DNA of 64,000 nt from Gemmata massiliana (GTDB lineage: Bacteria > Planctomycetota > Planctomycetia > Gemmatales > Gemmataceae): the NCBI RefSeq assembly GCF_901538265.1, contig NZ_LR593886.1, forward strand, positions 10,003,738 to 10,067,737, given 5' to 3'. The notes beneath the pieces are model-generated. The model searched no databases and was not told where the DNA came from. It worked only from the letters and a program-made list of their open reading frames with translations. Below, in pieces: positions 1 to 64,000 of the stretch. Numbering within the stretch: the first letter of the stretch is position 1; each line of letters begins with the position of its first letter. A program made the translations under genes and the position numbers.

Positions 1-646
1 GCGGCTCCTTCCGGGAGATCCCGGCGCGCCCGACCGCTTCCATCATCTGCAAATTGACGACGTGCATTTCGTCGATCGTGACCGACCCGTTGTACCCGTG
101 CTTGGAATCGGCCCCGCGCTTGTTGTCCCCGGTCACCACCTGGAGCACGGACTTGCTCGGGAGGTGCGAGATCTGGAGGGACGTCATGTTGATCTTGCAG
201 TCCTCGTCGAGCGCGGGCGACATCTGCACCATGTTGATCGCGTGCGTCTGGGCGATCTTCGCCTGCGTCCCGTCGTGGGCCATCATGTACACCTTCTGGC
301 CCGGCTCGTTGTCGCCGCACAGGAGGTACAGGTTGTACGCCGCGGCGAGGGGCGACTTCCCGTTCTTCTTCGCCGCCCACAACCCCGCGTGCGTGAACCG
401 CCGAATCCACTGATCCCATTCGTCGGACCAGCGCACCCACGAGAACAGCCGCATCAGGAACTCGCGCTGCGCGGGGTACAGCTCGAGCGGTTCGCCCGCC
501 CGATCGCCCTCGTACAGACAGCAGTTCTCCTCAATCCAGCCGCACACGAACTCGCCGCGCTCCCCGTCGAAGCGCATCCCGGCCTTGGCCGCGCGTTCGT
601 CGGCAACCGTGCGAATCCAGTTCTTCGTGTCGCGGTCGATCGTCAT
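1..646 (-). CDS. Phage terminase large subunit (N-terminal part)
   Basis: Reading frame open from an ATG at 646 to the window edge (215 residues seen, no stop), so the C-terminal nuclease half is missing only because the window ends. This is the ATP-driven motor that packages phage DNA into procapsids. A variant Walker A motif (AAKKNGKSPL, residues about 91-100) and a Walker B motif (VTIDEMH, residues about 189-195, with the DE pair) are visible, separated by about 95 residues as in HK97-type large terminases. The ATG overlaps the stop of the upstream small ORF (TAATG), which itself follows the small terminase gene, so the three are probably translated together. The small-terminase/large-terminase order supports the call. 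Confidence 0.9.
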   Translation of the reverse strand, partial: MTIDRDTKNWIRTVADERAAKAGMRFDGERGEFVCGWIEENCCLYEGDRAGEPLELYPAQREFLMRLFSWVRWSDEWDQWIRRFTHAGLWAAKKNGKSPLAAAYNLYLLCGDNEPGQKVYMMAHDGTQAKIAQTHAINMVQMSPALDEDCKINMTSLQISHLPSKSVLQVVTGDNKRGADSKHGYNGSVTIDEMHVVNLQMMEAVGRAGISRKEP

Positions 647-837
647 TACTTCCCCTCGCGCGGGCGCATCACGTCGTAAGGCACCTTCTCGAAACAGAGC
701 ACCGAGCGGACGTGTACCGCCGCCTCGGTGTCTGTCGCCCACGGGTGCCGAAACGCGAACACGGTGCCCGCGATGACCGCGTAGAGGAACGCGACCGCGG
801 GAACACACGACACGATTTGTTTCACCCGGCGCATCAC
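646..837 (-). CDS. Small single-span membrane protein between the terminase genes
   Basis: A 63-residue protein whose N-terminal region (residues about 8-28, VSCVPAVAFLYAVIAGTVFAF) is a hydrophobic segment after a basic start, so it is probably a membrane-anchored or exported peptide. Its start overlaps the end of the small terminase gene by four bases (ATGA) and its stop overlaps the large terminase start by one base, so it sits in a tight packaging operon and is likely a real gene. I do not recognise a family; a role in lysis or packaging would be a guess. Confidence 0.6.
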   Translation of the reverse strand: MMRRVKQIVSCVPAVAFLYAVIAGTVFAFRHPWATDTEAAVHVRSVLCFEKVPYDVMRPREGK

Positions 838-1307
838 TTCTTTCCCTTCTTCGGCGGCCCGGCCTTGTCGAGCGCCGTCTTCGGCCGGGTCGCGACCTTC
901 GCTTTCGCCGGTCCGGTCGCCTCGACGTGCAACTGCGCCCGGTCCGCGGGCGTCAGCCCGAATCGCTTCGCCAACCGGTCGAACGTCGCCGCGGCCGTGC
1001 TCGCCGCGTTCATCAGCCGGCCGTATTCGAGCGTGCCCGGCTTGGCCTTATCGAGCACCTCACCGACGCGCTGAATCCGCGCCCACCAACGGCACAGCTC
1101 GGCGAGCTGCTCGGCGTCCCGGTCCCGAACGATCCCCGCGAGGACAGCAACGACCCGATCCCAACACTGACTCGCCGGCCCCTTGAGATCGGCCGGTTTC
1201 GTGGGCAGTGCGACTGCTCCCGAGTCGTCGGGCTTCGTCCCGTGACGATCGGCGCGATACGTCCCGTCGAGCACATGCTTCTCGATCGGCTTCCGGTGTC
1301 GTCCCAT
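834..1307 (-). CDS. Phage terminase small subunit, P27-like family
   Basis: A 157-residue protein starting MGRHRKPIEKHVLDGTYR, the typical opening of P27-family small terminases, which recognise the packaging site on phage DNA and recruit the large subunit. The chosen start at 1307 follows that family opening; an upstream in-frame start at 1343 would add 12 residues that do not look conserved. A basic, proline- and lysine-rich C-terminus (AGPPKKGKK) ends the protein. It lies two genes upstream of the large terminase and overlaps the small membrane-protein ORF by four bases. Confidence 0.85.
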   Translation of the reverse strand: MGRHRKPIEKHVLDGTYRADRHGTKPDDSGAVALPTKPADLKGPASQCWDRVVAVLAGIVRDRDAEQLAELCRWWARIQRVGEVLDKAKPGTLEYGRLMNAASTAAATFDRLAKRFGLTPADRAQLHVEATGPAKAKVATRPKTALDKAGPPKKGKK

Positions 1308-1453
1308 ATTCCCGAGCACCTCATTCGGGCCACCGCCCGGCACCGTCCCGGACGAAAAATGCCTCAGAATTTCGCCACGAAATATGCGAAGGGGGCCATG
1401 CGGTACTTTCGCCTCTGGGGGATGTCGGCAAACCCCCTACCCTCTGGCAAGTG

Positions 1454-1780
1454 TCAGGGCGACGCCCCTCGGTTCTTGGCGTGCCGGTCACGCGCGGACC
1501 GTGAGTTGTGGCACGACGTGCAGAGCGAACGGAAGTTCGTTTCGTCGTAACCACGCGGTCCCAGCGGGCCGAGGCCGTCGATGTGGTCCACACACGTTGC
1601 GGCCTCGATCCGCCCGCGCTCGGCGCACAGCACACACGTCGGGTGTTGCTGCAAGTACAGCTTGGACACCTTTGACCATCGAGCGGTGTACCCACGTTCG
1701 TGCCGAGTGCCCCGGGCCGCACTGGTGGGGCGCGGCTGGGGCTTCGGGTTGGGGCGGTACTGCTTGGGTCGGCTTGGCAT
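1454..1780 (-). CDS. HNH endonuclease
   Basis: A 108-residue protein with a basic, proline-rich N-terminus followed by an HNH nuclease fold: paired cysteines (CVLC, residues about 49-52), the central VDHIDG motif (about 64-69) and a second pair with the terminal CTSCHNSRSA (about 88-97). These residues match zinc-stabilised HNH enzymes of tailed phages. In HK97-like phages an HNH protein beside the terminase genes stimulates terminase cutting; the position next to small and large terminase genes supports the same role here. Confidence 0.88.
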   Translation of the reverse strand: MPSRPKQYRPNPKPQPRPTSAARGTRHERGYTARWSKVSKLYLQQHPTCVLCAERGRIEAATCVDHIDGLGPLGPRGYDETNFRSLCTSCHNSRSARDRHAKNRGASP

Positions 1781-1998
1781 TGCCGAATTCTACACAATAG
1801 GTTGTGACGATTCGATATCAGAAATCGATCGCTAAAGCCAATTGATCGGGAACGGACGTGCTTGGACCGGTTCCGGGCGGTAGAATGTGCGCGTTCTCGT
1901 GGTTGGTTTAGCTCGTCGCTCTGCGACAGGCTGATGTTGCGTCAGCCGAGCACATTCCACCACACTCGTCGCGAGGAACGCTGTTCCAGCACCGCTTA

Positions 1999-2083
1999 CG
2001 CCCTCCGGGATAACTCCGGCATTTGGTGCTGGTGCAACCTCACGAATCGTGGTTCCCAAATGCCGGAGTTATCCCGGAGGGCG
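1999..2083. repeat. 28-bp perfect inverted repeat with 29-base spacer
   Basis: Arms at 1999-2026 and 2056-2083 are exact reverse complements (28 bp), separated by 29 bases. It lies in the 424-base gene-free interval 1781-2204 between the HNH gene and a response regulator. Neither side ends in a T-run, so a simple rho-independent terminator is not the best reading; a processed RNA structure or a small non-autonomous palindromic element are alternatives. I see no coding signal in the interval. Confidence 0.75.
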
Positions 2084-2140
2084 GCAGTGCCGTGAGCGTT
2101 CCGCGCCCCAGGTCGGGAAGTACACACCACGGGAACAGAG

Positions 2141-2166
2141 CGGGCCAGGGATTGCTCCCTGGCCCG
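2141..2166 (-). terminator. Hairpin downstream of response regulator gene
   Basis: An 11-bp perfect stem with a TTGC loop (arms 2141-2151 and 2156-2166) lies 39 bases beyond the stop of the minus-strand response regulator. The T-tract after it on the minus strand is weak (CTCTGTTCC), so it may be a poor or rho-assisted terminator. Confidence 0.5.
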
Positions 2167-2204
2167 TGTCGTTTGGTGTGGCGGTCGCGCAAAACAGGAA
2201 ACGA

Positions 2205-2627
2205 TTAGCCGACCGAAGCCCATGCGCACGAACACGTCCGCCTCTCGCTTGCTTGGCGCAGCACGTTCGCCATTGCGTTCATGTCCAGTGGCTTGGCCAA
2301 TAGGTAGTTGAACCCGGCCTCGTGGCATTCGACCTCAATCTCGGGTCCCGTTAGCCCGGTCACCGCCACGAGGACTGCATGGGGGACTTGCTCGCGAATC
2401 CAGAGCCCTAGACTGAACCCGTCCATCCACGGCATCGCCAGGTCCGTGAAGACCACGTCCGGGCGCACTTCGGATGCCAACTCGACCGCGACGAACCCGT
2501 TGTACGCAACACGGGTACTGTACCCGTAAAGGGAGATTAGTTCTGCCAAACTGTCGGCTGCATCTCGCTCATCGTCCACAATCAGAACGGAAAGCGCGCG
2601 GTCGCCCGCAGAAAACGTATCGACCAT
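2205..2627 (-). CDS. Stand-alone response-regulator receiver protein (cargo)
   Basis: A 140-residue protein that is only a CheY-like receiver domain. The acidic pair is at residues 18-19 (VDDE), the phospho-acceptor aspartate at 62 (FTDLAMPWMDG), the conserved Thr near 90 and the Lys at 112 (AKPLD). No output domain is present, so it would act by docking to a partner when phosphorylated. A second receiver gene lies just upstream, with about 100 bases between them. No histidine kinase is seen in the prophage, so it may tap into host phosphorelays. Confidence 0.88.
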   Translation of the reverse strand: MVDTFSAGDRALSVLIVDDERDAADSLAELISLYGYSTRVAYNGFVAVELASEVRPDVVFTDLAMPWMDGFSLGLWIREQVPHAVLVAVTGLTGPEIEVECHEAGFNYLLAKPLDMNAMANVLRQASERRTCSCAWASVG

Positions 2628-2728
2628 GTTTAAGTCCGTTGCGAACCGTGGGATACGGTCATCGTAGCCAGCGAGACGGTGAACGCAAGCACGAACGGTG
2701 CTTCTTCCCTGCGGGAGCCGAAAGGCAC

Positions 2729-3160
2729 CTAGGAATGCCGGTTTCGGTCACCAGCATCCCCGAGTGCCAGCGCGACCGCACGATCAAGTTGTCCCATTGC
2801 GACCGGCTTGCCAATGACCGCACTGGCCCCCCGGGCAATCAGCTCACCCGATGTGTAAGGGCCGATCTCACCGGACAGGAACACACACGGTAGGCCAGGA
2901 ACTAGGACACGCAGCGCGTCCATCGTAGTCGGGCCGTCCATCACCGGCATTCTCACGTCCAGCACGGCCGCAGCAATCCCTCTCTCTCTTGCCTGCAGGA
3001 TGTCCACGCCTTCCGCTCCGCTCCCCGCTAGGACCGGGGTATACCCGAGCCGTGTGAGCATGGCGCCGAGCACCCCACGAACTAAAGCTTCATCGTCCAC
3101 AACAAGAACTGCTATGGGGGTGGAACTGCACATAACTCGCCTCAGAATGGGGCGCGCCAT
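2729..3160 (-). CDS. Second stand-alone response-regulator receiver protein (cargo)
   Basis: A 143-residue receiver-only protein with the acidic pair at residues 22-23, phospho-acceptor Asp at 68 (LDVRMPVMDG), a Ser in the switch position (FLSGEIG) and Lys at 118 (IGKPV). Its start could also be the Met at residue 10. It faces away from the small plus-strand ORF at 3334, sharing a 173-base AT-richer intergenic region. Sequence similarity to the neighbouring receiver is limited to family motifs, so they are not a recent duplication. Confidence 0.85.
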   Translation of the reverse strand: MARPILRRVMCSSTPIAVLVVDDEALVRGVLGAMLTRLGYTPVLAGSGAEGVDILQARERGIAAAVLDVRMPVMDGPTTMDALRVLVPGLPCVFLSGEIGPYTSGELIARGASAVIGKPVAMGQLDRAVALALGDAGDRNRHS

Positions 3161-3333
3161 GAGTCGGCATATTCCAGACCATTAACTCGGATTATCAGCA
3201 ACCAGTTTGCAAAGCTTTGCACCTCCTGTTAGTCACGGCACAAATTGAGAAGAGAAACAGGCACCAAGCCACAATTGGTACAAAAAATGCTCCGAAACAT
3301 AAAGCAAGTAATTAGCTTCTAGGGAGCGAAACC

Positions 3334-3513
3334 ATGCAAACCGACGATGGTGATCGTTCAGGCGCTAACGAAACCACACCCCAAGACAATAAAGAGTTTG
3401 TGGAGCTGCAGCTCCGGCTACTGGCACGGGTACATGAAGTTGCTCAACGGATTAAGGCCCGGATCCAGACCACGCTCGGCGAGCCCCCGGAGGAGCCGCC
3501 GCTCACTGTTTAG
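3334..3513 (+). CDS. Small hypothetical protein, 59 residues
   Basis: An ORF from ATG 3334 to TAG 3513 preceded by a good ribosome-binding site (AGGGAG, 7 bases upstream of the ATG). The protein is acidic at both ends with a central amphipathic helix (about residues 20-46, rich in Leu, Arg and Val) and a proline-rich tail (EPPEEPPLTV). The helix could mediate dimerisation or partner binding. No family recognised. It is transcribed away from the receiver gene at 2729-3160 and converges with the gene at 3529-4152. Confidence 0.5.
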   Translation: MQTDDGDRSGANETTPQDNKEFVELQLRLLARVHEVAQRIKARIQTTLGEPPEEPPLTV

Positions 3514-3528
3514 AACAATGGGCTGCCG

Positions 3529-4152
3529 CTATTCCTTTCCCAGCACCAGGTCCACAACCCAGCACCCGCGCACGTGCGGCCCGGAACCGCGGCAGTGATC
3601 GAGCACATCGGCGCTATCGCAGCCCGCGTCCTGGAGCGCGTCCGCCAGGATCGGCATCGCGCCGAAGTCCCGTGACTCGTACATCTGCGACGCGAGCGCG
3701 ACAGCGGTGGAGCTGCGCCACGAAGAATAGAAAGGCGCCGGGCGAAACGGGTTCCCGAAGGCGTCACGGATCAGGTCCGCGAGCCACCGCTGCGTAGCCG
3801 GTTCCTCGTCCATCGCCCAATGAACCGTGTACATAGCAGAGGTAAAAGCGTCGCCGGAACAGAAGCCATGTTCCATTGAGACGGATCGGCGCGTGAGTTC
3901 GTGCGCGGACGGTGCCAGCTTCAGTGCCCCGAACGCCTCAACGACGGTGCCCCGGTCCGCTGTACCTTCGGCCCACTGTTCGGTCGCGCGCACCAGCGCG
4001 TCAGCCCCGCACTGGGTCATAAAAAGGCGGTTCCGACGGCAGCACGCGCACGCGACCAGCCGCAGCTTCCGGTCCGGTACGCACTTCCGCAGGTGGACGA
4101 GCATCCCCGCCGGGTTCGGTACCGTGTCCCCCAACCACTCCCCTTCGGTCAT
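3529..4152 (-). CDS. Gemmata paralogous family protein ('ACACCRR' family), function unknown
   Basis: A 207-residue protein of a family I associate with multi-copy paralogues in Gemmata-type genomes: it begins MTEGEWL, contains DRKLRLVACACCRRNR near residues 27-42 and ends with ADALQDAGCDSADVLDHCR and VRGCWVVDLVLGKE. The cysteine-rich ACACCRR and the C-terminal Cys/His residues suggest a metal site, but this is inference. Finding a host-family gene inside the prophage suggests capture of host DNA. No enzyme motif is visible. Confidence 0.65.
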   Translation of the reverse strand: MTEGEWLGDTVPNPAGMLVHLRKCVPDRKLRLVACACCRRNRLFMTQCGADALVRATEQWAEGTADRGTVVEAFGALKLAPSAHELTRRSVSMEHGFCSGDAFTSAMYTVHWAMDEEPATQRWLADLIRDAFGNPFRPAPFYSSWRSSTAVALASQMYESRDFGAMPILADALQDAGCDSADVLDHCRGSGPHVRGCWVVDLVLGKE

Positions 4153-4723
4153 CGGTCACCCCCCTGGAACCGCTTTCAGCATGACCGATCCGGCGCCTGG
4201 TGCAAGCTCGGGTGTCCTCCATCCGCTACTCTGTGTGCGAGCCCGACTGTTCCCCGTGGGGTGCCCCTGGGTCCGGACCCGGGGAAGGACCCGGGAGCCA
4301 AATTCCGGCGTCATTCTGGGACCGGCCACATCGTCCACGAAGTAGATCTTCCACTCAGCGTCGTCGGTGATGTCGCATTCTGAATGAGCCGCCAGAAGGC
4401 TTCGAGCCGCCGCACAAGGTGAATGCTGCGTAAACTGTTAAAATCCAAGTGATTGCGCCAATTGCCTTTAAGCGGGCCGCTTTGTTAGCCCGATTTTGAT
4501 TGAATCAAATTGAGTGCCATGCTATCTATAGTGGTGTTGGGCCTTTACCTGGTCCAAACAACAGACACTAGTGGGTTGGTAGTCGTGTCGTCGAGCACTC
4601 GACTAATCGGCTAGGGAACAAGAAATAGACCTCACCCATGAACGGCTCGGTACCCCCGAGCCCCGTGTTGGAGTAATGGAACCTTGGCTAAGGCGAAGCT
4701 AATTAGCTTCGCCTTAGCTGTTT
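4153..4723. other. 571-base interval without a convincing gene
   Basis: Short ORFs here lack ribosome-binding sites and family features. The right half (about 4430-4720) is clearly AT-richer than its surroundings. Apart from the 30-bp palindrome at 4688-4717 I see nothing coding. Confidence 0.5.
4688..4717. terminator. Perfect 30-bp palindrome followed by T-run on the plus strand
   Basis: Positions 4688-4717 read identically on both strands, allowing a 13-bp stem with a 4-base loop. It lies just 6 bases beyond the stop of the DUF3800 gene. A T-run (CTGTTTTT) follows on the plus strand, which would terminate rightward transcription; on the minus strand no T-run follows. It may shield the DUF3800 gene from antisense reading, or act as a terminator for an unseen rightward transcript. 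Confidence 0.55.
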
Positions 4724-5371
4724 TTAGGGCCATGTTTTGCACCCATCAAGCCGCTTTGACTCTATCAAGCGATAGAGATCGCGTTCACCTTCGTAATTCT
4801 GTTTCGCTGCCCCACATACCATGTCTGCCAGTTGGACCAAATTGTCCGACTCGGCTCGCTCAGTAGACACTTTCTTAACAAGCCGAGCTTTCGGGTTTCG
4901 AACCGAAGCGTAGGCGGTAAACCCCCTCCGGATGAGCTCGATGTAGTCCCCGTTATTGTGGTAGTGGACCGTGACTCGCTCTTTCAGAGGTGATCCTTTG
5001 GACCCTTCAGCAATATGATAGTATTCGACTAGTGAAGCCGTTACTCCACCTACGACGGAATTTACAATCAGTTCTCGGGACAGATTCTCCCCTTTGGCTT
5101 CCGCTCGCCTCTTTTCAGCCGTACATACGGCGAACTTAAAGTTCTGCCCGCTCACCCCCCGCAGAAACGCCTTTCGCATTTCCGGGGAGATTTCAGCGAA
5201 ATGGAAAACGAACCCTGCCCGCACGTTTTCGGCGCGTCGCACTTCGTCAATGACAACGCGGCACGCTTGTGCCTCTTCGATCGTCTCGAACCATACAGCA
5301 GCGAAATGAAAGTGGTCTGAAGATTTCGGGCCACTGCCGAAATCACCTGACTCGTCACAAAAGGTTGGCAT
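4724..5371 (-). CDS. DUF3800 domain protein
   Basis: A 215-residue protein with the DUF3800 signature: an N-terminal DESGDFG motif (residues 6-12) that opens the first strand of an RNase H-like fold, and a C-terminal LVQLADMVCGAA motif (about 179-190). The conserved acidic residues suggest a metal-dependent nuclease-like core, but no activity is established for most members. DUF3800 genes are common in mobile elements and near defence genes. It is encoded divergently from the membrane protein at 5814, with 440 bases between them. Confidence 0.85.
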   Translation of the reverse strand: MPTFCDESGDFGSGPKSSDHFHFAAVWFETIEEAQACRVVIDEVRRAENVRAGFVFHFAEISPEMRKAFLRGVSGQNFKFAVCTAEKRRAEAKGENLSRELIVNSVVGGVTASLVEYYHIAEGSKGSPLKERVTVHYHNNGDYIELIRRGFTAYASVRNPKARLVKKVSTERAESDNLVQLADMVCGAAKQNYEGERDLYRLIESKRLDGCKTWP

Positions 5372-5813
5372 TTCCAGTAAACCTTTGTCTCATGCTGAAG
5401 AGCACGGTGCCGTCGCTCGCCGAACGTTGCACATCGAAGAGCTGCCTCAGGATTGCGACTGCGCGGGTTGTAGCAACAATATGCGTTAGGCATTTTCACT
5501 TGTACCCAACCCTGCACTTGATCGGCAGACGAAGTCACCGGAACACCACCAAGATTTATCGCGCGCCCTAGGGCGCCCGATGAGCCTCCGGAACAACCGC
5601 TACAAACCCCCTAAATTCGCGCAAAAATGTACGCTTCCTTGGTTTTCCGCTTAATATTCTTCGCCATTCCCATTCCAAACGCCTCGGTGAGACGTCACAC
5701 TATTCCCTCCAGGTGGCTGAAGGAGGATGCTCATCGTTTCGGAATTTGTTCATGCCTATTCGTCAAGTAAAATATCTAACGTGATTTAGCGCAACTCTAG
5801 ACGCGGAGCATAT
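5372..5813. other. 442-base divergent intergenic region
   Basis: Lies between two divergently transcribed cargo genes and must hold both promoters. It contains a short palindrome GCGCCCTAGGGCGC near 5564-5577 and is AT-rich towards 5640-5800. No ORF with a ribosome-binding site was seen. Confidence 0.4.
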
Positions 5814-6605
5814 ATGCGCCCAAAGCTCTCTTTGCTATTCGTGCTGCTCATTATGGTCGGGATTTTCGCGGGTGTGAGTCCCGCGGATGCGGTGGGCGCC
5901 GAGGCGGACACTAAGCCCGAGGCCAAGAAGGACGAGGCGGGTGAAATCGGTTCGCGTGCACTGTGGGCAAAGATTATTGAGCAGCTTGTGGCTTTACTGA
6001 AGGGGCTGGCGTGGCCAGCGGCGGCCGTTCTCATCGCCTGGTGGTATCGGAAGGAAATCCGGTCACTATTGCGTCGGCTCAAGAAGCTCAAGGCCGGCGG
6101 ATTGGAGGCGGAAATTACCGACAATCTGGCAAAGGCGAAGGCAGCGGCAGACGATGCAGGGCTCCCACCCCCACCAGACGCTCCACCAACATCGCCCCCG
6201 ATCGTTGTGTCAGAAGAAGAAGGAGAGGCCGCCATCGCCCGGTCCGCCGAGAAAGCGAAGGCGCTCGGGCAGATCTCTGGCCCAGCTGCAATCCTCGAAA
6301 TGTGGACTGAGGTGGAATTCGCTGTGAACGCGATGTACCGTAATGTACGCGGACGTAACCCACGTACCTTGAATGACCTGCAGCACTTCCTGCGGCAACT
6401 TGAGCATGACTCGAAAGTCTCTCCAGAGATCGTGGCAGTCTTCAACGAACTCCGGAAGATTAGGACCAGGGCTGTGCACATGCCGGAGGAACGCAACAAA
6501 CTTGGAAAAGAGCGAGTGGAAGAATACATCGTCCTCTGTGCGCGGCTAATCCGTCAGCTCCTCCAAGTGGCTAAGACGCTGCCCCCAGAGCCGAAGCCAT
6601 CGTAA
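5814..6605 (+). CDS. Membrane protein with DUF4145-like C-terminal domain
   Basis: A 263-residue protein with an N-terminal hydrophobic signal or anchor (residues about 5-26, ending near ADA), a second hydrophobic span (about 57-78, ending WWYRKE), a charged helix and a proline-rich linker (about 118-130), then a helical C-terminal domain (about 150-255). The segment FNELRKIRTRAVHMPEE resembles the 'xLRxxRNxxVH' core of DUF4145, a domain frequent in nuclease-type defence proteins. It runs opposite to most prophage genes, as cargo genes often do. The DUF4145 link is by motif only; a host membrane sensor role is equally possible. Confidence 0.55.
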   Translation: MRPKLSLLFVLLIMVGIFAGVSPADAVGAEADTKPEAKKDEAGEIGSRALWAKIIEQLVALLKGLAWPAAAVLIAWWYRKEIRSLLRRLKKLKAGGLEAEITDNLAKAKAAADDAGLPPPPDAPPTSPPIVVSEEEGEAAIARSAEKAKALGQISGPAAILEMWTEVEFAVNAMYRNVRGRNPRTLNDLQHFLRQLEHDSKVSPEIVAVFNELRKIRTRAVHMPEERNKLGKERVEEYIVLCARLIRQLLQVAKTLPPEPKPS

Positions 6606-6633
6606 CTCCACAGTGCCGACCGAGAACTTTCCT

Positions 6634-7155
6634 TCATCCAGGAGCTCGGATCGGAATTGACCGGATCTTCGCCAACGGCTGATCCACCTTGAGCGCGTCC
6701 CGGACCCGCTCAAATACCTCGGGCTCGAACACCTCGAACCACTGCACGAAGCCGCGGTTGAACTCGAGGTCCACGCGGTACCAGTTCACCGCCCCGTCAT
6801 CGGGCTTCACGTGCATGACCATTGCCAGCTCGATCGTGCGGCCCGAGCGGTACCATTCGTAGTCCCGCTGTCTCTCTTCCGCGGCCGGGGTGTTGGCGTA
6901 CCACTTCGGCACGTGCAGCCCGAGCGTCAGGGGCACGAGCCGATGCCAGTGCTCCGCGATCCATCGGTAAGCCTTCCGCGGCATGAGCCCGGACGCATGG
7001 TTCCGCTTCTCGCACGACGCGCGGATAAACTCCGCGGTCGCCGTGTCGCGGTCGGATTCGGCGCGCTCGTCGAGCCAGTCGGCGAACACCAGGCGGGGAG
7101 TGTCGCCGTCGAGCTGGTTCCGGATCGCGGCGAGGAGTGCGGCTCGCTCGCTCAT
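6634..7155 (-). CDS. TIGR02996 (repeat-companion) domain protein in the phage operon
   Basis: A 173-residue protein opening with the TIGR02996 motif (ALLAAIRNQLDGDTPRLVFA then DWLDER, residues about 5-31), a domain expanded in Gemmata and of unknown function. The rest (about 60-173) has the usual layout of these proteins, with aromatic-rich segments and a closing hydrophilic tail, and no leucine-rich repeats. Its start overlaps the stop of the VRR-NUC gene by four bases (ATGA), so it is translated with a phage nuclease. A host-type domain built into the replication operon is unusual. Confidence 0.8.
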   Translation of the reverse strand: MSERAALLAAIRNQLDGDTPRLVFADWLDERAESDRDTATAEFIRASCEKRNHASGLMPRKAYRWIAEHWHRLVPLTLGLHVPKWYANTPAAEERQRDYEWYRSGRTIELAMVMHVKPDDGAVNWYRVDLEFNRGFVQWFEVFEPEVFERVRDALKVDQPLAKIRSIPIRAPG

Positions 7156-7559
7156 GCCGCGCTCCCTTGCTCGCTCGGCTTGGTCGGGTCGTATTTATTC
7201 ACGATGTCGTAACCCGCCGCCATCAGCCCCGCCCGCACCTCGTCAATCGACGTGGCCACGAACGCGAGCCCGCCCCGTGCCAGTACGCGATCACGGTGCG
7301 CGGCTTGCTTCGCCTTTCGCAGGCGGTCGGTGGTATCCCGCCCCGGCTTCTTGAACTCCAGCGACAGAAACCGACCGCCCGGAAGACAAATCAGCGTGTC
7401 GCTGCACCCTTCCTCGGAGTTGAAAGGGATGTAACGCTTACCCCTTTGGGCCGCCCCGGAGTTGGTGCGAATAACCAGCGCCCCCCACCACTCCAGCCAC
7501 GCCACACACGACGCCTGCACTTCTTTTTCCAGCGTCTTCGTAATTCGAGCGCCGCCCAT
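7152..7559 (-). CDS. VRR-NUC domain nuclease
   Basis: A 135-residue stand-alone VRR-NUC protein of the PD-(D/E)XK superfamily. The pattern GCSDTLICLP (Asp about 54) followed by LSLEFKKPG (Glu 68, Lys 70) and a downstream KQAAH gives the expected catalytic acidic residues, lysine and glutamine. Such phage proteins are thought to act on branched DNA during replication or recombination. The start at 7559 was chosen for its upstream AAAGGG site; the reading frame is open further upstream but that extension is low-complexity. The preceding RdgC-like gene ends at 7733. Confidence 0.85.
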   Translation of the reverse strand: MGGARITKTLEKEVQASCVAWLEWWGALVIRTNSGAAQRGKRYIPFNSEEGCSDTLICLPGGRFLSLEFKKPGRDTTDRLRKAKQAAHRDRVLARGGLAFVATSIDEVRAGLMAAGYDIVNKYDPTKPSEQGSAA

Positions 7560-7732
7560 CGTGTTGCCCTTTCGTGTGTCAAAGAAACCCGGGCGGCCGG
7601 TGAGGGGAGCACGGGGCAGCGCTCGGCCCGATCTTGCAGCGGGTGACCACCCCGCCCGTGCCCCGGCGCGTCGCTTATCGCGCCAGTTCCCCGCAACGCA
7701 TCCACCGCCCGGGTTGTGCGCGAGTGGATCGC

Positions 7733-8923
7733 CTACGCCGCCAGCCGACTCGGGCGCACGCCCTTGAGCCATGCCCCCATCTCCTGAACCTCTTGCGTCC
7801 AATAGCTGGTCATGCGCCGGTGCATGAACGCCGCGAACATCTGGTCCACGATCGCCGCCAGGTCGCGGACGTGTTGGAGCCGGTCTTCCTCGCGGGCGCG
7901 CTGGTCCCCTTCCGCCGCGGGCGGGGGGAGCTTGATCGAACTGAGCGCCAATGTTTCCGCCTGGATGATGAAACTGAACGTGTCGCCCGCGTTCGCAACG
8001 TGGAACGCGGCTTTACGCGGGAGCTTCCCGGCCTTCGCCGCGGCGCGGGCCTCGGGCAGTCGAACCGCCGCGTCCGCGTTGAGCGTGCCCGAGCCCGTGG
8101 TCCCGCGGGGGCACTCCAAACGCAAACCGCCTTGCAGCATGAACGTGACCTTTGACCCGTCCGGAAGCGAGAGGGTGTCCCCCTCGCACTCGGAGTAGTA
8201 CCAGAGCCAAAGCAGGAACTCGTTACCGAGGAACTGAGGTACGGTGTCGGACGCGCACCACGCGGGACGATCGTCCGGCGTGACGCCCTCCACGAACGGT
8301 GACAGGCTCTCGTGCTCGGCCGCGGGATAGAGCGCCATCGCCAGCCCCGCCGCGTCGATCGGCTCGAGCTTCCCGCCGAGCTGCTCTTGCTGGGTCAGGC
8401 TGGCGCAGAACGTCTGCTCCCAAAGGCGTTGGAACCGAACTCCGTCCGCCCCGCTGGTCGAGCCGAGGAACGCGGTGTTGTTGACCGCATCCCACATGCA
8501 CGGGGCGAGCTTCCACTTCCGGTACCGGCCGTCCTTCGCTTCCTGCTCGAGCCGCTCCCGCGCGATGGACTTCGCCTCGCGCTTCTGCCGCATGCTCGGG
8601 AGCCCGCTCGGGTTGTCCTTGCTCAGCGCCTTCAGCTCGGTTTCGTAGTACGCCTTGAAGCGCTCCGGGGGAAACCGATCGGTCTGAGCGCAGTAGTCGA
8701 ACAGCAGGTGATCGGTGTAAACGTTCTTCTCTTGCGTGAAGTCCTTATCCCAGATGTGCCGGCCGCCGGCCCATCCGGTCTCGACCCCATCGGGCGCCGC
8801 CGGCTTGTCTCGCCCGGCCACGTAATCCTTCAGCCGGTTGAGGTGCGTCTCATCGAACAGGCGCGGCTTCGCGCCCTCGACTCGGAACCGCTGGAAGGCT
8901 AATGAGCCACTGAGAAACGACAT
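7733..8923 (-). CDS. RdgC-like recombination-associated protein
   Basis: A 396-residue protein. The N-terminus MSFLSGSLAFQRFRVEG and the central NEFLLWLWYYSE resemble the longer RdgC-like proteins of myxobacteria and planctomycetes; E. coli RdgC (about 300 residues) is a ring-shaped DNA-binding protein that limits RecA-driven recombination. A glutamate-rich helix (about 115-135) and an alanine-rich C-terminal half are also visible. Its place beside a VRR-NUC nuclease and a RecA-like ATPase fits a recombination module. The family assignment is by remembered motifs; a generic phage protein of unknown function is the alternative. Confidence 0.6.
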   Translation of the reverse strand: MSFLSGSLAFQRFRVEGAKPRLFDETHLNRLKDYVAGRDKPAAPDGVETGWAGGRHIWDKDFTQEKNVYTDHLLFDYCAQTDRFPPERFKAYYETELKALSKDNPSGLPSMRQKREAKSIARERLEQEAKDGRYRKWKLAPCMWDAVNNTAFLGSTSGADGVRFQRLWEQTFCASLTQQEQLGGKLEPIDAAGLAMALYPAAEHESLSPFVEGVTPDDRPAWCASDTVPQFLGNEFLLWLWYYSECEGDTLSLPDGSKVTFMLQGGLRLECPRGTTGSGTLNADAAVRLPEARAAAKAGKLPRKAAFHVANAGDTFSFIIQAETLALSSIKLPPPAAEGDQRAREEDRLQHVRDLAAIVDQMFAAFMHRRMTSYWTQEVQEMGAWLKGVRPSRLAA

Positions 8924-8954
8924 TGCAGGTCTCCGGGAACGCGGTGGGGATGGA

Positions 8955-9185
8955 TCAGGCCGTATCGCCCGTGTCCGCGATGCGGAGCACTTGGCGCGAG
9001 CCGGGGAAGGGCAGGAGCACGGGTTCGGCGGTCAGCCGATCGTGCCAGGTCTTCACCTCGGCGCGGGCCGAGCGGACGTAGGACATCGCCCAGCGCGCTT
9101 CGCGGACGACGCGCCGGGCGTACCAGAGCGCCGCGCTCGAGATGAGCAGAGAGAGAACGTTGGACACGATCAGGAACGTGAGCAC
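8955..9185 (-). CDS. Small membrane protein (single-span)
   Basis: A 76-residue protein beginning at a GTG (9185) preceded by GGAGG seven bases upstream; a longer reading from 9254 would run through that site. Residues about 1-20 form one membrane span (LTFLIVSNVLSLLISSAALW), followed by a basic helix and a soluble tail. It starts directly after the stop of the upstream gene (9188), consistent with an operon. Role unknown. Confidence 0.6.
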   Translation of the reverse strand: MLTFLIVSNVLSLLISSAALWYARRVVREARWAMSYVRSARAEVKTWHDRLTAEPVLLPFPGSRQVLRIADTGDTA

Positions 9186-9187
9186 GG

Positions 9188-9526
9188 TTAAGCCTCCAAA
9201 GGGGGTACAGATTCGGTCGGGGTCTGAGTCGGAGCAACGAGCCGGAACTCCCACAGCCCGGCTTTCGGGTTGCCGCGGCGCTGAGCGTCGATCCGGAACA
9301 GACCGAACTTCGCTTTCCGCAAGTCCCGAATGCGGGTACCGATGCTCGTTTCCGGGTCGCGCTTACCGTTGAACATCTGGGCAATCCGGGCCTGCACCTC
9401 GGACACGGTGAGCCACTCGCCGCAACGCATCACGGTGAGCACGCGCTCCTGCTGGGTGTCGGCCCGCTCACCGTCGAGAGCCGGGTCGAAGGTCGCGCCG
9501 TCGCGCGGGGGGCCGGTATCGCTCAT
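9188..9526 (-). CDS. Small winged-helix-like protein
   Basis: A 112-residue protein. After an acidic N-terminus, residues about 26-95 read like a winged helix: helix QQERVLTVM, a short WLTVSEVQARI segment, then TSIGTRIRDLRKAKFGLFR and a strand pair ending GLWEFRLV. This pattern (strand-capped helix, 'rigid' recognition helix, wing) is common in small phage regulators and nuclease accessory proteins. It lies in the leftward early operon. I cannot name a family. Confidence 0.5.
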   Translation of the reverse strand: MSDTGPPRDGATFDPALDGERADTQQERVLTVMRCGEWLTVSEVQARIAQMFNGKRDPETSIGTRIRDLRKAKFGLFRIDAQRRGNPKAGLWEFRLVAPTQTPTESVPPLEA

Positions 9527-9556
9527 GGGTGCGATCTCCTGGGGTGCCGTTGGTGG

Positions 9557-10231
9557 TCACTTGGATTTGCGCGGTGGGGTGAACCCGTTCGCCGCCAGAC
9601 GCCGTGCGATGTTGGGCAGGTCCGCGAGCGACTCGGAGACGGCCCCGCCGCGGAGCTTCTCGATCTCGGCCCGCTGGTGGTCGCGGAGCAGTTGCACCGG
9701 GTCCACGCCGCGGAACGGCCCTCGGTACTTCGAGAGCGTCGGGTGCCGGTCGCCTTTGCGGTACAGCTCGGCCCCGGCCGCGCACGCCTTGTGGTCGCAT
9801 CGGACCGGGATCGTGAGCACCGTGCGATACCCGGCTTTGGGCACCAACCGAGCCGGCGCGTCGGATGGCACCACGACGCATTCGGGCATGGGCACATCGA
9901 CGAGCCCGAGGTCGCGGCACAGCTCGCACTTCGGCTCGGGCGCCGGCCCGGGGTCTTTCGGATCGGCCGCGGCCAGCGTTTCGGACCGCTCGCGCCGCAA
10001 CGCCTTCAGCTCGATCACCAGGGCGTCGGTGTGCTCGTTGGGGAACTTCGGCGTCCGTGCGTTGCTCACGAGCCGATCCGTGCATTCCCCCATCTCGCCG
10101 ACGGTCGCGCCGTACTTGTCCTGAAACACGCCCTGATTTTGCACCAGGGTGCGGGCCGTCTCGGGGTTGCCCGCGGCCCCCGTCGCGATGCAGTGCAGCT
10201 TGACCCAGCCTTTAAACTCAGCGTCACTCAC
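9557..10231 (-). CDS. Phage protein with a Cys4 zinc-finger-like motif
   Basis: A 224-residue hypothetical protein. Paired cysteines (CELC at about 101-104 and a CDHKAC about 43 residues later) could bind one zinc ion, recalling DnaJ-type or primase-type zinc ribbons. The C-terminal part is rich in Arg, Gln and Leu and likely helical. It overlaps the start-side neighbour at 10228 by four bases (ATGA), so it is coupled to the replication-initiator-like gene. A role in replication is inferred from position only. Confidence 0.5.
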   Translation of the reverse strand: MSDAEFKGWVKLHCIATGAAGNPETARTLVQNQGVFQDKYGATVGEMGECTDRLVSNARTPKFPNEHTDALVIELKALRRERSETLAAADPKDPGPAPEPKCELCRDLGLVDVPMPECVVVPSDAPARLVPKAGYRTVLTIPVRCDHKACAAGAELYRKGDRHPTLSKYRGPFRGVDPVQLLRDHQRAEIEKLRGGAVSESLADLPNIARRLAANGFTPPRKSK

Positions 10232-11175
10232 GATGTGCCTCCGCTGTTGCGATTCCTAAATGCGTCGTTAATTACGTCGTCGATCGTTTGCTTGCCGCCC
10301 CTGGTCTCGACCACCGGGGCCGCGTCGAACTCTCCCTCGAGCACCCGCACCAGCACGTCCGGATTGCTCACGAACGTGTCGAGCCTTAACCCCTGGGACC
10401 ACTTCGGATCTTCGCCCCGACACCGTGGCGAGCGCCCGGCGCGGCGCACGGCTTCCCGCCAGCGTGCGGCCCACGTGGGATCACGGAGCCGCGCCTGCCA
10501 GTGGCCAACTCGGTTGGGGGTGCGTTGGATGCCGTTCGCGGAGTCGTGGCCCGGGAGCTTCGCCGCGACCCATTCGCCGACCAGCTCGGCGAACTTCGCT
10601 ACGGACCCGGCCTCGGGGTCCGGTCCGGTTTCAGACTTGAGATCCGGCGTCGGGGGCTCGACCGCGCCGCCCCCCGGCTCGGCGGGGGGTAGGGGGGTGT
10701 CTTTGTCTTTCTTCTTCTCTTCTCTTTTCTTCTCTTCTCTGGTCACGCTTGTGTCACGCTGGGAGCGTGACATTTTCGGGACATCAGCGTGACCAGAGCG
10801 TGACTCGCCCGAACGCTGCTTTTGCTTGCGATTTGCGGCTAGCGCACGCTGTTTGGCCCCTTCGCCCATGTGCCGATCGAAGCGCGGGAACGTGATTCCG
10901 GCGCCTTCTTCGGGAGAAGATTTCAGCCACCCGACGGACTCGAGCGCCGCACCGAACCCGTCACACAGTGCGATGGAATCGAGACACGAGCGTGACACGA
11001 GCGTGACATGACCGTGACGGTCCGCGTGCGTGTCGGCCCACACCCACACCGTCGTGAGCCGGCCGATTACGCCGAACGTATCGAGCTTCAGAAGGGACGC
11101 CAGCCGGATCACGGCCGGGTCACTCTGGAGGTCCGTTCGTAGTTTGATCCACCCGCCCGCCATCATCCCCTCCAA
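10228..11175 (-). CDS. Phage replication-initiator-like protein with winged-helix N-terminus
   Basis: A 315-residue protein. The N-terminal part (about 6-105) looks like the winged-helix domain of phage replisome organisers: GWIKLRTDLQSDPAVIRLA, then FGVIGRLTTVWVWADTHAD and a short Phe-rich strand. A low-complexity lysine/glutamate stretch (about 146-157) and proline-rich linker join it to a C-terminal helical domain. The layout matches O-protein-like initiators that load helicase at an origin. It could begin at Met 4 or 5 instead of the first Met. It lies directly downstream of the RecA-like ATPase gene. Confidence 0.55.
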   Translation of the reverse strand: MEGMMAGGWIKLRTDLQSDPAVIRLASLLKLDTFGVIGRLTTVWVWADTHADRHGHVTLVSRSCLDSIALCDGFGAALESVGWLKSSPEEGAGITFPRFDRHMGEGAKQRALAANRKQKQRSGESRSGHADVPKMSRSQRDTSVTREEKKREEKKKDKDTPLPPAEPGGGAVEPPTPDLKSETGPDPEAGSVAKFAELVGEWVAAKLPGHDSANGIQRTPNRVGHWQARLRDPTWAARWREAVRRAGRSPRCRGEDPKWSQGLRLDTFVSNPDVLVRVLEGEFDAAPVVETRGGKQTIDDVINDAFRNRNSGGTS

Positions 11176-11208
11176 CGTGCGTTCGCCCTGGTGATGAACT
11201 CTCCGCGC

Positions 11209-12270
11209 TCAGTCCGGCGGGCTGGTGTCGTCGTTGTCGAACAGGTCGGTTTGGTCCGGGTCGGGTGTGACGCCGTTGGCGAACGGGATTGGGTTGCCGT
11301 GCTCATCGCGCTCAATACCATCGGCGCCGACTTTTGAGGTCGGGGCCGTGGCGGGTTTCGGTGGCGCGGACAGCGCGGCTTTGCGAGCGTTCTTGTGTGA
11401 CTCGAGCTTCTCTTGAATGGGAACCGGGAGCGTCTTCCACGCGCTGGCGAGCTGTTCCAACGTGGTCGCGCCGTCGAGCAGTTTGATTGCCGCGACTTCG
11501 GCCGGCGACGGGGCCGGCGGTGGGGGCGGGGGCGGAACCGGTACCGCTTCGGCCGAGAGCCACCAGGTAATAAGGGGTTGCCAGAACTCCGGCCCGGGGC
11601 ACTCGCCGAGCGCGCCGTCCATCGCGGTGCAACCGCGCACCTTCTCGACGTGGGCCGCGTGCCCCTCGGGTTCGAGCCGCACGACGCAATCGAACTCGTA
11701 CTCGGTGTTCTCGCGCTGGTCGGTCTTCATGCCGACCTTCTTGATCTTCGACTTGCCCCCGTCGTCGATGCGCTCGTACTCCGACTTCACCCGCATGGTC
11801 GCGATCATGTGGGCGCGCGGGTCCGTGAGCGCGGTGAGCATCTTCCGCTGGTCCGGGGTGACCTTCGCCCATCCCCCGAACTTGTCGCCCTTGTTCCTCT
11901 GGGCGAAGTTGTCCACCTGCTCCATCGCCCCGTGCCAGGCGTGGGACAGCGAATCGAAGATGATGAGGTCGAACCCGGCTTTGACCAGGTACTCGTAACA
12001 CTCGGCGTACCCGCCCGGGTTCTGCTTCCCGTGGGGGATCGGGCACACCTCGTACTCCCACTTCTCCCCGTCCATCTGCACGCCGTCGTACAGCCCCGCG
12101 GACTCGTTCTCCGAGTCCGCTACGACGATGCGCGAGCCGATCCCGAACCGGCGCAAGGCGAACGCCAGGCGCAGCGCGGTGAACGTCTTCCCGGACCCGC
12201 TCAAGCCCTCAAGCGCGATCTTCAACGGCCGGCGCTGGCGCTTCGCCTTGCGTACCTCGAACACGGACAT
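11209..12270 (-). CDS. RecA-fold phage ATPase (AAA_24 / Sak4-like)
   Basis: A 353-residue P-loop ATPase. Walker A is GLSGSGKT (residues 22-29) and Walker B is DLIIFDSLSH (about 101-110); the core ends near residue 225. The short RecA-like core resembles phage AAA_24 or Sak4 proteins, which act as single-strand annealing or recombination ATPases. A proline-rich linker (about 240-252) leads to an acidic tail ending TDLFDNDDTS, like tails that bind single-strand binding protein partners. The start at 12270 has AGAGGG upstream; the longer frame from 12396 lacks such a site. Confidence 0.75.
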   Translation of the reverse strand: MSVFEVRKAKRQRRPLKIALEGLSGSGKTFTALRLAFALRRFGIGSRIVVADSENESAGLYDGVQMDGEKWEYEVCPIPHGKQNPGGYAECYEYLVKAGFDLIIFDSLSHAWHGAMEQVDNFAQRNKGDKFGGWAKVTPDQRKMLTALTDPRAHMIATMRVKSEYERIDDGGKSKIKKVGMKTDQRENTEYEFDCVVRLEPEGHAAHVEKVRGCTAMDGALGECPGPEFWQPLITWWLSAEAVPVPPPPPPPAPSPAEVAAIKLLDGATTLEQLASAWKTLPVPIQEKLESHKNARKAALSAPPKPATAPTSKVGADGIERDEHGNPIPFANGVTPDPDQTDLFDNDDTSPPD

Positions 12271-12308
12271 AACGAACCCTCTGCAAGCAGTGGAGTGAAT
12301 GGGGTGAA

Positions 12309-12911
12309 TCAGGATTGGGGGTTGGCCGGCGTGACGTAGCGGGGCGCGGTCAGGTTGGCGTGTCCGTCGATCTGGCACGCGGCGCGCACTTCGCACCAGC
12401 GCTGCGCACCTTCAAGCGTGTCAAACAACGGACTGTAGCGGTGCTTGCTGTCGGTCCCGAATCGGCAGTCCCGAGCGCGGAAGTGCCCCTGCTCACACAC
12501 GACGCGGAGGACGGGACCGCTCCGGGCCGCGAACCAACCGGACTTGTCTTCACGCCACGTGAGGGGCACGCCCGCGGCCCGCCCTTCGCACCAGCTCATT
12601 GCCGAGGGCAACACGTCGTAAATGACCGCTCTCTCGTCGGTCCAGAGATCCAGGGCATCAAACTGATGTGTTCCCGCTGACGGCTGAACGATGGCGAACC
12701 GGCCGTCCGCGCTCGCCATGAGGTATTCCGCGCCAGTCCCCGCAACCCACTGAATAACTGAGGAGCGCTTGGTCGCCGGTTCGGGCACGGTCGGGGATTC
12801 GACCGCTGCCGAGGGCAACGGCTCAATACACACGTCGATTGTCACCGCGAACGTGATGCGCACCTGTTGGGGCGCGCGGTCTCCCCCGGCGGAACTCGCT
12901 TGAGCCACCAT
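12309..12911 (-). CDS. Hypothetical phage protein
   Basis: A 200-residue protein of unknown family in the leftward early operon, 38 bases upstream of the ATPase gene. Residues about 15-32 form a hydrophobic beta segment, and the C-terminal half contains several Cys and Trp residues (CEGRAAG, CEQGHFRARDCRFG, WCEVRAACQ). The C-terminal ALERW-like segment (LEGAQRWCEVRAACQIDGH) suggests a helical binding element. No catalytic motif. Confidence 0.5.
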   Translation of the reverse strand: MVAQASSAGGDRAPQQVRITFAVTIDVCIEPLPSAAVESPTVPEPATKRSSVIQWVAGTGAEYLMASADGRFAIVQPSAGTHQFDALDLWTDERAVIYDVLPSAMSWCEGRAAGVPLTWREDKSGWFAARSGPVLRVVCEQGHFRARDCRFGTDSKHRYSPLFDTLEGAQRWCEVRAACQIDGHANLTAPRYVTPANPQS

Positions 12912-12926
12912 CGCCTGCTCCGGTAG

Positions 12927-13031
12927 TTACTTGAGGCTTGATTCGATACCAGCGCCGCCCCGTGGAGTTGCACCACGACAGGGGCCAGAGCCCCGGCCCG
13001 CCTTACGATGCGGGTTGACCTTCCCGGCCAT
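12927..13031 (-). CDS. Possible 34-residue basic peptide
   Basis: A short ORF (MAGKVNPHRKAGRG...) that exactly fills the gap between the genes at 13046 and 12911, with 14- and 15-base spacers. It is very basic and glycine-rich. No clear ribosome-binding site precedes it, so it may be chance. Confidence 0.25.
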   Translation of the reverse strand: MAGKVNPHRKAGRGSGPCRGATPRGGAGIESSLK

Positions 13032-13045
13032 GAGCGGCAACCGCA

Positions 13046-13303
13046 CTAGGCGGCCTTGCTTCGCACCTGCTCTGTGAGATGATCGAGCACCGTGTGGTAG
13101 AGCGCGGACAGCTCGTTCGCCCGAACCACTACCGGCGGGTCGAGCCGCCCCAGTTCCCGCGCAACGGCGTCCTGGCCGAATCCGTCGCGGTAGGAGCCCC
13201 ACAGCATGAGCAGGCGTAGCACCGTCGGGCGGACGCACATCTCCGCGACGAGCGCGCGGTCGCTACCGGTCGCGGGCAGGGGTTTCGGCTTGCGGCGGGG
13301 CAT
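13046..13303 (-). CDS. Hypothetical phage protein, 85 residues
   Basis: An 85-residue, mostly helical protein beginning MPRRKPKPLPATG, with Leu-rich helices (PTVLRLLMLWGS) and a basic end. The start at 13303 is preceded by AGGAG at good distance (the frame extends to 13393 but without a ribosome-binding site). It lies between the excisionase-like gene and the early operon. No family recognised. Confidence 0.55.
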   Translation of the reverse strand: MPRRKPKPLPATGSDRALVAEMCVRPTVLRLLMLWGSYRDGFGQDAVARELGRLDPPVVVRANELSALYHTVLDHLTEQVRSKAA

Positions 13304-13356
13304 GGTCCGGCTCCTGGTGTGGCTCGTTGGGTGTGGGGCAATTGAGTGGGAGCGGA

Positions 13357-13719
13357 TCAGAGCAAGTCGAGGTCCGCCAGCTTCTTCAAGCACGCCTCGA
13401 CCCGTTGCTTTCGGTCCGCTTCGGTTTCTGGCTGTTGCTGCGACATCTGCGCGTGATTACTCTGGCGAAGAAACTCGGCCAACTCCGCGGGTGCAATCTT
13501 CCAGCGTCCGCCGATCTTGCGGCCGCGAAGGAGTATCCTTTTCTTCTGCCCGCTTTCGTCCCACGCTGTGACTCCGACAACGAGCCAGCGGTTGACCGTC
13601 GAGAGCGATACCTCGTATGCCGCAGCGATTTCCTCGGGTGTGAGGTACTGCCGCCCCTCCGGGGGAGACGGGACCAGCGGCGGCGCGGTCGGAATATCGA
13701 TCTCAGCAACGGTTTCCAT
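13357..13719 (-). CDS. Helix-turn-helix DNA-binding protein (excisionase/MerR-like)
   Basis: A 120-residue protein with a helix-turn-helix of the excisionase/MerR type at residues about 25-82: YLTPEEIAAAYEVSLSTVNR, a wing with GRKIGGRWKIAPAEL and EFLR. In phages such proteins direct excision with the integrase or control early promoters. AAGGAG lies 9 bases before the start. It is the first gene of the leftward operon and faces the small plus-strand gene at 14030 across a region holding operator-like repeats, so it may regulate itself. Confidence 0.75.
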   Translation of the reverse strand: METVAEIDIPTAPPLVPSPPEGRQYLTPEEIAAAYEVSLSTVNRWLVVGVTAWDESGQKKRILLRGRKIGGRWKIAPAELAEFLRQSNHAQMSQQQPETEADRKQRVEACLKKLADLDLL

Positions 13720-13773
13720 TTCTGATACTCCTTACTGACCAATCGTTCACAAATGGATAGTAACTCAGACAAG

Positions 13774-13813
13774 TCGCAAACGTATTGCGAATGCGGTCTG
13801 AAATCGGTCTGAA
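13774..13813. promoter_or_regulatory. Operator-like repeats in the prophage control region
   Basis: An inverted repeat TCGCAA-ACGTA-TTGCGA (13774-13790) is followed by a direct repeat CGGTCTGAA at 13794-13802 and 13805-13813, 11 bases apart (one helical turn). They lie 55-95 bases upstream of the HTH gene start, where a promoter would sit. A third palindrome, TTGCGGCTT-T-AAGCCGCAA, occupies 13908-13926. The 310-base region 13720-14029 is AT-rich and contains no other gene. Confidence 0.55.
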
Positions 13814-14029
13814 CCGAAATAATTGCGTTTGCTAGCCAGCTGTTTCGCTGTTGGGTTATTGCGTGGTTCTTGGGAAGACACGAGTAGTATGCGATATCAG
13901 AATCTTATTGCGGCTTTAAGCCGCAAAATATACCTCATGGCGTCTTTAAGTCGATCTTACGAAAAGGAAATGCTGCAAAGGCGTTGCGATTGGTATTGTT
14001 TGTCCTGAAGACTTCGTAAGAATCGCGAC

Positions 14030-14233
14030 ATGGCGAAAGCGAAAAATACCCAACCGGAAGGCGACACGCCTGTTCCGTCCATTCGTATCCGCGAGCAAAT
14101 GCACCCTGCTGTACTTCAGGCGTGCGCCAGGCTTGTCATGAACCCAACTGAATTCGTGAACCAAGCGGTTCGTGAAAAATTGGAACGAGAAGGGTTGTGG
14201 CCGCCGAAGGCTGAAGAAAAAGGCCCAGCATAA
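14030..14233 (+). CDS. Small ribbon-helix-helix-like protein
   Basis: A 67-residue protein encoded on the opposite strand to the rest of the early region. VPSIRIREQMHPAVLQAC followed by NPTEFVNQAVREKLERE (about 14-54) resembles the strand-helix-helix of Arc/MetJ-type repressors. In a divergent control region a small RHH protein would be a natural regulator of the switch. The stop lies inside the loop of the terminator hairpin that serves the opposite gene. Family call is by pattern only. Confidence 0.55.
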   Translation: MAKAKNTQPEGDTPVPSIRIREQMHPAVLQACARLVMNPTEFVNQAVREKLEREGLWPPKAEEKGPA

Positions 14234-14245
14234 AAATGCTGGGCC
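14222..14245 (-). terminator. Rho-independent terminator for the winged-helix gene
   Basis: Stem GGCCCAGCAT/ATGCTGGGCC with a 4-base loop, followed on the minus strand by TTTTTCTTC. It lies 24 bases after the stop of the gene at 14269 and overlaps the end of the opposite ORF. Confidence 0.85.
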
Positions 14246-14268
14246 GGGTCGCTGCAGCTCTAGACAGT

Positions 14269-14892
14269 TTAAGACAATTGAGGAATTGCAAGTCGGTACC
14301 CGCCCTCGACTCGTTCGACGGGGTCTTTCTCGACGCCCAACTCCAGTTCTGCGCGAAGTATGGCGCGGAGTCCATACGCCACATCCTTGAGGCGATTATC
14401 CTCGGCGTTCGTATCGGCCCACACACGGGCCTTTAGTGCCCGATCTCGCACCGGCTCGCCGCGCGCATCAACCAGGGCGCGGAGTAGTCGCTCTCGCAAC
14501 CCGCTAACCCGAAACGCGCGCCCGTTGAACGCGGCGACACCAGCCCGGAAGCTCCAACCGTTCTGTGCAGGGAACTGACCGGGGGTATCGCCCCAGTCAT
14601 CCTGGATGGGACCAGATGGCCCGATTTCGGACCAAGAGCCGTCCGGGTAGAGCACGAGAACGGCACGCGGGTCAGGGTGGTTTGTTTCGCGTGCGAGTTT
14701 AGTTGCAGCGGACCAAAGCGGAGAGAGATCATTCTTGATCACAATGGCACCGGGCATGTGGCGGGGTAAGCCACCAATCTCCCGGTGTGAAGATGAATCG
14801 CGTATGTCGGTTAGGCCGGTTGTCCGTCGCGCAGTGAAGATTCCGTGAGGATGTGCGGGATCAGCCGGTTGCGCGGGCAATTCGCCGGGCAA
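14269..14892 (-). CDS. Protein with OmpR-like winged-helix C-terminus
   Basis: A 207-residue frame. The C-terminal 90 residues fit a transcriptional-regulator winged helix: FRVSGLRERLLRALVDARG, VRDRALKARVW, then NRLKDVAYGLRAILRAELEL and VERVEGGYRLAIP, where the last strand pair matches the usual 'GxGYRL' wing. The N-terminal half is not recognised. The start is uncertain: the first Met overlaps the integrase end by 32 bases; Met 47 (14754) would leave a more typical protein. It lies directly downstream of the integrase gene and ends at a good terminator, so the two may be co-transcribed. Confidence 0.65.
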   Translation of the reverse strand: MPGELPAQPADPAHPHGIFTARRTTGLTDIRDSSSHREIGGLPRHMPGAIVIKNDLSPLWSAATKLARETNHPDPRAVLVLYPDGSWSEIGPSGPIQDDWGDTPGQFPAQNGWSFRAGVAAFNGRAFRVSGLRERLLRALVDARGEPVRDRALKARVWADTNAEDNRLKDVAYGLRAILRAELELGVEKDPVERVEGGYRLAIPQLS

Positions 14893-16183
14893 CCGCCTCG
14901 CTCGGGTCGGCGTACACGGCCCGGGTAACCTCTACGGTGTCACCGATCGCGGCGGCCGCGGCTTCGTCGCTCTCGTAAATCCGCTGCACGTTCGTCGCGC
15001 GGTTGTGGCGCAGTTGGTGAGGCGTCCACGGTTCGATTCCAGCAGCTCGGCACGCTTCGCGGATTAGCTCCGAATACCGCGCCGAGGATACGGGCACCCG
15101 CCGCGACTTTTCGCTGTTCGGGTAGCGGGGCGGGAAACACCAAATGCGGCCGCCCGGTCCCGGGTTCGAGAGAAACGGGCGCAGGACCTCTTGCGACTGC
15201 GGGCCGAACCACCTGGTCAAGGGCTTGCGCTTTCGCTGGCGGTGCGTGTTCTTGTCCCGCACGCGGTACGCCCATTCGGTCTCACTGGTGTCGATCGCGT
15301 CCGCGGTCATCGCGCACAATTCACCGGGTCGGCACCCTGACAATTCGTGGAACTGAATCATCGCGGCCAGGACCGCCGCGCGCTCGGGGTTGGGGTCGAG
15401 GTGCGGGAGAACGGCCACGACCCGCGACGCGGGAACGCTCATCACCGGGTCAGGGTCGGGGGCCGTTGTGCGGCCCGCTTGGAGGTGCGGTACGTGGTCG
15501 AGCGCGTCCGCGATGCTTGCCGGAACCAGTTCCTCGGCCACGCCCCAGGAAAAGCATCGGCGGATGCGCCAGACGTTTCGATTGATTGTGTCTCGCGCCC
15601 ATCCCTTCTCGATCATCGCTTGCTGGCACGCCTTGAGCTGTCGCGGTTTGAATTCGGTCACGGGCAATAGCTTGTAGAGTGCCGCGAGCACCCGCATGGC
15701 CGCGCGCTGGCTGTGCTGCTCCGAGGTTGGCTTGCCGTCTTTGACGTAGTATCGGCCGACGTGCCCCATGTACTCCGCGACCAGGTCTCCAACCATGCAC
15801 CCGCCGCTCGGGTTCACCAGGTGACTACCAGCCCCAACCCACTCGGCTTGAAATGCTCGGTACGCTCCTGCCGCCTCTTTCGATCCCCACGGACCGAAAT
15901 ACCTGATGTTATCTTTCTTACCCGTTTTCCACCGCGCGCACGCCTGCCCGCTCTTGGTGTGTTTGAGCATCTTCGGGCACGGCCGGGGCGGTGGGACCGG
16001 GGGCGATCCGCGCTTGGCGAACTTGTTGGCGACGGGCGTGGTGAGGGCGCGGGCAACGTCGTAGCCCTGGTGGTCGAGCCGGCTCCGGATCGTCTCCGGG
16101 CTGATTCCGACCTTTCGCGCCCATTCCTGAAGGGAAAGGGTCAAACCGTTGTGTGTCAGATAGCGTGGCTTTGGATTGGGCAT
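14861..16183 (-). CDS. Tyrosine recombinase (phage integrase)
   Basis: A 440-residue integrase. An N-terminal helix-turn-helix segment (about 17-50) precedes a SAM-like core-binding domain (about 130-230) and the catalytic domain (about 250-430). Catalytic residues seen are Arg 285 (SGCRPGEL), His 389 and Arg 392 (HQLRHNRAT), and Tyr 424 (AVYADP). Asp 415 (IGDTVEV) sits where most relatives have His or Trp. It cuts and joins DNA at the attachment site; the nearby tRNA-Ala is the presumed host site. It is transcribed away from the tRNA into the prophage. Confidence 0.93.
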   Translation of the reverse strand: MPNPKPRYLTHNGLTLSLQEWARKVGISPETIRSRLDHQGYDVARALTTPVANKFAKRGSPPVPPPRPCPKMLKHTKSGQACARWKTGKKDNIRYFGPWGSKEAAGAYRAFQAEWVGAGSHLVNPSGGCMVGDLVAEYMGHVGRYYVKDGKPTSEQHSQRAAMRVLAALYKLLPVTEFKPRQLKACQQAMIEKGWARDTINRNVWRIRRCFSWGVAEELVPASIADALDHVPHLQAGRTTAPDPDPVMSVPASRVVAVLPHLDPNPERAAVLAAMIQFHELSGCRPGELCAMTADAIDTSETEWAYRVRDKNTHRQRKRKPLTRWFGPQSQEVLRPFLSNPGPGGRIWCFPPRYPNSEKSRRVPVSSARYSELIREACRAAGIEPWTPHQLRHNRATNVQRIYESDEAAAAAIGDTVEVTRAVYADPSEAVARRIARATG

Positions 16184-16249
16184 GTAGCGATTGTGTTAGC
16201 TACGATGCGGCCCGAACAGGTTGGTAGCCCCCCGCCCACTCCTGACATG

Positions 16250-16268
16250 GGCGGGTAAAATACCCGCC
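16250..16268. other. Small hairpin upstream of the integrase
   Basis: GGCGGGTA-AAA-TACCCGCC, an 8-bp perfect stem between the tRNA terminator and the integrase start. Function unknown; could be an arm or integration-host site. Confidence 0.35.
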
Positions 16269-16302
16269 TCGTATGTTCCGCGCCAGACTGCTCCGGGAAC
16301 GA

Positions 16303-16331
16303 AACAAGCCCTGGAATTTCCAGGGCTTGTT
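16303..16331 (-). terminator. Terminator downstream of tRNA-Ala
   Basis: A 13-bp perfect stem (AACAAGCCCTGGA with its complement) and a 3-base loop, six bases after the tRNA 3' end. On the minus strand it is followed by TCGTTCC, a weak T-tract. It separates the tRNA from the integrase. Confidence 0.65.
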
Positions 16332-16336
16332 CGAGG

Positions 16337-16409
<73 letters not shown>

Positions 16410-16527
16410 TCGGTTCAAATAAAGTAGTGGGGCGAACCCCGGGTGTCAACCCTCCGCCGTTGAGCTAGACGCGAACGTGCCGCAACTGCACAATCACCCA
16501 CATACAGACGCAGCCCGGAGGCAAGTG

Positions 16528-17622
16528 GTGAAGAAGCACGCGGCGCGGTGGTTGGTTCCGTTCCTCAAGTACGGCGTCGGGTTCGGCCTGCTCGCCTATG
16601 TCATCTACAAATATTGGGGGCCACAGAACGGCGGGCCGGGCATCGGGCAGTTGCTCCAGGGGCCAATCGCCTACGAATGGCTGATCGCCGCTGCCGTACT
16701 TCTGGCGACCACTACGTCCATTCAGTTGTACCGTTGGTACCTCCTGGTTCGTGCCCTCGATCTACCCACGAGTCTCCGCAACGCATACCGGCTCGGCCTC
16801 GTCGGGGTCTACTACAACACGTTCTTTCCCGGGTCCGTGGGTGGCGACCTGCTCAAAGCCTATTTCATCGCCAAAGCGCACCCGGAGCGCAAAACGCGGG
16901 CGGTCGCGAGCGTGATCGCAGACCGGGCAATGGGGCTGTTCGGCCTGATTCTGTTCGTTGGCGTATCAGGGTCGATCGCGTGGGCTCTAGGTGACGCGCG
17001 AATCGCCAACAACGCGGACCTGCAACGAATCGTGACCGTCATGGCCGGGATCGCGAGCGGTTCCATTGTCGGCTTTTTGGCGCTGGGGCTGCTACCCGCG
17101 CGCCGCGTGGACCGGTTCGCATCGCGGTTGAAGTGGGTACCCAAAATCGGCACCTCACTCTCCGAAATGTGGTACGCCGTGTGGATGTACCGTCAGCGGC
17201 TGAAAGTGGTCGTGCTAGGCGTGTGCATTTCGGCGGTCGCTCACTGCGCGCTGGTCCTCTCGTTCCACTGTGCGTCCCGTGTGTTTCCGCCGAGTGACCC
17301 GGCGACCGAACTCGCGTCCGTTTCGGAGCACTTCGTCATCGCACCGATCGGGTTCATCGTGCAAGCGGTCCCGATTTCACCCGGGGGCGTCGGCGTCGGT
17401 GAAGCCGCGTTCGCGGGCCTCTACAAGATCTCGGGCCGCCCCGAAACGCGCGGGGTCATCGCCCGGCTTTCGCTCCGAATCGTGGAGTGGCTCCTCGGCA
17501 TCATCGGGTACATCGTCTTCTTGCGGATGCGTGCGGAAGTGATCGAAGTGCAGCACGAAGTGGAAGAGGAACAAGAGCACGAAGCCACAGACCAAGAAAA
17601 AGCGAAAGTCGAAGAGAAATAA
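16528..17622 (+). CDS. Flippase-like (lysylphosphatidylglycerol synthase TM region) membrane protein
   Basis: A polytopic membrane protein of the UPF0104/LPG_synthase_TM family, which includes the flippase half of MprF and AglD-type proteins. About eight hydrophobic spans are seen. Conserved-looking features are NTFFPGSVGGDLLKAY early on (a family signature), ASVIADRAMGLFGL, and PISPGGVGVGEAAF near the end, also typical. The C-terminus is charged and glutamate-rich. I chose GTG 16528 (GGAGG six bases upstream) over an earlier GTG at 16477. The transported lipid is unknown. The gene ends inside the stem of a strong terminator. Confidence 0.85.
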   Translation: MKKHAARWLVPFLKYGVGFGLLAYVIYKYWGPQNGGPGIGQLLQGPIAYEWLIAAAVLLATTTSIQLYRWYLLVRALDLPTSLRNAYRLGLVGVYYNTFFPGSVGGDLLKAYFIAKAHPERKTRAVASVIADRAMGLFGLILFVGVSGSIAWALGDARIANNADLQRIVTVMAGIASGSIVGFLALGLLPARRVDRFASRLKWVPKIGTSLSEMWYAVWMYRQRLKVVVLGVCISAVAHCALVLSFHCASRVFPPSDPATELASVSEHFVIAPIGFIVQAVPISPGGVGVGEAAFAGLYKISGRPETRGVIARLSLRIVEWLLGIIGYIVFLRMRAEVIEVQHEVEEEQEHEATDQEKAKVEEK

Positions 17623-17673
17623 AGCCGGTGTCGCCGGGCGCTCCCAATAGAGCGCCCGGCGACACCGGCTTTA
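17620..17673. terminator. 24-bp perfect terminator hairpin, stop codon inside the stem
   Basis: Arms 17620-17643 and 17650-17673 pair over 24 bp with a 6-base loop, followed on the plus strand by TTTCACG; the stem's own end TTTATTTC is T-rich. The stop codon of the preceding gene forms the start of the stem. Symmetry allows bidirectional action. Confidence 0.85.
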
Positions 17674-17689
17674 TTTCACGTTGAGCGCA

Positions 17690-17812
17690 AAAAACAAACC
17701 GCCCGGACCTTTGGTAGCCTCTCCCCTCTACCAAGTGCCCGAGCGGTTGTATTTAAGCGAGTTCCTTCGCTGAGTGGTTGGTCGAGCGGCCTCTCCCCTC
17801 CGCTCGGTTTCC
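17690..17812 (-). ncRNA. Candidate small RNA with two hairpins carrying an identical loop
   Basis: Two hairpins of 7 bp at 17711-17734 and 17783-17806 have unrelated stems but the same 10-base loop (AGGGGAGAGG on the minus strand, CCTCTCCCCT on the plus). A small stem lies between them (AGCGA/TCGCT). Compensated stems with a constant loop argue for a folded RNA. On the minus strand the first hairpin sits in a longer AACCGC/GCGGTT stem followed by TGTTTTTT, a terminator-like end near 17690, so minus is the favoured strand; the plus strand would present C-rich anti-ribosome-binding-site loops. The 548-base interval 17623-18170 has no other gene. Confidence 0.45.
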
Positions 17813-18170
17813 CTTATCAGCTTTCGGTTCGCCGACTGAGTTAATGCACGACGTGTGCCAACCCTCATTTCTTCTTGCTACTCGCTGCAATCAATTGCCG
17901 CAACTCATGATTTTCACGCATTTTGTAGACGAGAAATATTGCGATATCTTTCCGCTCCGTTTCTCACATTGCGCCGAAGCTGCTGTTTGCACAGGCACGG
18001 GAAAACAGGCAGTGCCGCGCCTTGTGACATTTCCGACAAGCAAATTGTGTGAACCGACCCCACTTCCGACCCGACCATACACTTGGCGTTGTTGACGCAG
18101 CGCGTCCCTGACCCGTACCATCGGGATAGTCATCTTTAAATGCGTTCGCGTTCACGCTTCGGGAGCAGAC

Positions 18171-19160
18171 ATGGCCACGGACGTTCGGCTCAAAGAAGAA
18201 CTGCCCGCGATCACGGATCAGCTCGTCGAAACGTACACCGAATGCAGCCGGCTGAACCACCTCGCGCACGAACCGCTGCCCAACCGCGATGCGGTGGCCG
18301 GCATCGTCACGGACCTTTTTGAGGTGCTCTACCCCGGTTACGGGAAGCGCCAGAACCTTCACATCGGTAACATCGGCTACTACGTCGGTAGCCTCATCGA
18401 CGCACTACATGACAAATTGACCACCCAAATCGCCCGCGCGCTGCGTCACGAACTTTGCCACGAACGCGACTCCGCTACGGAATCGTGGGAAAACGCGAAC
18501 GACGACAAGCCGCACGTGGACTGCGAGAAAATAGCCCAACCGAAGGCTGTGGAACTGCTCCGCCGGCTCGCGGACGTGCGGAAGACACTCGAGCTGGACG
18601 TAGAAGCGGCGTTCCGCGGCGACCCGGCCGCGCGCAGCCACCACGAAATCATCTTCTGCTACCCCGGCCTCGAAGCGATCACCGTGTACCGCGTCGCGCA
18701 CGAATTGCACGGGCTGGGAATACCGTTCATCCCGCGCATGATGACCGAACTCGCCCACGCGAAGACGGGCATCGACATTCACCCCGGCGCGACGATCGGT
18801 CCGGGGTTCTTCATCGACCACGGAACCGGCGTGGTGATCGGTGAAACGTGCCACATTGGGCGGGGCGTGAAACTCTACCAGGGTGTAACGCTCGGGGCAC
18901 TCAGCTTCACGAAGGACGACGACGGGGCGCTGCTCCACGGGAATTACAAGCGCCACCCGACGCTCGAAGACGGCGTGATCGTGTACGCGAACGCCACCAT
19001 CCTCGGCGGCCAGACTGTGGTCGGCACGCGGGCCGTGGTCGGCTCGAACGTGTGGCTGACGGAAAGCGTCCCACCGGACACGACCGTTGTGCTGGAGAAG
19101 CCCAAATTGCGACTCAAGGGCGCCAAGCCGGTCAACGAGCCGCTGACGTATGAGATCTGA
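18171..19160 (+). CDS. cysE: Serine O-acetyltransferase
   Basis: A 329-residue enzyme that acetylates serine from acetyl-CoA, the first step of cysteine synthesis. The N-terminal helical part (about 1-180) is followed by the SAT-specific catalytic segment [18 protein letters not shown]-type residues (here [17 protein letters not shown], with catalytic Asp/His pair) and hexapeptide repeats ([19 protein letters not shown]). The C-terminus is short and lacks the usual terminal isoleucine-tail of E. coli CysE except for a final Ile. GGGAG lies five bases before the ATG. The partner enzyme CysK is encoded at 54991 in the same window, not in an operon. Confidence 0.92.
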
Positions 19161-19233
19161 GTCGCGGGATACATTGCGTTCGTGGGGCGAGTTGGTGCCC
19201 GTTCCACGATTACTCACGACAACCGATGCTCCC

Positions 19234-19485
19234 ATGACCGACGCCGAAGTATCGCGTCTCGACGACTACCGCTTCCAAATGGGCCACGACGCCGGGAACC
19301 TAGCGATGGCCCTCGACCAGCTCACCGACGCACTGACCGCGCTCAATCAGCACACCGTCTACTACCGCCTGGAACAGGGCCAGCGCAAAGCCCCGCCGCC
19401 GGACCTCGTTCCGCTAATCGCGGTACTGGCTGATACAAAACAGCTCGTGCAAGAATCGCTCTTGCGGCTCAAGGGCAAGGAATGA
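19234..19485 (+). CDS. Hypothetical protein, 83 residues
   Basis: A short helical protein (MTDAEVSRLDDYRF...) with heptad-like Leu/Ala spacing (LAMALDQLTDALTAL) and a basic end. It follows cysE by 73 bases on the same strand. Met 19234 was chosen because the upstream extension overlaps the cysE end and has no family features. No function can be assigned. Confidence 0.45.
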   Translation: MTDAEVSRLDDYRFQMGHDAGNLAMALDQLTDALTALNQHTVYYRLEQGQRKAPPPDLVPLIAVLADTKQLVQESLLRLKGKE

Positions 19486-19606
19486 CTTCGCATCGCGTCT
19501 GTGCGCTGTGCGGTAGTCGGTACGCACGTCTTTGGGGTACAATCGGATCATTCAACATGCGCCGCACGGCGCGAAGATTTCAGTGCGGCTTAGTCCGAGG
19601 CGCGTC

Positions 19607-20287
19607 ATGAGCGACGAACTCGCTTTACTCGCCGCGATCTTCTCCCACCCGAACGAGGACACTCCGCGCCTCGTGTTCGCGGACTGGCTCGACGAAAACG
19701 GCCAACCCGAGCGCGCGGAGTTCATTCGCTTGCAGATCAAGTATCACCGCGGGAGCGACACGAACCCTCAAGCCCATGCCCGGCTGCTGCACCTGCTCTC
19801 GGTTCACGAACGCAAGTGGTTGGGGTTCGAGGTCGAGTGCGACGTCGAGTGGCACTTCCGGCGCGGGTTCCCGGAACAACTGACGACCCACATTCGCAAC
19901 TTGCTCGAACACTGGGAGCGGTTCGCGGCCGTGGGTTCGCTCCGTGATTTGTGCGTGACCGGTGGCCGAAAGCGCGCCGTTGAAGCGCTGGTACAAATGC
20001 GCTGGGCGCCCTCCTGGAAGCGCATCATCATCCACGCGGACTTCGCTTACGACGGCGGGTTGGTCGGGTGCGAACCGATGATCGTGAGCCTCGCTTCGTG
20101 CCCGCGGGTGGCCCAACTCGAAGAACTCAACTTAACCGGGTTCGAGGTTTCTCCCCGGGCCGCTCAAGCGATTATTACCAGCGAGCACCTCACCCCACTC
20201 GCGCGATTGAGCTTCCGATCCGTCGTCTGGAGTTCCGAAACCCGCGCCATTCTGAGTAAACACTTCGGTGACCGCCTCCGCGCGTGA
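19607..20287 (+). CDS. TIGR02996 domain protein
   Basis: A 226-residue protein opening MSDELALLAAIFSHPNEDTP followed by RLVFADWLDENG, the TIGR02996 repeat-companion motif. The rest reads as degenerate leucine-rich repeats (VAQLEELNLTGFEVSPRAAQ, LTPLARLSF), the usual partner of this domain in Gemmata. Exact role unknown; thought to be a paralogous family. Start at 19607 fits the family opening. Its stop nearly touches the end of the convergent CoA-transferase gene (2 bases). Confidence 0.85.
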   Translation: MSDELALLAAIFSHPNEDTPRLVFADWLDENGQPERAEFIRLQIKYHRGSDTNPQAHARLLHLLSVHERKWLGFEVECDVEWHFRRGFPEQLTTHIRNLLEHWERFAAVGSLRDLCVTGGRKRAVEALVQMRWAPSWKRIIIHADFAYDGGLVGCEPMIVSLASCPRVAQLEELNLTGFEVSPRAAQAIITSEHLTPLARLSFRSVVWSSETRAILSKHFGDRLRA

Positions 20288-20289
20288 TC

Positions 20290-21108
20290 CTACCCCGCGC
20301 GCCCCAAAATGTACCGCCCCGGGTCGACTTCCGTGCGCAGAATGTGGAGCTGCTCCGCGTTCGGCTCGACGGTGGTGCCGAGCGGATCACACGCTTCCAG
20401 CGCGAACCCGGTCGCAGCGCGCACCTGGTCGAGAGTTTTGCCGGGGTGGAGACTCTTCACCCGCATGCGCTTCGTGTCCGGAACGAAGTCCAGTACGCAC
20501 AAATCTGTGATGACACGGTGCGGGCCGGTGTGCAATGGCAGGCCCGCAGCCTCTCTCGCGCCCGAACCCGTCAGGTAGCCGGGCGTCGTGAGGAAATCGA
20601 GCTTCTCGACGAACTTCTTGGCGTCGTGCTTCATCACGATCAGCGTGCGCCAGCAGAACGACGCGAGATCGTTCGCGCCACCGCTCCCGGGCAAGCGCAC
20701 TTTCGGCTTGGCGTGCGGGCCGATCACGGTGGAATTCAGGTTGCCGAACGGGTCGATCTGCGCGCCCGAAAGAAACGTGTAGTCGACCATCCCGCGCTGG
20801 CAGAACTGCATCACGTCGGCCATCGAGGTCGCGAGCACGGCGCGGTGGAACGTGGTACTGTCCCCGACGCTGACCGGCATGGTCGGGAGTTGCGGTGCGA
20901 CACCGCCGGCCTCGAACATGATGACCAGATTCGGGGCGTGCGTGCGCTGCGCGAGCATGGCCGCGGCGCACGGCAACCCGGTCCCGACCGCCACCGTTTT
21001 GCCGTCGTCGAGTTCGCGGGCGGCACAGCAGATCATCAGCTCCATCGGACTGAACGACATGACCGGTCCCCGAGTGACAACGAGGTGCGACACTTTGCTC
21101 CGTTCCAC
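20290..21108 (-). CDS. CoA-transferase, beta-type subunit
   Basis: A 272-residue family I CoA-transferase beta-type subunit, similar to GctB of glutaconate CoA-transferase. Motifs include AVGTGLPCAAAMLAQ near the N-terminus, MFEAGGVAP, YTFLSGAQIDPFGNLN and the glycine motif LPGSGGANDLAS. This class works as an alpha/beta pair that moves CoA between acids. No alpha subunit gene lies next to it, so the partner must be elsewhere. The protein likely starts at GTG 21108, though GTG 21093 with GGAG upstream is possible. Confidence 0.8.
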   Translation of the reverse strand: MERSKVSHLVVTRGPVMSFSPMELMICCAARELDDGKTVAVGTGLPCAAAMLAQRTHAPNLVIMFEAGGVAPQLPTMPVSVGDSTTFHRAVLATSMADVMQFCQRGMVDYTFLSGAQIDPFGNLNSTVIGPHAKPKVRLPGSGGANDLASFCWRTLIVMKHDAKKFVEKLDFLTTPGYLTGSGAREAAGLPLHTGPHRVITDLCVLDFVPDTKRMRVKSLHPGKTLDQVRAATGFALEACDPLGTTVEPNAEQLHILRTEVDPGRYILGRAG

Positions 21109-21204
21109 AATTGAATTACCGCAGACGGATCAGCGCGCGAGTATTATTCTTTACTGAATACACCGACCCCGCAACTACTGGTTCCTACCCCCGAGGAATA
21201 CTCC

Positions 21205-22227
21205 GTGAGTACGGTCCCCGTTCCGTCCGCGTCCGCTCCCGTCCCTACCACACCGGAACCGTCGACCGCGCTCCCCGCACCAACATCAACTCCCGCCGCA
21301 CGCGCCCGTAAACGGCGCGTGTTCTGGTTCCTGGCCGCGATCGTGACAGTTCACTTACTCGTTCCGCTCGCCTTCCTACCCTACACGTTCGTGTGGTGGG
21401 GCATTCCCGCGCTCATCATCGGGAACTTCGTCTTCGGCTCGCTCGGGATCAACCTGGGCTACCACCGGATGCTGACGCACTCCGCCGCGAAGTTCCCCAA
21501 GCCCCTGGAGCGGCTCTGGGTGCTGTTCGGCGTGTGCAGCATGGAAGGTTCCCCGCTGTGGTGGGTGTGTACGCACCGGATTCACCACCAGCACAGCGAC
21601 GACGAGGGCGACCCGCACAGCCCCAAAGACCACTTCTACTGGGGCCACATGGAGTGGATCTACACCGCAGACGACCGGCGCCAGAAGCTCGACACCTACG
21701 CGCGGTACGTCCCCGACCTGATGGGCGACAAGTTCCTGCGCTGGCTGCACCGCGGCGAGAAGTGGCTGCTCGTGTGGCTCGCCCACGTCGTGCTGCTCAC
21801 CGCGATCGGGTTCGGGGCCGGGTTCCTGTTCTTCGACGCGACCGCCGACGCGGTCCAGTTCGGCGTGCAGTGGTTCCTGTGGGCGGTGATCGTTCGCACG
21901 GTGTACGTGTGGCATATCACGTGGCTGGTGAACTCCGCGGCCCACCGATGGGGGTACCGCAACTACAGCACGAACGACGGGAGCCGGAACAACTGGCTCG
22001 TGGCGCTGCTCACCAACGGGGAGGGCTGGCACAACAACCACCACGCGGCCCCGCGCGCGTGCTCGCAGGGGCACCGGTGGTGGGAGGTCGACCTCACGTT
22101 CACGTTCGTCCGCGGGCTGCAACTCGTCGGGCTCGCGTGGAACGTGGCCCCGGTGAAGGTTCCCAAGCACATCGCCACAGGCGCAAAGGAATCGGTACCG
22201 GGAACGGAAGAAGTTCCGAACGGATAG
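21205..22227 (+). CDS. Membrane fatty acid desaturase (acyl-CoA delta-9 type)
   Basis: A 340-residue integral-membrane di-iron desaturase. All three histidine boxes are present: HRMLTH (87-92), HRIHHQH (124-130) and GWHNNHH (about 275-281). Hydrophobic spans (about 40-82 and 170-235) flank them. It introduces a double bond into acyl chains of membrane lipids. The start is GTG 21205, with GAGGA nine bases upstream. A long proline/alanine/threonine-rich N-terminal stretch (2-33) is likely disordered. It is followed 24 bases later by the deoxyribosyltransferase-like gene. Confidence 0.92.
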   Translation: MSTVPVPSASAPVPTTPEPSTALPAPTSTPAARARKRRVFWFLAAIVTVHLLVPLAFLPYTFVWWGIPALIIGNFVFGSLGINLGYHRMLTHSAAKFPKPLERLWVLFGVCSMEGSPLWWVCTHRIHHQHSDDEGDPHSPKDHFYWGHMEWIYTADDRRQKLDTYARYVPDLMGDKFLRWLHRGEKWLLVWLAHVVLLTAIGFGAGFLFFDATADAVQFGVQWFLWAVIVRTVYVWHITWLVNSAAHRWGYRNYSTNDGSRNNWLVALLTNGEGWHNNHHAAPRACSQGHRWWEVDLTFTFVRGLQLVGLAWNVAPVKVPKHIATGAKESVPGTEEVPNG

Positions 22228-22251
22228 TCCGGACCGTTCTGGGAGCGAACC

Positions 22252-22719
22252 ATGACCTACGTCGAAGCCCTCACGGAGTACGATGGCCCCGGTCCGAGTA
22301 TATTTCTCGCCGGGGGTATCAGCGGCACGTTCGACTGGCAGGCGGACGTGATCGCGCGGCTCGCGGACCTGCCGCTCGTGCTCCTCAACCCACGCCGGCG
22401 CAACTTCCCGATGGACGATCCGTCCGCGGCCCACGCCCAAATCGCGTGGGAGTTCCGGCACCTCCAACGAGCCACCGCGGTACTGTTTTGGTTCCCGCCC
22501 GAAACACTCTGCCCGATCGCGCTCTACGAACTCGGCGGCCGCGCCCAGATCCGCGAGCAGCCCCTCTTTGTCGGCACCCACCCGGACTACGCACGCAGAC
22601 TGGACGTGGAGGTTCAGTTGAAACAGGCCCGACCCGAGGTCGCGGTGGTGAGCACGACCGAGGCGCTCGCCGGGCAGGTGCGAGCGTGGGCTGCCGGTCG
22701 GCTGAAGCCGCAGGAATGA
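22252..22719 (+). CDS. Nucleoside 2-deoxyribosyltransferase-like protein
   Basis: A 155-residue protein with the fold motifs of the family: PSIFLAGGISG (residues about 15-25), LNPRRRNFPMDD, then IAWEFRHLQRATAVLFWFPP and ALYELGGRA, where the acidic residue of the last motif is the usual catalytic Glu region. Such proteins swap bases on deoxynucleosides or cleave nucleotides; the substrate here is unknown. GGGAG precedes the ATG. It lies just after the desaturase and before a terminator hairpin. Confidence 0.8.
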   Translation: MTYVEALTEYDGPGPSIFLAGGISGTFDWQADVIARLADLPLVLLNPRRRNFPMDDPSAAHAQIAWEFRHLQRATAVLFWFPPETLCPIALYELGGRAQIREQPLFVGTHPDYARRLDVEVQLKQARPEVAVVSTTEALAGQVRAWAAGRLKPQE

Positions 22720-22813
22720 CCCTCGTTCTCGGTTTGGCATGGCGCGTGCTTTATCTTCTTTCGGCATGGCAACCCCGACAGTGTCAGCGGGACATTGTCG
22801 GAGGCTTGGGCGG

Positions 22814-22848
22814 AACGAGCCGTTGGGGGTGGTCCCCAGCGGCTCGTT
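22814..22848 (+). terminator. Terminator after the deoxyribosyltransferase-like gene
   Basis: A long stem AACGAGCCG...CGGCTCGTT with an inner TGGGG/CCCCA, followed by TCTTTTC. It lies in the 304-base interval 22720-23023, which otherwise holds no gene. Confidence 0.75.
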
Positions 22849-23023
22849 TCTTTTCATTGGTGTTTTGCACGTGCCATCCCCTCCGTACCCGTCAAATTCG
22901 TGCTCTTCCGCCACTCAACGCCACTGACCGAACGACGCTCACGCTGGTTGTCCGCCAATCACTGATCTCCTGCTCGAAACACCTCTGCGGTAAGCTAAAG
23001 AAAAATTAATTTTGGAGCGCATC

Positions 23024-24286
23024 GTGTGGGTTCCGTTCGACACGTTCGGTGAGATCCGAGGTCGCGTACTCGGGGTATCCCTCCCGTACCCGAACGGGCA
23101 GGTACTCGTGTGGACCGACCAGGGGTTGTTCTCGCTCTGGTACTTTCGCTCCGCGTTCATCAACAAGCTCCTCCCGACCGCCGCTGGGGGGCACATCAAC
23201 CCTGCTACCGGCTCGATGACCTGGAACGGAGCCGAGTACCCGATGTTCGGCCCGCACACGCCGCAAAACGACCCACGAACCCAGGCGCGACACCCCAGCG
23301 GCGAGCGTGTCACGATCGATCCGGCCGACGGCGTCGTTCACGTCCTGGACGCGGCCGGGGCCGTTCAGCAGATCGTGGACGCGGTAGACGCGGAGGAATG
23401 GGCAATGGCCGCGTTCAGCGTGGACGGGAAAGCCCTTGTCGTCGCCGATACGACCAGCGTGCGCGTCTTCCGGTACGAGGCCACTACGGGAAGCGAGCGT
23501 CCGCGCTGGGCGGCACTCGCGAACGAGGGCGACCAGAACCAACTGCTCCAAGCGATTCTCGCGAACCCGGACGAAGACACCCCGCGCCTCATCTACGCGG
23601 ACTGGCTCGACGAGCACGACGACCCAGCCCGTGCCGAGTTCATCCGAGTGCAGTGCCGGATCGCGGCGCGACTCCCATACGAAACCCTTCCGACTGATCC
23701 CGACCACCAGCGCGAACTTCAACTCGTGTCCCAAATGAGCGAGCGCTGGTTAGCCGAACTGCCCACGGTCCGCGGAGTGCGGTGGATCGGGTTCTGGCGC
23801 GGGTTCCCCAGTGTGTCGGTGATTAGCCCCACCACGCTCGTTCGTGCCGCGCCGAAGATTTGGTCTACGGCCCCGGTCGAATGGGCGACGATCACCGGAT
23901 TGAATCAGAACGGCGCACGACTCCTCGCTGACTCCGAGGTGTTCGACCGACTCCGCGTGATCGAAATCGACCGGTACGCCATTCAGCGCGACGGAGAGAA
24001 GCCGCTCCGCACGCTGTTCCACGCACCGCGTGCCGCGGCACTCAAGCGGCTCTACCTCCCGCAAGGGGTTGGCGAACCCGGCCTGATCGCCGTCATCAGT
24101 AGTCCACACCTGACCGGGCTGGAGTGGCTCGCGATCGGTGCCGGCACGCTGACCAACACCGCGGCCGAAGTGCTGATAACCACCCCAGGGTTGCGGAACC
24201 TTCGCGGCGGATCGTTCGTATCGCACCGGTTGAGTGACACGTTCCGAAAGCGACTGAAGGACCGCTTCCCGAACGCAATCGTGTGA
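23024..24286 (+). CDS. Protein with beta-rich N-terminus and internal TIGR02996 domain
   Basis: A 420-residue protein. Residues about 1-160 are beta-rich with short repeats such as WTDQGLFSLWYF and GVVHVLDAAGAVQQIVDA, resembling propeller-like blades. An internal TIGR02996 domain follows (about 164-200: LLQAILANPDEDTPRLIYAD then WLDEHDDPARAEF), and the C-terminus has degenerate leucine-rich repeats (LKRLYLPQGV, LTGLEWLAIG). The start is read as GTG 23024 with GGAG six bases upstream; a TTG four codons earlier is the alternative. An internal rather than N-terminal companion domain is uncommon. Confidence 0.7.
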   Translation: MWVPFDTFGEIRGRVLGVSLPYPNGQVLVWTDQGLFSLWYFRSAFINKLLPTAAGGHINPATGSMTWNGAEYPMFGPHTPQNDPRTQARHPSGERVTIDPADGVVHVLDAAGAVQQIVDAVDAEEWAMAAFSVDGKALVVADTTSVRVFRYEATTGSERPRWAALANEGDQNQLLQAILANPDEDTPRLIYADWLDEHDDPARAEFIRVQCRIAARLPYETLPTDPDHQRELQLVSQMSERWLAELPTVRGVRWIGFWRGFPSVSVISPTTLVRAAPKIWSTAPVEWATITGLNQNGARLLADSEVFDRLRVIEIDRYAIQRDGEKPLRTLFHAPRAAALKRLYLPQGVGEPGLIAVISSPHLTGLEWLAIGAGTLTNTAAEVLITTPGLRNLRGGSFVSHRLSDTFRKRLKDRFPNAIV

Positions 24287-25056
24287 ATTTTCCTTAACTC
24301 ATTTCGCAGAAACGACTTTTGCGTAAGTTGCTAACATTTGCTGACAATTCCGGCCCGTGAGGGGCAGCAAAGGGATAAAAATACTTAATTCGCTGAGATT
24401 TTCAGGAATTTAGACATCCTTCAGCGCCTCGACCAATCCGCACAGCGACTAACATTTGCCAGCAGCTCGTACTCGTCGAGTCCGTGCGACCAACATGCAG
24501 ATCACGTTTCCGCACATAGTTGGTAACGGGACACCCGGCCTACACAATTATAGTGGACAAAATTACAAAAATCAACTCGATTGGTGCCCGCGTTCGGGTC
24601 ATTACTTCAAACAAACTCTGTAATCATCGCTCGTTCACGACACGAATATTCGCGCCTGTGTACCAACGAAGCCAACAATTAGGCCGGTGTTGTAATTGCG
24701 TTGTTCGCTGCAAACATCGTTGAACTGAGCAGTTAATGCGATCGTGACTTAAAATGATGCGTCGAACAATTTGTTGAAATATTTCGTGCTGGCGCCACGT
24801 ACCGCATTTTGAGCGCTGCTGCCTGTGCCCGTTTAAGCAGCGACTAGTTTCAACTCAATAGCTTCGTCTCACGACTAATAACAGACTTTATTGTCCAATA
24901 AAGTCTCTTTTTGCTTATTGGCCGACGCACGTACCTCGCGCCGGTCCCGATATCCGGTCGTCTGTTGGTCTTACGTATCGCTTCACAAAAACGGCAGGCG
25001 CCCGGAACAACGCGGCGAAGGGTTCCGCGTTTCCCCTCGTGACTGGAGGAGACCGT
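24287..25056. other. 770-base AT-rich non-coding interval with an orphan terminator
   Basis: No ORF here has a ribosome-binding site and family-like composition. The interval is clearly AT-richer than its flanks (24.29-24.93 kb). A similar CTAACATTTGC word occurs at about 24329 and 24448. At 24883-24906 an 11-bp hairpin AGACTTTATTG/CAATAAAGTCT is followed by CTTTTTG, a good terminator about 600 bases after the nearest upstream gene, so a non-coding transcript or long 3' region is possible. A short leader with GGAGGAG precedes the gene at 25057. Confidence 0.5.
24883..24906 (+). terminator. Orphan rho-independent terminator
   Basis: 11-bp perfect arms with a 2-base loop and following CTTTTTG; no annotated gene ends within 590 bases upstream. 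Confidence 0.7.
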
Positions 25057-26442
25057 ATGACGAGGTGCTTGACCTACGGCGTGCTCGCCACCGTGTCGGT
25101 CGCGCTCTGCTGGACCGCGCTCGTGCCGCTGCCGGCACCGGCCGGCGACAAGGCCCCCGAACTCCCTCAGACGAACCTACTCGGGCTGGCCTACCAGCCG
25201 CTACCCAAATGGGTACCGTTCGAGTCCAAGGACACCGTTCAGAAGTGGATCGACGAAAACGACACCAAAGCCATGACTGTACACGCCTGGCAACTGTGGG
25301 GCGGGTTGACCGAGATGGTCACGGAGAAAGTCGGTGGGGAGGAGCACCGGGTGCCACTGTTCGAGACGTGGTTCGATCCGGATCAGGTATTCGGCCCACC
25401 ACCACCGCCGGCGCAAAAACCCGAGCCCCGACAATTTAAGCGCCCCCGACAACTGTTCCGCACTCAACCCGGCCACCTCCGGTTACTCGCGGCCGAGGCC
25501 CCCACCCCTCCGCCCGCACCGGAGCCCGTCGACCCGATCAGCTTCCGCGCCGTTACCGTCAAGTACAACCGGGAGATGCGGGACCACGCGCAAGCGAACA
25601 AATACTACGACGGCGCGACCCTCCAGAAGATCAACGACGGTTGGGGGAAGACACCGATCGCCGACCGCAACCTGAAGCCCTATCCGGACCGAGCCGTCAT
25701 GCTGAAACCGGTCTTCCAGTTCATCAGCGGGACCGAGGCCACGCTCCTGCCGTACTGGGCCGGGCCGGACAAGCGCATCGACCAAACCAAGCCCCCGGGA
25801 CCGAACAACTGGAGCGAGAAAATGCTCATCATCCCGCCCGGGCAGCCGAAGGTCGCCATCCGGGGCATGCCGACCATCTCCCTGGACCGGTTCTATCACA
25901 TGAAGCTCACGGCCGCCGAGGTCGATTACCTGAACAAGAACTTCGGCCCATTCACCCCGCCGATCAGCGCGGGCGACTACGCGATCCTGACCGGGATGCA
26001 CGTTTCCACGCGCGAGATCGACAACTGGACGTGGCAAACGTTCTGGTGGTCGCTCAACAAGCCCGTGATCCCGGACGCCGTAAAATCGCGCATCCAACCG
26101 CCGTTCGACAACTACGAAACGCAGGTCGGGTACTCGTTCATGACCGGCCCGGCCGCGGGAGCCGCCAAGACCGATGGGAACCCGAACTCGCTTCCGCTGG
26201 TGTGCTACAACCCGTATTTGGAGGCAGGGTTCGGGAACAACGTTTTCGACCCGCCGTTCAAGAACCAGTTGGGAATTGAGTCCAACTGCATGAGTTGTCA
26301 CCGGGCCGCGGCGTGGCCCGGCTCCACCGCGCTCTACGTCTCCAACGGCTTGGTCAAACCGGGCGACCCGGTCTTCTTCACCGGGAACACGAAGGCCGAC
26401 TTCGTTTGGGGGCAAACGAACGTGAATCCGCCGAAGAAATGA
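25057..26442 (+). CDS. Exported mono-haem cytochrome-like protein
   Basis: A 461-residue protein with an N-terminal signal peptide (about 1-30, ending PAPAG) and one CMSCHRAA haem-binding site near the C-terminus (CxxCH at about residue 413). Between them are proline-rich segments (GPPPPPAQKPEP) and tryptophan-rich stretches (DNWTWQTFWWSLNKP) but no known cytochrome domain. It is probably periplasmic and covalently binds one haem. GGAGGAG seven bases before ATG 25057 supports that start. No maturation or partner gene is adjacent. Similar mono-haem proteins occur in planctomycetes, but the exact role is unknown. Confidence 0.7.
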   Translation: MTRCLTYGVLATVSVALCWTALVPLPAPAGDKAPELPQTNLLGLAYQPLPKWVPFESKDTVQKWIDENDTKAMTVHAWQLWGGLTEMVTEKVGGEEHRVPLFETWFDPDQVFGPPPPPAQKPEPRQFKRPRQLFRTQPGHLRLLAAEAPTPPPAPEPVDPISFRAVTVKYNREMRDHAQANKYYDGATLQKINDGWGKTPIADRNLKPYPDRAVMLKPVFQFISGTEATLLPYWAGPDKRIDQTKPPGPNNWSEKMLIIPPGQPKVAIRGMPTISLDRFYHMKLTAAEVDYLNKNFGPFTPPISAGDYAILTGMHVSTREIDNWTWQTFWWSLNKPVIPDAVKSRIQPPFDNYETQVGYSFMTGPAAGAAKTDGNPNSLPLVCYNPYLEAGFGNNVFDPPFKNQLGIESNCMSCHRAAAWPGSTALYVSNGLVKPGDPVFFTGNTKADFVWGQTNVNPPKK

Positions 26443-26491
26443 CCGACCCAGCCAGTACGTGATTCGCCCCGAAAAACACCTTCACCAAAAA

Positions 26492-26520
26492 ACGCGGGCG
26501 ACCCAAGTGGTCGCCCGCGT
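26492..26520 (-). terminator. Terminator for the metalloprotease gene
   Basis: 12-bp stem ACGCGGGCGACC/GGTCGCCCGCGT with a 5-base loop, followed on the minus strand by TTTTTTGGTG, 28 bases after the stop of the minus-strand gene. It also blocks readthrough from the convergent cytochrome gene. Confidence 0.85.
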
Positions 26521-26548
26521 CGCTCAAATACCAAGCATCCACCCGCCG

Positions 26549-28600
26549 TTACGCAACAGGAATCGTGGAGAGCAACTCGTCGGTTCCGGCCAGTTGCGCC
26601 AGCACCGTGCATCCGGCACAGGTGCATTTGTGCTTCATCGGGTCGGCCGACGCGGTGTAGATCGCTTCGCCGGCTTTGGGAGCTTCCACGGGCACGGGAG
26701 CCGCCTCTTGATTCGCGGCGGTCGTGTTCGCCGAAGAAGTCGCGTGCAACCCGGCGTAGAGGCCGTCGTAAGTGATCGGCGTGCCGAACGGTGCGGTGAA
26801 CGGCGCGTTGGCCCCGTTAGCCTGCATCTGCTCGAAGGTGAACACCCGGGCGTAAGAGCTGTTCCGGTTCGCGCTGGCCGCGACGAGTTCCGCGCGCCCG
26901 TCGCCGTCCGTGTCACGCAGCGCGAGTCGGGCGCCGCTCGGATCGGTCGGTGCGAAGGCGTAGAAGCTGCCAACCAGCGGCACCCCGCTCGCCTGAGCAC
27001 CGGCATTGGCGGTCAGTGTCGCACCGGACCACACCTTGATGTGCGCCGGCCCGCGGTCCGGAGCGATCGCCAGTTCCGCGAACCCGTCCCCGTCCATGTC
27101 ACCCACGGCCGCGTTCAAGCCGGACCACAGGCCACCGAACGCGATGAAGTCGGGCAGCAACCGCGTCGCGGTACCGTTCCGCAGATCGGCCCCGCTGTAT
27201 ACCGCGACCCGCCCCTCGGCCTGACCACCGGTGGTGACCACGACGTCCGCGAACCCGTCTCGGTTGATGTCTCCCGCCGCCACGCGAGCGCCGCCCCGGA
27301 ACGCCGGGTTGTCGAACGCGAAGAAGCTCGATTGAACCTGAAGCCCGCCGCCCTGAACGCGGAACGTCTGAATGTGCGGACCGGCACCCGCATCGGCTGA
27401 AACGACCAGTTCGGACTTACCGTCGTGGTCGATGTCGGCCGCCGCCAGGAACAGCCCCCCGGTGAACCCCTGGAAGATAACCGTCTGGCCCACCATGATG
27501 CTGCCGTCGCGCCCGTCCATCAGTTGGACGACCGCTTGCGGACCCGCCCCGGTGGTGAAGGCGTAATCGGTCACGCCGTCCCCGTTGAAGTCGCCGCCCG
27601 CGACCCGCAGGGCACCGCGGTATCCGGCGAATGGCGTCAGGCGCCGACCGGTGTCGGTCAGGACGCCGTTGGACACCACGAACAGTGACACCGTGCCGTC
27701 CGTGTTCCCAGTGAACGCGACCGCATTCTGACTCCCGACCGGCACCGCGGTGAAGGTCGGCGTGGCGGGCGCGGCCGCCGGCGCGCCCCACCCCAGATCC
27801 CGCAAGCCCGCTGCGTCCAGAGCGGACCAGGTCACGCGGCTCCCGTAGTTCAACGTCGGGTCGAGGCTGAGTGCCTGCCCGCCGAGCGTGATCCCGTCGG
27901 CCCAGTGCCCACCGCTCGGGGCCAGCGGCACCGGCGCTCCGTAGAGGGCAACGGCGTTGGCACCGTAGAAGTAACCGTTGCGCGACAGGTTGGTCCACTG
28001 GGTCGCGGTGCCGATCCCGAGCACGTGTCCGAGTTCGTGGGTCGCAACCGAGTAGAAATCCAGTTCGTTCCGGTCCAGCCCGTCCGTCGTTTGGCCGAAG
28101 TGCCAGTTCTGCGTGCTATCGAACGTGATGCTCCCGCCCCACGGGGCGAACCCGGAGTGCCCGCGCGTTTGAATCGTGTTGATCCAGGCCTGGCTGCCGG
28201 AAATGCTGTACCCGCCGAACCCGCCGAACCCCGCTTCACCGCCCGTCAAAGAGCGCGCGCCCAAAAAAATCTGAAGCGTGTTCGCACCGACCGCGAGGTT
28301 CGTCACGCTCGTCTGACCGCCGGTCGCGGGGTCGAAGAACGAGGCGCTCCACGTATTTCCCCCGCCGGGAGTAATGGCCGCGAGGTTGGCCGAAATGCTG
28401 TTCCCCAACTCGCTCGCGACCCGGTTCATAATCGCGCGGGCTTCTGGGTTGTTGAAGAACCCACCGAGGTCGCGTGAGTAGTCGAACTGGATCAGAACCG
28501 CGGGCACTTCACGAGATTCGAGCCGCTCGAGCCCGAACGTGGTGCGCGGGGCTTTCGGCGAAAGGCGGCGCTTCGGGGTTCGCGTCAGCCACTGAAACAT
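26549..28600 (-). CDS. Exported metzincin-like protease with FG-GAP/VCBS repeats
   Basis: A 683-residue protein. It starts with a basic segment and the LERLESREVPA motif typical of planctomycete exported surface proteins. The N-terminal domain holds HELGHVLGIG (His 188, Glu 189, His 192) in a metzincin-like context, but Thr 198 replaces the third metal-binding His. From about residue 330 it carries calcium-binding DxDxDG-type repeats (DFNGDGVTD, DIDHDGKSE, DINRDGFAD, DMDGDGFAE, DTDGDGRAE) forming a beta-propeller. The C-terminus contains CTCAGC. Start 28600 has GAGG nine bases upstream. Likely cell-surface or secreted. Confidence 0.8.
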   Translation of the reverse strand: MFQWLTRTPKRRLSPKAPRTTFGLERLESREVPAVLIQFDYSRDLGGFFNNPEARAIMNRVASELGNSISANLAAITPGGGNTWSASFFDPATGGQTSVTNLAVGANTLQIFLGARSLTGGEAGFGGFGGYSISGSQAWINTIQTRGHSGFAPWGGSITFDSTQNWHFGQTTDGLDRNELDFYSVATHELGHVLGIGTATQWTNLSRNGYFYGANAVALYGAPVPLAPSGGHWADGITLGGQALSLDPTLNYGSRVTWSALDAAGLRDLGWGAPAAAPATPTFTAVPVGSQNAVAFTGNTDGTVSLFVVSNGVLTDTGRRLTPFAGYRGALRVAGGDFNGDGVTDYAFTTGAGPQAVVQLMDGRDGSIMVGQTVIFQGFTGGLFLAAADIDHDGKSELVVSADAGAGPHIQTFRVQGGGLQVQSSFFAFDNPAFRGGARVAAGDINRDGFADVVVTTGGQAEGRVAVYSGADLRNGTATRLLPDFIAFGGLWSGLNAAVGDMDGDGFAELAIAPDRGPAHIKVWSGATLTANAGAQASGVPLVGSFYAFAPTDPSGARLALRDTDGDGRAELVAASANRNSSYARVFTFEQMQANGANAPFTAPFGTPITYDGLYAGLHATSSANTTAANQEAAPVPVEAPKAGEAIYTASADPMKHKCTCAGCTVLAQLAGTDELLSTIPVA

Positions 28601-29358
28601 AATGAATCGCCTCAAAGTCCGTGCGGCGGCGCAGAGCATTGGCGCGGAGCGCCCGCTCGACCGGCGGCAGCGAGTGTCTGTTTGGGTTTGCGCAGTAGCG
28701 CCAACGATCGCGCCCGACGGCACACGGCCGTTGGCGTGAACACTGGGACCGCCGGTGCGAGCCGGGCGGACCGAATTAATCCGAGAATGGGCCGAGGATT
28801 AGCGACAAAGTTCCGGGGAGAACTCCGCGCATCGGGGGTCGGCTGGTGCTTCGCGGCACCCACATGCCGGTGATCGGGGAGGGCCGATCGGAACGCGGCG
28901 TGCGTTTCAGATACGAGTCTTTAGGACACCGGGGCAGATCGAGTCAACCAACGGATTTGCCCAGATTTCGTGTATTTTTTTCGTTACGCTGGGCGCATCA
29001 AAACATTGGCCCTAAACGGACACAGTTTTCAGGTGAGGCCACGGACCGTGTAAAGCCGCGGAAACAGGGCACGACACATTAATGCCACAGCACAACCACT
29101 CTATTTTCTTCTCTGGCGGATCTGTTCGAGCGAAAATAAGCATCATCCAACTCGCCCGATATATCATTACGAATAAGCGAAAATGAAAACTCTCGTCAAT
29201 TACATATACGCTCTCAATTTCTGTGACAACCAAAGCGCATCAGGGCCGACAATAAGCCCCAAGAAATGACCTGACCGGAAACCGGACACTAACGGGAACA
29301 TGCACGCCATCACGCACTCTCGATTGAGTGCTCGGTGAAATGATCTCGCGGTAGGAAT
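28601..29358. other. 758-base interval without a gene
   Basis: The left part is upstream of the metalloprotease and presumably holds its promoter. From about 28970 the sequence is strongly AT-rich (T-rich run TATTTTTTTCG near 28972-28982 and later ATATATCATTACG), without ORF features. I see no RNA gene or palindrome of note. Confidence 0.4.
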
Positions 29359-30966
29359 TCACTCATCGAACAAGTACACGTCCACTGTTTCGCCCGACGC
29401 GATCTGCTCGCGCTCGGCCGCCACGAGCACGAACCCGTCGGCAACGACCGTGCTACTGAGATTCGACGCCCCGCTCGAAGCGACCGGTGCCACTCCTTGA
29501 CCCTCGCGCTTCACTCGAACGTAATCGACGCGCCCCGCCACCGATGCGACCGGCTGCGTCAGCGACAGCCCGATCTTCTTATAAGGAAGCTCCCACCCCA
29601 AACCGCCGAGCCGCCGGATGGCACGTCCCGCGAAGAGGTCGTAAGCACACAAGCACGAAACGGGGTTGCCGGGAAGCAGGAATACAGTTCGGCTAAACAA
29701 CCCCTCCCCAACCCCTCCCCCCTCTCCGCACTCCGGGCCTGTCAGCAGAGCTTCTCGCGGGCCAGAGTGCGGAGAGGGGCGTTCGGAAGAACCTACCCCC
29801 CTATCCCCCCTCCCTGAAGGGAAGGGGGAACAGGCGCGCGAAACCACTGAGATTGAGCTCGCGTCTAGCGACGGTTCTTTCTCCCCCTTCCCTTCAGGGA
29901 GGGAGGACGGGGGGGTAGGTTGTGGCTGTAACCCCTCCCCAACCCCTCCCCTAAACGGAGAGGGGCTTAATACGGGCACTGACAGATTTGTGTTTTCTGC
30001 ATTGGGTTCGGTTCTCCCTTCCTTTTTAGGGAAGGGGGTTAGGGGGTTAGGTTCCCTAACGAACCCCACTCCCAGCGGAGCCGCCGGGCGCAGTGACACG
30101 CCGTGTACTGCGAGTTCACCCAGTTCCGCCACCGCACGCGGCGCGTGATCCTCGACCCCGACGGACGTGCCGCCAGAACAGAGCACCACATCAGCAGCGG
30201 CAACGGCCGCGCGGATCGCATCGCAGACGGCCGGGTAGTCGTCGCGAACGTACTGCACGGGAAGCACGTCCGCGCCGTCGCGGGCCGCGAGCGCAGTCAA
30301 CATTGGCGAATTGCTATCAACGATCTTGAACCCTTCGGGCACAGAACCGGGGGGAAGCAGTTCATTCCCCGTAACAAGAATCGCCACGCGAGGTCGGCGC
30401 ACGACGCGCACCGTACCCACACCAATCGACGCGAGCACGCCCACGTCCTGTGGTCGGAGCCGGCGATCTGCGGGTAGCACTTCGCGCCCCCGCGTTACGT
30501 CTTCGCCAACGCGAACGATGTGCTTGCCCGCCGCCAGCACCGCACGCGGTAGCACGCGACCGTCCGGTTCGATCTGCGCGAACTCGGCCATCAGCACCGC
30601 ATCGACCCCAGTTGGGATCGGAGCGCCGGTCGTGATTCGCACGACTTGCCCGGGCGCCACCGTGCCAGCAAAAGGGCGCGCGGGAAGTGCTTCACCCACC
30701 ACCGCGAGCGGAACCGGAGCACCGGCAGTGTCAGCCGCGTGAAGAGCAAACCCGTCCATCGCCGCACGCAGAAAGCTCGGCACATCGACCGCGGACACAA
30801 CCGGCTCCGCAAGGACGCGACCGGCAGCGCTGAGTAGAGGCACGGCTTCGGACACAAGTACGGATGTGCGTTCTTCCAGGAGTGTCAGGACCGTGTCCAC
30901 GCTCGCGCGCTCGCGGAACCCGCGCATCCGCACATCGAAGAAGGGTGATTTCGCCGGTTCGGACAT
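29359..30966 (-). CDS. moeA: Molybdopterin molybdenumtransferase (MoeA) with in-frame repeat insertion
   Basis: A 535-residue MoeA, the enzyme that inserts molybdenum into adenylylated molybdopterin. Family motifs are SFLRAAMDGFA (65-74), ITTGAPIPTG (111-120), RVAILVTGNEL (193-203), SGGTSVGVEDH (264-274) and LPGNPVS (431-437). Without the extra segment the protein would be about 411 residues, the usual length. Residues about 303-426 are an insertion encoded by GC-rich palindromic repeats, exactly between SLRPAAPLGVGF and VFLLPGNP, a surface loop. The frame is kept open throughout, so the gene looks functional. Start 30966 has GGAG upstream. Confidence 0.9.
   Translation of the reverse strand: MSEPAKSPFFDVRMRGFRERASVDTVLTLLEERTSVLVSEAVPLLSAAGRVLAEPVVSAVDVPSFLRAAMDGFALHAADTAGAPVPLAVVGEALPARPFAGTVAPGQVVRITTGAPIPTGVDAVLMAEFAQIEPDGRVLPRAVLAAGKHIVRVGEDVTRGREVLPADRRLRPQDVGVLASIGVGTVRVVRRPRVAILVTGNELLPPGSVPEGFKIVDSNSPMLTALAARDGADVLPVQYVRDDYPAVCDAIRAAVAAADVVLCSGGTSVGVEDHAPRAVAELGELAVHGVSLRPAAPLGVGFVREPNPLTPFPKKEGRTEPNAENTNLSVPVLSPSPFRGGVGEGLQPQPTPPSSLPEGKGEKEPSLDASSISVVSRACSPFPSGRGDRGVGSSERPSPHSGPREALLTGPECGEGGGVGEGLFSRTVFLLPGNPVSCLCAYDLFAGRAIRRLGGLGWELPYKKIGLSLTQPVASVAGRVDYVRVKREGQGVAPVASSGASNLSSTVVADGFVLVAAEREQIASGETVDVYLFDE
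29698..30058. repeat. Cluster of palindromic coding elements inside moeA
   Basis: About 360 bases composed of adjacent palindromes. One has 15-bp arms at 29719-29733 and 29765-29779; the central unit (29789-29922) has arms of about 41 bases with few mismatches, beginning GAACCTACCCCCC and ending GGGGTAGGTT; two further imperfect ones lie at about 29930-29965 and 30005-30058. The central unit closely matches the element inside the RNase H gene at 33327-33467. The encoded peptide has proline-rich motifs such as LPEGKGE and SPFPSGRG. In-frame, no stop codons. Confidence 0.85.
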
Positions 30967-31239
30967 CCCAAAACGCTCCGTTGGCCGCATAATCCGCACA
31001 ATCGCACGCTTTTGCCAGACTTCGCAAATCATCGCCGCCCGCGCGACCCGCACAACCGCCCAGGTATTGCACGAATCAACCGGTTTTCATTCAAGCAATG
31101 AGTTGTGGGCACGCAAGTCGGCCCTACATTTGGATGTCAAGTACGTCAGCCGCGGTACACGCGCGGCTCGCGGGACGAACGCCCGCGTCCCCCTAACAAT
31201 GCGCACGGACAGCCGGTACCAACGACGGAGCGGCTAACT

Positions 31240-31419
31240 ATGAACACCAAACGATTCCTTCTGACTTTGACCGCCTTTGTATTCCTGCTCCCGCTGTCCG
31301 GGTGCGGGTGCCACCGCCACGGCTGCGGCGACGACCGCCGGTCCTTCGCCCCACCGCCCTCGGGCTGCTGCGATAAAAACCCGCCGCCGAACTTCCTCCC
31401 CGACACGCGGCCGTATTAG
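31240..31419 (+). CDS. Small Cys/His-rich lipoprotein
   Basis: A 59-residue protein with a signal peptide and lipobox LSGC (residues about 19-22), then GCHRHGCGDD and a later SGCCDKNPPP: several Cys and His residues that could bind metal. It would be anchored to a membrane after lipidation. GGAG lies ten bases upstream of ATG 31240. Unknown function; similar small lipoproteins are common in planctomycetes. Confidence 0.6.
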   Translation: MNTKRFLLTLTAFVFLLPLSGCGCHRHGCGDDRRSFAPPPSGCCDKNPPPNFLPDTRPY

Positions 31420-31678
31420 TCGCACTTGAGCAAAACTACGCCGGTGCGGACCAGAACATGGGCGGTCCGCGCAACCGGCGCACGCACGCCACACATTCGG
31501 CACGATCGCACCCGTTTCGCCAACCGGGTGACTTTTCCTCGTCGCGCCAGCACTCCGACATTCTCCCAATCTCCGACTGAATCTGCGCCCCTCGTGGTTG
31601 CACCGACTCCGCTCCCGCGCATGATTCCCTCGGACGGCAGGGGAACGCCGCGGTGAGCCGCGGAAAGGAGTCACCACA

Positions 31679-32086
31679 ATGAGAAAGCGTCTCGTGTACC
31701 TCGGTCTCGTGGCCGCGGTCGCTCAAATCTGTTCCACAGGGTGTCTGGTTCACCCCGTTGCACGCTGGCGGGCGAACCACCCGTGCGTGGGTTGTGACCC
31801 GCAATACCGCCCACTGTTGCACCCGATCCAAACCCGACGGGCGATGCTCGGCATCGGCGAACCGATCGGTCCGGCTGGTCCGATCGTTGGTCCCGTCGTC
31901 GGTCCGGTGTCGCCGCCGTGCCACGGGTGTGGGGCGTCGCCGGTTGTTTCGGGTCCGCCCATCGAAGGCGTCCCGATTACCCCGACCGGTTACCCGACCA
32001 TCGGTTACCCGACCCCACTCATGCCCGGTCCGACGGTAGTTCCGTCGAACCAGCTCCCGAACCCGATGCCGGTGCCGAAGTCGTAA
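31679..32086 (+). CDS. Pro/Gly-rich lipoprotein
   Basis: A 135-residue protein with a signal peptide and lipobox STGC (about 19-22). The mature part is rich in Pro, Gly and Val with short repeats (GPAGPIVGPVVGPV, ITPTGYPTIGYPTP), probably an extended wall-spanning or disordered chain. It contains two CxxC pairs (CVGC, CHGC). AAGGAG nine bases upstream supports the start. It shares style with the small lipoprotein just upstream. Function unknown. Confidence 0.65.
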   Translation: MRKRLVYLGLVAAVAQICSTGCLVHPVARWRANHPCVGCDPQYRPLLHPIQTRRAMLGIGEPIGPAGPIVGPVVGPVSPPCHGCGASPVVSGPPIEGVPITPTGYPTIGYPTPLMPGPTVVPSNQLPNPMPVPKS

Positions 32087-32105
32087 ACGGTCCCGTATTT
32101 CATTC

Positions 32106-32137
32106 GAGCCGCGCGGGATTTTTTACCCGCGCGGCTC
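32106..32137 (+). terminator. Terminator between convergent lipoprotein and tsaB genes
   Basis: A 12-bp stem GAGCCGCGCGGG/CCCGCGCGGCTC with a 8-base AT-rich loop, followed on the plus strand by TTTCGCTTTTTC. It overlaps the 3' end of tsaB. Confidence 0.8.
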
Positions 32138-32806
32138 TTTCGCTTTTTCTTCCGCCGAACTGCCGCGCAGGTACAGCGGCTCCAGTGCGAATAGTTCGCC
32201 CTGCGTCAGTGCGGGAAGCTTCAAGCCCACCGCAAGAACACTTTCCACACGCGGCTCACGATCGGCTTCGGGCGCCCGGGTGTTCGCGGCCGGAATTTGT
32301 CCGTCGTAAGCACTCACACCGGGTCCGTTCACCATTTCACCCGCCACCAACCCCGCAACAAATTCCCCCGTTGTGAGAATCTGAAGTGAATTCTCGGGGA
32401 ACCAACCGTCGTGCCGCTTTGTGTACCGTTGTGCGTAAACCTGAGCCTGAAGCGCGTCCGCGATCACCCAGACGTGAGTCGCTTCGGCCGGCGATTGGTG
32501 CGCGATGGCTGCGAGCGTGTCGACCGCACGCAGTTCGCAGCCGGTCGCGTAGGCGAGCGCCTTCGCGGTCATCAGCCCCACACGCAGCCCGGTGTAGCTC
32601 CCAGGTCCGCGGCTCGCCATCACGCCGGTCAAGTCCCGCGGGCCGAGCGCTTCGGCTTTCAGCAGCGCATCAATGGTGGAAATCATGTCGCGTGCGTGCC
32701 GGCGCGACGAATCGAGTTCGGCGGCGCCGACAATCGCTCCCCCGCGCGCCAGTCCCACACGGGCGCCGCGGCCGGACGTTTCCAGGACGAGCCAACTTTC
32801 GTTCAT
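32123..32806 (-). CDS. tsaB: tRNA threonylcarbamoyladenosine biosynthesis protein TsaB
   Basis: A 227-residue ASKHA-fold protein needed, with TsaD and TsaE, for the t6A modification at position 37 of tRNAs reading ANN codons. Family motifs: WLVLETSG (5-12), SSRRHARDMI (about 33-42), the signature GVMASRGPGSYTGLRVGLMT (61-80) and ALAYATG. The C-terminal third is less conserved, as in other TsaB proteins. Its 3' end overlaps the terminator of the convergent lipoprotein gene. The RNase HI gene diverges from it. Confidence 0.9.
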   Translation of the reverse strand: MNESWLVLETSGRGARVGLARGGAIVGAAELDSSRRHARDMISTIDALLKAEALGPRDLTGVMASRGPGSYTGLRVGLMTAKALAYATGCELRAVDTLAAIAHQSPAEATHVWVIADALQAQVYAQRYTKRHDGWFPENSLQILTTGEFVAGLVAGEMVNGPGVSAYDGQIPAANTRAPEADREPRVESVLAVGLKLPALTQGELFALEPLYLRGSSAEEKAKEPRG

Positions 32807-32905
32807 TCGAGTTCGCCGCTACGGTGCTTTCCGGTGCGCGATACCATTCGCACAATGGGGGGAATTCTAGGCGGGCGAGCCGAGAGCGTAACCATTGAGG
32901 GTCCG

Positions 32906-33631
32906 ATGTCCGATACGGCCACCATGCACATCGACGGCGCGTCCCGCGGCAACCCGGGGCCGGCGGCCTACGCCGTGGTCCTCGCGCGCCCGGGGATGCC
33001 CGTCGTCGAAGAAGCGGACACCATCGGCACCGCGTCGAACAACGTGGCGGAATACACCGCGCTGGTCGAGGGGTTGGGGCTCGCGGTTGAACTGGGCGTG
33101 AAGAAACTGAACGTGTTCAGCGACAGCGAGCTGATGGTGAAGCAGATGAGCGGCGCGTACAAGGTCAAGAACGAAGACCTGCGCCCGCTGTACGAAGAAG
33201 CGTGCCAGCTCCGCCGGCAGTTCGAGCAGATCACCATCACGCACGTGCGCCGTGAACAGAATACCCGCGCGGACGCCATCGGCAACGACGCCCTCGACGG
33301 CCGGCCGCGGAAGCGAGGCGCACAAGGAGAACCTACCCCCCCGGCCCCCCTCCCTAAAGGGAAGGGGGAGCAGGCGCGCGATCTCTTTGCAGCTGAAGCG
33401 CCATTATTTGACCTCGAAGCGCCAAACTCCCCCTTCCCTTCAGGGAGGGGAGCCGGAGGGGTAGGTCTCTCAGATGCCCCCATTCGCGAAGACGCGATTC
33501 GGTGCCTCGCGGACGCGGCCCAACACTGGGCCACGAACGGGCTGAAGGGACTTCCGCCGGAGGCGGTGTGGGAACAGTTGTGGTCACTGTTAGACGAAGC
33601 GGGTGTGCTGAAAAAGAAAAAGGCGAAGTGA
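32906..33631 (+). CDS. Ribonuclease HI family protein with in-frame repeat insertion
   Basis: A 241-residue protein. The RNase HI core covers residues 5-133 with catalytic acidic residues Asp 10 (HIDGASRGNPG), Glu 49 (NVAEYTAL), Asp 73 (FSDSELMV) and Asp 123 (NTRADAIGN); the His of classic RNase HI has no clear equivalent. It would cleave RNA in RNA/DNA hybrids. Residues about 141-188 are an insertion coded by a palindromic repeat of the same family as in moeA. A helical C-terminal tail (191-241) follows. ATG 32906 has GAGGG upstream. The next gene begins two bases after its stop, suggesting co-transcription. Confidence 0.85.
   Translation: MSDTATMHIDGASRGNPGPAAYAVVLARPGMPVVEEADTIGTASNNVAEYTALVEGLGLAVELGVKKLNVFSDSELMVKQMSGAYKVKNEDLRPLYEEACQLRRQFEQITITHVRREQNTRADAIGNDALDGRPRKRGAQGEPTPPAPLPKGKGEQARDLFAAEAPLFDLEAPNSPFPSGRGAGGVGLSDAPIREDAIRCLADAAQHWATNGLKGLPPEAVWEQLWSLLDEAGVLKKKKAK
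33327..33467. repeat. Palindromic coding element inside the RNase H gene
   Basis: About 140 bases: a left arm beginning GAACCTACCCCCC and a right arm ending GGGGTAGGTC pair imperfectly over about 40 bases around a central segment. Both arms match the central element in moeA (29789-29922). The element is in frame, encoding LPKGKGEQ and SPFPSGRGAGGVG. Confidence 0.85.
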
Positions 33632-33632
33632 C

Positions 33633-36095
33633 ATGCCGGACATTTTGTTCTTCGACGAAATCAGCGATGCAGAGGCGCATCTCGTCGGCGGAAAGGGTCT
33701 GAGTCTGGGTAAGACGGCGCGTGCGGGTTTGCCGGTGCCGGCCGGGTTTGTTGTCACGACGCAGGCGTATCGGCGCCTCGCGGACCGCGGCATCCGGGCC
33801 GATGCCGGGTTCGTGCGCGCGGTGGCAGGCGCCTACGAAACGTTGGGGAACGGACTGGTCGCGGTACGTTCCAGCGCCACCGCCGAAGACGCGGCCGATA
33901 CGAGTTTCGCCGGACAGCAAGAAACGATCCTGGGCGTAAAAGGAGACGAACCACTCCTGGACGCGATCGAGCGCTGCTGGCGCTCACTGTTCACCGAGCG
34001 CGCGGTTGCGTACCGCGCCAAGCAAAACGTCGATGGCGCCGGCCTCGCGATGGCGGTCGTGGTGCAGAAACTCGTGCCCGCGGAAGCGGCCGGGGTACTG
34101 TTCACACGCGACCCGCTCGACCCGGACGGTAAGCGGATGCTCGCGGAAGCGTCCTGGGGGTTGGGTGAAGTCGTCGTATCGGGGCGCGTGCAGCCTGATC
34201 GTTTCACGCTCGATCGCGACACGGGAAGCGTACTCACGCGCGTCCTCGGCTCGAAGGCGATTCGCGTGACGGCCGGCGTCGAAGAACACGTTCCGGCGGA
34301 ACTACAGCGGCAATTCTGCCTGAGCGACGCGGCACTCTCCCAACTCGTCGATTTGGGGCGCAAAGTGGAAGCGTTCTACGGCGATCCCCGCGACATCGAA
34401 TGGGCCTTCGCAGGCGGCACGTTTCACCTGTTGCAAGCGCGGCCGATTACCGTGGCGGGCGCGGCCGAGCGGGAGCAGGTGCGTCAAGGTGTCATCTCGT
34501 CTTTGAAAGCAACAGCGGACCCGCGCGGAACCGTATGGGTGCGGTACAACCTGAGCGAAGTGCTCCCGGAGCCGGCGCCCATGACGTGGGCCGTCGTGCA
34601 GCGGTTGCTCGCGGCCGACGGCGGATTCGGCGCGATGAACCGCGATCTCGGAGCGAAGCCCGATCCCGCGCTCGGCTCTCTATCCGGGTTCGACCTCGTT
34701 GCCGGTCGGCCGATGGCGAACTTGTCGCGCCTCCCGCGCATGCAGTTCGCCCGGCCGCCCATCGAGTACCCGCTGGGCACTTACAAGCGCGAGCCGCACA
34801 AGGCACTCGACCCGAAACCCGTGCTGAACCCGCTCGCGGGGCAGGGGTGCGTGTTCGGTGTGCTTACACTACCCGGCACAATTCTGAGCCTGACGCGACT
34901 GATAGGCACGACGAAAAAGCAGTCGGCCGTCTTCGCCCAAAAGTTCGAGACCGAGATTGCGCCGGCATTCGCCACAGCCGCGAGACAAGCACGCGCGCAA
35001 AATTGGTCCCAAATGGACCCGCCCGCGCTCGTGCGCGAGTTCGAGACGTGGACGAACAAAACGCTCGTCGAGTTCGCACGCGACAGCCTGAAACCAACTG
35101 TGTTCGCGGAACTGGCGTGGACCGAGGTGTTCGATCAACTCAAGCCGAAACTCGGTGAAGAACGCGCCCGCACCGCGGTTGGCGAGTTGAGCCTCGGTGC
35201 CGCGCCACCAGGGGAAGTAAATCTTCCAGGTGGGATTCGCGACTTAGCAAACGAACGAATCTCGCGCGCGACATTTTTGGAGCGGTTCGGTCACCGCAGC
35301 ACGAACGAAATGGAATTCGCGCAACCGCGCTGGAGCGAAGTGCCCCAAGAGCTCGACAAGCTCATGCACAGAGCCGGTTGGGGCGCGCACACCGCTGCCA
35401 CAGCCGATGTGGACAAGATCGCGACGGAGGCAAAAATCAGCGGGCCGTTCCGCGATCAACTCGCGGCCAAAGTGAAACTGCTGCGCACGTATCTCGGGTT
35501 GCGCGAAGCCGGCAAGCACTACTTACTGATGGGTTTCGCGGTCATTCGCCGTGCGCTCGTGGAACTCGATCGCCGGTTCGAGTTGAACGGCGGCATCTTC
35601 TTCCTCACGCCGGCCGACTTGCCCGATCTGCTCGCTAAGAAGGATCTCTCTGCGAAGGTCACCGCAGCGCGCAAGAACCGCCAAACGGAACTCTCACTCG
35701 AAGTGCCGCCGGTGCTGTTCAGCGACGACCTCGACGCGATCGGCCGACCGCTCCCGGAACCGGCTGGCAGAGACAAGCTCACGGGCGTGGCACTTTCGGC
35801 AGGAGTCGCGGAAGGTCCGGCCCTCGTGCTCACCGAACCAACTGCGGCACCGCCCGAAGGCGGGTACGTCCTCGTGTGCCCGTCCACGGACCCTGCCTGG
35901 GTACCCCTCTTCGTCCACGCGAAGGCACTCGTCATGGAAACCGGCGGCGTGCTCTCACACGGCGCGATCGTGGCCCGCGAATTCGGCCTGCCCGCAGTGG
36001 CCGGCTTACCCAACGCGACGCAACAAATCAAAACGGGCCAAACGATCCGCGTTGATGGTGGAAGGGGAACGGTGACGATCGTGGGCGAAGCGTAG
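33633..36095 (+). CDS. PEP-utilising phosphotransferase (rifampicin phosphotransferase / PEP synthase-like)
   Basis: An 820-residue three-part enzyme. The N-terminal ATP-binding domain (about 1-300) starts FFDEISDAEAHLVGGKGLSL and includes TARAGLPVPAGFVVTT, VAVRSSATAEDAADTSFAGQ and FHLLQARPIT. A variable middle domain (about 310-690) follows, and the C-terminal swivelling domain ends with METGGVLSHGAIVAREFGLP, His 776 being the phosphorylated residue. This matches rifampicin phosphotransferase architecture; PEP synthase has a different C-terminus with a PEP/pyruvate barrel. The substrate cannot be told from sequence. It starts two bases after the RNase H gene. Confidence 0.8.
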   Translation: MPDILFFDEISDAEAHLVGGKGLSLGKTARAGLPVPAGFVVTTQAYRRLADRGIRADAGFVRAVAGAYETLGNGLVAVRSSATAEDAADTSFAGQQETILGVKGDEPLLDAIERCWRSLFTERAVAYRAKQNVDGAGLAMAVVVQKLVPAEAAGVLFTRDPLDPDGKRMLAEASWGLGEVVVSGRVQPDRFTLDRDTGSVLTRVLGSKAIRVTAGVEEHVPAELQRQFCLSDAALSQLVDLGRKVEAFYGDPRDIEWAFAGGTFHLLQARPITVAGAAEREQVRQGVISSLKATADPRGTVWVRYNLSEVLPEPAPMTWAVVQRLLAADGGFGAMNRDLGAKPDPALGSLSGFDLVAGRPMANLSRLPRMQFARPPIEYPLGTYKREPHKALDPKPVLNPLAGQGCVFGVLTLPGTILSLTRLIGTTKKQSAVFAQKFETEIAPAFATAARQARAQNWSQMDPPALVREFETWTNKTLVEFARDSLKPTVFAELAWTEVFDQLKPKLGEERARTAVGELSLGAAPPGEVNLPGGIRDLANERISRATFLERFGHRSTNEMEFAQPRWSEVPQELDKLMHRAGWGAHTAATADVDKIATEAKISGPFRDQLAAKVKLLRTYLGLREAGKHYLLMGFAVIRRALVELDRRFELNGGIFFLTPADLPDLLAKKDLSAKVTAARKNRQTELSLEVPPVLFSDDLDAIGRPLPEPAGRDKLTGVALSAGVAEGPALVLTEPTAAPPEGGYVLVCPSTDPAWVPLFVHAKALVMETGGVLSHGAIVAREFGLPAVAGLPNATQQIKTGQTIRVDGGRGTVTIVGEA

Positions 36096-36183
36096 GTCGC
36101 GGAAATTTGTGCGGTTCGCACGTTAGTACCAGCGTAGTGAAACACGCTACTCCCGTGACGTAAAAACCTGTGTACAGAAGAAT

Positions 36184-36492
36184 TTACGCTGTCAGGCGAA
36201 AGCGATTGCCACCAAGAGGCACGAGTTCCACTGTCGGTGGGGTACCCTTTTGCCAATCGAGAGTGTGGTTGCGACGTAGCCATTCCCGAAGGATTGGTTC
36301 ACCGCGGTCCCGAAATTCCGGGCACTTGCGCCAAAAGCCTCCCGTCAGCGCGAACGAATGAAACGCGCCGTCGATTTCGACTTCGATCTTGTCCCAGTTC
36401 GAGGAAAAGAACTCGTCTCGGTTGGGTCTACCAACTCGTATACCGTAAGTCGAATTATTGGTACTTCCACCTCGCCACGCGCTCGCTCGCAT
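36184..36492 (-). CDS. Hypothetical protein, 102 residues
   Basis: A small protein with a segment DKIEVEIDGAFHSFALTGGFW followed by RKCPEFRDRGEPILREWLR and closing VELVPLGGNRFRL. It resembles small conserved proteins of unknown function in planctomycetes. A proline- and Arg-rich helix in the middle could bind nucleic acid, but this is speculation. It lies just downstream of the PSD1 gene on the same strand. Confidence 0.5.
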   Translation of the reverse strand: MRASAWRGGSTNNSTYGIRVGRPNRDEFFSSNWDKIEVEIDGAFHSFALTGGFWRKCPEFRDRGEPILREWLRRNHTLDWQKGTPPTVELVPLGGNRFRLTA

Positions 36493-36507
36493 GCCTCACC
36501 TCCTGAA

Positions 36508-38979
36508 TCACTTATTGAACTGGAACTCGCGGCTGTTAACCAGCACCCAGAGCAAGTCCTGCAGACCGTCGCGCAGATTCGGCGCGGAGTTGATCCAGCC
36601 CTCGGCCTTTTTTCGCTCGTCCGCGCTTGGGAGGCGGCTCCATGTCGCGAGATAGAGTTCCTCCACCGCCTTCGCGAGCGGCACTCGGTCGGCAATCAGC
36701 TTCTCGACACGGCCCGTTTTGTCGGCGATCTTCTTGTTCAGGAACTCGCCGTTTAAGAGGTGCATCGCCTGTGCGATGTTCGGCTTCGTGGTGCGTTCGC
36801 ACTCGCATAACACCTGACGCGGTGGCCGGCCGAACGTGTCGAGCAGGTACGAGCGCACTTCGCTATCGGGCAGTTGGATCGCGCGCGTACCGAGGGGCAA
36901 GCCCTGGTACTTCTCGCGCGTGCCGGTTGCGAAGTCCACGCCGTCGGCGATCTGCTCCGCGGTCAGGCGTTTCACCGTGTACCGCGTGAAGTGAACATTC
37001 GCAGCATCAAGCTTATTGCCCGGCGAACTGGCGTGCGTGAGCTGGTACGCGCGGCTGCTAAAGATCGTCTTGAGGAAACCCTTGAGGTCGAATTTCTGTT
37101 TCACCAGTTCGTCGGCGAGCGCGTCGAGCAATTCCGGGTTACTCGCCGGGTTGGTGGCGCGTATGTCATCGAGCGGTTCGACCAGTCCGCGCCCCATCGC
37201 GTAGCCCCAGAAGCGGTTAGCAAGGTTGCGGCTGAACATCTTGTTCTTCGGGTCCGTCAGCCAGTCCGCGAGCTTCTTCCGGCGATCGAACTCGTCGTCC
37301 CAACTCACTTTGGTATCGCCGTCGAGCGGCACCGGTTTGACGAACGTGCGCTTGCGCGGGTGCGTAGCCTCGCCCACCCCGCGAATGAAAATGACCGTTT
37401 CGCGACCGAAGATGCCGAACTCCTGGCTCGTCTTCGTGCCGATCCGCGTGAAGAACGCGGCCATGCCGTAGTAGTCGTCCTGACTCCACTTCTCGAACGG
37501 GTGGTGGTGACACTTCGCGCACCCGATCCGCACCCCGAGGAACAACTGCGTCGCGGTTTCCGACCAGTCCTCGAACGTGCGCCCGATCTGGAAGAAATTC
37601 GCCGGGCCGTCGGTGAACGTGCTGCCCTCGGCCGTCACCACGTCGCGCACGAACTGGTCCGTCGGCACGTTGTCGCGCACCTGTGCCCGAACCCAGTTGT
37701 GGAAGCTCCACATTCCCTTCTCTTGAAGGGCCGTGCGGTTGATGCGGAGCAGGTCGCCCCACTTGAGCGCCCACCAGTCGACGAACTCGGGGCGGTCGAG
37801 CACGCGATCAATGACCTTCGCGCGCTTCTTCGGGTCTTTGTCGTTCAGAAACGCCCGGATCTCATCGGGGGTCGGCAGCGTACCGATCGCATCGAGGTAC
37901 AGTCGACGCAGAAACTCCTCGTCCGAAGACAGTGGCGACGGTGTGAGTCCCAGATCCTTCCATTTCGCGATCAGGTGCGTGTCGATGAAGTTGTTGATCG
38001 GCAGGTCCGGGAACGTGTCCAATTTCGTAAATGGCAGCGTGACGCGGACGACTTCAGCCCACCCACCGAACCGAATCATGACGTGCGTTTCCCCCGCGTC
38101 CTTCGCAGTAACTACTCCTGTTGGTGTTACCGCAGCGACCGCGTCATTGAGTGCATCAAACTGTGCCGTACTCGTGACGTCCTCACGGTGGCCATCGGAC
38201 CAAATTGCCGTGACCGAGAGTTGTTGTTGCTCGCCCGGCACCATCAACCGATTGGGAGGAAACACTTCGAGCTTCGTCACCGTGGGGTCTTCGATTCCCT
38301 TGCGTGCGGGATTCGCTGGAGGCGGTGCGCCGTCGTCGAGCCACTGGCGAATGGTAGCGTACTCGCGGCCGTTGTGCTTGAGGCGCTCGCCCCCGCCGTG
38401 TTCCATTACGAGCGCCGGCTTCGCGAGGAAGATGCTCCGTTCCGAATCGCTCAAAACGACCCGGCGCCCCTCGTTGCTCTGCACAATTTGTGCGAAGTCG
38501 AACGCGGGATCGAACCCGAACAGCGATAACTTGAAGCCCCCGCGCCCGTGCTGCGCACCGTGACAGCTACCCGCGTTGCACCCGGCCTTCGTGAGAATCG
38601 GTTCCACTTCGCGCACGAAGCTCACGGGGGTATCCGCGCTCACTTTCTCCACGGCAACAGGAACGACAACCTTGGCACCGGCGGCTTCGACGGTCAGTGT
38701 GGTGTTCCCGTCCGCGACGGGGCGCAGCGTGCTCTTTTCGGTGGTCACTATGCGCGCATCAGCACTTGTGAAACGGGCCGCGTGTGTCAGATCCCACCGG
38801 CGCCCGTCGGCCCAGACACCGAGCACGCTCACGCGCTGTTCGGCACGCGGGCCAACCAACTTGGCTTCCTTCGGGTAAACGATTAGCACTTTCGGCGCAC
38901 CGGCCGGCGGGTCGACCGCGCGAAGTTCCGCCGTGACAAGCCCCAGAGCACAAGCTGCGAACAGCACCCGAAATGACAT
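36508..38979 (-). CDS. PSD1-type exported protein (DUF1549/DUF1553) with cytochrome-like N-terminus
   Basis: An 823-residue protein of the planctomycete-specific DUF1549-DUF1553 family. Order: signal peptide (1-22), Big-2-like beta domain, a CNAGSCHGAQHG motif (CxxxCH, about residue 130) of the planctomycete cytochrome type, a second beta domain, then DUF1549 (FLRRLYLDAIGTLPTPDE) with CAKCHHHPFEKW (CxxCH) and DUF1553 with RANRFWGY-like NLANRFWGYAMGRGL. Probably periplasmic and linked to growth on complex polymers. DUF1501 partners often follow such genes but none is seen here. Start 38979 fits the signal peptide; upstream extension is unlikely. Confidence 0.85.
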   Translation of the reverse strand: MSFRVLFAACALGLVTAELRAVDPPAGAPKVLIVYPKEAKLVGPRAEQRVSVLGVWADGRRWDLTHAARFTSADARIVTTEKSTLRPVADGNTTLTVEAAGAKVVVPVAVEKVSADTPVSFVREVEPILTKAGCNAGSCHGAQHGRGGFKLSLFGFDPAFDFAQIVQSNEGRRVVLSDSERSIFLAKPALVMEHGGGERLKHNGREYATIRQWLDDGAPPPANPARKGIEDPTVTKLEVFPPNRLMVPGEQQQLSVTAIWSDGHREDVTSTAQFDALNDAVAAVTPTGVVTAKDAGETHVMIRFGGWAEVVRVTLPFTKLDTFPDLPINNFIDTHLIAKWKDLGLTPSPLSSDEEFLRRLYLDAIGTLPTPDEIRAFLNDKDPKKRAKVIDRVLDRPEFVDWWALKWGDLLRINRTALQEKGMWSFHNWVRAQVRDNVPTDQFVRDVVTAEGSTFTDGPANFFQIGRTFEDWSETATQLFLGVRIGCAKCHHHPFEKWSQDDYYGMAAFFTRIGTKTSQEFGIFGRETVIFIRGVGEATHPRKRTFVKPVPLDGDTKVSWDDEFDRRKKLADWLTDPKNKMFSRNLANRFWGYAMGRGLVEPLDDIRATNPASNPELLDALADELVKQKFDLKGFLKTIFSSRAYQLTHASSPGNKLDAANVHFTRYTVKRLTAEQIADGVDFATGTREKYQGLPLGTRAIQLPDSEVRSYLLDTFGRPPRQVLCECERTTKPNIAQAMHLLNGEFLNKKIADKTGRVEKLIADRVPLAKAVEELYLATWSRLPSADERKKAEGWINSAPNLRDGLQDLLWVLVNSREFQFNK

Positions 38980-39159
38980 TGCGCAGAACTCAATAAGTGG
39001 ATGATTCCGCGGGCTAATTAAACATACCGTTTCTCCGCGCTCGTTGCTGCCCCATTTGCGTTTAGGACCGCTGAGAGCGCTGTGGTAACGAAGCGCAACC
39101 CCAAAAACCAGTGGTACAGCGTGGCTGGTGCGTGCGAGGATGTTATGGGCTGATTTGAC

Positions 39160-39849
39160 GTGCAGCAACCAGATGCCTCAACCGCCCCGGCACACCTCAC
39201 TCAGTCGAGATTTGGAATGCAGCCGCGCACTCGCCGCTGGATCACCCCGACCGTGTGGGCCGTGGCTCTGTCCGTTGGAGCCGGGTACTCCTATGCCCGG
39301 TACGCAGGCGTGAAAACAACGGTTGATCGGGCACTTTCGGCTCGCCCTGGTCTGACCCACATTGACCTCACCCACCCGGGATCGGTCACCACTCCGATCC
39401 CGCAAAGCCCTGGCGTCCACCCGCACAGTGTGGCCTTCTATCTGAAACTCGAAGGCAGTAAGTCGTCAGGCAAGACGCACCGACTCAAGGGATTGCGCGG
39501 TTCGATAACGCTAACGGATGATTCGGGCGGGGTTGTGGAACTCCGGCAATTTGATGAGAGTATGAGTTCCGCGATCGAGAACGGCGATTTGTGCGATCTC
39601 GGGTTCTCACCCCCGGTGCCCGGCGGCGGATACACAATGACGGTCACAATCGAGAGCGGTGCCTCCGCCACGGAAGCAGCCCGAGCCACCGTCTACGGTC
39701 GATACATGGTTTGCGAAATGGAAATGTTCCCCGCACTGGAGTGGCTACTGCTGACCTATTCTGCCGGTGGACCCGCGCTCGTGTTCTGGCTCATAGCCAT
39801 CGGTCGCGTTATCCGAACCCCAGTCCCTGTCTCTATCGATCAAGCGTAG
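39160..39849 (+). CDS. Membrane protein with one N-terminal and one C-terminal span
   Basis: A 229-residue protein from GTG 39160 (an alternative ATG at 39217 would remove 19 residues). A span at about 28-46 (WITPTVWAVALSVGAGYSYA), a long extracytoplasmic region with beta-like segments and a second span at about 193-216 (WLLLTYSAGGPALVFWLIAI) are visible. It diverges from the PSD1 gene across about 180 bases. Function unknown. Confidence 0.5.
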   Translation: MQQPDASTAPAHLTQSRFGMQPRTRRWITPTVWAVALSVGAGYSYARYAGVKTTVDRALSARPGLTHIDLTHPGSVTTPIPQSPGVHPHSVAFYLKLEGSKSSGKTHRLKGLRGSITLTDDSGGVVELRQFDESMSSAIENGDLCDLGFSPPVPGGGYTMTVTIESGASATEAARATVYGRYMVCEMEMFPALEWLLLTYSAGGPALVFWLIAIGRVIRTPVPVSIDQA

Positions 39850-39889
39850 GAAAGTCGCGGAAAGTGCCGTTACCGTGGCCGGCTAATTG

Positions 39890-40216
39890 TCATTCCTTTT
39901 CCGGAGACACGAGCTTGAGTCCGATCAGGCAGCCAATTAACCCGGCCAGGAAAAACAGTCGCCAGAACGTCGCAGGATCTTTGAACCAGATGATCCCGAC
40001 GAGCGCGGTGCCCGCAGCTCCGATCCCGGTCCACACCGCGTAGGCGGTGCCCAGCGAGATCTTCTGTGCCGCGAGCGTGAGCAGCGCGAAACTGACGATT
40101 GACAGCAGCACGAAGGCGATCGACCAACTGATTTTGGTCAGCCCTTCGGAGAGCTTCAAGCACGTCGTGAACCCGCACTCGAAGCAGCCCGCGAGAATGA
40201 GATAGAACCAGTGCAT
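39890..40216 (-). CDS. SMR-family efflux protein (Gdx/SugE-like)
   Basis: A 108-residue four-span small multidrug resistance protein. The first span carries the essential Glu (ILAGCFECGFTTCLKLSEG, Glu 13), and GTAYAVWTGIGAAGTALVGI is the typical third-span signature; the sequence looks closest to the guanidinium exporters (Gdx/SugE) rather than quaternary-ammonium pumps. It likely works as an antiparallel dimer using proton exchange. It lies 66 bases after the alpha-oxoamine synthase gene on the same strand; that gap is too short for a known guanidine riboswitch and none was recognised. Confidence 0.85.
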   Translation of the reverse strand: MHWFYLILAGCFECGFTTCLKLSEGLTKISWSIAFVLLSIVSFALLTLAAQKISLGTAYAVWTGIGAAGTALVGIIWFKDPATFWRLFFLAGLIGCLIGLKLVSPEKE

Positions 40217-40282
40217 GTGCGTGAAGTCACCGATGATGGTGGGCCGGCCGCGACACCGGTTCGGCCCACGCTGCGATACGAA

Positions 40283-41545
40283 TCAGGCCGCGACCAGCGA
40301 CGCGACGGCGGACGCTTCCGGCATCGGGGTCGCGTCCTTGAGTGCGGCCAGGGCGTCGAGCAGCCCGTCGATTTGCGCCGGCGTGTGGTTCGCGTTCACC
40401 TGCATCCGCAAAACCCCCGCGCCGTGCGGCACCGCCGGGAACACCACCGACTGCACGTAATAGCCGTGCTCGTACAGGAACTTCCCGGCCTTTAGCGTCG
40501 CCTCTTCTGCTCCGACGAGCACCGAGACGATCGGCACCCGACCACCCATCACGGCCAGGCCCAACTGCGTCGCGCCGCGCGTGAGGTGGCGCACGTTCGC
40601 GTCGAGCTTCGCCCGCAGCGCCGGGTACTCGGCGGACATCAGAATGTCCACCACCGTGCAAACTGCTTCGAGGTACGGCGGCGGGACCGGGCCACCGAAG
40701 ATGAGCGAGTTCGACTTCAGTTTCAGCACGTCGATCGCGGCCTGCGACCCGCCGACGAACCCGCCGAGGCACGAAAAGCCCTTCGAGAGCGAGCCGATCG
40801 TCAGTACGTTGTCGTACCCGCCAAGCGCCTCACGCACGGTCCCGCGCCCGTGCTCACCCAGCACCCCACTGGCGTGCGCATCGTCCACGTACAGGCAGGC
40901 GTCGTACTCGCGTGCGACGCGCTGGAACTCGGCCAGCGGCGGCAGGTGGCCGCTCATGCTGTACACGCCATCCACTGCGATCACCGCGTGCCGAAACGGG
41001 CGCAGGGACCGCAGCGTTTCTTCGAGCGCGTCCGGCGAGTTGTGCGCGAACTTTGCCGTTCGCACTCCGCGTGCCTTGGCGAGCTTCAAGCCCTCGTCGA
41101 TCGAGTTGTGCGCAAACTGGTCGGCCACGACAACGTCGCGCCGCGTGACCAACCCAGGCAGCGCGCCGACGTTCGCGAGCGTGACCGACGGGTAGATCAG
41201 CGCGGCCTCAGTGCCGAGCCAGTCGGCGATCTTCCGCTCGGCCCGGACGTTCGGCTCGACACTCGCGAACGCGCGCGAGCTACCGTTGTGCGACCCCCAC
41301 GCGCGTACTCCGCGCTCGATGGCGCTCGTAACACGCGAATCTTGATCGAGCCCGAGGAAGCTGTCGGAGCCGAAGTTAGTGACCCACCGGCCCCCGAGCT
41401 TGAACGTCCGATCCGGCCGAACCGCTTCGACGGTCTGGTCCTTCATCAGGAGGTCGGGATAGTCATCAAACATGCGGCGGAAAAACCGAGTCATTCCGGT
41501 GTCCGCGAGCGCGTCAATCAGTCGGTCGAGTGGCGCGGAGTTCAT
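40283..41545 (-). CDS. Alpha-oxoamine synthase family PLP enzyme
   Basis: A 420-residue class II aminotransferase-fold enzyme that joins an amino acid to an acyl-CoA (as in serine palmitoyltransferase, 8-amino-7-oxononanoate synthase or KBL). Motifs: NFGSDSFLGLDQD, GSHNGSSRAFASV, LYVDDAHASGVLGEHGRG (221-235) and TIGSLSKGFSCLGGFVGG with PLP-lysine 255. The longer N-terminus and the missing bio genes nearby favour a serine palmitoyltransferase-like or related lipid enzyme, but this is not proven. SMR-family exporter follows in the same direction. Confidence 0.8.
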   Translation of the reverse strand: MNSAPLDRLIDALADTGMTRFFRRMFDDYPDLLMKDQTVEAVRPDRTFKLGGRWVTNFGSDSFLGLDQDSRVTSAIERGVRAWGSHNGSSRAFASVEPNVRAERKIADWLGTEAALIYPSVTLANVGALPGLVTRRDVVVADQFAHNSIDEGLKLAKARGVRTAKFAHNSPDALEETLRSLRPFRHAVIAVDGVYSMSGHLPPLAEFQRVAREYDACLYVDDAHASGVLGEHGRGTVREALGGYDNVLTIGSLSKGFSCLGGFVGGSQAAIDVLKLKSNSLIFGGPVPPPYLEAVCTVVDILMSAEYPALRAKLDANVRHLTRGATQLGLAVMGGRVPIVSVLVGAEEATLKAGKFLYEHGYYVQSVVFPAVPHGAGVLRMQVNANHTPAQIDGLLDALAALKDATPMPEASAVASLVAA

Positions 41546-41999
41546 AGGGCCTCATCGTCCAGCGGCAGGCACTCGAATATATCGGACGTGCGCGCCGAGA
41601 AGTTTGATCGATATTGATGATTCCGCGGGCGATGCGGCTCATAAGACGTATGAGCAAATGGCGCGACCTTGCGCCTGCGGAATGGGTAATTTGGGGCGGA
41701 TATAGCGAGTGAATAAGCTGAAAGAGCTGGCTGTAACGAAACTACCGGCGGAGCCACTTTGTGTGGTTTCGCCGGTTAGCTCGCGATGATGGTATTCGGG
41801 CTCTCAGCTCCGATCTCGGCGTGACATGGCACTACCATTCTACGCCGCTCGACACCATCGCCGGTGACTACTGGTACGGGAAATCTGCGGATTACGAGCA
41901 CGAACCTGCCCCCACGCGGGCGACCCACTTCGCCCCCGGCTCGACTCAAAAAGAAACAGCCGGGCTATTGCCCGGCTGCTGTTGTTTCGGCCCGCCGCG
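41546..41999. other. 454-base interval with two hairpins
   Basis: Holds the promoter of the oxoamine synthase (right of 41545), a 14-bp hairpin at 41744-41776 (with two G-T pairs) and the terminator of the downstream gene at 41957-41978. No gene seen. Confidence 0.45.
41957..41978 (-). terminator. Terminator of the endonuclease III-like gene
   Basis: 9-bp stem CAGCCGGGC/GCCCGGCTG, TATT loop, followed on the minus strand by TTTCTTTTTG, 22 bases after the gene end. Confidence 0.8.
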
Positions 42000-42806
42000 T
42001 TACCGCGACTTCTTCGGTTTAGGTTCCGTTTTGTCTTTGTCCGCCTTCTTCGAGAGGTTCTCGATCCCGGTGGGGCAGTCGCTCTTGAGCGGGCACGAAG
42101 CGCAGAGCGGGTTCTTCTCGACGCACAGTTCCTTCGCGTGGATGCTCATCAGTTCGGTGAACTCCGGGCCGCGGGCCTTCGGGATCACGTGCTCGATGCC
42201 GCCGCGGAGCGCTTCCATGTCCTCGGTGTCGGTGTCGACGTCCTCGATCACCCCGAGCCGCCGGAGCACCCGGAACGTGGGGCCGTCGAGCGGGATCGCG
42301 TGGCCGCCGAGCGACCGCTGCACCACCCAGGCCACCGCGAAGTCGTTCACCTGCTTGAACCGGCCGATCTGCTTGGCGGCCTGCTTCAGGTTGAGCTTCT
42401 TCAACTCGCTGTCGTTGAAGTACCGCGACACCTGTTTGGCGGCCTGCTTCAGCCCCTTCTTCTCCATGTCGCCGAGGTCGTAGGAGTAGTTCAACTCGAA
42501 GACCGCGTGCAGCACGCCGATGATCCACCCGGCCCGCGGGCCGGAGTTCGGGAGCGGCCGGAGCGCGTCGGCGACCTCTTGCACCGTGCTGACGCGGATC
42601 TCGTTCCAGTCCACGAACACTTTCCGCAGGCGCGCGTACCCGGCCTCCGCGTCCTCGGTGGTGCTGCCCTCGCGACAGATCGCGAAGATCAGTTCTTCGA
42701 GGAGCGGGCGGGGCGTTTCCGGCTCCAGTGCCGGGAGCGGGAACCTCTTCTTGAGGGCCGCTTGCGCCTGGGTCAGGAGTTGCTGCTTATTAGTGATGGC
42801 CGGCAT
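42000..42806 (-). CDS. Endonuclease III-like (HhH-GPD, 4Fe-4S) protein
   Basis: A 268-residue protein of the endonuclease III superfamily. A helical HhH-GPD-type domain (about 30-220) includes AIPLDGPTFRVLRRLGV, where Asp corresponds to the catalytic Asp, but the helix-hairpin-helix LPGVGxKTA is not recognisable. The C-terminal iron-sulfur loop is complete: C-x6-C-x2-C-x5-C in ELCVEKNPLCASCPLKSDCP (about 227-246). Probable base-excision repair or related function. It is the last gene of the nusA-infB-rbfA group (39 bases after rbfA). Confidence 0.75.
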   Translation of the reverse strand: MPAITNKQQLLTQAQAALKKRFPLPALEPETPRPLLEELIFAICREGSTTEDAEAGYARLRKVFVDWNEIRVSTVQEVADALRPLPNSGPRAGWIIGVLHAVFELNYSYDLGDMEKKGLKQAAKQVSRYFNDSELKKLNLKQAAKQIGRFKQVNDFAVAWVVQRSLGGHAIPLDGPTFRVLRRLGVIEDVDTDTEDMEALRGGIEHVIPKARGPEFTELMSIHAKELCVEKNPLCASCPLKSDCPTGIENLSKKADKDKTEPKPKKSR

Positions 42807-42845
42807 TCGGTGGACTCCGGTTCCGTAGGCGTTCGCCCGCTGGCG

Positions 42846-43364
42846 CTAGTTCGGGCGGTCCGTCGTTCCTTCGGCGGCTTCGGCTCGCGGTCCCTGTTCG
42901 GCGGCGTGCTCGCTCGCGGCGCTCGGGGACTCGGGGGTGGGTTCGGTCCCCTCGTCCGCGTCCCCGTCTGATTCGTCCGCCTCGTCTTCGGCTTCTTCGG
43001 GCGCCGGCTGGCCCCCGGTGAGCCGCTCGTTTTCTTCGCGAATCAGGCGGGCGATTTCGATGCTCTTTTTGACCCCCTCGTCGATCACGAACGTCACGTG
43101 CGGCACGTACCGCGACGTGAGCCGGTCCGCGAGTTTCGTCTGTACGAACCCGGCCGCGCTCTTCAGCCCGTGCATGGTGAGCTGTTGTTCCTTCTCGGTC
43201 CCCATGACCGAGACGAACACTTTGGCGTGCTGGAGGTCGCCCGACACTTCGGCGCGCGTAACAGTAACGTTCTTAACGCGCGGGTCTTTCAGCTCGAACA
43301 AAATGGCGTTGGCCGCGGTTTCGCGGATGACCTCGGACACGCGCGCTATCCGGTGAGATTTCAT
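42846..43364 (-). CDS. rbfA: Ribosome-binding factor A
   Basis: A 172-residue RbfA that helps 16S rRNA maturation and 30S assembly. KH-like fold motifs: RIARVSEVIRETAANAILFE, DPRVKNVTVTRAEVSGDL, AKVFVSVMG and TSRYVPHVTFVIDEGVKKS. The C-terminal third is a long acidic and Ala/Pro-rich extension (EEAEDEADESDGDADEGTEP) absent from shorter RbfA proteins and probably disordered. Start at 43364 matches the family; an upstream Met at 43388 adds eight residues. It follows the DUF503 gene in the translation operon. Confidence 0.9.
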   Translation of the reverse strand: MKSHRIARVSEVIRETAANAILFELKDPRVKNVTVTRAEVSGDLQHAKVFVSVMGTEKEQQLTMHGLKSAAGFVQTKLADRLTSRYVPHVTFVIDEGVKKSIEIARLIREENERLTGGQPAPEEAEDEADESDGDADEGTEPTPESPSAASEHAAEQGPRAEAAEGTTDRPN

Positions 43365-43482
43365 CAGGTTCCAGTGTACAGAGGACAAAGATCAGGACAG
43401 AAACCAAAGCCCATTGAGCGCTCGGATCTCCGACCTGATCTCGCCCTTTGGATCGGGACTAGCCCATTTAATTGAAGCTCCG

Positions 43483-43776
43483 CTAAACGACCTCGCTCCC
43501 GACGGCCATTTCGCCACCGAGGTACTCCGCGACCGGGTGCCCGCGGAGCGCTTCGGTGATCTTCTGGAGTACGCCCTGAACAGTCGCGGTCTCGAACCCG
43601 ACCGCGGCGAAGCCGAGCGTTACCAATTTTACGTCGTCGTGTGTGTCCACTTCCGTCGCGGACACGTTGAAACTATTCCGCATACGATCGAGGACGCTCC
43701 GCACGACCTGCCGCTTGTCTTTCAACGTGCGGCTCTCGCGCACCAGCATCCGGACCGAGAGTGAACCAATAACCAT
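43483..43776 (-). CDS. DUF503 (YlxP-like) protein
   Basis: A 97-residue protein with the DUF503 pattern: MVIGSLSVRMLVRESRTLKD at the start, KRQVVRSVLDRMRNSFNVSA and VSATEVDTHDDVKLVTLGFA in the middle. DUF503 genes are commonly found between infB and rbfA, as here. Unknown biochemical role, linked to ribosome maturation by gene order. A large hairpin separates it from infB. Confidence 0.9.
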   Translation of the reverse strand: MVIGSLSVRMLVRESRTLKDKRQVVRSVLDRMRNSFNVSATEVDTHDDVKLVTLGFAAVGFETATVQGVLQKITEALRGHPVAEYLGGEMAVGSEVV

Positions 43777-43793
43777 GTTCGGAAGCGCGGGTT

Positions 43794-43849
43794 ACGGGTC
43801 GCGGAGCGGGAATCGAACTGTTTGTTTCGTTCCCCGCTCCGCGACCCGT
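43794..43849. terminator. 17-bp hairpin between infB and DUF503
   Basis: Arms 43794-43810 and 43833-43849 pair over 17 bp with a 22-base loop. It lies between the infB stop (43860) and the DUF503 start (43776). No T-tract follows on either strand, so it may be an RNA processing or attenuation site rather than a full terminator. Confidence 0.6.
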
Positions 43850-43859
43850 GTCCTGCACG

Positions 43860-46800
43860 TTAGAGGGTCCGTTGCCGGATCTCGATCTTGAACGCTTCGA
43901 TCACGTCGTCGACCTTGATGTCGTCGAAGCCGGTGATCTTCAGACCGCACTCGAAGCCCTCGCGGACCTCTTTGGCGTCGTCCTTGAACCGCTTGAGCGA
44001 GTCCAACCCGACCACCTTGTCGGCCGGCGGGAAGACCACGATGCCGCCGCGGATGAGGCGGACCCGGGCCGAGCGCTCCAGCACGCCGCTGGTGACGTAG
44101 CACCCGGCGATGGTGCCCACCTTGCCGTGCTTGAACGTCTGCCGGACCACCGCGCGGCCCAGGTGAACCACTTCCTCGATCGGCTTGAGCCGGCCCTCAA
44201 GGGCCGCCTTCACGTCGTCGACGAGGTTGTAGATGATCTGGTACTCGCGGAGGCTGATGCCGCGCCCCTCGGCCAGCTTCAGGGCCGCGTCGTCGGCGGT
44301 CACGTTGAACCCGACGATGAGCGTGTCCTGCGGGCTGGTGAGGGCCAGTTGCACGTCGGACTCGGTGATGGCCCCGATGCCGGCGTGCAGCACGCGGGTG
44401 GTCACCTCCTCGTGCGTCAGCTTCTCCAGCTCCTTGCGGATGGCCTCGACCGACCCGCGCGCCTCGGCCTTCAGGATCACCTTCAGTTCGGTGATCTTGA
44501 GCTTGCTCTTGGCGGCCGAGAGCATCTCCAGGTCCTTGACCGCGGTGAACCGGTTGAGCGCGGCCTCGCGGTCCTTCTTTTCACGGGCCTCGGCGATCTT
44601 GGCCGCGGTGGTCAGCTCCTCGACCACGTAGAACGGGTCGTCGGCGTTGGGCACGCCGCCCAGACCGGTGATGCGCACCGGGGTGCTCGGCCCGGCCTCC
44701 TCGATCGGAACCCCGAGGTCGTTCTGCATCGAGCGGACGCGGCCGTAGTTCGCACCGCACAGCACGATGTCGCCGACCTTGAGCGTGCCCTGTTGGACGA
44801 GCACGGTCGCCATCACGCCCTCGTCCGAGGTCATGTAGGCCTCGAGGCAGGTACCGAACGCCGGGCGGTCCGGGTCGGCCTGGAGGTCGTCGGCGAGGTT
44901 GATTTCCGCTTCGATCAGGATCGCGTTGAGCAGGTCGTCGATGCCCTGGCCGGTGAGGGCCGAGGTCTCGACGAACTGGATGTCGCCGCCCATGTCGTCG
45001 GGGAGCAGTTCCAGGTTGTAGAGCTGCCGCCGGGTGCGGTCGACGTTCGCGTTCGGGGCGTCCACCTTATTGATGGCGACGATGACGCGCACGTCCGCAG
45101 CGCGGGCGTGGGCCACGGCCTCTTCCGTCTGGGGCATCACGCCGTCGGTGGCCGCGACCACGATGACCGCGATGTCCGTGACGTTGGCCCCGCGGGCGCG
45201 CATCTTCGTGAACGCCTCGTGGCCCGGGGTGTCGAGGAACGTGATCGGCCGCTCGATGACCTTTTCGCCGGTCTCCGGGTCCTCGATCTTGTGCGTCACG
45301 GACCACGCGCGGATGACCTGCGTGATGCCGCCGACTTCGCCGGCCACGACGTTCGACCGCCGGATCTTGTCCAGGAGCGACGTCTTGCCGTGGTCGACGT
45401 GGCCCATGATCGTGACGACCGGGGGGCGCGGCCGGAGCTTCTCCGGGTCCACGTTCGTCACCAGCCCCTCGAACTCTTCGATCAGGATCTCTTCGGCGGT
45501 CTTCTGGCGCTTGATGACCAGTTCGATGTTCTTCTCAACGGCGATCAGCGCGGCCGTGTCGAAATCGACCTGCGAGTTGTTGCCGAAGAGCTGGTTCGTT
45601 TCCTTGAGGAGCCGCTTGGACAGCTCGCTGGTCTTCATCCCGATCGCTTCGGACAGGCTGCGCACGGTGATCGGCAGCCCGATCTCGATCTTGCCTTCCT
45701 TGACCGTTACCTGCTGCTGCCCGCGGCGCTTCATCTTGTTGAGCAGCGCCTGGCGCGGGCCGCGGCGCGACCCCCACTGCTGCTCAACCATCTCGACGCC
45801 GCCGGACCCGATCACCACCGACCCGCGGTCCACGCGCGGCCCGCCGGACGAGCGCCCGCGGTCGGCGCCGGTGCGTCCCTTGTGGCGCGAATCGCGCCCG
45901 ATGACGCCGCCCTTCTTCTTTTCCTCTTCCTCTTCCCCCCCACCGTCACCGGGGCGCGGCGGGAAGCCCGGGGCCGCACCGGGGCGCGGCGGACCACCGG
46001 GACGAGCCGGTTCGTTCGGCTTCGAGGGCGCGCCCCCTGGAGCGGCCGCGGGAGTCCGGGTGATTTCGTTCAGCGAGACCCGCTGGCCGCGCGCACTAGC
46101 TTGGCGCAGCCGGTCGATCATTTCCGGCGTGAGTTTGACCGATTGACCCGCCGCACCGGGCGGTTTGGGCGGACCACCCGGACCCGGGCGCCCACCGCCC
46201 GGACCGCGCGGGCCACCTGCGCCACCGGGCGCATTGCCACCCTGACCGGGTCCACCACTACCGGGACCGGGTTGACGCGGACCGGGCGCCCCGGTCACAC
46301 CGGACGGCGACCGTTGGTTCGCTCCGGGCGGCGGCGCGCCGCCCCCGGTTCGCGGAGCTGCGATGTGCTTGGGCGGCGGTGGCGCCGGTGCGCGGCTCAG
46401 CACCGAGGGGCGCGAGGGCTGACCCATATTCGACGGAATAATGTTCTTCGGCGGTCCCGGCGGCGGAGCGGGCGGAGCTTGCACCGTCGGCGCCGGCTTC
46501 GGAGCCGCGGTGGGTGCGGCCGGAGCCGCCGATGCCGTAACAGTTGGGGTCGCGGGTGCCGCCGGTTTCGACTCGACGGCGGTAGGCGTGACGACCGGTT
46601 TCGGGGCCGCGGGCGCGGCAGGAACTGCCGGAGTTGGCGCCGCCGGCGGAGTTTCAGCGACAACAGGCGGAGGCGCGACCGGCGTCGGCTTCGCTTCAGC
46701 GACGGGTGCGGCAGCGGCCGGAGCCACGGGCACCGCCGGAGTCGGTGCCACCGGCGCGTTGGACCGCGGCGGGGTCAGGGTCGTCGGGCGCCCACCCAAG

Positions 46801-47366
46801 TTCAGGTTCCGCATGCCGCCCGAACCGAGCGAAGGAATAACGTTCTTCGGCGGCGCGGGCGGGGCAACCGGGGTCGCGGGCGCGACCGGCTTCACCGGGG
46901 CCTCAGCCACCACAACGGGCGCGGGCGGCGCAACGGGTTCGTGCGCCGGGGCCGGCGGCGGAGACACGGCCGCGGGCGCGGAAACAACGGGCGGGGGCGC
47001 TGCCGGCTGAGCGACAACGGGGGCGACGGGTTCGGCGGGCTTCGCTGCCGGCTTCGGGAGCGGTTTCGGGATGGTTTGAATGGGTTGTTTTGCGATTGAG
47101 GGAATGACGTTCTTCGGCGGAACGCCGGGCGCGGGTGCGGGGGGGTGACCGGGTCCGGCCTTCGGACCCTTCTTGGTGCGTTCCTTCAGCGCGTCGGCCT
47201 GTTCCGGTAACAAGCCGCTCAACTGATTGGTGATGTCGGCGTATCCGAGTTCCTTGCAATAGTCGAGGAGCAGTTTGCTCTCGACGTTCAGCTCCTTAGC
47301 CAGGGTAAAGACCCGGACCTTCTTTTCCTTGGCGTCCTTCGTGTCTTTCGACGTCGTATTCGACAA
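43860..47366 (-). CDS. infB: Translation initiation factor IF-2
   Basis: A 1168-residue IF-2, which brings initiator tRNA to the ribosome with GTP. The start is TTG at 47366 with AGAGGAG upstream; the frame extends further but loses this site. Order: IF2-N domain (1-60), very long Pro/Ala-rich linker (65-420) with PPKNVIPS-type motifs at about 83, 172 and 305, then IF2 N2 region, GTPase domain with GHVDHGKT (655-662), DTPGHEAF and NKVDAPN, and domains II-IV. The linker is unusually long but planctomycete IF-2 proteins vary here. Confidence 0.95.
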
Positions 47367-47609
47367 GCGGAACTCCTCTGGGGGTGCTCCGAACAACCCC
47401 CGAACCGGCCCGCATACAGCGGGCATGCCGGATCGACCGATCGCGCCCCGAACGAGTTATATTCTAATCACACCGCGTCCGCTGAAAAGGGGACTCTGGG
47501 TAGGAGCGCGGAATGTGGAAAAAGGACGCGACAACGGGAGAGCCCGGCACCGGGCCGTTGGCTCCCGAATCGCGCCCGCGGTCCACAGGCCCGCGCCGTT
47601 ACTCGTTAC

Positions 47610-49076
47610 TCATTCGGCCGGCTTCTCCGCGTCGGAAGGCGCGGGCGCCGGGGTCTCGGTCTCCTCACTGGAATTAGAGACGATCGCAGGCTCTTCGGGT
47701 TCGGAGACTTCGGAAGTTTCCCCAACATCAGAACTCGCGAGGCCCTCGGCCCCTTCCGCGACTTCTCCGGTTTCCGCGGCGGCACCCTCCGCGCCATCGC
47801 CGCCCTCGGCCGCCTGTGCTTCCGCATCGGCCTGAGCCTGTTCCGCGTCGACCCGGGCCTGCTCTTCGGCCTGGCGCCGCTCGTCCTCGACGCTCTGCTC
47901 CATCACGTCCGCGTACTCCTCCGCGTACATGACGACCTCGTCGGCCTGGTCCTCGGGGAGCCCCGAGAACTCGGCGAGCCCGGCCGCGTCGATGCAGGTG
48001 ATGTCGTTGTAAGAGAGGAACCCTTCTTCGATGAGCACGTTCGTGAGTTCGAGCGAGGCGTTCGGGAGCTGCCCGAACCAGCGCTCGGCGCGCTCCAGCG
48101 ATTCCGCCAGTTCGTCGTGCGTCATGATCTCGATGTCCCAGCCCACGAGCTTGGACGCGAGCCGCACGTTCTGCCCGCGGCGCCCGATGGCGAGCGACAG
48201 TTGGTCGTCGGTCACGAGCACGATGGCCCGGCCGAGGCGCGGGTAGGTGAACACGTCCGAGATCTGCGCCGGCTGGAGCGCGTTGGGGATGAGCACCTGG
48301 AGCGCGTCGTTCCAGCGCACGATGTCGATGCGCTCGCCGTTCAGCTCCTCGATCACGTTCTTGATGCGGCTCCCGCGGACCCCGACGCACGCGCCGACCG
48401 CGTCTACTTTCATGTCGATCGAGGTGACCGCCACCTTGGACCGGTACCCGGCTTCGCGTGCGACCGCGCGGATGTCGATGATGCGCTCGTCGATCTCGGG
48501 GATCTCTTCCTCGAAGAGCGCCTTCACGAACTCCGGGTGCGCGCGGGACAGCACGATCTTCACGCGGTTGCCCTGCTTGCGCACTTCCATGACGATCGCC
48601 TTGACGCGCTCGCCGACGTGGTGCGTTTCGCCCGGGATCTGTTCGCTCCGCGGCAGCAGCGCCTCGCTCTTACCCAACGAGACAATGGCAGTACCGGCGT
48701 CCACGCGGGTCACGGTGCCGACGAGCAGTTCGTACTTCTTGCCGGTGAACTCGTTGTACACCGTGTCCGATTCGGCCTCGCGGATCTTCTGAATGATCAT
48801 CTGCTTGGCCGACTGCGCCGCGATGCGCCCGAGCGTGATCGGATCGAGTTCTTGATCCCCGTACTTGGCGACGATGTGACCGGTCGCCTCGTCGATGCTG
48901 ACGAACACACCCTCTTCCACCTGGAAGTGCCGTTCGGCGGCCACCTGGATCGCGGACGCGATGCCCTTGAAGATCACGTCCTTGGCGATTTTCCGCTCTT
49001 CGTGGAGCTTGTCGACGAGCTCGAGGATCTTGGCCCCCGTGTTGTCGATCTTCTCTTTTTCTTTCTTGATCGCCAT
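47610..49076 (-). CDS. nusA: Transcription termination/antitermination factor NusA
   Basis: A 488-residue NusA. N-terminal domain binds RNA polymerase (about 1-125), followed by S1 (GTVTRVDAGTAIVSLG, about 115-185) and two KH domains (GVRGSRIKNVIEELNGERID; AIGRRGQNVRLASKLVGWDI). A C-terminal helix-hairpin segment (GFLSYNDITCIDAAGLAEFS) and a strongly acidic Ala/Glu-rich tail close it. Start 49076 has GAGGG eight bases upstream; an ATG two codons earlier is too close to that site. No rimP-like gene was found upstream. The interval 49077-49450 holds no other gene and should contain the operon promoter. Confidence 0.95.
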   Translation of the reverse strand: MAIKKEKEKIDNTGAKILELVDKLHEERKIAKDVIFKGIASAIQVAAERHFQVEEGVFVSIDEATGHIVAKYGDQELDPITLGRIAAQSAKQMIIQKIREAESDTVYNEFTGKKYELLVGTVTRVDAGTAIVSLGKSEALLPRSEQIPGETHHVGERVKAIVMEVRKQGNRVKIVLSRAHPEFVKALFEEEIPEIDERIIDIRAVAREAGYRSKVAVTSIDMKVDAVGACVGVRGSRIKNVIEELNGERIDIVRWNDALQVLIPNALQPAQISDVFTYPRLGRAIVLVTDDQLSLAIGRRGQNVRLASKLVGWDIEIMTHDELAESLERAERWFGQLPNASLELTNVLIEEGFLSYNDITCIDAAGLAEFSGLPEDQADEVVMYAEEYADVMEQSVEDERRQAEEQARVDAEQAQADAEAQAAEGGDGAEGAAAETGEVAEGAEGLASSDVGETSEVSEPEEPAIVSNSSEETETPAPAPSDAEKPAE

Positions 49077-49450
49077 GCTCATGGCCCTCGGCGGGGTGCC
49101 GGCGAAAAAACGCCGACACCGGCTGGGATTACGCTCCACGCCGCGGTTGTCGGGTGCGGCCCGGGCGGTCGAATGTGACCGAAGGGACCGACGCCCGACA
49201 CCCCGACGCGGGCGGCCCGAAGCCGGTGCATCGTTGGTGTGGTTGTCACCCGTATTGTTGCGCCCACTGAGCGCGGAAGCAAGAGGGGCAGTTGAGAAAA
49301 AATATCAGAAGAACTGAGCTGCACTTTGGTAAATGACTCGTATGCACCGGTTAGTGAGAATCGGCGCCCGTTAAACCCGGAACTCCCCGCACGGCTCGCC
49401 GTTTGCACAACGCGATCATGCGAGCCCCAGTTTCTGGAACGGGACCAGTT

Positions 49451-49939
49451 ATGATCGTTGTTCTAATGGGTGTATCGGGTTCGGGTAAATCGACTATCGG
49501 CAAGATCCTCGCCGAGCAGCTCGGCTGGACTTTCGTTGAAGCCGACGATTACCACCCGCCCGCGAACGTCGAAAAGATGCGCCGCGGGCAGCCTCTTACG
49601 GACGAAGACCGGCGCCCGTGGCTCCACGAACTCCGCGACCGGATTGACACTGCTTGCGCGCGAGGTGAAAACGTCGTTCTGGCCTGTTCCGCGTTGAAGC
49701 ATGCGTACCAGGACTACCTGGAGCGGAACGAACCAGCGTGTGTGCAGTACGTGTACCTCCACGGTTCGGAAGAACTCATCCGCCAGCGCCTCGCGGCCCG
49801 CAAGGGCCACTTCATGAACCCGAAGTTGCTCCACAGCCAGTTCGAGACGCTGGAGCCACCCGCGGACGCGATTCGCGTCGACATCGCCCCCGCGCCCGAA
49901 GTAATCGCGGCGGAAGTGAAGAAGAAACTCGGTTTGTGA
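49451..49939 (+). CDS. gntK: Gluconokinase
   Basis: A 162-residue P-loop kinase of the GntK family, phosphorylating D-gluconate to 6-phosphogluconate. Motifs: VLMGVSGSGKSTIGK (Walker A, about 4-18), VEADDYHPPANVEKMRRGQP (substrate-binding, about 29-48), PLTDEDRRPWL and LACSALKHAYQDYLR-like. Start at 49451 fits; an upstream extension to 49403 is unlikely. It diverges from nusA across about 375 bases. Confidence 0.9.
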   Translation: MIVVLMGVSGSGKSTIGKILAEQLGWTFVEADDYHPPANVEKMRRGQPLTDEDRRPWLHELRDRIDTACARGENVVLACSALKHAYQDYLERNEPACVQYVYLHGSEELIRQRLAARKGHFMNPKLLHSQFETLEPPADAIRVDIAPAPEVIAAEVKKKLGL

Positions 49940-50101
49940 TAAATAGCTGTTCGCGGGCGCCGCGTGACTGCGCGCGACGGGCCGTGTAAGATGCTGCGGG
50001 ACTCAAATTCGGTGGCATTCGGTTAGTTCAACTGAGGTTTTGCCTCGTCGCCCGGCCCACCACACTCGGCCGCGCGAAACCGGTGAGGTACAAGGGCAGG
50101 T

Positions 50102-53100
50102 ATGGCCAAGGAACTCGACCGCGGCGTGCTCACCGGGATCTGGCTCCTCGCCGCCCTCGTCGTTATCAACGCCGGCGTCTCCTACTGGAACACGCGCAAG
50201 GTCCACGATGACGCGCGTCAGGTCGCCCACACGCAGGAGGTGCTGACCGCCCTCGGCGCCGTCCGCGCCAGCGCGTGCGACATCGAAGCCGCCCAGCGCA
50301 CCTTCATTCTGACCGGTGCGGACCGGGACCGTGCGGCGTTTCAGAACGCCGAGGGCCAAACCCGAGCGAAACTCACTCGGCTCACCGAACTCACCGCCGA
50401 CAACCCCGACCAACAGGCCCGGATCGCGGCCCTCGGCGCCCACGTCGATCGGGCCGTCGATCGGCTCAGCGCGACGGTGGCCGTGCGCGACGCGCGCGGC
50501 CTTGAAGCCGCCAGGGAGATCGTCGCGCAGGGCGAAAGCCGCCAACTACTAGACGACGCGGATCGCACCGCCAACGAGATCGAAACCGCCGAGCAAACGC
50601 TCCTCCGTGAACGGGCGATCGAAACCGAGCGGGCGTACCTTCACGCGCGCCTGTTCGGTGCCGCGTCCGCGGTATTCGGGCTGACCGCGGTGGGCATGTT
50701 CGTTTGGTTGCTCCGGCACGGCACTCGGGCGCGCGAGGCCGCAGCCGCAAAAGTGTGGGAGCAGCGTGAGTGGTTGCGCACCACGCTCGCGAGCATCGGG
50801 GACGCTGTCATCGCGACCGATCCCGCGGGGAACATCACGTTCCTCAATTCGGTCGCCGAGACGCTCACCGACTGGCACAACGGCACGGCGGTCGGGCGCC
50901 CGCTCACCGAAGTGTTCCGGATCGTCAACGAATCGACCCGCGTGCCGGTCGAGAATCCGGCGCTCCGGGCGCTCAAGTCCGGCACGATCGTCGGGCTCGC
51001 GAACCACACGATCCTGATCGCGAAAGACGGAACCGAGTACCCGATCGACGATTCCGCCGCCCCGATCCGGACCCCCGACGGGCGCGTGGTCGGGGCCGTT
51101 CTCGTGTTCCGCGACATTACCGAGCGGAAGCGCGAAGAGGGCGAGCGCGAGCGCCTCGCCGAAACGCTCCGGCTCGCCGTGGCCGCCGCGGACCTCGGGA
51201 CGTGGGACTGGGAGCCCAAAACCGACCGGGTCACCCTCTCCGAGCGCACGATCGAGATTATCGGTGCGGCCCCGGGGCCGAACCACACCCGGGAGTGGAT
51301 GCGAAGGGTGATTCACCCCGACCATCGGGACCGGGCACGAAATGAGGCCGCGCGCGCCGTATCCACTCGGGCCGATTACGACATCGAGTACCCGCTCGAG
51401 CGCGACGCCTCGGTCTGGATTTCGGCCCGCGGGCGCGGCGTATACGACGAGTCCGGGGAGCTGGTCCGGATGCTCGGCGTGGTCCAGGACATCACCACCC
51501 AGAAGAACACCGAATCGGCACTGCGCGAGAGCGCGAACCAGCAGCAGTTCCTGGCGGAACTGGCCACGACGACGCAATCGATACCCGGGGCCAGCGAGGT
51601 GATGGCCGCCACCGCCCGGCTCCTGGCCGAATACTTGAACGCCGACCGTTGCGCCTACGCGGAAGTGGCCGACGAATCGGTGTTCGTCGTGACGGGCGAT
51701 TACACACGGGGCGTACCGAGTATGGTCGGGCGCTGGCCGGTCGCGGCCTTCGGCTCCGAGTGCGTGCGCCAGATGCTCGCGAACGAAGCCTACGTCGTTC
51801 ACGACACGCACACCGACCCGCGGATCGGGATCGCCGACCTGCCCGCATACGAGGCCGCCGCGATTCGCTCTGTGATCTGCGTACCACTTCACAAGGTCGG
51901 GCAATTCACGGCGGCGATGGCCGTACACCAGAAAACCCCGCGGCGCTGGACGCCCGCGGAAATTCAGCTCGTCACGACCGTGGTCGGCCGGTGCTGGGAA
52001 GCCCTCGAACGCGCGCGAGCGGCCGAAGCCGAGCAGCGGCTCCACGCGGAAATTCTCGCCGAGCGGGGGCAGTTGGCCGAAGTGTTCCAGCACTCGCTCT
52101 CGTTCATGGCCGTTCTGCGCGGGCCGGCCCTCGTGTTCGAGCGCGTCAACGACCGTTTTTCCGAACTGGTCGGCAACCGGGACGTGATCGGCCAGGCGGT
52201 CCGCGAGGCCGTGCCCGAAGTCGAGGGGCAGGGGTTCTTCGAGATCCTGGATCGCACGTACCGAACCGGAGAAACGTATGTCGCGACGGACGCGCGGGTC
52301 ATGCTCCGAACCAAGGACGGGGAGCTAGAAGAACGAATTCTGGAGTTTGTTTACCAGGCGATGCGCGACGCGACCGGCGCGATATCCGGCATCCTCGTCC
52401 AGGGCATCGACCTGACCGACCACAAGCGCGCGGAGGCCGAACTCGCTCGCGTAACGGCCGCGTCCGAGCGGCGCCGGCGCCTTTACGAGACAGCGCTGTC
52501 GAACACCCCGGACCTGATATACGTGTTCGATTTGGAGCACCGGTTCACCTACGCCAACGAAGCCCTGCTCGCGATGTGGGGCAAAACCTGGGACGAGGCA
52601 ATCGGGCTCACCTGCTCGCAACTCGGGTACGAGCCGTGGCATGCGGCCATGCACGACCAGGAAATCGAGCAAGTGGCGACCACGAAGCGCCCGATCCGCG
52701 GGGAAGTGCCGTTCACAGGAACGAACGGGCGCCGGATCTACGACTACATCTTCGCTCCCGTTTTCGGCGCGCAGGGCGAGATCGAAGCGGTCGCCGGCAC
52801 CACACGCGACGTGACCGACCGGCAAGCAATGGAGCAGGAATTACGGGAGGCCGACAAGCGCAAGGACGAGTTCATCGCGCTCCTGGCGCACGAACTGCGT
52901 AACCCGCTAGCCCCGATCCGCAACGGACTGCAAGTCCTGCGCTTGGCAGGAAACGACGCGACCGCCCTGGAGCGCACCCGCGTCATGATGGACCGGCAGC
53001 TCTCGCACATGGTGCGCCTAGTCGACGACCTGCTCGATGCGTCCCGGATCGGCCGCAACAAACTGGAACTGCGACTCGCGCGCGTGTCCCTGTCCGAAGT

Positions 53101-53965
53101 GCTCGCAAGTGCGATCGAAACGGCGCGCCCGCTCATCGATAGCACGGGACACACACTCAATGTCTCGCTCCCGACGGAACTCGTTCCCCTTGATGCCGAT
53201 TTAACGCGCCTCGCCCAAGTCTTCAGTAACCTGCTGACGAACAGCGCCAAATACACGCCGCGTGGTGGGCAGATTACCGTGTCGGCCGAGTGCAACGGCG
53301 GGGAAGTTGTTGTGGCGGTCCGGGACACGGGAATCGGTATTCCCGCCCGGTCGCTCCCCAGCGTCTTCGACATGTTCTCTCAAGTGGATCGATCGATCGA
53401 GCGCAGCACGGGCGGCCTCGGCATCGGTCTGGCACTGGTCAAAGGTCTCGTCGAGATGCACGGCGGCACGGTGACGGCTGCGAGCGAGGGACCGGGGAAG
53501 GGGAGTACGTTCGCCGTTCGATTACCGGTCCCGGCGGACCAATCAGAACCGCTCCCAGAACCGCACGCAAATGCTCCGGTCCCGGTCAAGCACCGGCGGC
53601 GCGTGCTTGTTGTGGACGACAACCGCGACGGGGCCGAGTCGATGGCTGAGATGCTCGGATTGTTGGGAGACGAAGTACAAACTGCGCACGACGGTTTGGA
53701 AGCCGTGACCGCGGCCGAAGAGTTCCGGCCCGAACTGATTCTCATGGATATGGGGATGCCGAAGCTCAACGGGCTCGACGCGACCCGGCGCATCCGCTCG
53801 CACTCGTGGGGGCGAGAGATGATTATCATCGCGCTCACTGGTTGGGGGCAAGAGAACGACCGGGAACGGTCGCGCGAGGCAGGATGTGACGGGCACTTGG
53901 TGAAACCGATGAACTTTTCCGAACTCGATAAACTGCTGAACACACTGGGTGCGAAGCAGAAATAA
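50102..53965 (+). CDS. Hybrid sensor histidine kinase/response regulator with PAS and GAF domains
   Basis: A 1287-residue membrane kinase. N-terminal span (about 9-27), an extracytoplasmic CHASE3-like region (28-185), second span (about 189-208), two PAS domains (about 225-475), a GAF domain (about 490-650), two more PAS domains (655-905), HisKA with phospho-His 930 ([13 protein letters not shown]), an HATPase domain and a C-terminal receiver with phospho-Asp 1216 ([12 protein letters not shown]). The many PAS/GAF units imply small-molecule or redox sensing. No operon partner is seen; the next gene faces the other way. Confidence 0.9.
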
Positions 53966-53967
53966 AA

Positions 53968-53993
53968 TCGCTCGCGCTATCTGGCGCGAGCGA
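53968..53993 (-). terminator. Bidirectional terminator between hybrid kinase and DksA-like genes
   Basis: 10-bp stem TCGCTCGCGC/GCGCGAGCGA with a 6-base loop; on the minus strand TTTTATTTC follows, serving the DksA-like gene. It begins 2 bases after the kinase stop. Confidence 0.8.
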
Positions 53994-53998
53994 CGAGA

Positions 53999-54760
53999 TT
54001 ATCCGCGCTTCGCGCGTTTTGCGGGCTTCGGGGGTGTTCGCTTACTCGTCTTGGTCGCCGAACGCTTGTTGGCCGGCGTTCCTCCAACCGCTCCGCCGCT
54101 CGCACCGGCTTCAGCCGGCAGTTCCTCTTCGTCCGAAGTTTCGTCCTCGTCGAGAGGGCCGCTTCCCATCGCCCCCTGCAGGTCCGCATTGTTTACCGCG
54201 CCGCTACCAACAGTCGTCCCGGCCAGACCACCGACCGCGGCCCCACCGCCCGGGGTACCTGCCGCGTGAGTGTCGCTCGAATCCGCACCCAAATCACGGC
54301 CGACAACGCGCTGGGGCTTTTCTGTCCGGGATTCGTGCCCCGGTTCCCCGAGCCACTCCGCGGGGCGCCCGTCATTAACGTTCACAGCGCGCCCGGACTG
54401 TAGCTTTTCGGCACACGCGACACAGTGGCGGGCGTAGGGGATCGCACTAAGCCGGGCGGCCCCGATGTCGCGCTTGCACTCCTGGCACCGGCCGTAGGTG
54501 CTTTGCTCGATGCGGTCCAGAGCGGCGATCGCTTCGTCACGGATGTACGTTTCGTTCTCCAGGAGAGTCGCATCAAGTTCTTGCGAAAACGTCCCGGTAC
54601 CGAGGTCGGCCAGGTGCATCGGGGCGTTCGACACCCCGCCCCCACTTTCCCCACCCAACGGCACGCGAACTTCGGCTTCCAGTGAAGCCGCCGTAGCCCC
54701 AACGCGGTCCACCAACTCGCCCAAGAGCTTCCGATATCGATCAAGTTGTTGCTTGTTCAT
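53999..54760 (-). CDS. DksA/TraR-type C4 zinc-finger protein with long basic tail
   Basis: A 253-residue protein. The helical N-terminal part (about 1-90) resembles the DksA coiled-coil and ends [20 protein letters not shown] followed by HCVACA, a C4 zinc finger (C-x2-C-x17-C-x2-C). DksA-type proteins act on RNA polymerase with ppGpp; the DxxDxA tip of DksA is not obvious here, so the function may differ. The C-terminal half is a low-complexity Gly/Ala/acidic stretch ending in a lysine-rich tail ([14 protein letters not shown]). It faces away from cysK. Confidence 0.75.
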
Positions 54761-54835
54761 GGCTCACTCCACCAGTTGTCCATCAGAGCGCTTGTGGTGA
54801 AGCAGTAATCGTGCCTCGTTGCGAGAATAATGACT

Positions 54836-54883
54836 GTACCGAGTGCGAACCCGAGTTCTCCTCAAACGGAGCGAACTCGGTAC
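54836..54883 (+). promoter_or_regulatory. Alternative hairpins upstream of cysK
   Basis: Left arm 54836-54844 pairs with 54875-54883 (9 bp), while 54851-54858 pairs with 54873-54880 (8 bp); the two share bases, so only one can form at a time. They lie about 110-155 bases before cysK, where a leader RNA might fold. No T-tract follows, so an attenuator is not proven. Confidence 0.35.
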
Positions 54884-54990
54884 GAACGTTGCGCACGTCA
54901 ACTTGTCCCGCACGTATCCTCTGCTTAGACTTCCAGATAGTGCAGAACCCAACTCTAAATACTCATGCTTCGCGCGGAGGAACCTCTCAA

Positions 54991-55983
<993 letters not shown>

Positions 55984-55993
55984 TCGCTGAAGT

Positions 55994-56034
55994 GCTGCGT
56001 CCGGAGCGGCTTGCTTGCTCGCCCCGGACGCGGC
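55994..56034. terminator. Hairpin between convergent cysK and LRR genes
   Basis: 11-bp arms (55994-56004 and 56024-56034, one G-T pair) around a 19-base loop. Neither side has a strong T-run; still, its place between convergent genes fits a shared terminator. Confidence 0.5.
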
Positions 56035-56038
56035 AACG

Positions 56039-57220
56039 TCAGTTGCTGATGCGACACTTCGGCAGCGCAGTCCGAAATTCCTTTCGGCCCATCGCCGTCA
56101 CTTTCGTGCTGCCCAGTTCCAGTTCGGTCAGATTCTTGAGCGCCGTCAGTTCTTTCAAACCTGCGTCTGTTATCTCGGTACCGTCGAGGTCAAGGTGAAC
56201 GAGGTGCGAGAGTTTCGCTACGTCTTTTAACCCCGCGTCCGTCACCTTCGTGCCGGTCAGTCCCAGGTGCGTGAACTTTTTGAGCGCGGCCAGTTCCTTA
56301 AAACTCGTTCCCGTCACGCCCGTGTGAGTCAGGTCGAGGTGGCTCAGATCCTTGAGAGCAGCCAGTTCCTTGAGCCCCGCGTCGGTCACCTTCGTACTGC
56401 GCAAGTTAAGGTGCGTCAGCGTCGTCAAACTGGCCACGTCCCTCAATCCCGCGTCCGATACTTCCGTGTTGATGACGTTCAGCCGAGTCAGGCGCTTGAA
56501 CCCTGTCAATTCTCTCAGCCCCGGTCCCGCCACCTTCGTGCTGCTCAGATCGAGGTGTACCAAGCCTTTGAACTCCGCCAATTCTTTCAAATCCGCGTCC
56601 GTTACTCCCGTTTGGTGCAGGTCCAGGTGAGCGAGGTCGAGCGCCGCGAGTTCCTTCAGTCCGGCCCCGGTCACCTTCGTGTTGTCCAGTTCGAGGTAAG
56701 CGAGATTTTTGAGGACCGCAACTTCCTTGAGCCCCGCGTCCGTGATTTTCGTGCCGCCCAGATAAAGGTGAGTCAAGTTCTTGAGTGCAGTCAGCTCTTT
56801 AAGCCCTACGTCCGTTGTCGCCGTGAATTCGAGGTGAAGGTGGGTCAGAAGTTTGAAGCCCGCCACTTCTTTTAGCCCCTGGTTCGTCACCTGTTTGGAG
56901 GCGCTCAAACGGAGCACGGTGAGGTTCTCGAGAACGGCCAGATCCTTGAGCCCGGTCCCCGTCACACCCGTGTTACTCAAATCGAGAAGTGTGAGGCTTT
57001 TAAGAGAGGACAGCTCTTTCAGCCCCACGTCCGTTATCTCCTTACCCGCCAGGGTGACGGCAATAACCGGTTTGCTGTCACGTTTGTTGTCGCACACAAC
57101 CGCGCCGCCCATCCGCAAAACGAACGCGACGGCCGCACGCTCGGTGTCGTCGGCTCGAACCGGAGCAGCGGAAGCCAAAGCGAACCACAAAGCGCCCCCG
57201 CACAGTAGCGACCGTGACAT
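56039..57220 (-). CDS. Exported leucine-rich repeat protein
   Basis: A 393-residue protein with a signal peptide (about 1-23, ending PVRA) followed by about 13 consecutive 24-residue leucine-rich repeats of the type LTHLxLxxTKVTDAGLKELAALKN. The regular repeat gives a curved solenoid likely exported to the periplasm or cell surface and binding a protein partner. Repeats are close to one another in sequence, so they arose by recent duplication. It ends KCRISN. Start 57220 has AAGGGGA upstream and the signal peptide. Its partner is unknown. Confidence 0.85.
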   Translation of the reverse strand: MSRSLLCGGALWFALASAAPVRADDTERAAVAFVLRMGGAVVCDNKRDSKPVIAVTLAGKEITDVGLKELSSLKSLTLLDLSNTGVTGTGLKDLAVLENLTVLRLSASKQVTNQGLKEVAGFKLLTHLHLEFTATTDVGLKELTALKNLTHLYLGGTKITDAGLKEVAVLKNLAYLELDNTKVTGAGLKELAALDLAHLDLHQTGVTDADLKELAEFKGLVHLDLSSTKVAGPGLRELTGFKRLTRLNVINTEVSDAGLRDVASLTTLTHLNLRSTKVTDAGLKELAALKDLSHLDLTHTGVTGTSFKELAALKKFTHLGLTGTKVTDAGLKDVAKLSHLVHLDLDGTEITDAGLKELTALKNLTELELGSTKVTAMGRKEFRTALPKCRISN

Positions 57221-57382
57221 GTTTTTCCCCTTTGATTGCGTGAACGGGCGTGCTCCGGGCGCGCTGATGCTACCACACTCAGACGACGAGACAAGATTCA
57301 AGGATTACCCACCCCGGCAACAAACAACGTCTTTTGTCGCTCGCGCTTCCGGACGTGCCACTGATCCTGGTACGATCGGGTC

Positions 57383-58633
57383 ATGAACGAGCACATCGCA
57401 TTTCTGCACGCGATCCGCGCCGACCCGGACGACGACACCGTTCGGCTCGCGTTCGCGGACTGGCTCGACGAACGCGCCGACCCGCTCGGGGAGTTCATTC
57501 GCGTTCAAATCGAACTGGAGCCGATTCGCTTCCGCATCGACGACCCGCGCGCGGACGAGCTTCATGCACGCGAGGACGAGTTACTTCGCAAACACAGAGA
57601 TGAGTGGATTGGCGGCGCAGCGCACTTCCCCAACCCGACCGACTTCGGGCCGGTATTTCGGCGCGGGTTTCCCGACTATGCGTGCCTGTCGCTCGACACG
57701 TTTTTGACACAAGGCGAGGCGCTCTTTGCGGCGGTTCCCACACTCCGCGAGGTGGCACTGTACGGCCTCGCGAACAGGGGCTCAGAGCTAACGATGTGCC
57801 CGCTCCTCGCGAAGCTCGACACCCTCGAAATCGCCGACTGGCTAACCGAAGACGATGCGATTTCGCTCTCGGTCTCCCCGCACCTGGATCGCATCTCGCG
57901 CTTCAAATTGTGGGTCGGTGGCGAACCGTACTTTCTGCGTGAACTGGCGAAACAAGCCGGCGCGACGTGGCCGCACGAGATCGAATTGGTGCAGGTCTGC
58001 GGTGGCACCGGGTGTTTCACGCGCTTCGAGGCGACACGAGCCCGTGAGCGAAACGTTGAAGCCGATTCTTTCGCGGGTGAAGCCAACAAAGCGTGCTCGC
58101 GCGAATTGGTTCGTGTGACGCGCCCATTTGAGCGCGCGTTTCCGCTCAGTGGCAAGATAAGTGGAACCTGTTGCGCGGGTCACCTTCCCGACGGAAGCAA
58201 AGTGCTCGCGGGCGGAAGCGTCCATCACTGGTTCCTTGCCACATTCACGGAAGGGGGACACTGCCAGAGCATGAATTCTCGATCGAACGACGTTCACTAT
58301 CAATTTCGCGCTGGGACTCCAGAATTTCGGCTGGAACTCGACGCGGCGTTTCAAGAGTGGGTACAGGAAGACCTCCGGTTAAAACCCGGTCTCATTTGGG
58401 TCCGCGAGTTCGACGAGTCGGACCTGCGCGTGGCACTGTGGCCGCGGCACATTAGTGAGTACATTGCTGATCCGAACCCGCACCGAGAGGCGACCACGAC
58501 CGGGTCCGAATTTGATTGGCAGAATCGAGGTGGGGAAGCACGCGGGTGGCTCGAGTACCGGAACTTCGTCATCGACAATAATCGAGAGACCTGGGCCACC
58601 TGGCGCGGACAGACTTACCACCTTGAGCTTTAA
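57383..58633 (+). CDS. TIGR02996 domain protein with long C-terminal region
   Basis: A 416-residue protein. The first 30 residues carry the companion motif (AFLHAIRADPDDDTVRLAFA then DWLDERADPLGEF). Residues about 90-220 show degenerate leucine-rich repeats (LREVALYGLANRG, LAKLDTLEIADWL). The C-terminal third, with several Trp and Tyr residues (WATWRGQTYHLEL at the end), is unlike the other TIGR02996 proteins in the window. No ribosome-binding site is clear. Unknown function. Confidence 0.8.
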   Translation: MNEHIAFLHAIRADPDDDTVRLAFADWLDERADPLGEFIRVQIELEPIRFRIDDPRADELHAREDELLRKHRDEWIGGAAHFPNPTDFGPVFRRGFPDYACLSLDTFLTQGEALFAAVPTLREVALYGLANRGSELTMCPLLAKLDTLEIADWLTEDDAISLSVSPHLDRISRFKLWVGGEPYFLRELAKQAGATWPHEIELVQVCGGTGCFTRFEATRARERNVEADSFAGEANKACSRELVRVTRPFERAFPLSGKISGTCCAGHLPDGSKVLAGGSVHHWFLATFTEGGHCQSMNSRSNDVHYQFRAGTPEFRLELDAAFQEWVQEDLRLKPGLIWVREFDESDLRVALWPRHISEYIADPNPHREATTTGSEFDWQNRGGEARGWLEYRNFVIDNNRETWATWRGQTYHLEL

Positions 58634-58779
58634 GCGCCCTTCTCGTCACTTCGGTACTTCGCGCGGCGGCCGCCGATCCGCTACAATGCTCACCATCACA
58701 CCTCGCGGGTGCCGTTGAGCCGGTCGGGACGCGAACCTGTCCCGACCCAGGAACCGGCGCCGACCACGGAGACCTCTCA

Positions 58780-59469
58780 ATGCCCAGCCCGTTCCCGGGA
58801 ATGGACCCGTACCTCGAAACGCCGAAGCTGTGGCCCGCGTTCCAGCACCAGTTACTCGCGTGCCTCTACCAGATCCTCCTCCCGGGGCTCGTGGACCGGT
58901 ACCGCGCCCGCGTCGGCACGCGCACCTACGTTTCCGAAATGCCGCTGTTCACCTCGATCATTCGAGAGCAGTTCGCGGAGGAGTACATCGAGATCCGCAA
59001 CCGCACCGACGGGAAGCTCGTCACGTTGCTCGAAGTGGTCGGCCCCGCGAACAAGACCACCCCGGCCGGGCGACAGGCATACCTCGACGCGCGCCAGCAG
59101 GCCGTGGCACAGCGGGCCGGCATTGTTGAGATCGACCTCATCATGCAGGGCAAGCCAATGCTCACGTACTCGCGTGACGGGCTGCCGGAGTACGACTACG
59201 CAGTCACCGTAACGCGCTCCAACGCGCCCGACCGCTACGAGATCTACACGTCCACGCTCCAAAAGAAACTGCCGAAGTTCAAGCTCCCGCTCGCGGCCGA
59301 CGACCGCGACGCGCTCCTGGACCTACAAGCCGCGTTCGCACGCGCCTACGACCTCGGCACGTTCAGCAGTCAGATCGATTACAAAAATGCCCCGCCGCCC
59401 GATGTGCCTTTTACCGATGCGCACCGCACATGGTCCGATGAGCTGCTGAAGCAGATGAAATTGCGCTGA
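58780..59469 (+). CDS. DUF4058 family protein
   Basis: A 229-residue protein opening MPSPFPGMDPYLE, the DUF4058 signature (a family common in planctomycetes and cyanobacteria). The middle carries EIRNRTDGKLVTLLEVVGPANK, conserved in the family, followed by GIVEIDLIMQGKP. No activity is known; some relatives are near restriction-like genes. GGAG precedes the ATG. It stands alone in a gene-poor stretch. Confidence 0.88.
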   Translation: MPSPFPGMDPYLETPKLWPAFQHQLLACLYQILLPGLVDRYRARVGTRTYVSEMPLFTSIIREQFAEEYIEIRNRTDGKLVTLLEVVGPANKTTPAGRQAYLDARQQAVAQRAGIVEIDLIMQGKPMLTYSRDGLPEYDYAVTVTRSNAPDRYEIYTSTLQKKLPKFKLPLAADDRDALLDLQAAFARAYDLGTFSSQIDYKNAPPPDVPFTDAHRTWSDELLKQMKLR

Positions 59470-59840
59470 TTGCTGATGAGTTCGTGTTCTAAGGTCTCAC
59501 GACTCTAATGAACCGTACCGACCGGCAACACTCGCACATTTCCAGCGCCGTGTTCTCAATGTTCCCGCCCTGCATTAATCGAAGTGGCCCGCATTCGTGT
59601 GCCCGAGCACAGGCGCGAATACTGCAATCAATTCTTCACTGAAAATCTCTCGGCTAACGCGCGAATTCTGCGCTGTCTAGCATAATTTTGCCGCTTTGTG
59701 GTTGACCAGCGGTCGGCTTTTGTGGCTAGTATCTGTTATCCGGGCAAATCCGGATTAAAATCGTGCGATAACTGAACCCGAGACGCGTTGGCTCGGCGCC
59801 CATCCATCGACTCGCGGTGACAGGGCACTGAGGCGCGAGA
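59470..59840. other. 371-base interval without a gene
   Basis: AT-richer than neighbours; no convincing ORF, RNA or strong hairpin was found. It should hold the promoter of the kinase-fusion gene at 59841. Confidence 0.4.
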
Positions 59841-62141
59841 ATGGATCGCTCCGCGCGAAGGATCGCCAGCCGGCTTACACGGAGTTCGTTAGCCGTGGAA
59901 ACTTCCGCGTATCGTTCGCTCCCGATGACAGCTTCGTACCAGCCCTCGTTCGCCGCCCCCGTGCCCCTACCGCTCTTGCAGCGGTTACTCACCCGGGGCG
60001 TGATCGCGAGCGAGGACTACGAAGGGTTAAAGCCCGACGACCGGCAGGCCGTGGAACGCGCTGCGACCGACGACCTACTGATCGATACCCTCGTCCGCAC
60101 GCGCCTCTTAACCGAATTTCAGGCCCTCAAAATTCGCTCGGGCCGGCTCCACACACTCGTTCTGGGCAACTACCGCCTACTCGATCACATTGCCACGGGT
60201 GGCATGGGCATCGTGTATCGCGCCGAGCACCGGCAACTGCGCACGGTCGTCGCGGTAAAGGCTCTGCCCCCCTCTCCGGACGTGAACCCCCGCACGCTGG
60301 CGCGGTTCTACCAAGAAGCGCGTTCCGTTGGGAAGCTAAAGCACCCGAACATCGTTGCGGCCATCGACGCGGGCGAAGAACCGGCCTCCGGCCCGGACAG
60401 CCCGTCGCAACCGTATTTCGTGATGGAGTACCTCCAGGGCGTGGACCTGGAACGGGCCGCAAGCGCCGCGCCGCTTCCTATCGGACTCGCGTGCCAGATC
60501 GCGCACCAAGTTGCAGACGCGCTCATCGAAGCGCACCGGCTCGGACTCGTTCACCGCGACATCAAACCGAGTAACGTGCTAATCACCGCGGACGGGCAAG
60601 CGAAGCTGCTCGACTTCGGTCTGGCGCGGCTCCCGGGCGAAGAACGGATCACGCGCACCGGCGCACAGCTCGGCACCGTGGGTTACATGGCCCCCGAACA
60701 AACCCGCAACGCGCACTTGGTGGACGCCCGCGCGGACGTGTTCGGCCTCGGTTGCACGCTCTATTACGCACTGACGGGACAAGCTCCGTTCAGCGACATG
60801 ATTGCGACGTTCGGACCACCGCCGTCCGCACGCACGCAGCGATCCGAAATCCCCGCCGGCCTGGACGCGGTGCTCAGTCGGATGATGGTTGCCGAAGTGG
60901 ACCAGCGGTACCCGACGGCCGAAGCCGCGATGCGGGCCTTGCTCCCGTTCCTCCCGAACGCCGCGGTCGCGCTACCCGTCGCCGCCACGCCATTTGTGCG
61001 CCCGGCCGTTTCAGCAGACGCTGGGCCAGCAACCACGCACACCGCGCCCGGCCGCGTGCTCATCGTAGACGATCAGCAGGACATTCGCCGATTGTGCCGG
61101 GTCGCGCTCGGGGCAGACGGATTGGTGTGCGACGAAGTGGGGAACGGTCCCGATGCCGTTGCGCTCGGGTCCGCGACTGCTTACGATCTCGTGCTCCTCG
61201 ACGTGGACCTGCCAGGCTTCAGTGGCGAAGAGGTGCTCCGGCGCTTGCGCCAGCGCCCGCCCACGCGGAACCTCAAAGTTGTCATGTTCTCCGGCGCGGC
61301 GAGCGGGGACGAACTGTCCCGCATCATGCTCGCCGGGGCGGACGACTTCCTCACCAAGCCCTTCAGCGTCGTTCAACTCCGCGCCCGCGTGAAGTCCGCG
61401 CTGCGGTTGAAGGAAGCACAGGATCGCTCCGACGTTCTGAACCGCGAACTGCTCACCGTGAACGCGGAACTGGAGCAAGCCGTGGAAGCGCGCGACGGCG
61501 AACTGATCCGCGCCCGCAACGGGTTGGTTCTGGCACTCGCGAAGCTGATCGAGCACCGGTCCACGGAAACCGGCAAGCACCTGCTCCGGCTCCAGCGCTA
61601 CTGTCGCGTGCTCGCCGAAGCCGTGGCCAGTGTCCCCGCCTACACGAGTACGGTGGACGCGAATTTCATTCGGATGCTGGAAGACGCGGCCCCGCTCCAC
61701 GACATCGGCAAAGCCGCGCTGCCGGACCACATTCTGAACAAGCCGGGTCCGCTCGATTCGGGCGAGCGGCTCCTGATGCAGGCCCACACTACGATCGGTG
61801 CGGACACGCTCCGTGAGGTGGCGCGCCAGCACTCGTTCGCGACCGCGTTCCTGCACGTCGCCATCGACATTGCCCGGTGCCACCACGAGCGCTGGGACGG
61901 GACCGGGTACCCGGACCGACTCGTGGGCGAAAGCATCCCGCTCGTCGCGCGGCTCCTCGCGATCGCCGACGTGTACGACGCTCTGCGGAGCCGGCGCGTG
62001 TACAAGCCGGGCCTGTCGCACCATACGACGGTGCTGACGATGACCGAGGGGTCGCCCGGTCACTTCGATCCCAGTCTGCTTGATGTGTTCGTGCGAATCG
62101 CCCCGCAGTTCGACCGCATTTTCCGCGAGTTTGGCGAGTAG
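59841..62141 (+). CDS. Ser/Thr kinase - receiver - HD-GYP fusion protein
   Basis: A 766-residue three-part signalling protein. An N-terminal helical leader typical of planctomycete kinases (about 46-108) leads into a Ser/Thr kinase domain (about 111-370) with GGMGIVY glycine loop, Lys 140, HRD catalytic loop (Asp 239) and DFG (Asp 258). A receiver domain follows (about 405-520: VDDQQDIR, phospho-Asp 454 in LLDVDLPG, Lys 506). The C-terminal HD-GYP domain (about 560-750) has HDIGK (His 620, Asp 621), HHERWDGTGYP and ADVYDALR, the markers of c-di-GMP phosphodiesterases. Start 59841 has GAGG seven bases upstream; an alternative is Met 29. Confidence 0.88.
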   Translation: MDRSARRIASRLTRSSLAVETSAYRSLPMTASYQPSFAAPVPLPLLQRLLTRGVIASEDYEGLKPDDRQAVERAATDDLLIDTLVRTRLLTEFQALKIRSGRLHTLVLGNYRLLDHIATGGMGIVYRAEHRQLRTVVAVKALPPSPDVNPRTLARFYQEARSVGKLKHPNIVAAIDAGEEPASGPDSPSQPYFVMEYLQGVDLERAASAAPLPIGLACQIAHQVADALIEAHRLGLVHRDIKPSNVLITADGQAKLLDFGLARLPGEERITRTGAQLGTVGYMAPEQTRNAHLVDARADVFGLGCTLYYALTGQAPFSDMIATFGPPPSARTQRSEIPAGLDAVLSRMMVAEVDQRYPTAEAAMRALLPFLPNAAVALPVAATPFVRPAVSADAGPATTHTAPGRVLIVDDQQDIRRLCRVALGADGLVCDEVGNGPDAVALGSATAYDLVLLDVDLPGFSGEEVLRRLRQRPPTRNLKVVMFSGAASGDELSRIMLAGADDFLTKPFSVVQLRARVKSALRLKEAQDRSDVLNRELLTVNAELEQAVEARDGELIRARNGLVLALAKLIEHRSTETGKHLLRLQRYCRVLAEAVASVPAYTSTVDANFIRMLEDAAPLHDIGKAALPDHILNKPGPLDSGERLLMQAHTTIGADTLREVARQHSFATAFLHVAIDIARCHHERWDGTGYPDRLVGESIPLVARLLAIADVYDALRSRRVYKPGLSHHTTVLTMTEGSPGHFDPSLLDVFVRIAPQFDRIFREFGE

Positions 62142-62305
62142 TCGACCGGGTTCGTTTTCACATCTGTGCTGCTCAGAGCCACGAGCACCTTCACGCCGAT
62201 TTCACGGTGTTCGCGGCTATTTCAACTTCGACGAGCGGTATCAATTAGGTTCCATAGCCACGCCTTCCGTCATCTTTTATTGCCTCCCGCGCCAGGAGTA
62301 CGTCC

Positions 62306-63358
62306 ATGCCCCACCCGCGCTCGGGTCGTTCGGCATTTACCCTAATCGAACTGCTCGTGGTGATCGCCATCATCGCGATTCTCATCGGCCTGTTGCTCCC
62401 CGCGGTGCAAAAAGTGCGCGAGGCCGCGGCCCGTATGAGCTGCTCGAACAACATGAAGCAACTCGGCCTGGCCGCGATGAACTACGAGAGCAGCTACGGG
62501 AAACTGCCACCGAGCCTGATCGTGGAACTGGGCGCGGCCCCGGGCAGCCCCGGGAACGCCGGCTACCCGTACCCCGGTATCGTTCACTCATGGGCGGCGA
62601 ACTTCCTGCCGTACATCGAGCAGGGGAACGTGAGCCAGCTCTACAACATGAGTTACCCGTGGTTCTCCAGCCCCTCGGTTGTACCGGGAACGCCGGACAA
62701 CGTGGGCGCGCTGCGGAACCAGATCAAGACGTTCCTCTGCCCGTCCGCCCCGGGCGGGAACACGCGGACGGTGAGTGGCACGTACAAGTTCGTCGCCACG
62801 TTCCCGTACCAGAACCTCGCGGTCACCGACTACGCGACCAATAGCTCGATCAACCCCGGCTCGATCACGTTCTTCGGGTACCCCGCGGGGACGTCGCAGA
62901 CGCAGTTGTTCAGCGCGATGCGACCGCAACTGCGAGGGGCTGGCCTGCCGCTGATCTCCTACCCAGCGATGGAGCCGTTCACGATCGTCGCGGTCACCGA
63001 CGGCACGAGCAACACCATTCTGCTGTGCGAGAGCGCCGGGCGCCCGCAGTTCTTCGTCGGCGGCGTGCTCAATTCCTCGAAGACGCTCAACGACGGCGGC
63101 TGGGGGCACCACGAGAACGACTACGGCTTGGACGGGGCCGTATCGAAGACGGACACCTCCAGCCCCGGCAACTGCGTCATTAACTGTCACAACGACAACG
63201 AAACGTATGCGTTCCACACGGGCGGCGCGAACCATGTCTTCGCCGATGGCAGCGTGCGCTTCGTCAAGGACTCGATCAACCCGCAGACCTACGCGGCGCT
63301 CATCACTGCACAGGGTGGCGGGATGACCACGGCCGAAGTCAGCCCGGGTACCGACTGA
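62306..63358 (+). CDS. DUF1559 protein with type IV prepilin-like N-terminus
   Basis: A 350-residue protein with the prepilin leader motif SAFTLIELLVVIAIIAI (about 9-25) as in planctomycete DUF1559 proteins, followed by the DUF1559 domain (KMSCSNNMKQLGLAAMNYES-type, here MSCSNNMKQLGLAAMNYESS). The C-terminal H-x9-DG motif is HTGGANHVFADGSVRFVK (about 313-330). These form large paralogous families in planctomycetes, probably surface or pseudopilus proteins. AGGAG precedes the ATG. A lipoprotein gene follows, a common pairing. Confidence 0.92.
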   Translation: MPHPRSGRSAFTLIELLVVIAIIAILIGLLLPAVQKVREAAARMSCSNNMKQLGLAAMNYESSYGKLPPSLIVELGAAPGSPGNAGYPYPGIVHSWAANFLPYIEQGNVSQLYNMSYPWFSSPSVVPGTPDNVGALRNQIKTFLCPSAPGGNTRTVSGTYKFVATFPYQNLAVTDYATNSSINPGSITFFGYPAGTSQTQLFSAMRPQLRGAGLPLISYPAMEPFTIVAVTDGTSNTILLCESAGRPQFFVGGVLNSSKTLNDGGWGHHENDYGLDGAVSKTDTSSPGNCVINCHNDNETYAFHTGGANHVFADGSVRFVKDSINPQTYAALITAQGGGMTTAEVSPGTD

Positions 63359-63377
63359 GCACGAACCAGCAATTCGC

Positions 63378-63402
63378 GCGAGCGGATCTCTGACCCGCTC
63401 GC
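63378..63402 (+). terminator. Hairpin after the DUF1559 gene
   Basis: 8-bp stem GCGAGCGG/CCGCTCGC with a 9-base loop, followed by TTCACC; a modest terminator between the DUF1559 gene and the lipoprotein. Confidence 0.5.
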
Positions 63403-63485
63403 TTCACCTAAACACGCGCGTTGCGCCGGTTCGCTCGGGACCGGTGCTTTGGTACTTTCACACTCAACACATCAGATCTTGAATC

Positions 63486-63929
63486 ATGATGACGCGCCTT
63501 TTCTGCACTGGAATTTGTCTCTTCACACTCGCTGGGTGCGGGGGCACCGGGAAGCCGGACGCGCTCCCGTCCGGTGGGAAGGTGACGTTCAACAAGACCA
63601 CGCCGCCCGTCGGCGCGTTGGTGGTGTTCCACCCAGTAGACCCCGCGTTCGAGAAACGGATCGGCGGGAAACCGTTTGGGAAAGTGAAAGAGGACGGCAC
63701 CTTCGCGCTGACGACCTTCGCCGAGGGCGATGGTGCCCCCGAGGGCGAGTACGGCGTGACCATCGATTGGCGCCCGCCCGCGAAGGAGAATAAGACGGGG
63801 TTCTCGCTCACCGAGGGCTCGGCGGGTCCGGCCAAACTCAACCCGAAATACGGCAACCCGCAACAGCCGTTTACCAAGGTAACGGTGAAGAAGGGCGACA
63901 TCAATCAGTTCTCGTTTAACGTGGACTGA
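63486..63929 (+). CDS. Planctomycete lipoprotein with carboxypeptidase-regulatory-like domain
   Basis: A 147-residue protein with signal peptide and lipobox LAGC (about 15-18). The mature part begins SGGKVTFNKTTPPVGALVVF, a beta-sandwich typical of small planctomycete lipoproteins, and includes GKVKEDGTFALTTFAEGDGAP-type strands. It often follows DUF1559 genes, as here. Met 1 or Met 2 may be the start (no ribosome-binding site is clear). Unknown function. Confidence 0.8.
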   Translation: MMTRLFCTGICLFTLAGCGGTGKPDALPSGGKVTFNKTTPPVGALVVFHPVDPAFEKRIGGKPFGKVKEDGTFALTTFAEGDGAPEGEYGVTIDWRPPAKENKTGFSLTEGSAGPAKLNPKYGNPQQPFTKVTVKKGDINQFSFNVD

Positions 63930-63941
63930 GCGCCCTGTTCG

Positions 63942-64000
63942 CGCGCGACTCGGTGCCGCTGTGGTCCAATCTTTCGATCGGCGTTGCACCGAGTCGCGCG
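63942..64000. repeat. 15-bp perfect inverted repeat at the window edge
   Basis: Arms 63942-63956 and 63986-64000 are exact complements (CGCGCGACTCGGTGC), 29 bases apart, starting 12 bases after the lipoprotein stop. The right arm ends at the window edge, so it may extend. A terminator or palindromic element. Confidence 0.6.

Follow-up and report, generated by a model that had tools for sequence, protein, structure and literature searches.

The moeA gene in the stretch of DNA analysed here (64,000 nt of a 10.1-Mb, single-contig genome, G000; the stretch is called the window below) encodes a protein that is longer than its relatives by a segment of strongly palindromic DNA. This raised the question of what the additional DNA is, whether it belongs to a family of repeats that can enter genes without closing their reading frames, and what becomes of such a segment in related species.

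A palindromic insert in frame within moeA

The features of the locus, with positions in the window, are as follows.

29359..31053, minus strand: moeA, molybdopterin molybdenumtransferase, 564 aa, the host gene
29695..30054, minus strand: insertion of ~120 codons at a predicted beta-hairpin tip, directly ahead of the LPGNPVS motif
29699..29781, plus strand: half type C unit, the apex of its hairpin carrying a type D hairpin (loop TGTCAGCAGAGCTTCTCGC)
29791..29921, plus strand: type B unit of 131 nt, with inverted ~40-nt arms and a variable core; reads PTPPSSLPEGKGE..SPFPSGRGDRGVG
29922..29929, plus strand: B-C linker GTGGCTGT, 8 nt, which recurs in other B-C pairs
29930..30053, plus strand: type C unit of 124 nt, with hairpins close to both ends and a variable core; antisense moeA reading PNPLTPFPKKEG..SPSPFRGGVGEGL
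33331..33466, plus strand: second type B unit of the window, which lies in frame within the C-terminal region of an RNase HI-like ORF (32411-33631)

The Pfam domains MoeA_N, MoCF_biosynth and MoeA_C were all detected in the 564-aa ORF, and the MoCF match ended at profile position 109 of 144, which is the start of the insert. The spacing between the GGTSVG and LPGNPVS motifs was 166 residues in G000, compared to 45 to 47 residues in 13 uninterrupted MoeA proteins ranging from the genus to the class, and hence G000 MoeA has a surplus of ~120 residues, or 360 nt. A sequence-only reading of this DNA had placed an in-frame palindromic array between two conserved segments of MoeA, and both the placement and the palindromic nature of the insert were borne out. 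Arms of 59 nt were 80% complementary and arms of 21 nt were 90% complementary, and the inverted-repeat score of the loop was 36, with the highest of 100 dinucleotide shuffles scoring 21.

Additional residues were present at this position in other members of the genus, with 58 in G009, 34 in G008, 28 in G001, 27 in both G013 and G014, 19 in G012 and 14 in G016. Motif spacing indicated that MoeA has no insertion in G006, G015, G017 and G018, and the small gaps between matched segments in G002, G004, G005 and G011 indicated that it is absent there too. The MoeA proteins of more distant planctomycetes also lacked the insertion, so that this check, which the sequence-only reading had named as able to refute it, came out in its favour. 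A single ancient insertion common to all MoeA proteins was therefore rejected, as neither the distant planctomycetes nor several genus members carry one. An assembly error, which the sequence-only reading had named as a danger to its claim, is unlikely because the G000 genome is one contig and other assemblies have related insertions at this site.

An AlphaFold2 model of MoeA was built from an alignment of 20 MoeA sequences taken from the window and fetched loci. The mean pLDDT was 76.5, with values of <50 for residues 339 to 450, and this low-confidence segment was flanked by strands at 328 to 333 and 454 to 459. The insert is thus predicted to be a disordered chain on the tip of a beta-hairpin, and the model is consistent with a surface-loop placement, which the sequence-only reading had put forward as a point to check. 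On the solved MoeA structure 2nqq, which we take to be that of E. coli MoeA, the insertion site fell between residues 288 and 296, just N-terminal of LPGNPVS. An Rfam search of window positions 29600 to 30150 detected no family at gathering score, so that a known RNA family was rejected as the identity of the array; the sub-threshold matches were to microRNA families, which is what strong hairpins tend to yield.

Anatomy of the palindromic units

The sequence-only reading had described a repeat unit at 29789-29922. Palindromic repeats were indeed present there, but the array was not made of one 134-nt unit; it consisted of a B unit, the 8-nt linker and a C unit, with a half-C unit carrying a nested hairpin on the other side of B. 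The first 22 nt of this half-C unit repeat the beginning of the C unit in direct orientation. The layout of B (~131 nt) was AACCTACC..CCCTGAAGGGAAGGGGG, a variable core of ~50 nt and an inverse arm ending GGTAGGTT, and in C (~124 nt) one hairpin followed AACCCCTCCCCAACCCC and another, beyond a variable core, ended GGGGGTTAGGGGGTTAGGTT. Lengths across the genomic copies were 129 to 137 nt for B and 121 to 126 nt for C, with consensus ends of ACCTACC..GGTAGGTT and AACCCCTCC..GTTAGGTT, respectively. The arms of both units were strongly conserved across copies and the cores were variable, and B and C were frequently joined through GTGGCTGT.

The ends of the units were compared with those of known repeat classes. 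REPs carry GTAG directly 5' of the hairpin, and those of the GTAG super-family are hairpins of 20 to 40 bp with GTAG at one end. The B arms ended GGGGTAGGTT, in which GTAG was present and a G-rich stretch lay between GTAG and the hairpin; GTAG was absent from the C unit. The motif CGTC occurred within the B arm of a subset of copies, at positions 13-14, which vary, and was not terminal in the B or C consensus. Terminal inverted repeats, by which MITEs are recognised, were found in B only (arms of ~40 nt), the two ends of C being different from each other.

In G009, the moeA insert contained the C part with a D hairpin at a different apex, and B was absent. Inspection by eye of type D hairpins (29719-29779 of the window; L059, L068, L072 and L075; and the G009 moeA locus L010) showed a conserved loop, GCGAGAAGCTCYGCTGACA, and stems that varied yet stayed complementary, with D sitting at the apex of other hairpins.

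Dispersal of the repeats

The sequence-only reading had made the existence of a mobile repeat family conditional on copies elsewhere, and these were abundant. With the 361-nt moeA insert as a query, at least 114 matched stretches were detected in G000 (40 of 132 candidates scored). A B-arm pattern of 21 nt, with two mismatches allowed, gave 121 matches in G000 and none with a reversed control. Matches to this pattern were found in 13 of 41 relatives, every one of them in the genus, and in 20 of 297 genomes in a class-wide sample, 11 of them in the genus and nine outside it, so that B was rejected as a genus-restricted family. Outside the genus, four genomes in two other families had 6 to 49 matches and five more had 1 to 3. 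B-like units were also present in loci of MAGs whose titles name Singulisphaera and Planctomycetota. The four genomes with 6 to 49 matches were G092, G134, G179 and G195; other genomes from outside the genus had none or stray matches, which is a patchy spread.

Two further palindrome families, F and H, were similarly dispersed, each having matches in 17 of 19 genus genomes, with 1 to 216 matches per genome for F and 1 to 611 for H. The 611 H arm matches (GCTCCCTGACGGTCGCGGCTC, two mismatches allowed) were in G003, a 7.5-Mb draft.

In-frame occurrence inside G000 genes

Forty-two clusters of elements were scored, of which 40 came from 39 fetched loci and two from the window, using a hexamer coding score that was trained on 101 ORFs and applied to both flanks of each cluster. 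The query was an in-gene sequence and the clusters were its best matches, which is a mild bias. The best strand and frame agreed across both flanks in 25 of the 42 clusters, some of them (L083, L087, L075 and the window) on weak flank scores, and in all 25 the element was open, with no stop codon. The flanks agreed in strand and differed in frame in four clusters (L060, L067, L076 and L096), which could be either separate genes or frameshifts. The best strands differed in the remaining 13, among which the copy in the RNase HI-like ORF was counted although the protein continues beyond the copy in G012.

One standard frame was used by 31 of 36 units in the 25 host genes (B, 16 of 18; C, 15 of 18). 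The standard reading of B was PTPPSPLPEGKGE..SPFPSGRGDGGVG, in either orientation, and that of C was PNPLTPFPKKEGG..LSPSPFRGGVGEGL, antisense. Host proteins with Pfam matches included RNB (RNase R), RarA/MgsA, SelB, PP-loop, class-V aminotransferase, QueG, FAD oxidase, SF1-type helicase, PNKP ligase, Kdo transferase, chalcone synthase and ABC ATPases; 2 of the 24 hosts other than MoeA had no Pfam match.

The frame was intact in 16 of 17 full-length B units in genes and in 6 of 10 elsewhere (P = 0.047, Fisher test), compared to 12 of 13 and 8 of 10, respectively, for full-length C units (P = 0.56, not significant); the RNase HI unit and units of <115 nt were left out of both tests. The contrast between gene and nongene copies was thus marginal for B and absent for C. 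Because copies outside genes were often frame intact, B and C are coding competent in themselves.

Orthologous sites in two relatives

Regions orthologous to 20 in-gene sites, with flanks 81 to 98% identical, were obtained from G012 and G009; these were 20 of the 22 flank sites, with L065 and L089 left out. A cassette was present at all 20 sites in G012 and at all 19 readable sites in G009 (the right flank of the L077 site is missing there), often with different content. All 20 sites in G012 were in frame and stop free, and 14 of the 20 cassettes exceeded all 50 shuffles for inverted repeats. Module labels, which are coarse, differed between G012 and G000 at 18 sites and agreed at two (L091 and L097). 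At least one label was common to both genomes at 13 sites and none at seven; cassette turnover was therefore often partial, as these 13 G012 sites keep at least one G000 module label. Families unrelated to B and C were detected at two G012 sites, F in L095 and E in RNase R.

Only 4 of the 20 sites in G009 were open and in frame, and the RNase R and RarA loops were frameshifted. The fetched G009 sequences contained N gaps and shortened homopolymers, and the frame counts for this genome were set aside for this reason. A paper on Gemmata massiliana describes 454 sequencing and 22 scaffolds (PMC4672568), and G009 is presumably the strain described in it. We attribute the frame breaks to a putative combination of 454 homopolymer errors and N gaps. 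The loci L151 and L168 and the G009 regions L105 and L117 were frameshifted or N filled at repeats, and the G009 gene calls there are probably split.

Overall, this comparison and the survey of the genus below went beyond the sequence-only reading, in that the palindrome family occupying a given loop was found to differ between relatives, in other enzymes as well as in MoeA, with the frame mostly kept.

Loops of RNase R, RarA and MoeA across the genus

The RNase R loop was in frame in 15 of 16 species in which it was readable and the RarA loop in 13 of 14, the exception in both cases being G009, which was excluded from loop scoring for these two proteins. Rows were dropped for RNase R of G014 (matched, sequence not included), G015 and G018 (one flank missing) and for RarA of G018 and G006 (one flank missing); no RarA match was present in G010, G011 or G017. 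Short RNase R loops were found in G011 and G017, two genomes in which B and F are without matches and H has one at most, and short RarA loops with no palindrome were found in G002, G013 and G016. Among loops of at least 54 nt, the inverted-repeat score was above all 100 shuffles in 12 of 13 for RNase R, 10 of 10 for RarA and 5 of 8 for MoeA; expressed per in-frame species loop, significant palindromes were present in 12 of 15 for RNase R and 10 of 13 for RarA.

Permissive single-link clustering separated the loops into at least six sequence clusters for RNase R, at least five for RarA and three for MoeA. The palindrome loop was the only internal region varying by at least six residues in RNase R (15 species) and RarA (13 species), G009 being excluded; in MoeA (12 genus members, G009 being kept) there was one other variable internal region, of 0 to 7 residues. 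The positions taken by unrelated families differed by no more than a few codons, and the RNase R cassette of G007 was chimeric, its left end being of type C and its right end of type B. A FastTree phylogeny of the conserved parts was obtained for 15 species, without G009 and G011; its root was chosen by hand and several nodes were weak. The sister pairs G000/G012 and G005/G008 had support of 0.999 and 1.000, respectively, and both pairs were split between different RNase R loop clusters.

Concerted change of the two arms

Within the 25 full-length B units of G000, the identity between the two arms of the same unit was 0.947, compared to 0.925 ± 0.004 when arms were permuted, and none of 20,000 permutations reached the observed value. 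A similar excess was detected for the six B units of G012 (0.903 versus 0.855; P = 0.02), and the four units of G009 gave a P value of 0.08; these comparisons covered full-length units of at most 150 nt that were free of N. Furthermore, at the RNase HI site the core was similar in G000 and G012 and both arms had changed in matching fashion. Template switching is described as homogenising inverted-repeat arms in yeast genes (PMC8604942), and arm complementarity in the present units is most likely kept by polymerase template switching of this kind (quasi-palindrome correction). The co-variation could in part also come from subfamilies whose founders were already matched in their arms.

Explanations for the inserts

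We consider it probable that B and C are nonautonomous palindromic repeats that act in a manner similar to that of the Rickettsia palindromic elements (RPEs) and occupy persistent docking sites in loops, where cassettes turn over rapidly in place. According to this explanation, B and C, and other families in relatives, would insert both within and between genes, and an insertion within a gene would survive only if the frame stays open and the site is a surface loop that tolerates a disordered peptide. An occupied loop would then remain a docking site, at which the cassette may be swapped by a new or nested insertion, by deletion or by recombination between similar arms, with selection keeping only in-frame outcomes. 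Template switching between arms would keep them complementary, and the peptide would be translated and tolerated rather than used. No clean pair of filled and empty sites was found between close relatives, and a search of the junctions by eye gave no convincing target-site duplication. As there was neither such a pair nor an established duplication, and as no transposase was identified, we infer the movement of the elements indirectly. Among the B arms listed for G000, no transposon-like spacing, as would mark an autonomous element, was noticed by eye.

A possible but rather unlikely alternative is that replacement is directed by the palindromes themselves, such that a resident hairpin attracts the next element at or near its apex, beyond what chance insertion would give, and the old arms are then lost. 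The D hairpins at C hairpin apexes in the window, in G009 moeA and in L059, L068, L072 and L075, the G-type hairpins inside B arms in G012, the chimeric C/B cassette of G007 RNase R, the unbroken occupancy of the readable G012 and G009 sites and the positioning of unrelated families within a few codons of one another are all in keeping with such a process. The nested hairpins and the C/B chimera, in particular, hint at exchange directed by the resident palindrome rather than at chance insertion into a tolerant loop. However, nesting was judged by eye; one site per protein is also expected from loop tolerance alone; and the short, palindrome-free RarA loops of G002, G013 and G016 indicate that occupancy is not universal. 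In its general form, in which a hairpin-occupied loop is the preferred target, unrelated palindrome families swap, and the slot is inherited while its content is species specific, framed by selection and made symmetric by template switching, this proposal is likewise rather unlikely.

A classical REP/BIME origin, in which GTAG-tagged hairpins are moved by a RAYT (Y1) transposase, some of them into genes, is very unlikely for B and C. The paired inverted hairpins and linkers resemble REP dimers, a Y1 match was obtained in 33 of the 41 genomes searched, and intragenic in-frame REPs are described in several species, with GTAG ones most frequent in O. terrae, which belongs to the same superphylum (PMC3733652). 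In contrast, G000 had no PF01797 match despite its 121 B-arm matches, G005 had 11 Y1 matches and no B arm, Y1 and B-arm counts disagreed across genomes, and the C unit has no GTAG. Moreover, when 20 Y1 loci, picked from genus members listed with Y1 matches, were scanned for the arms of 11 families, the only match was an H arm in G003, a genome with 611 H matches, and B or C arms were found at none of the 20. Mobilisation of B and C by RAYT was rejected on the absence of PF01797 from G000, the mismatch in counts and the result for the 20 loci, and the REP/BIME reading is largely refuted for these units in G000. Several Y1 genes had their own long flanking inverted repeats.

Genus Y1/RAYT genes with such flanking repeats were those of L178, L182, L184, L187, L190 and L192, and in L182 and L192 GTAG lay beside a CCAGGGGT hairpin. 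The loci of this L178-L192 set are probably REPtron-like units unrelated to B and C.

It is also highly improbable that the inserts are functional and positively selected, as regulatory mRNA hairpins or useful disordered linkers: the same loop is occupied repeatedly across species, but sister species differ in the family, length and peptide of their inserts, the hosts have no evident common function and insert-free orthologues exist within the genus. Removal of the inserts from RNA, or bypass by ribosomes, to give a normal protein is suggested by strong hairpins at positions common to species and deserves almost no credence, as it would make stops and frameshifts free, yet 25 of 25 same-frame sites in G000 were stop free and 20 of 20 sites in G012 were open and in frame, and Rfam gave no family at gathering score for window positions 29600 to 30150.

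Comparison with known systems

The explanation based on RPE-like elements in reused loops was compared with described systems. RPEs are palindromes of ~100 to 150 bp, with several families per genome, which lie in frame in unrelated protein genes and add a peptide (PMC2229807 and PMC10969869), and those of R. conorii are reported to end in CGTC (PMC3733652). The present repeats were similar in size (B, 129 to 137 nt; C, 121 to 126 nt), in their dispersal, in the number of families and in their in-frame insertion into many unrelated protein genes (25 of 42 clusters). They differed in phylum and sequence, in having no terminal CGTC in B or C, and, as it seems, in the replacement of one unrelated family by another in the same loop between species. 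The likeness to RPEs drawn by the sequence-only reading was thus supported with respect to how the elements work, as in-frame coding palindromes, and membership of B and C in the RPE family was not supported.

The intragenic GTAG/CGTC REPs are likewise hairpin repeats, single or dimeric, within coding genes (PMC3733652), whereas the present units are of ~130 nt, with 40-nt arms in B, and occur in a genome with no Y1 match. The closest and direct precedent for loop reuse is the presence of different REPs at approximately the same recB site in two Xanthomonas species, as described in PMC3733652; in contrast to that single gene, different cassettes were found at the same place at most of the sites tested here. 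This source covers REPs of Planctomycetes, and the word Gemmata is absent from it. Bacterial MITEs such as ERIC, Correia, RUP and Nezha resemble the present repeats in size, inverted ends (B), dispersed copies and open frames, as described in PMC2229807, but no target-site duplication was established here and no parental insertion sequence was found in a search limited to Y1 transposases. Long inverted repeats in translated genes are also described in Nematomorpha mitochondria (PMC6649704); the arms of those palindromes encode conserved protein regions, unlike the Gemmata ones, which are added, dispersed loop inserts.

Coding palindromes (RPEs) and intragenic REPs are therefore already established. 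No description of the B or C elements was found in the accessible text of the open-licence literature on Planctomycetes, coding or intragenic palindromes and template switching, and the open-licence papers searched yielded no account of unrelated families systematically reusing a single loop in each protein. Within a single bacterial genus, many pairs of orthologous genes have nearly unchanged flanks around cassettes that differ, so that movement of repeats with no obvious transposase, reuse of one loop per protein and concerted evolution of inverted arms can be tested there. For annotators, proline/glycine-rich stretches such as PTPPSPLPEGKGE and PNPLTPFPKKEGG in planctomycete proteins are repeat derived.

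Other features of the window

Three further differences in length from the syntenic G009 sequence were observed in the window. Tandem 72-nt repeats at 56099-57066, with a period of 24 residues, are perhaps leucine-rich repeats, and the syntenic stretch in G009 was ~30 nt, compared to ~1,350 nt here. The stretches at 24357-26491 and 39079-39889 were ~1.8 kb and 0.7 kb longer, respectively, than their syntenic counterparts in G009.
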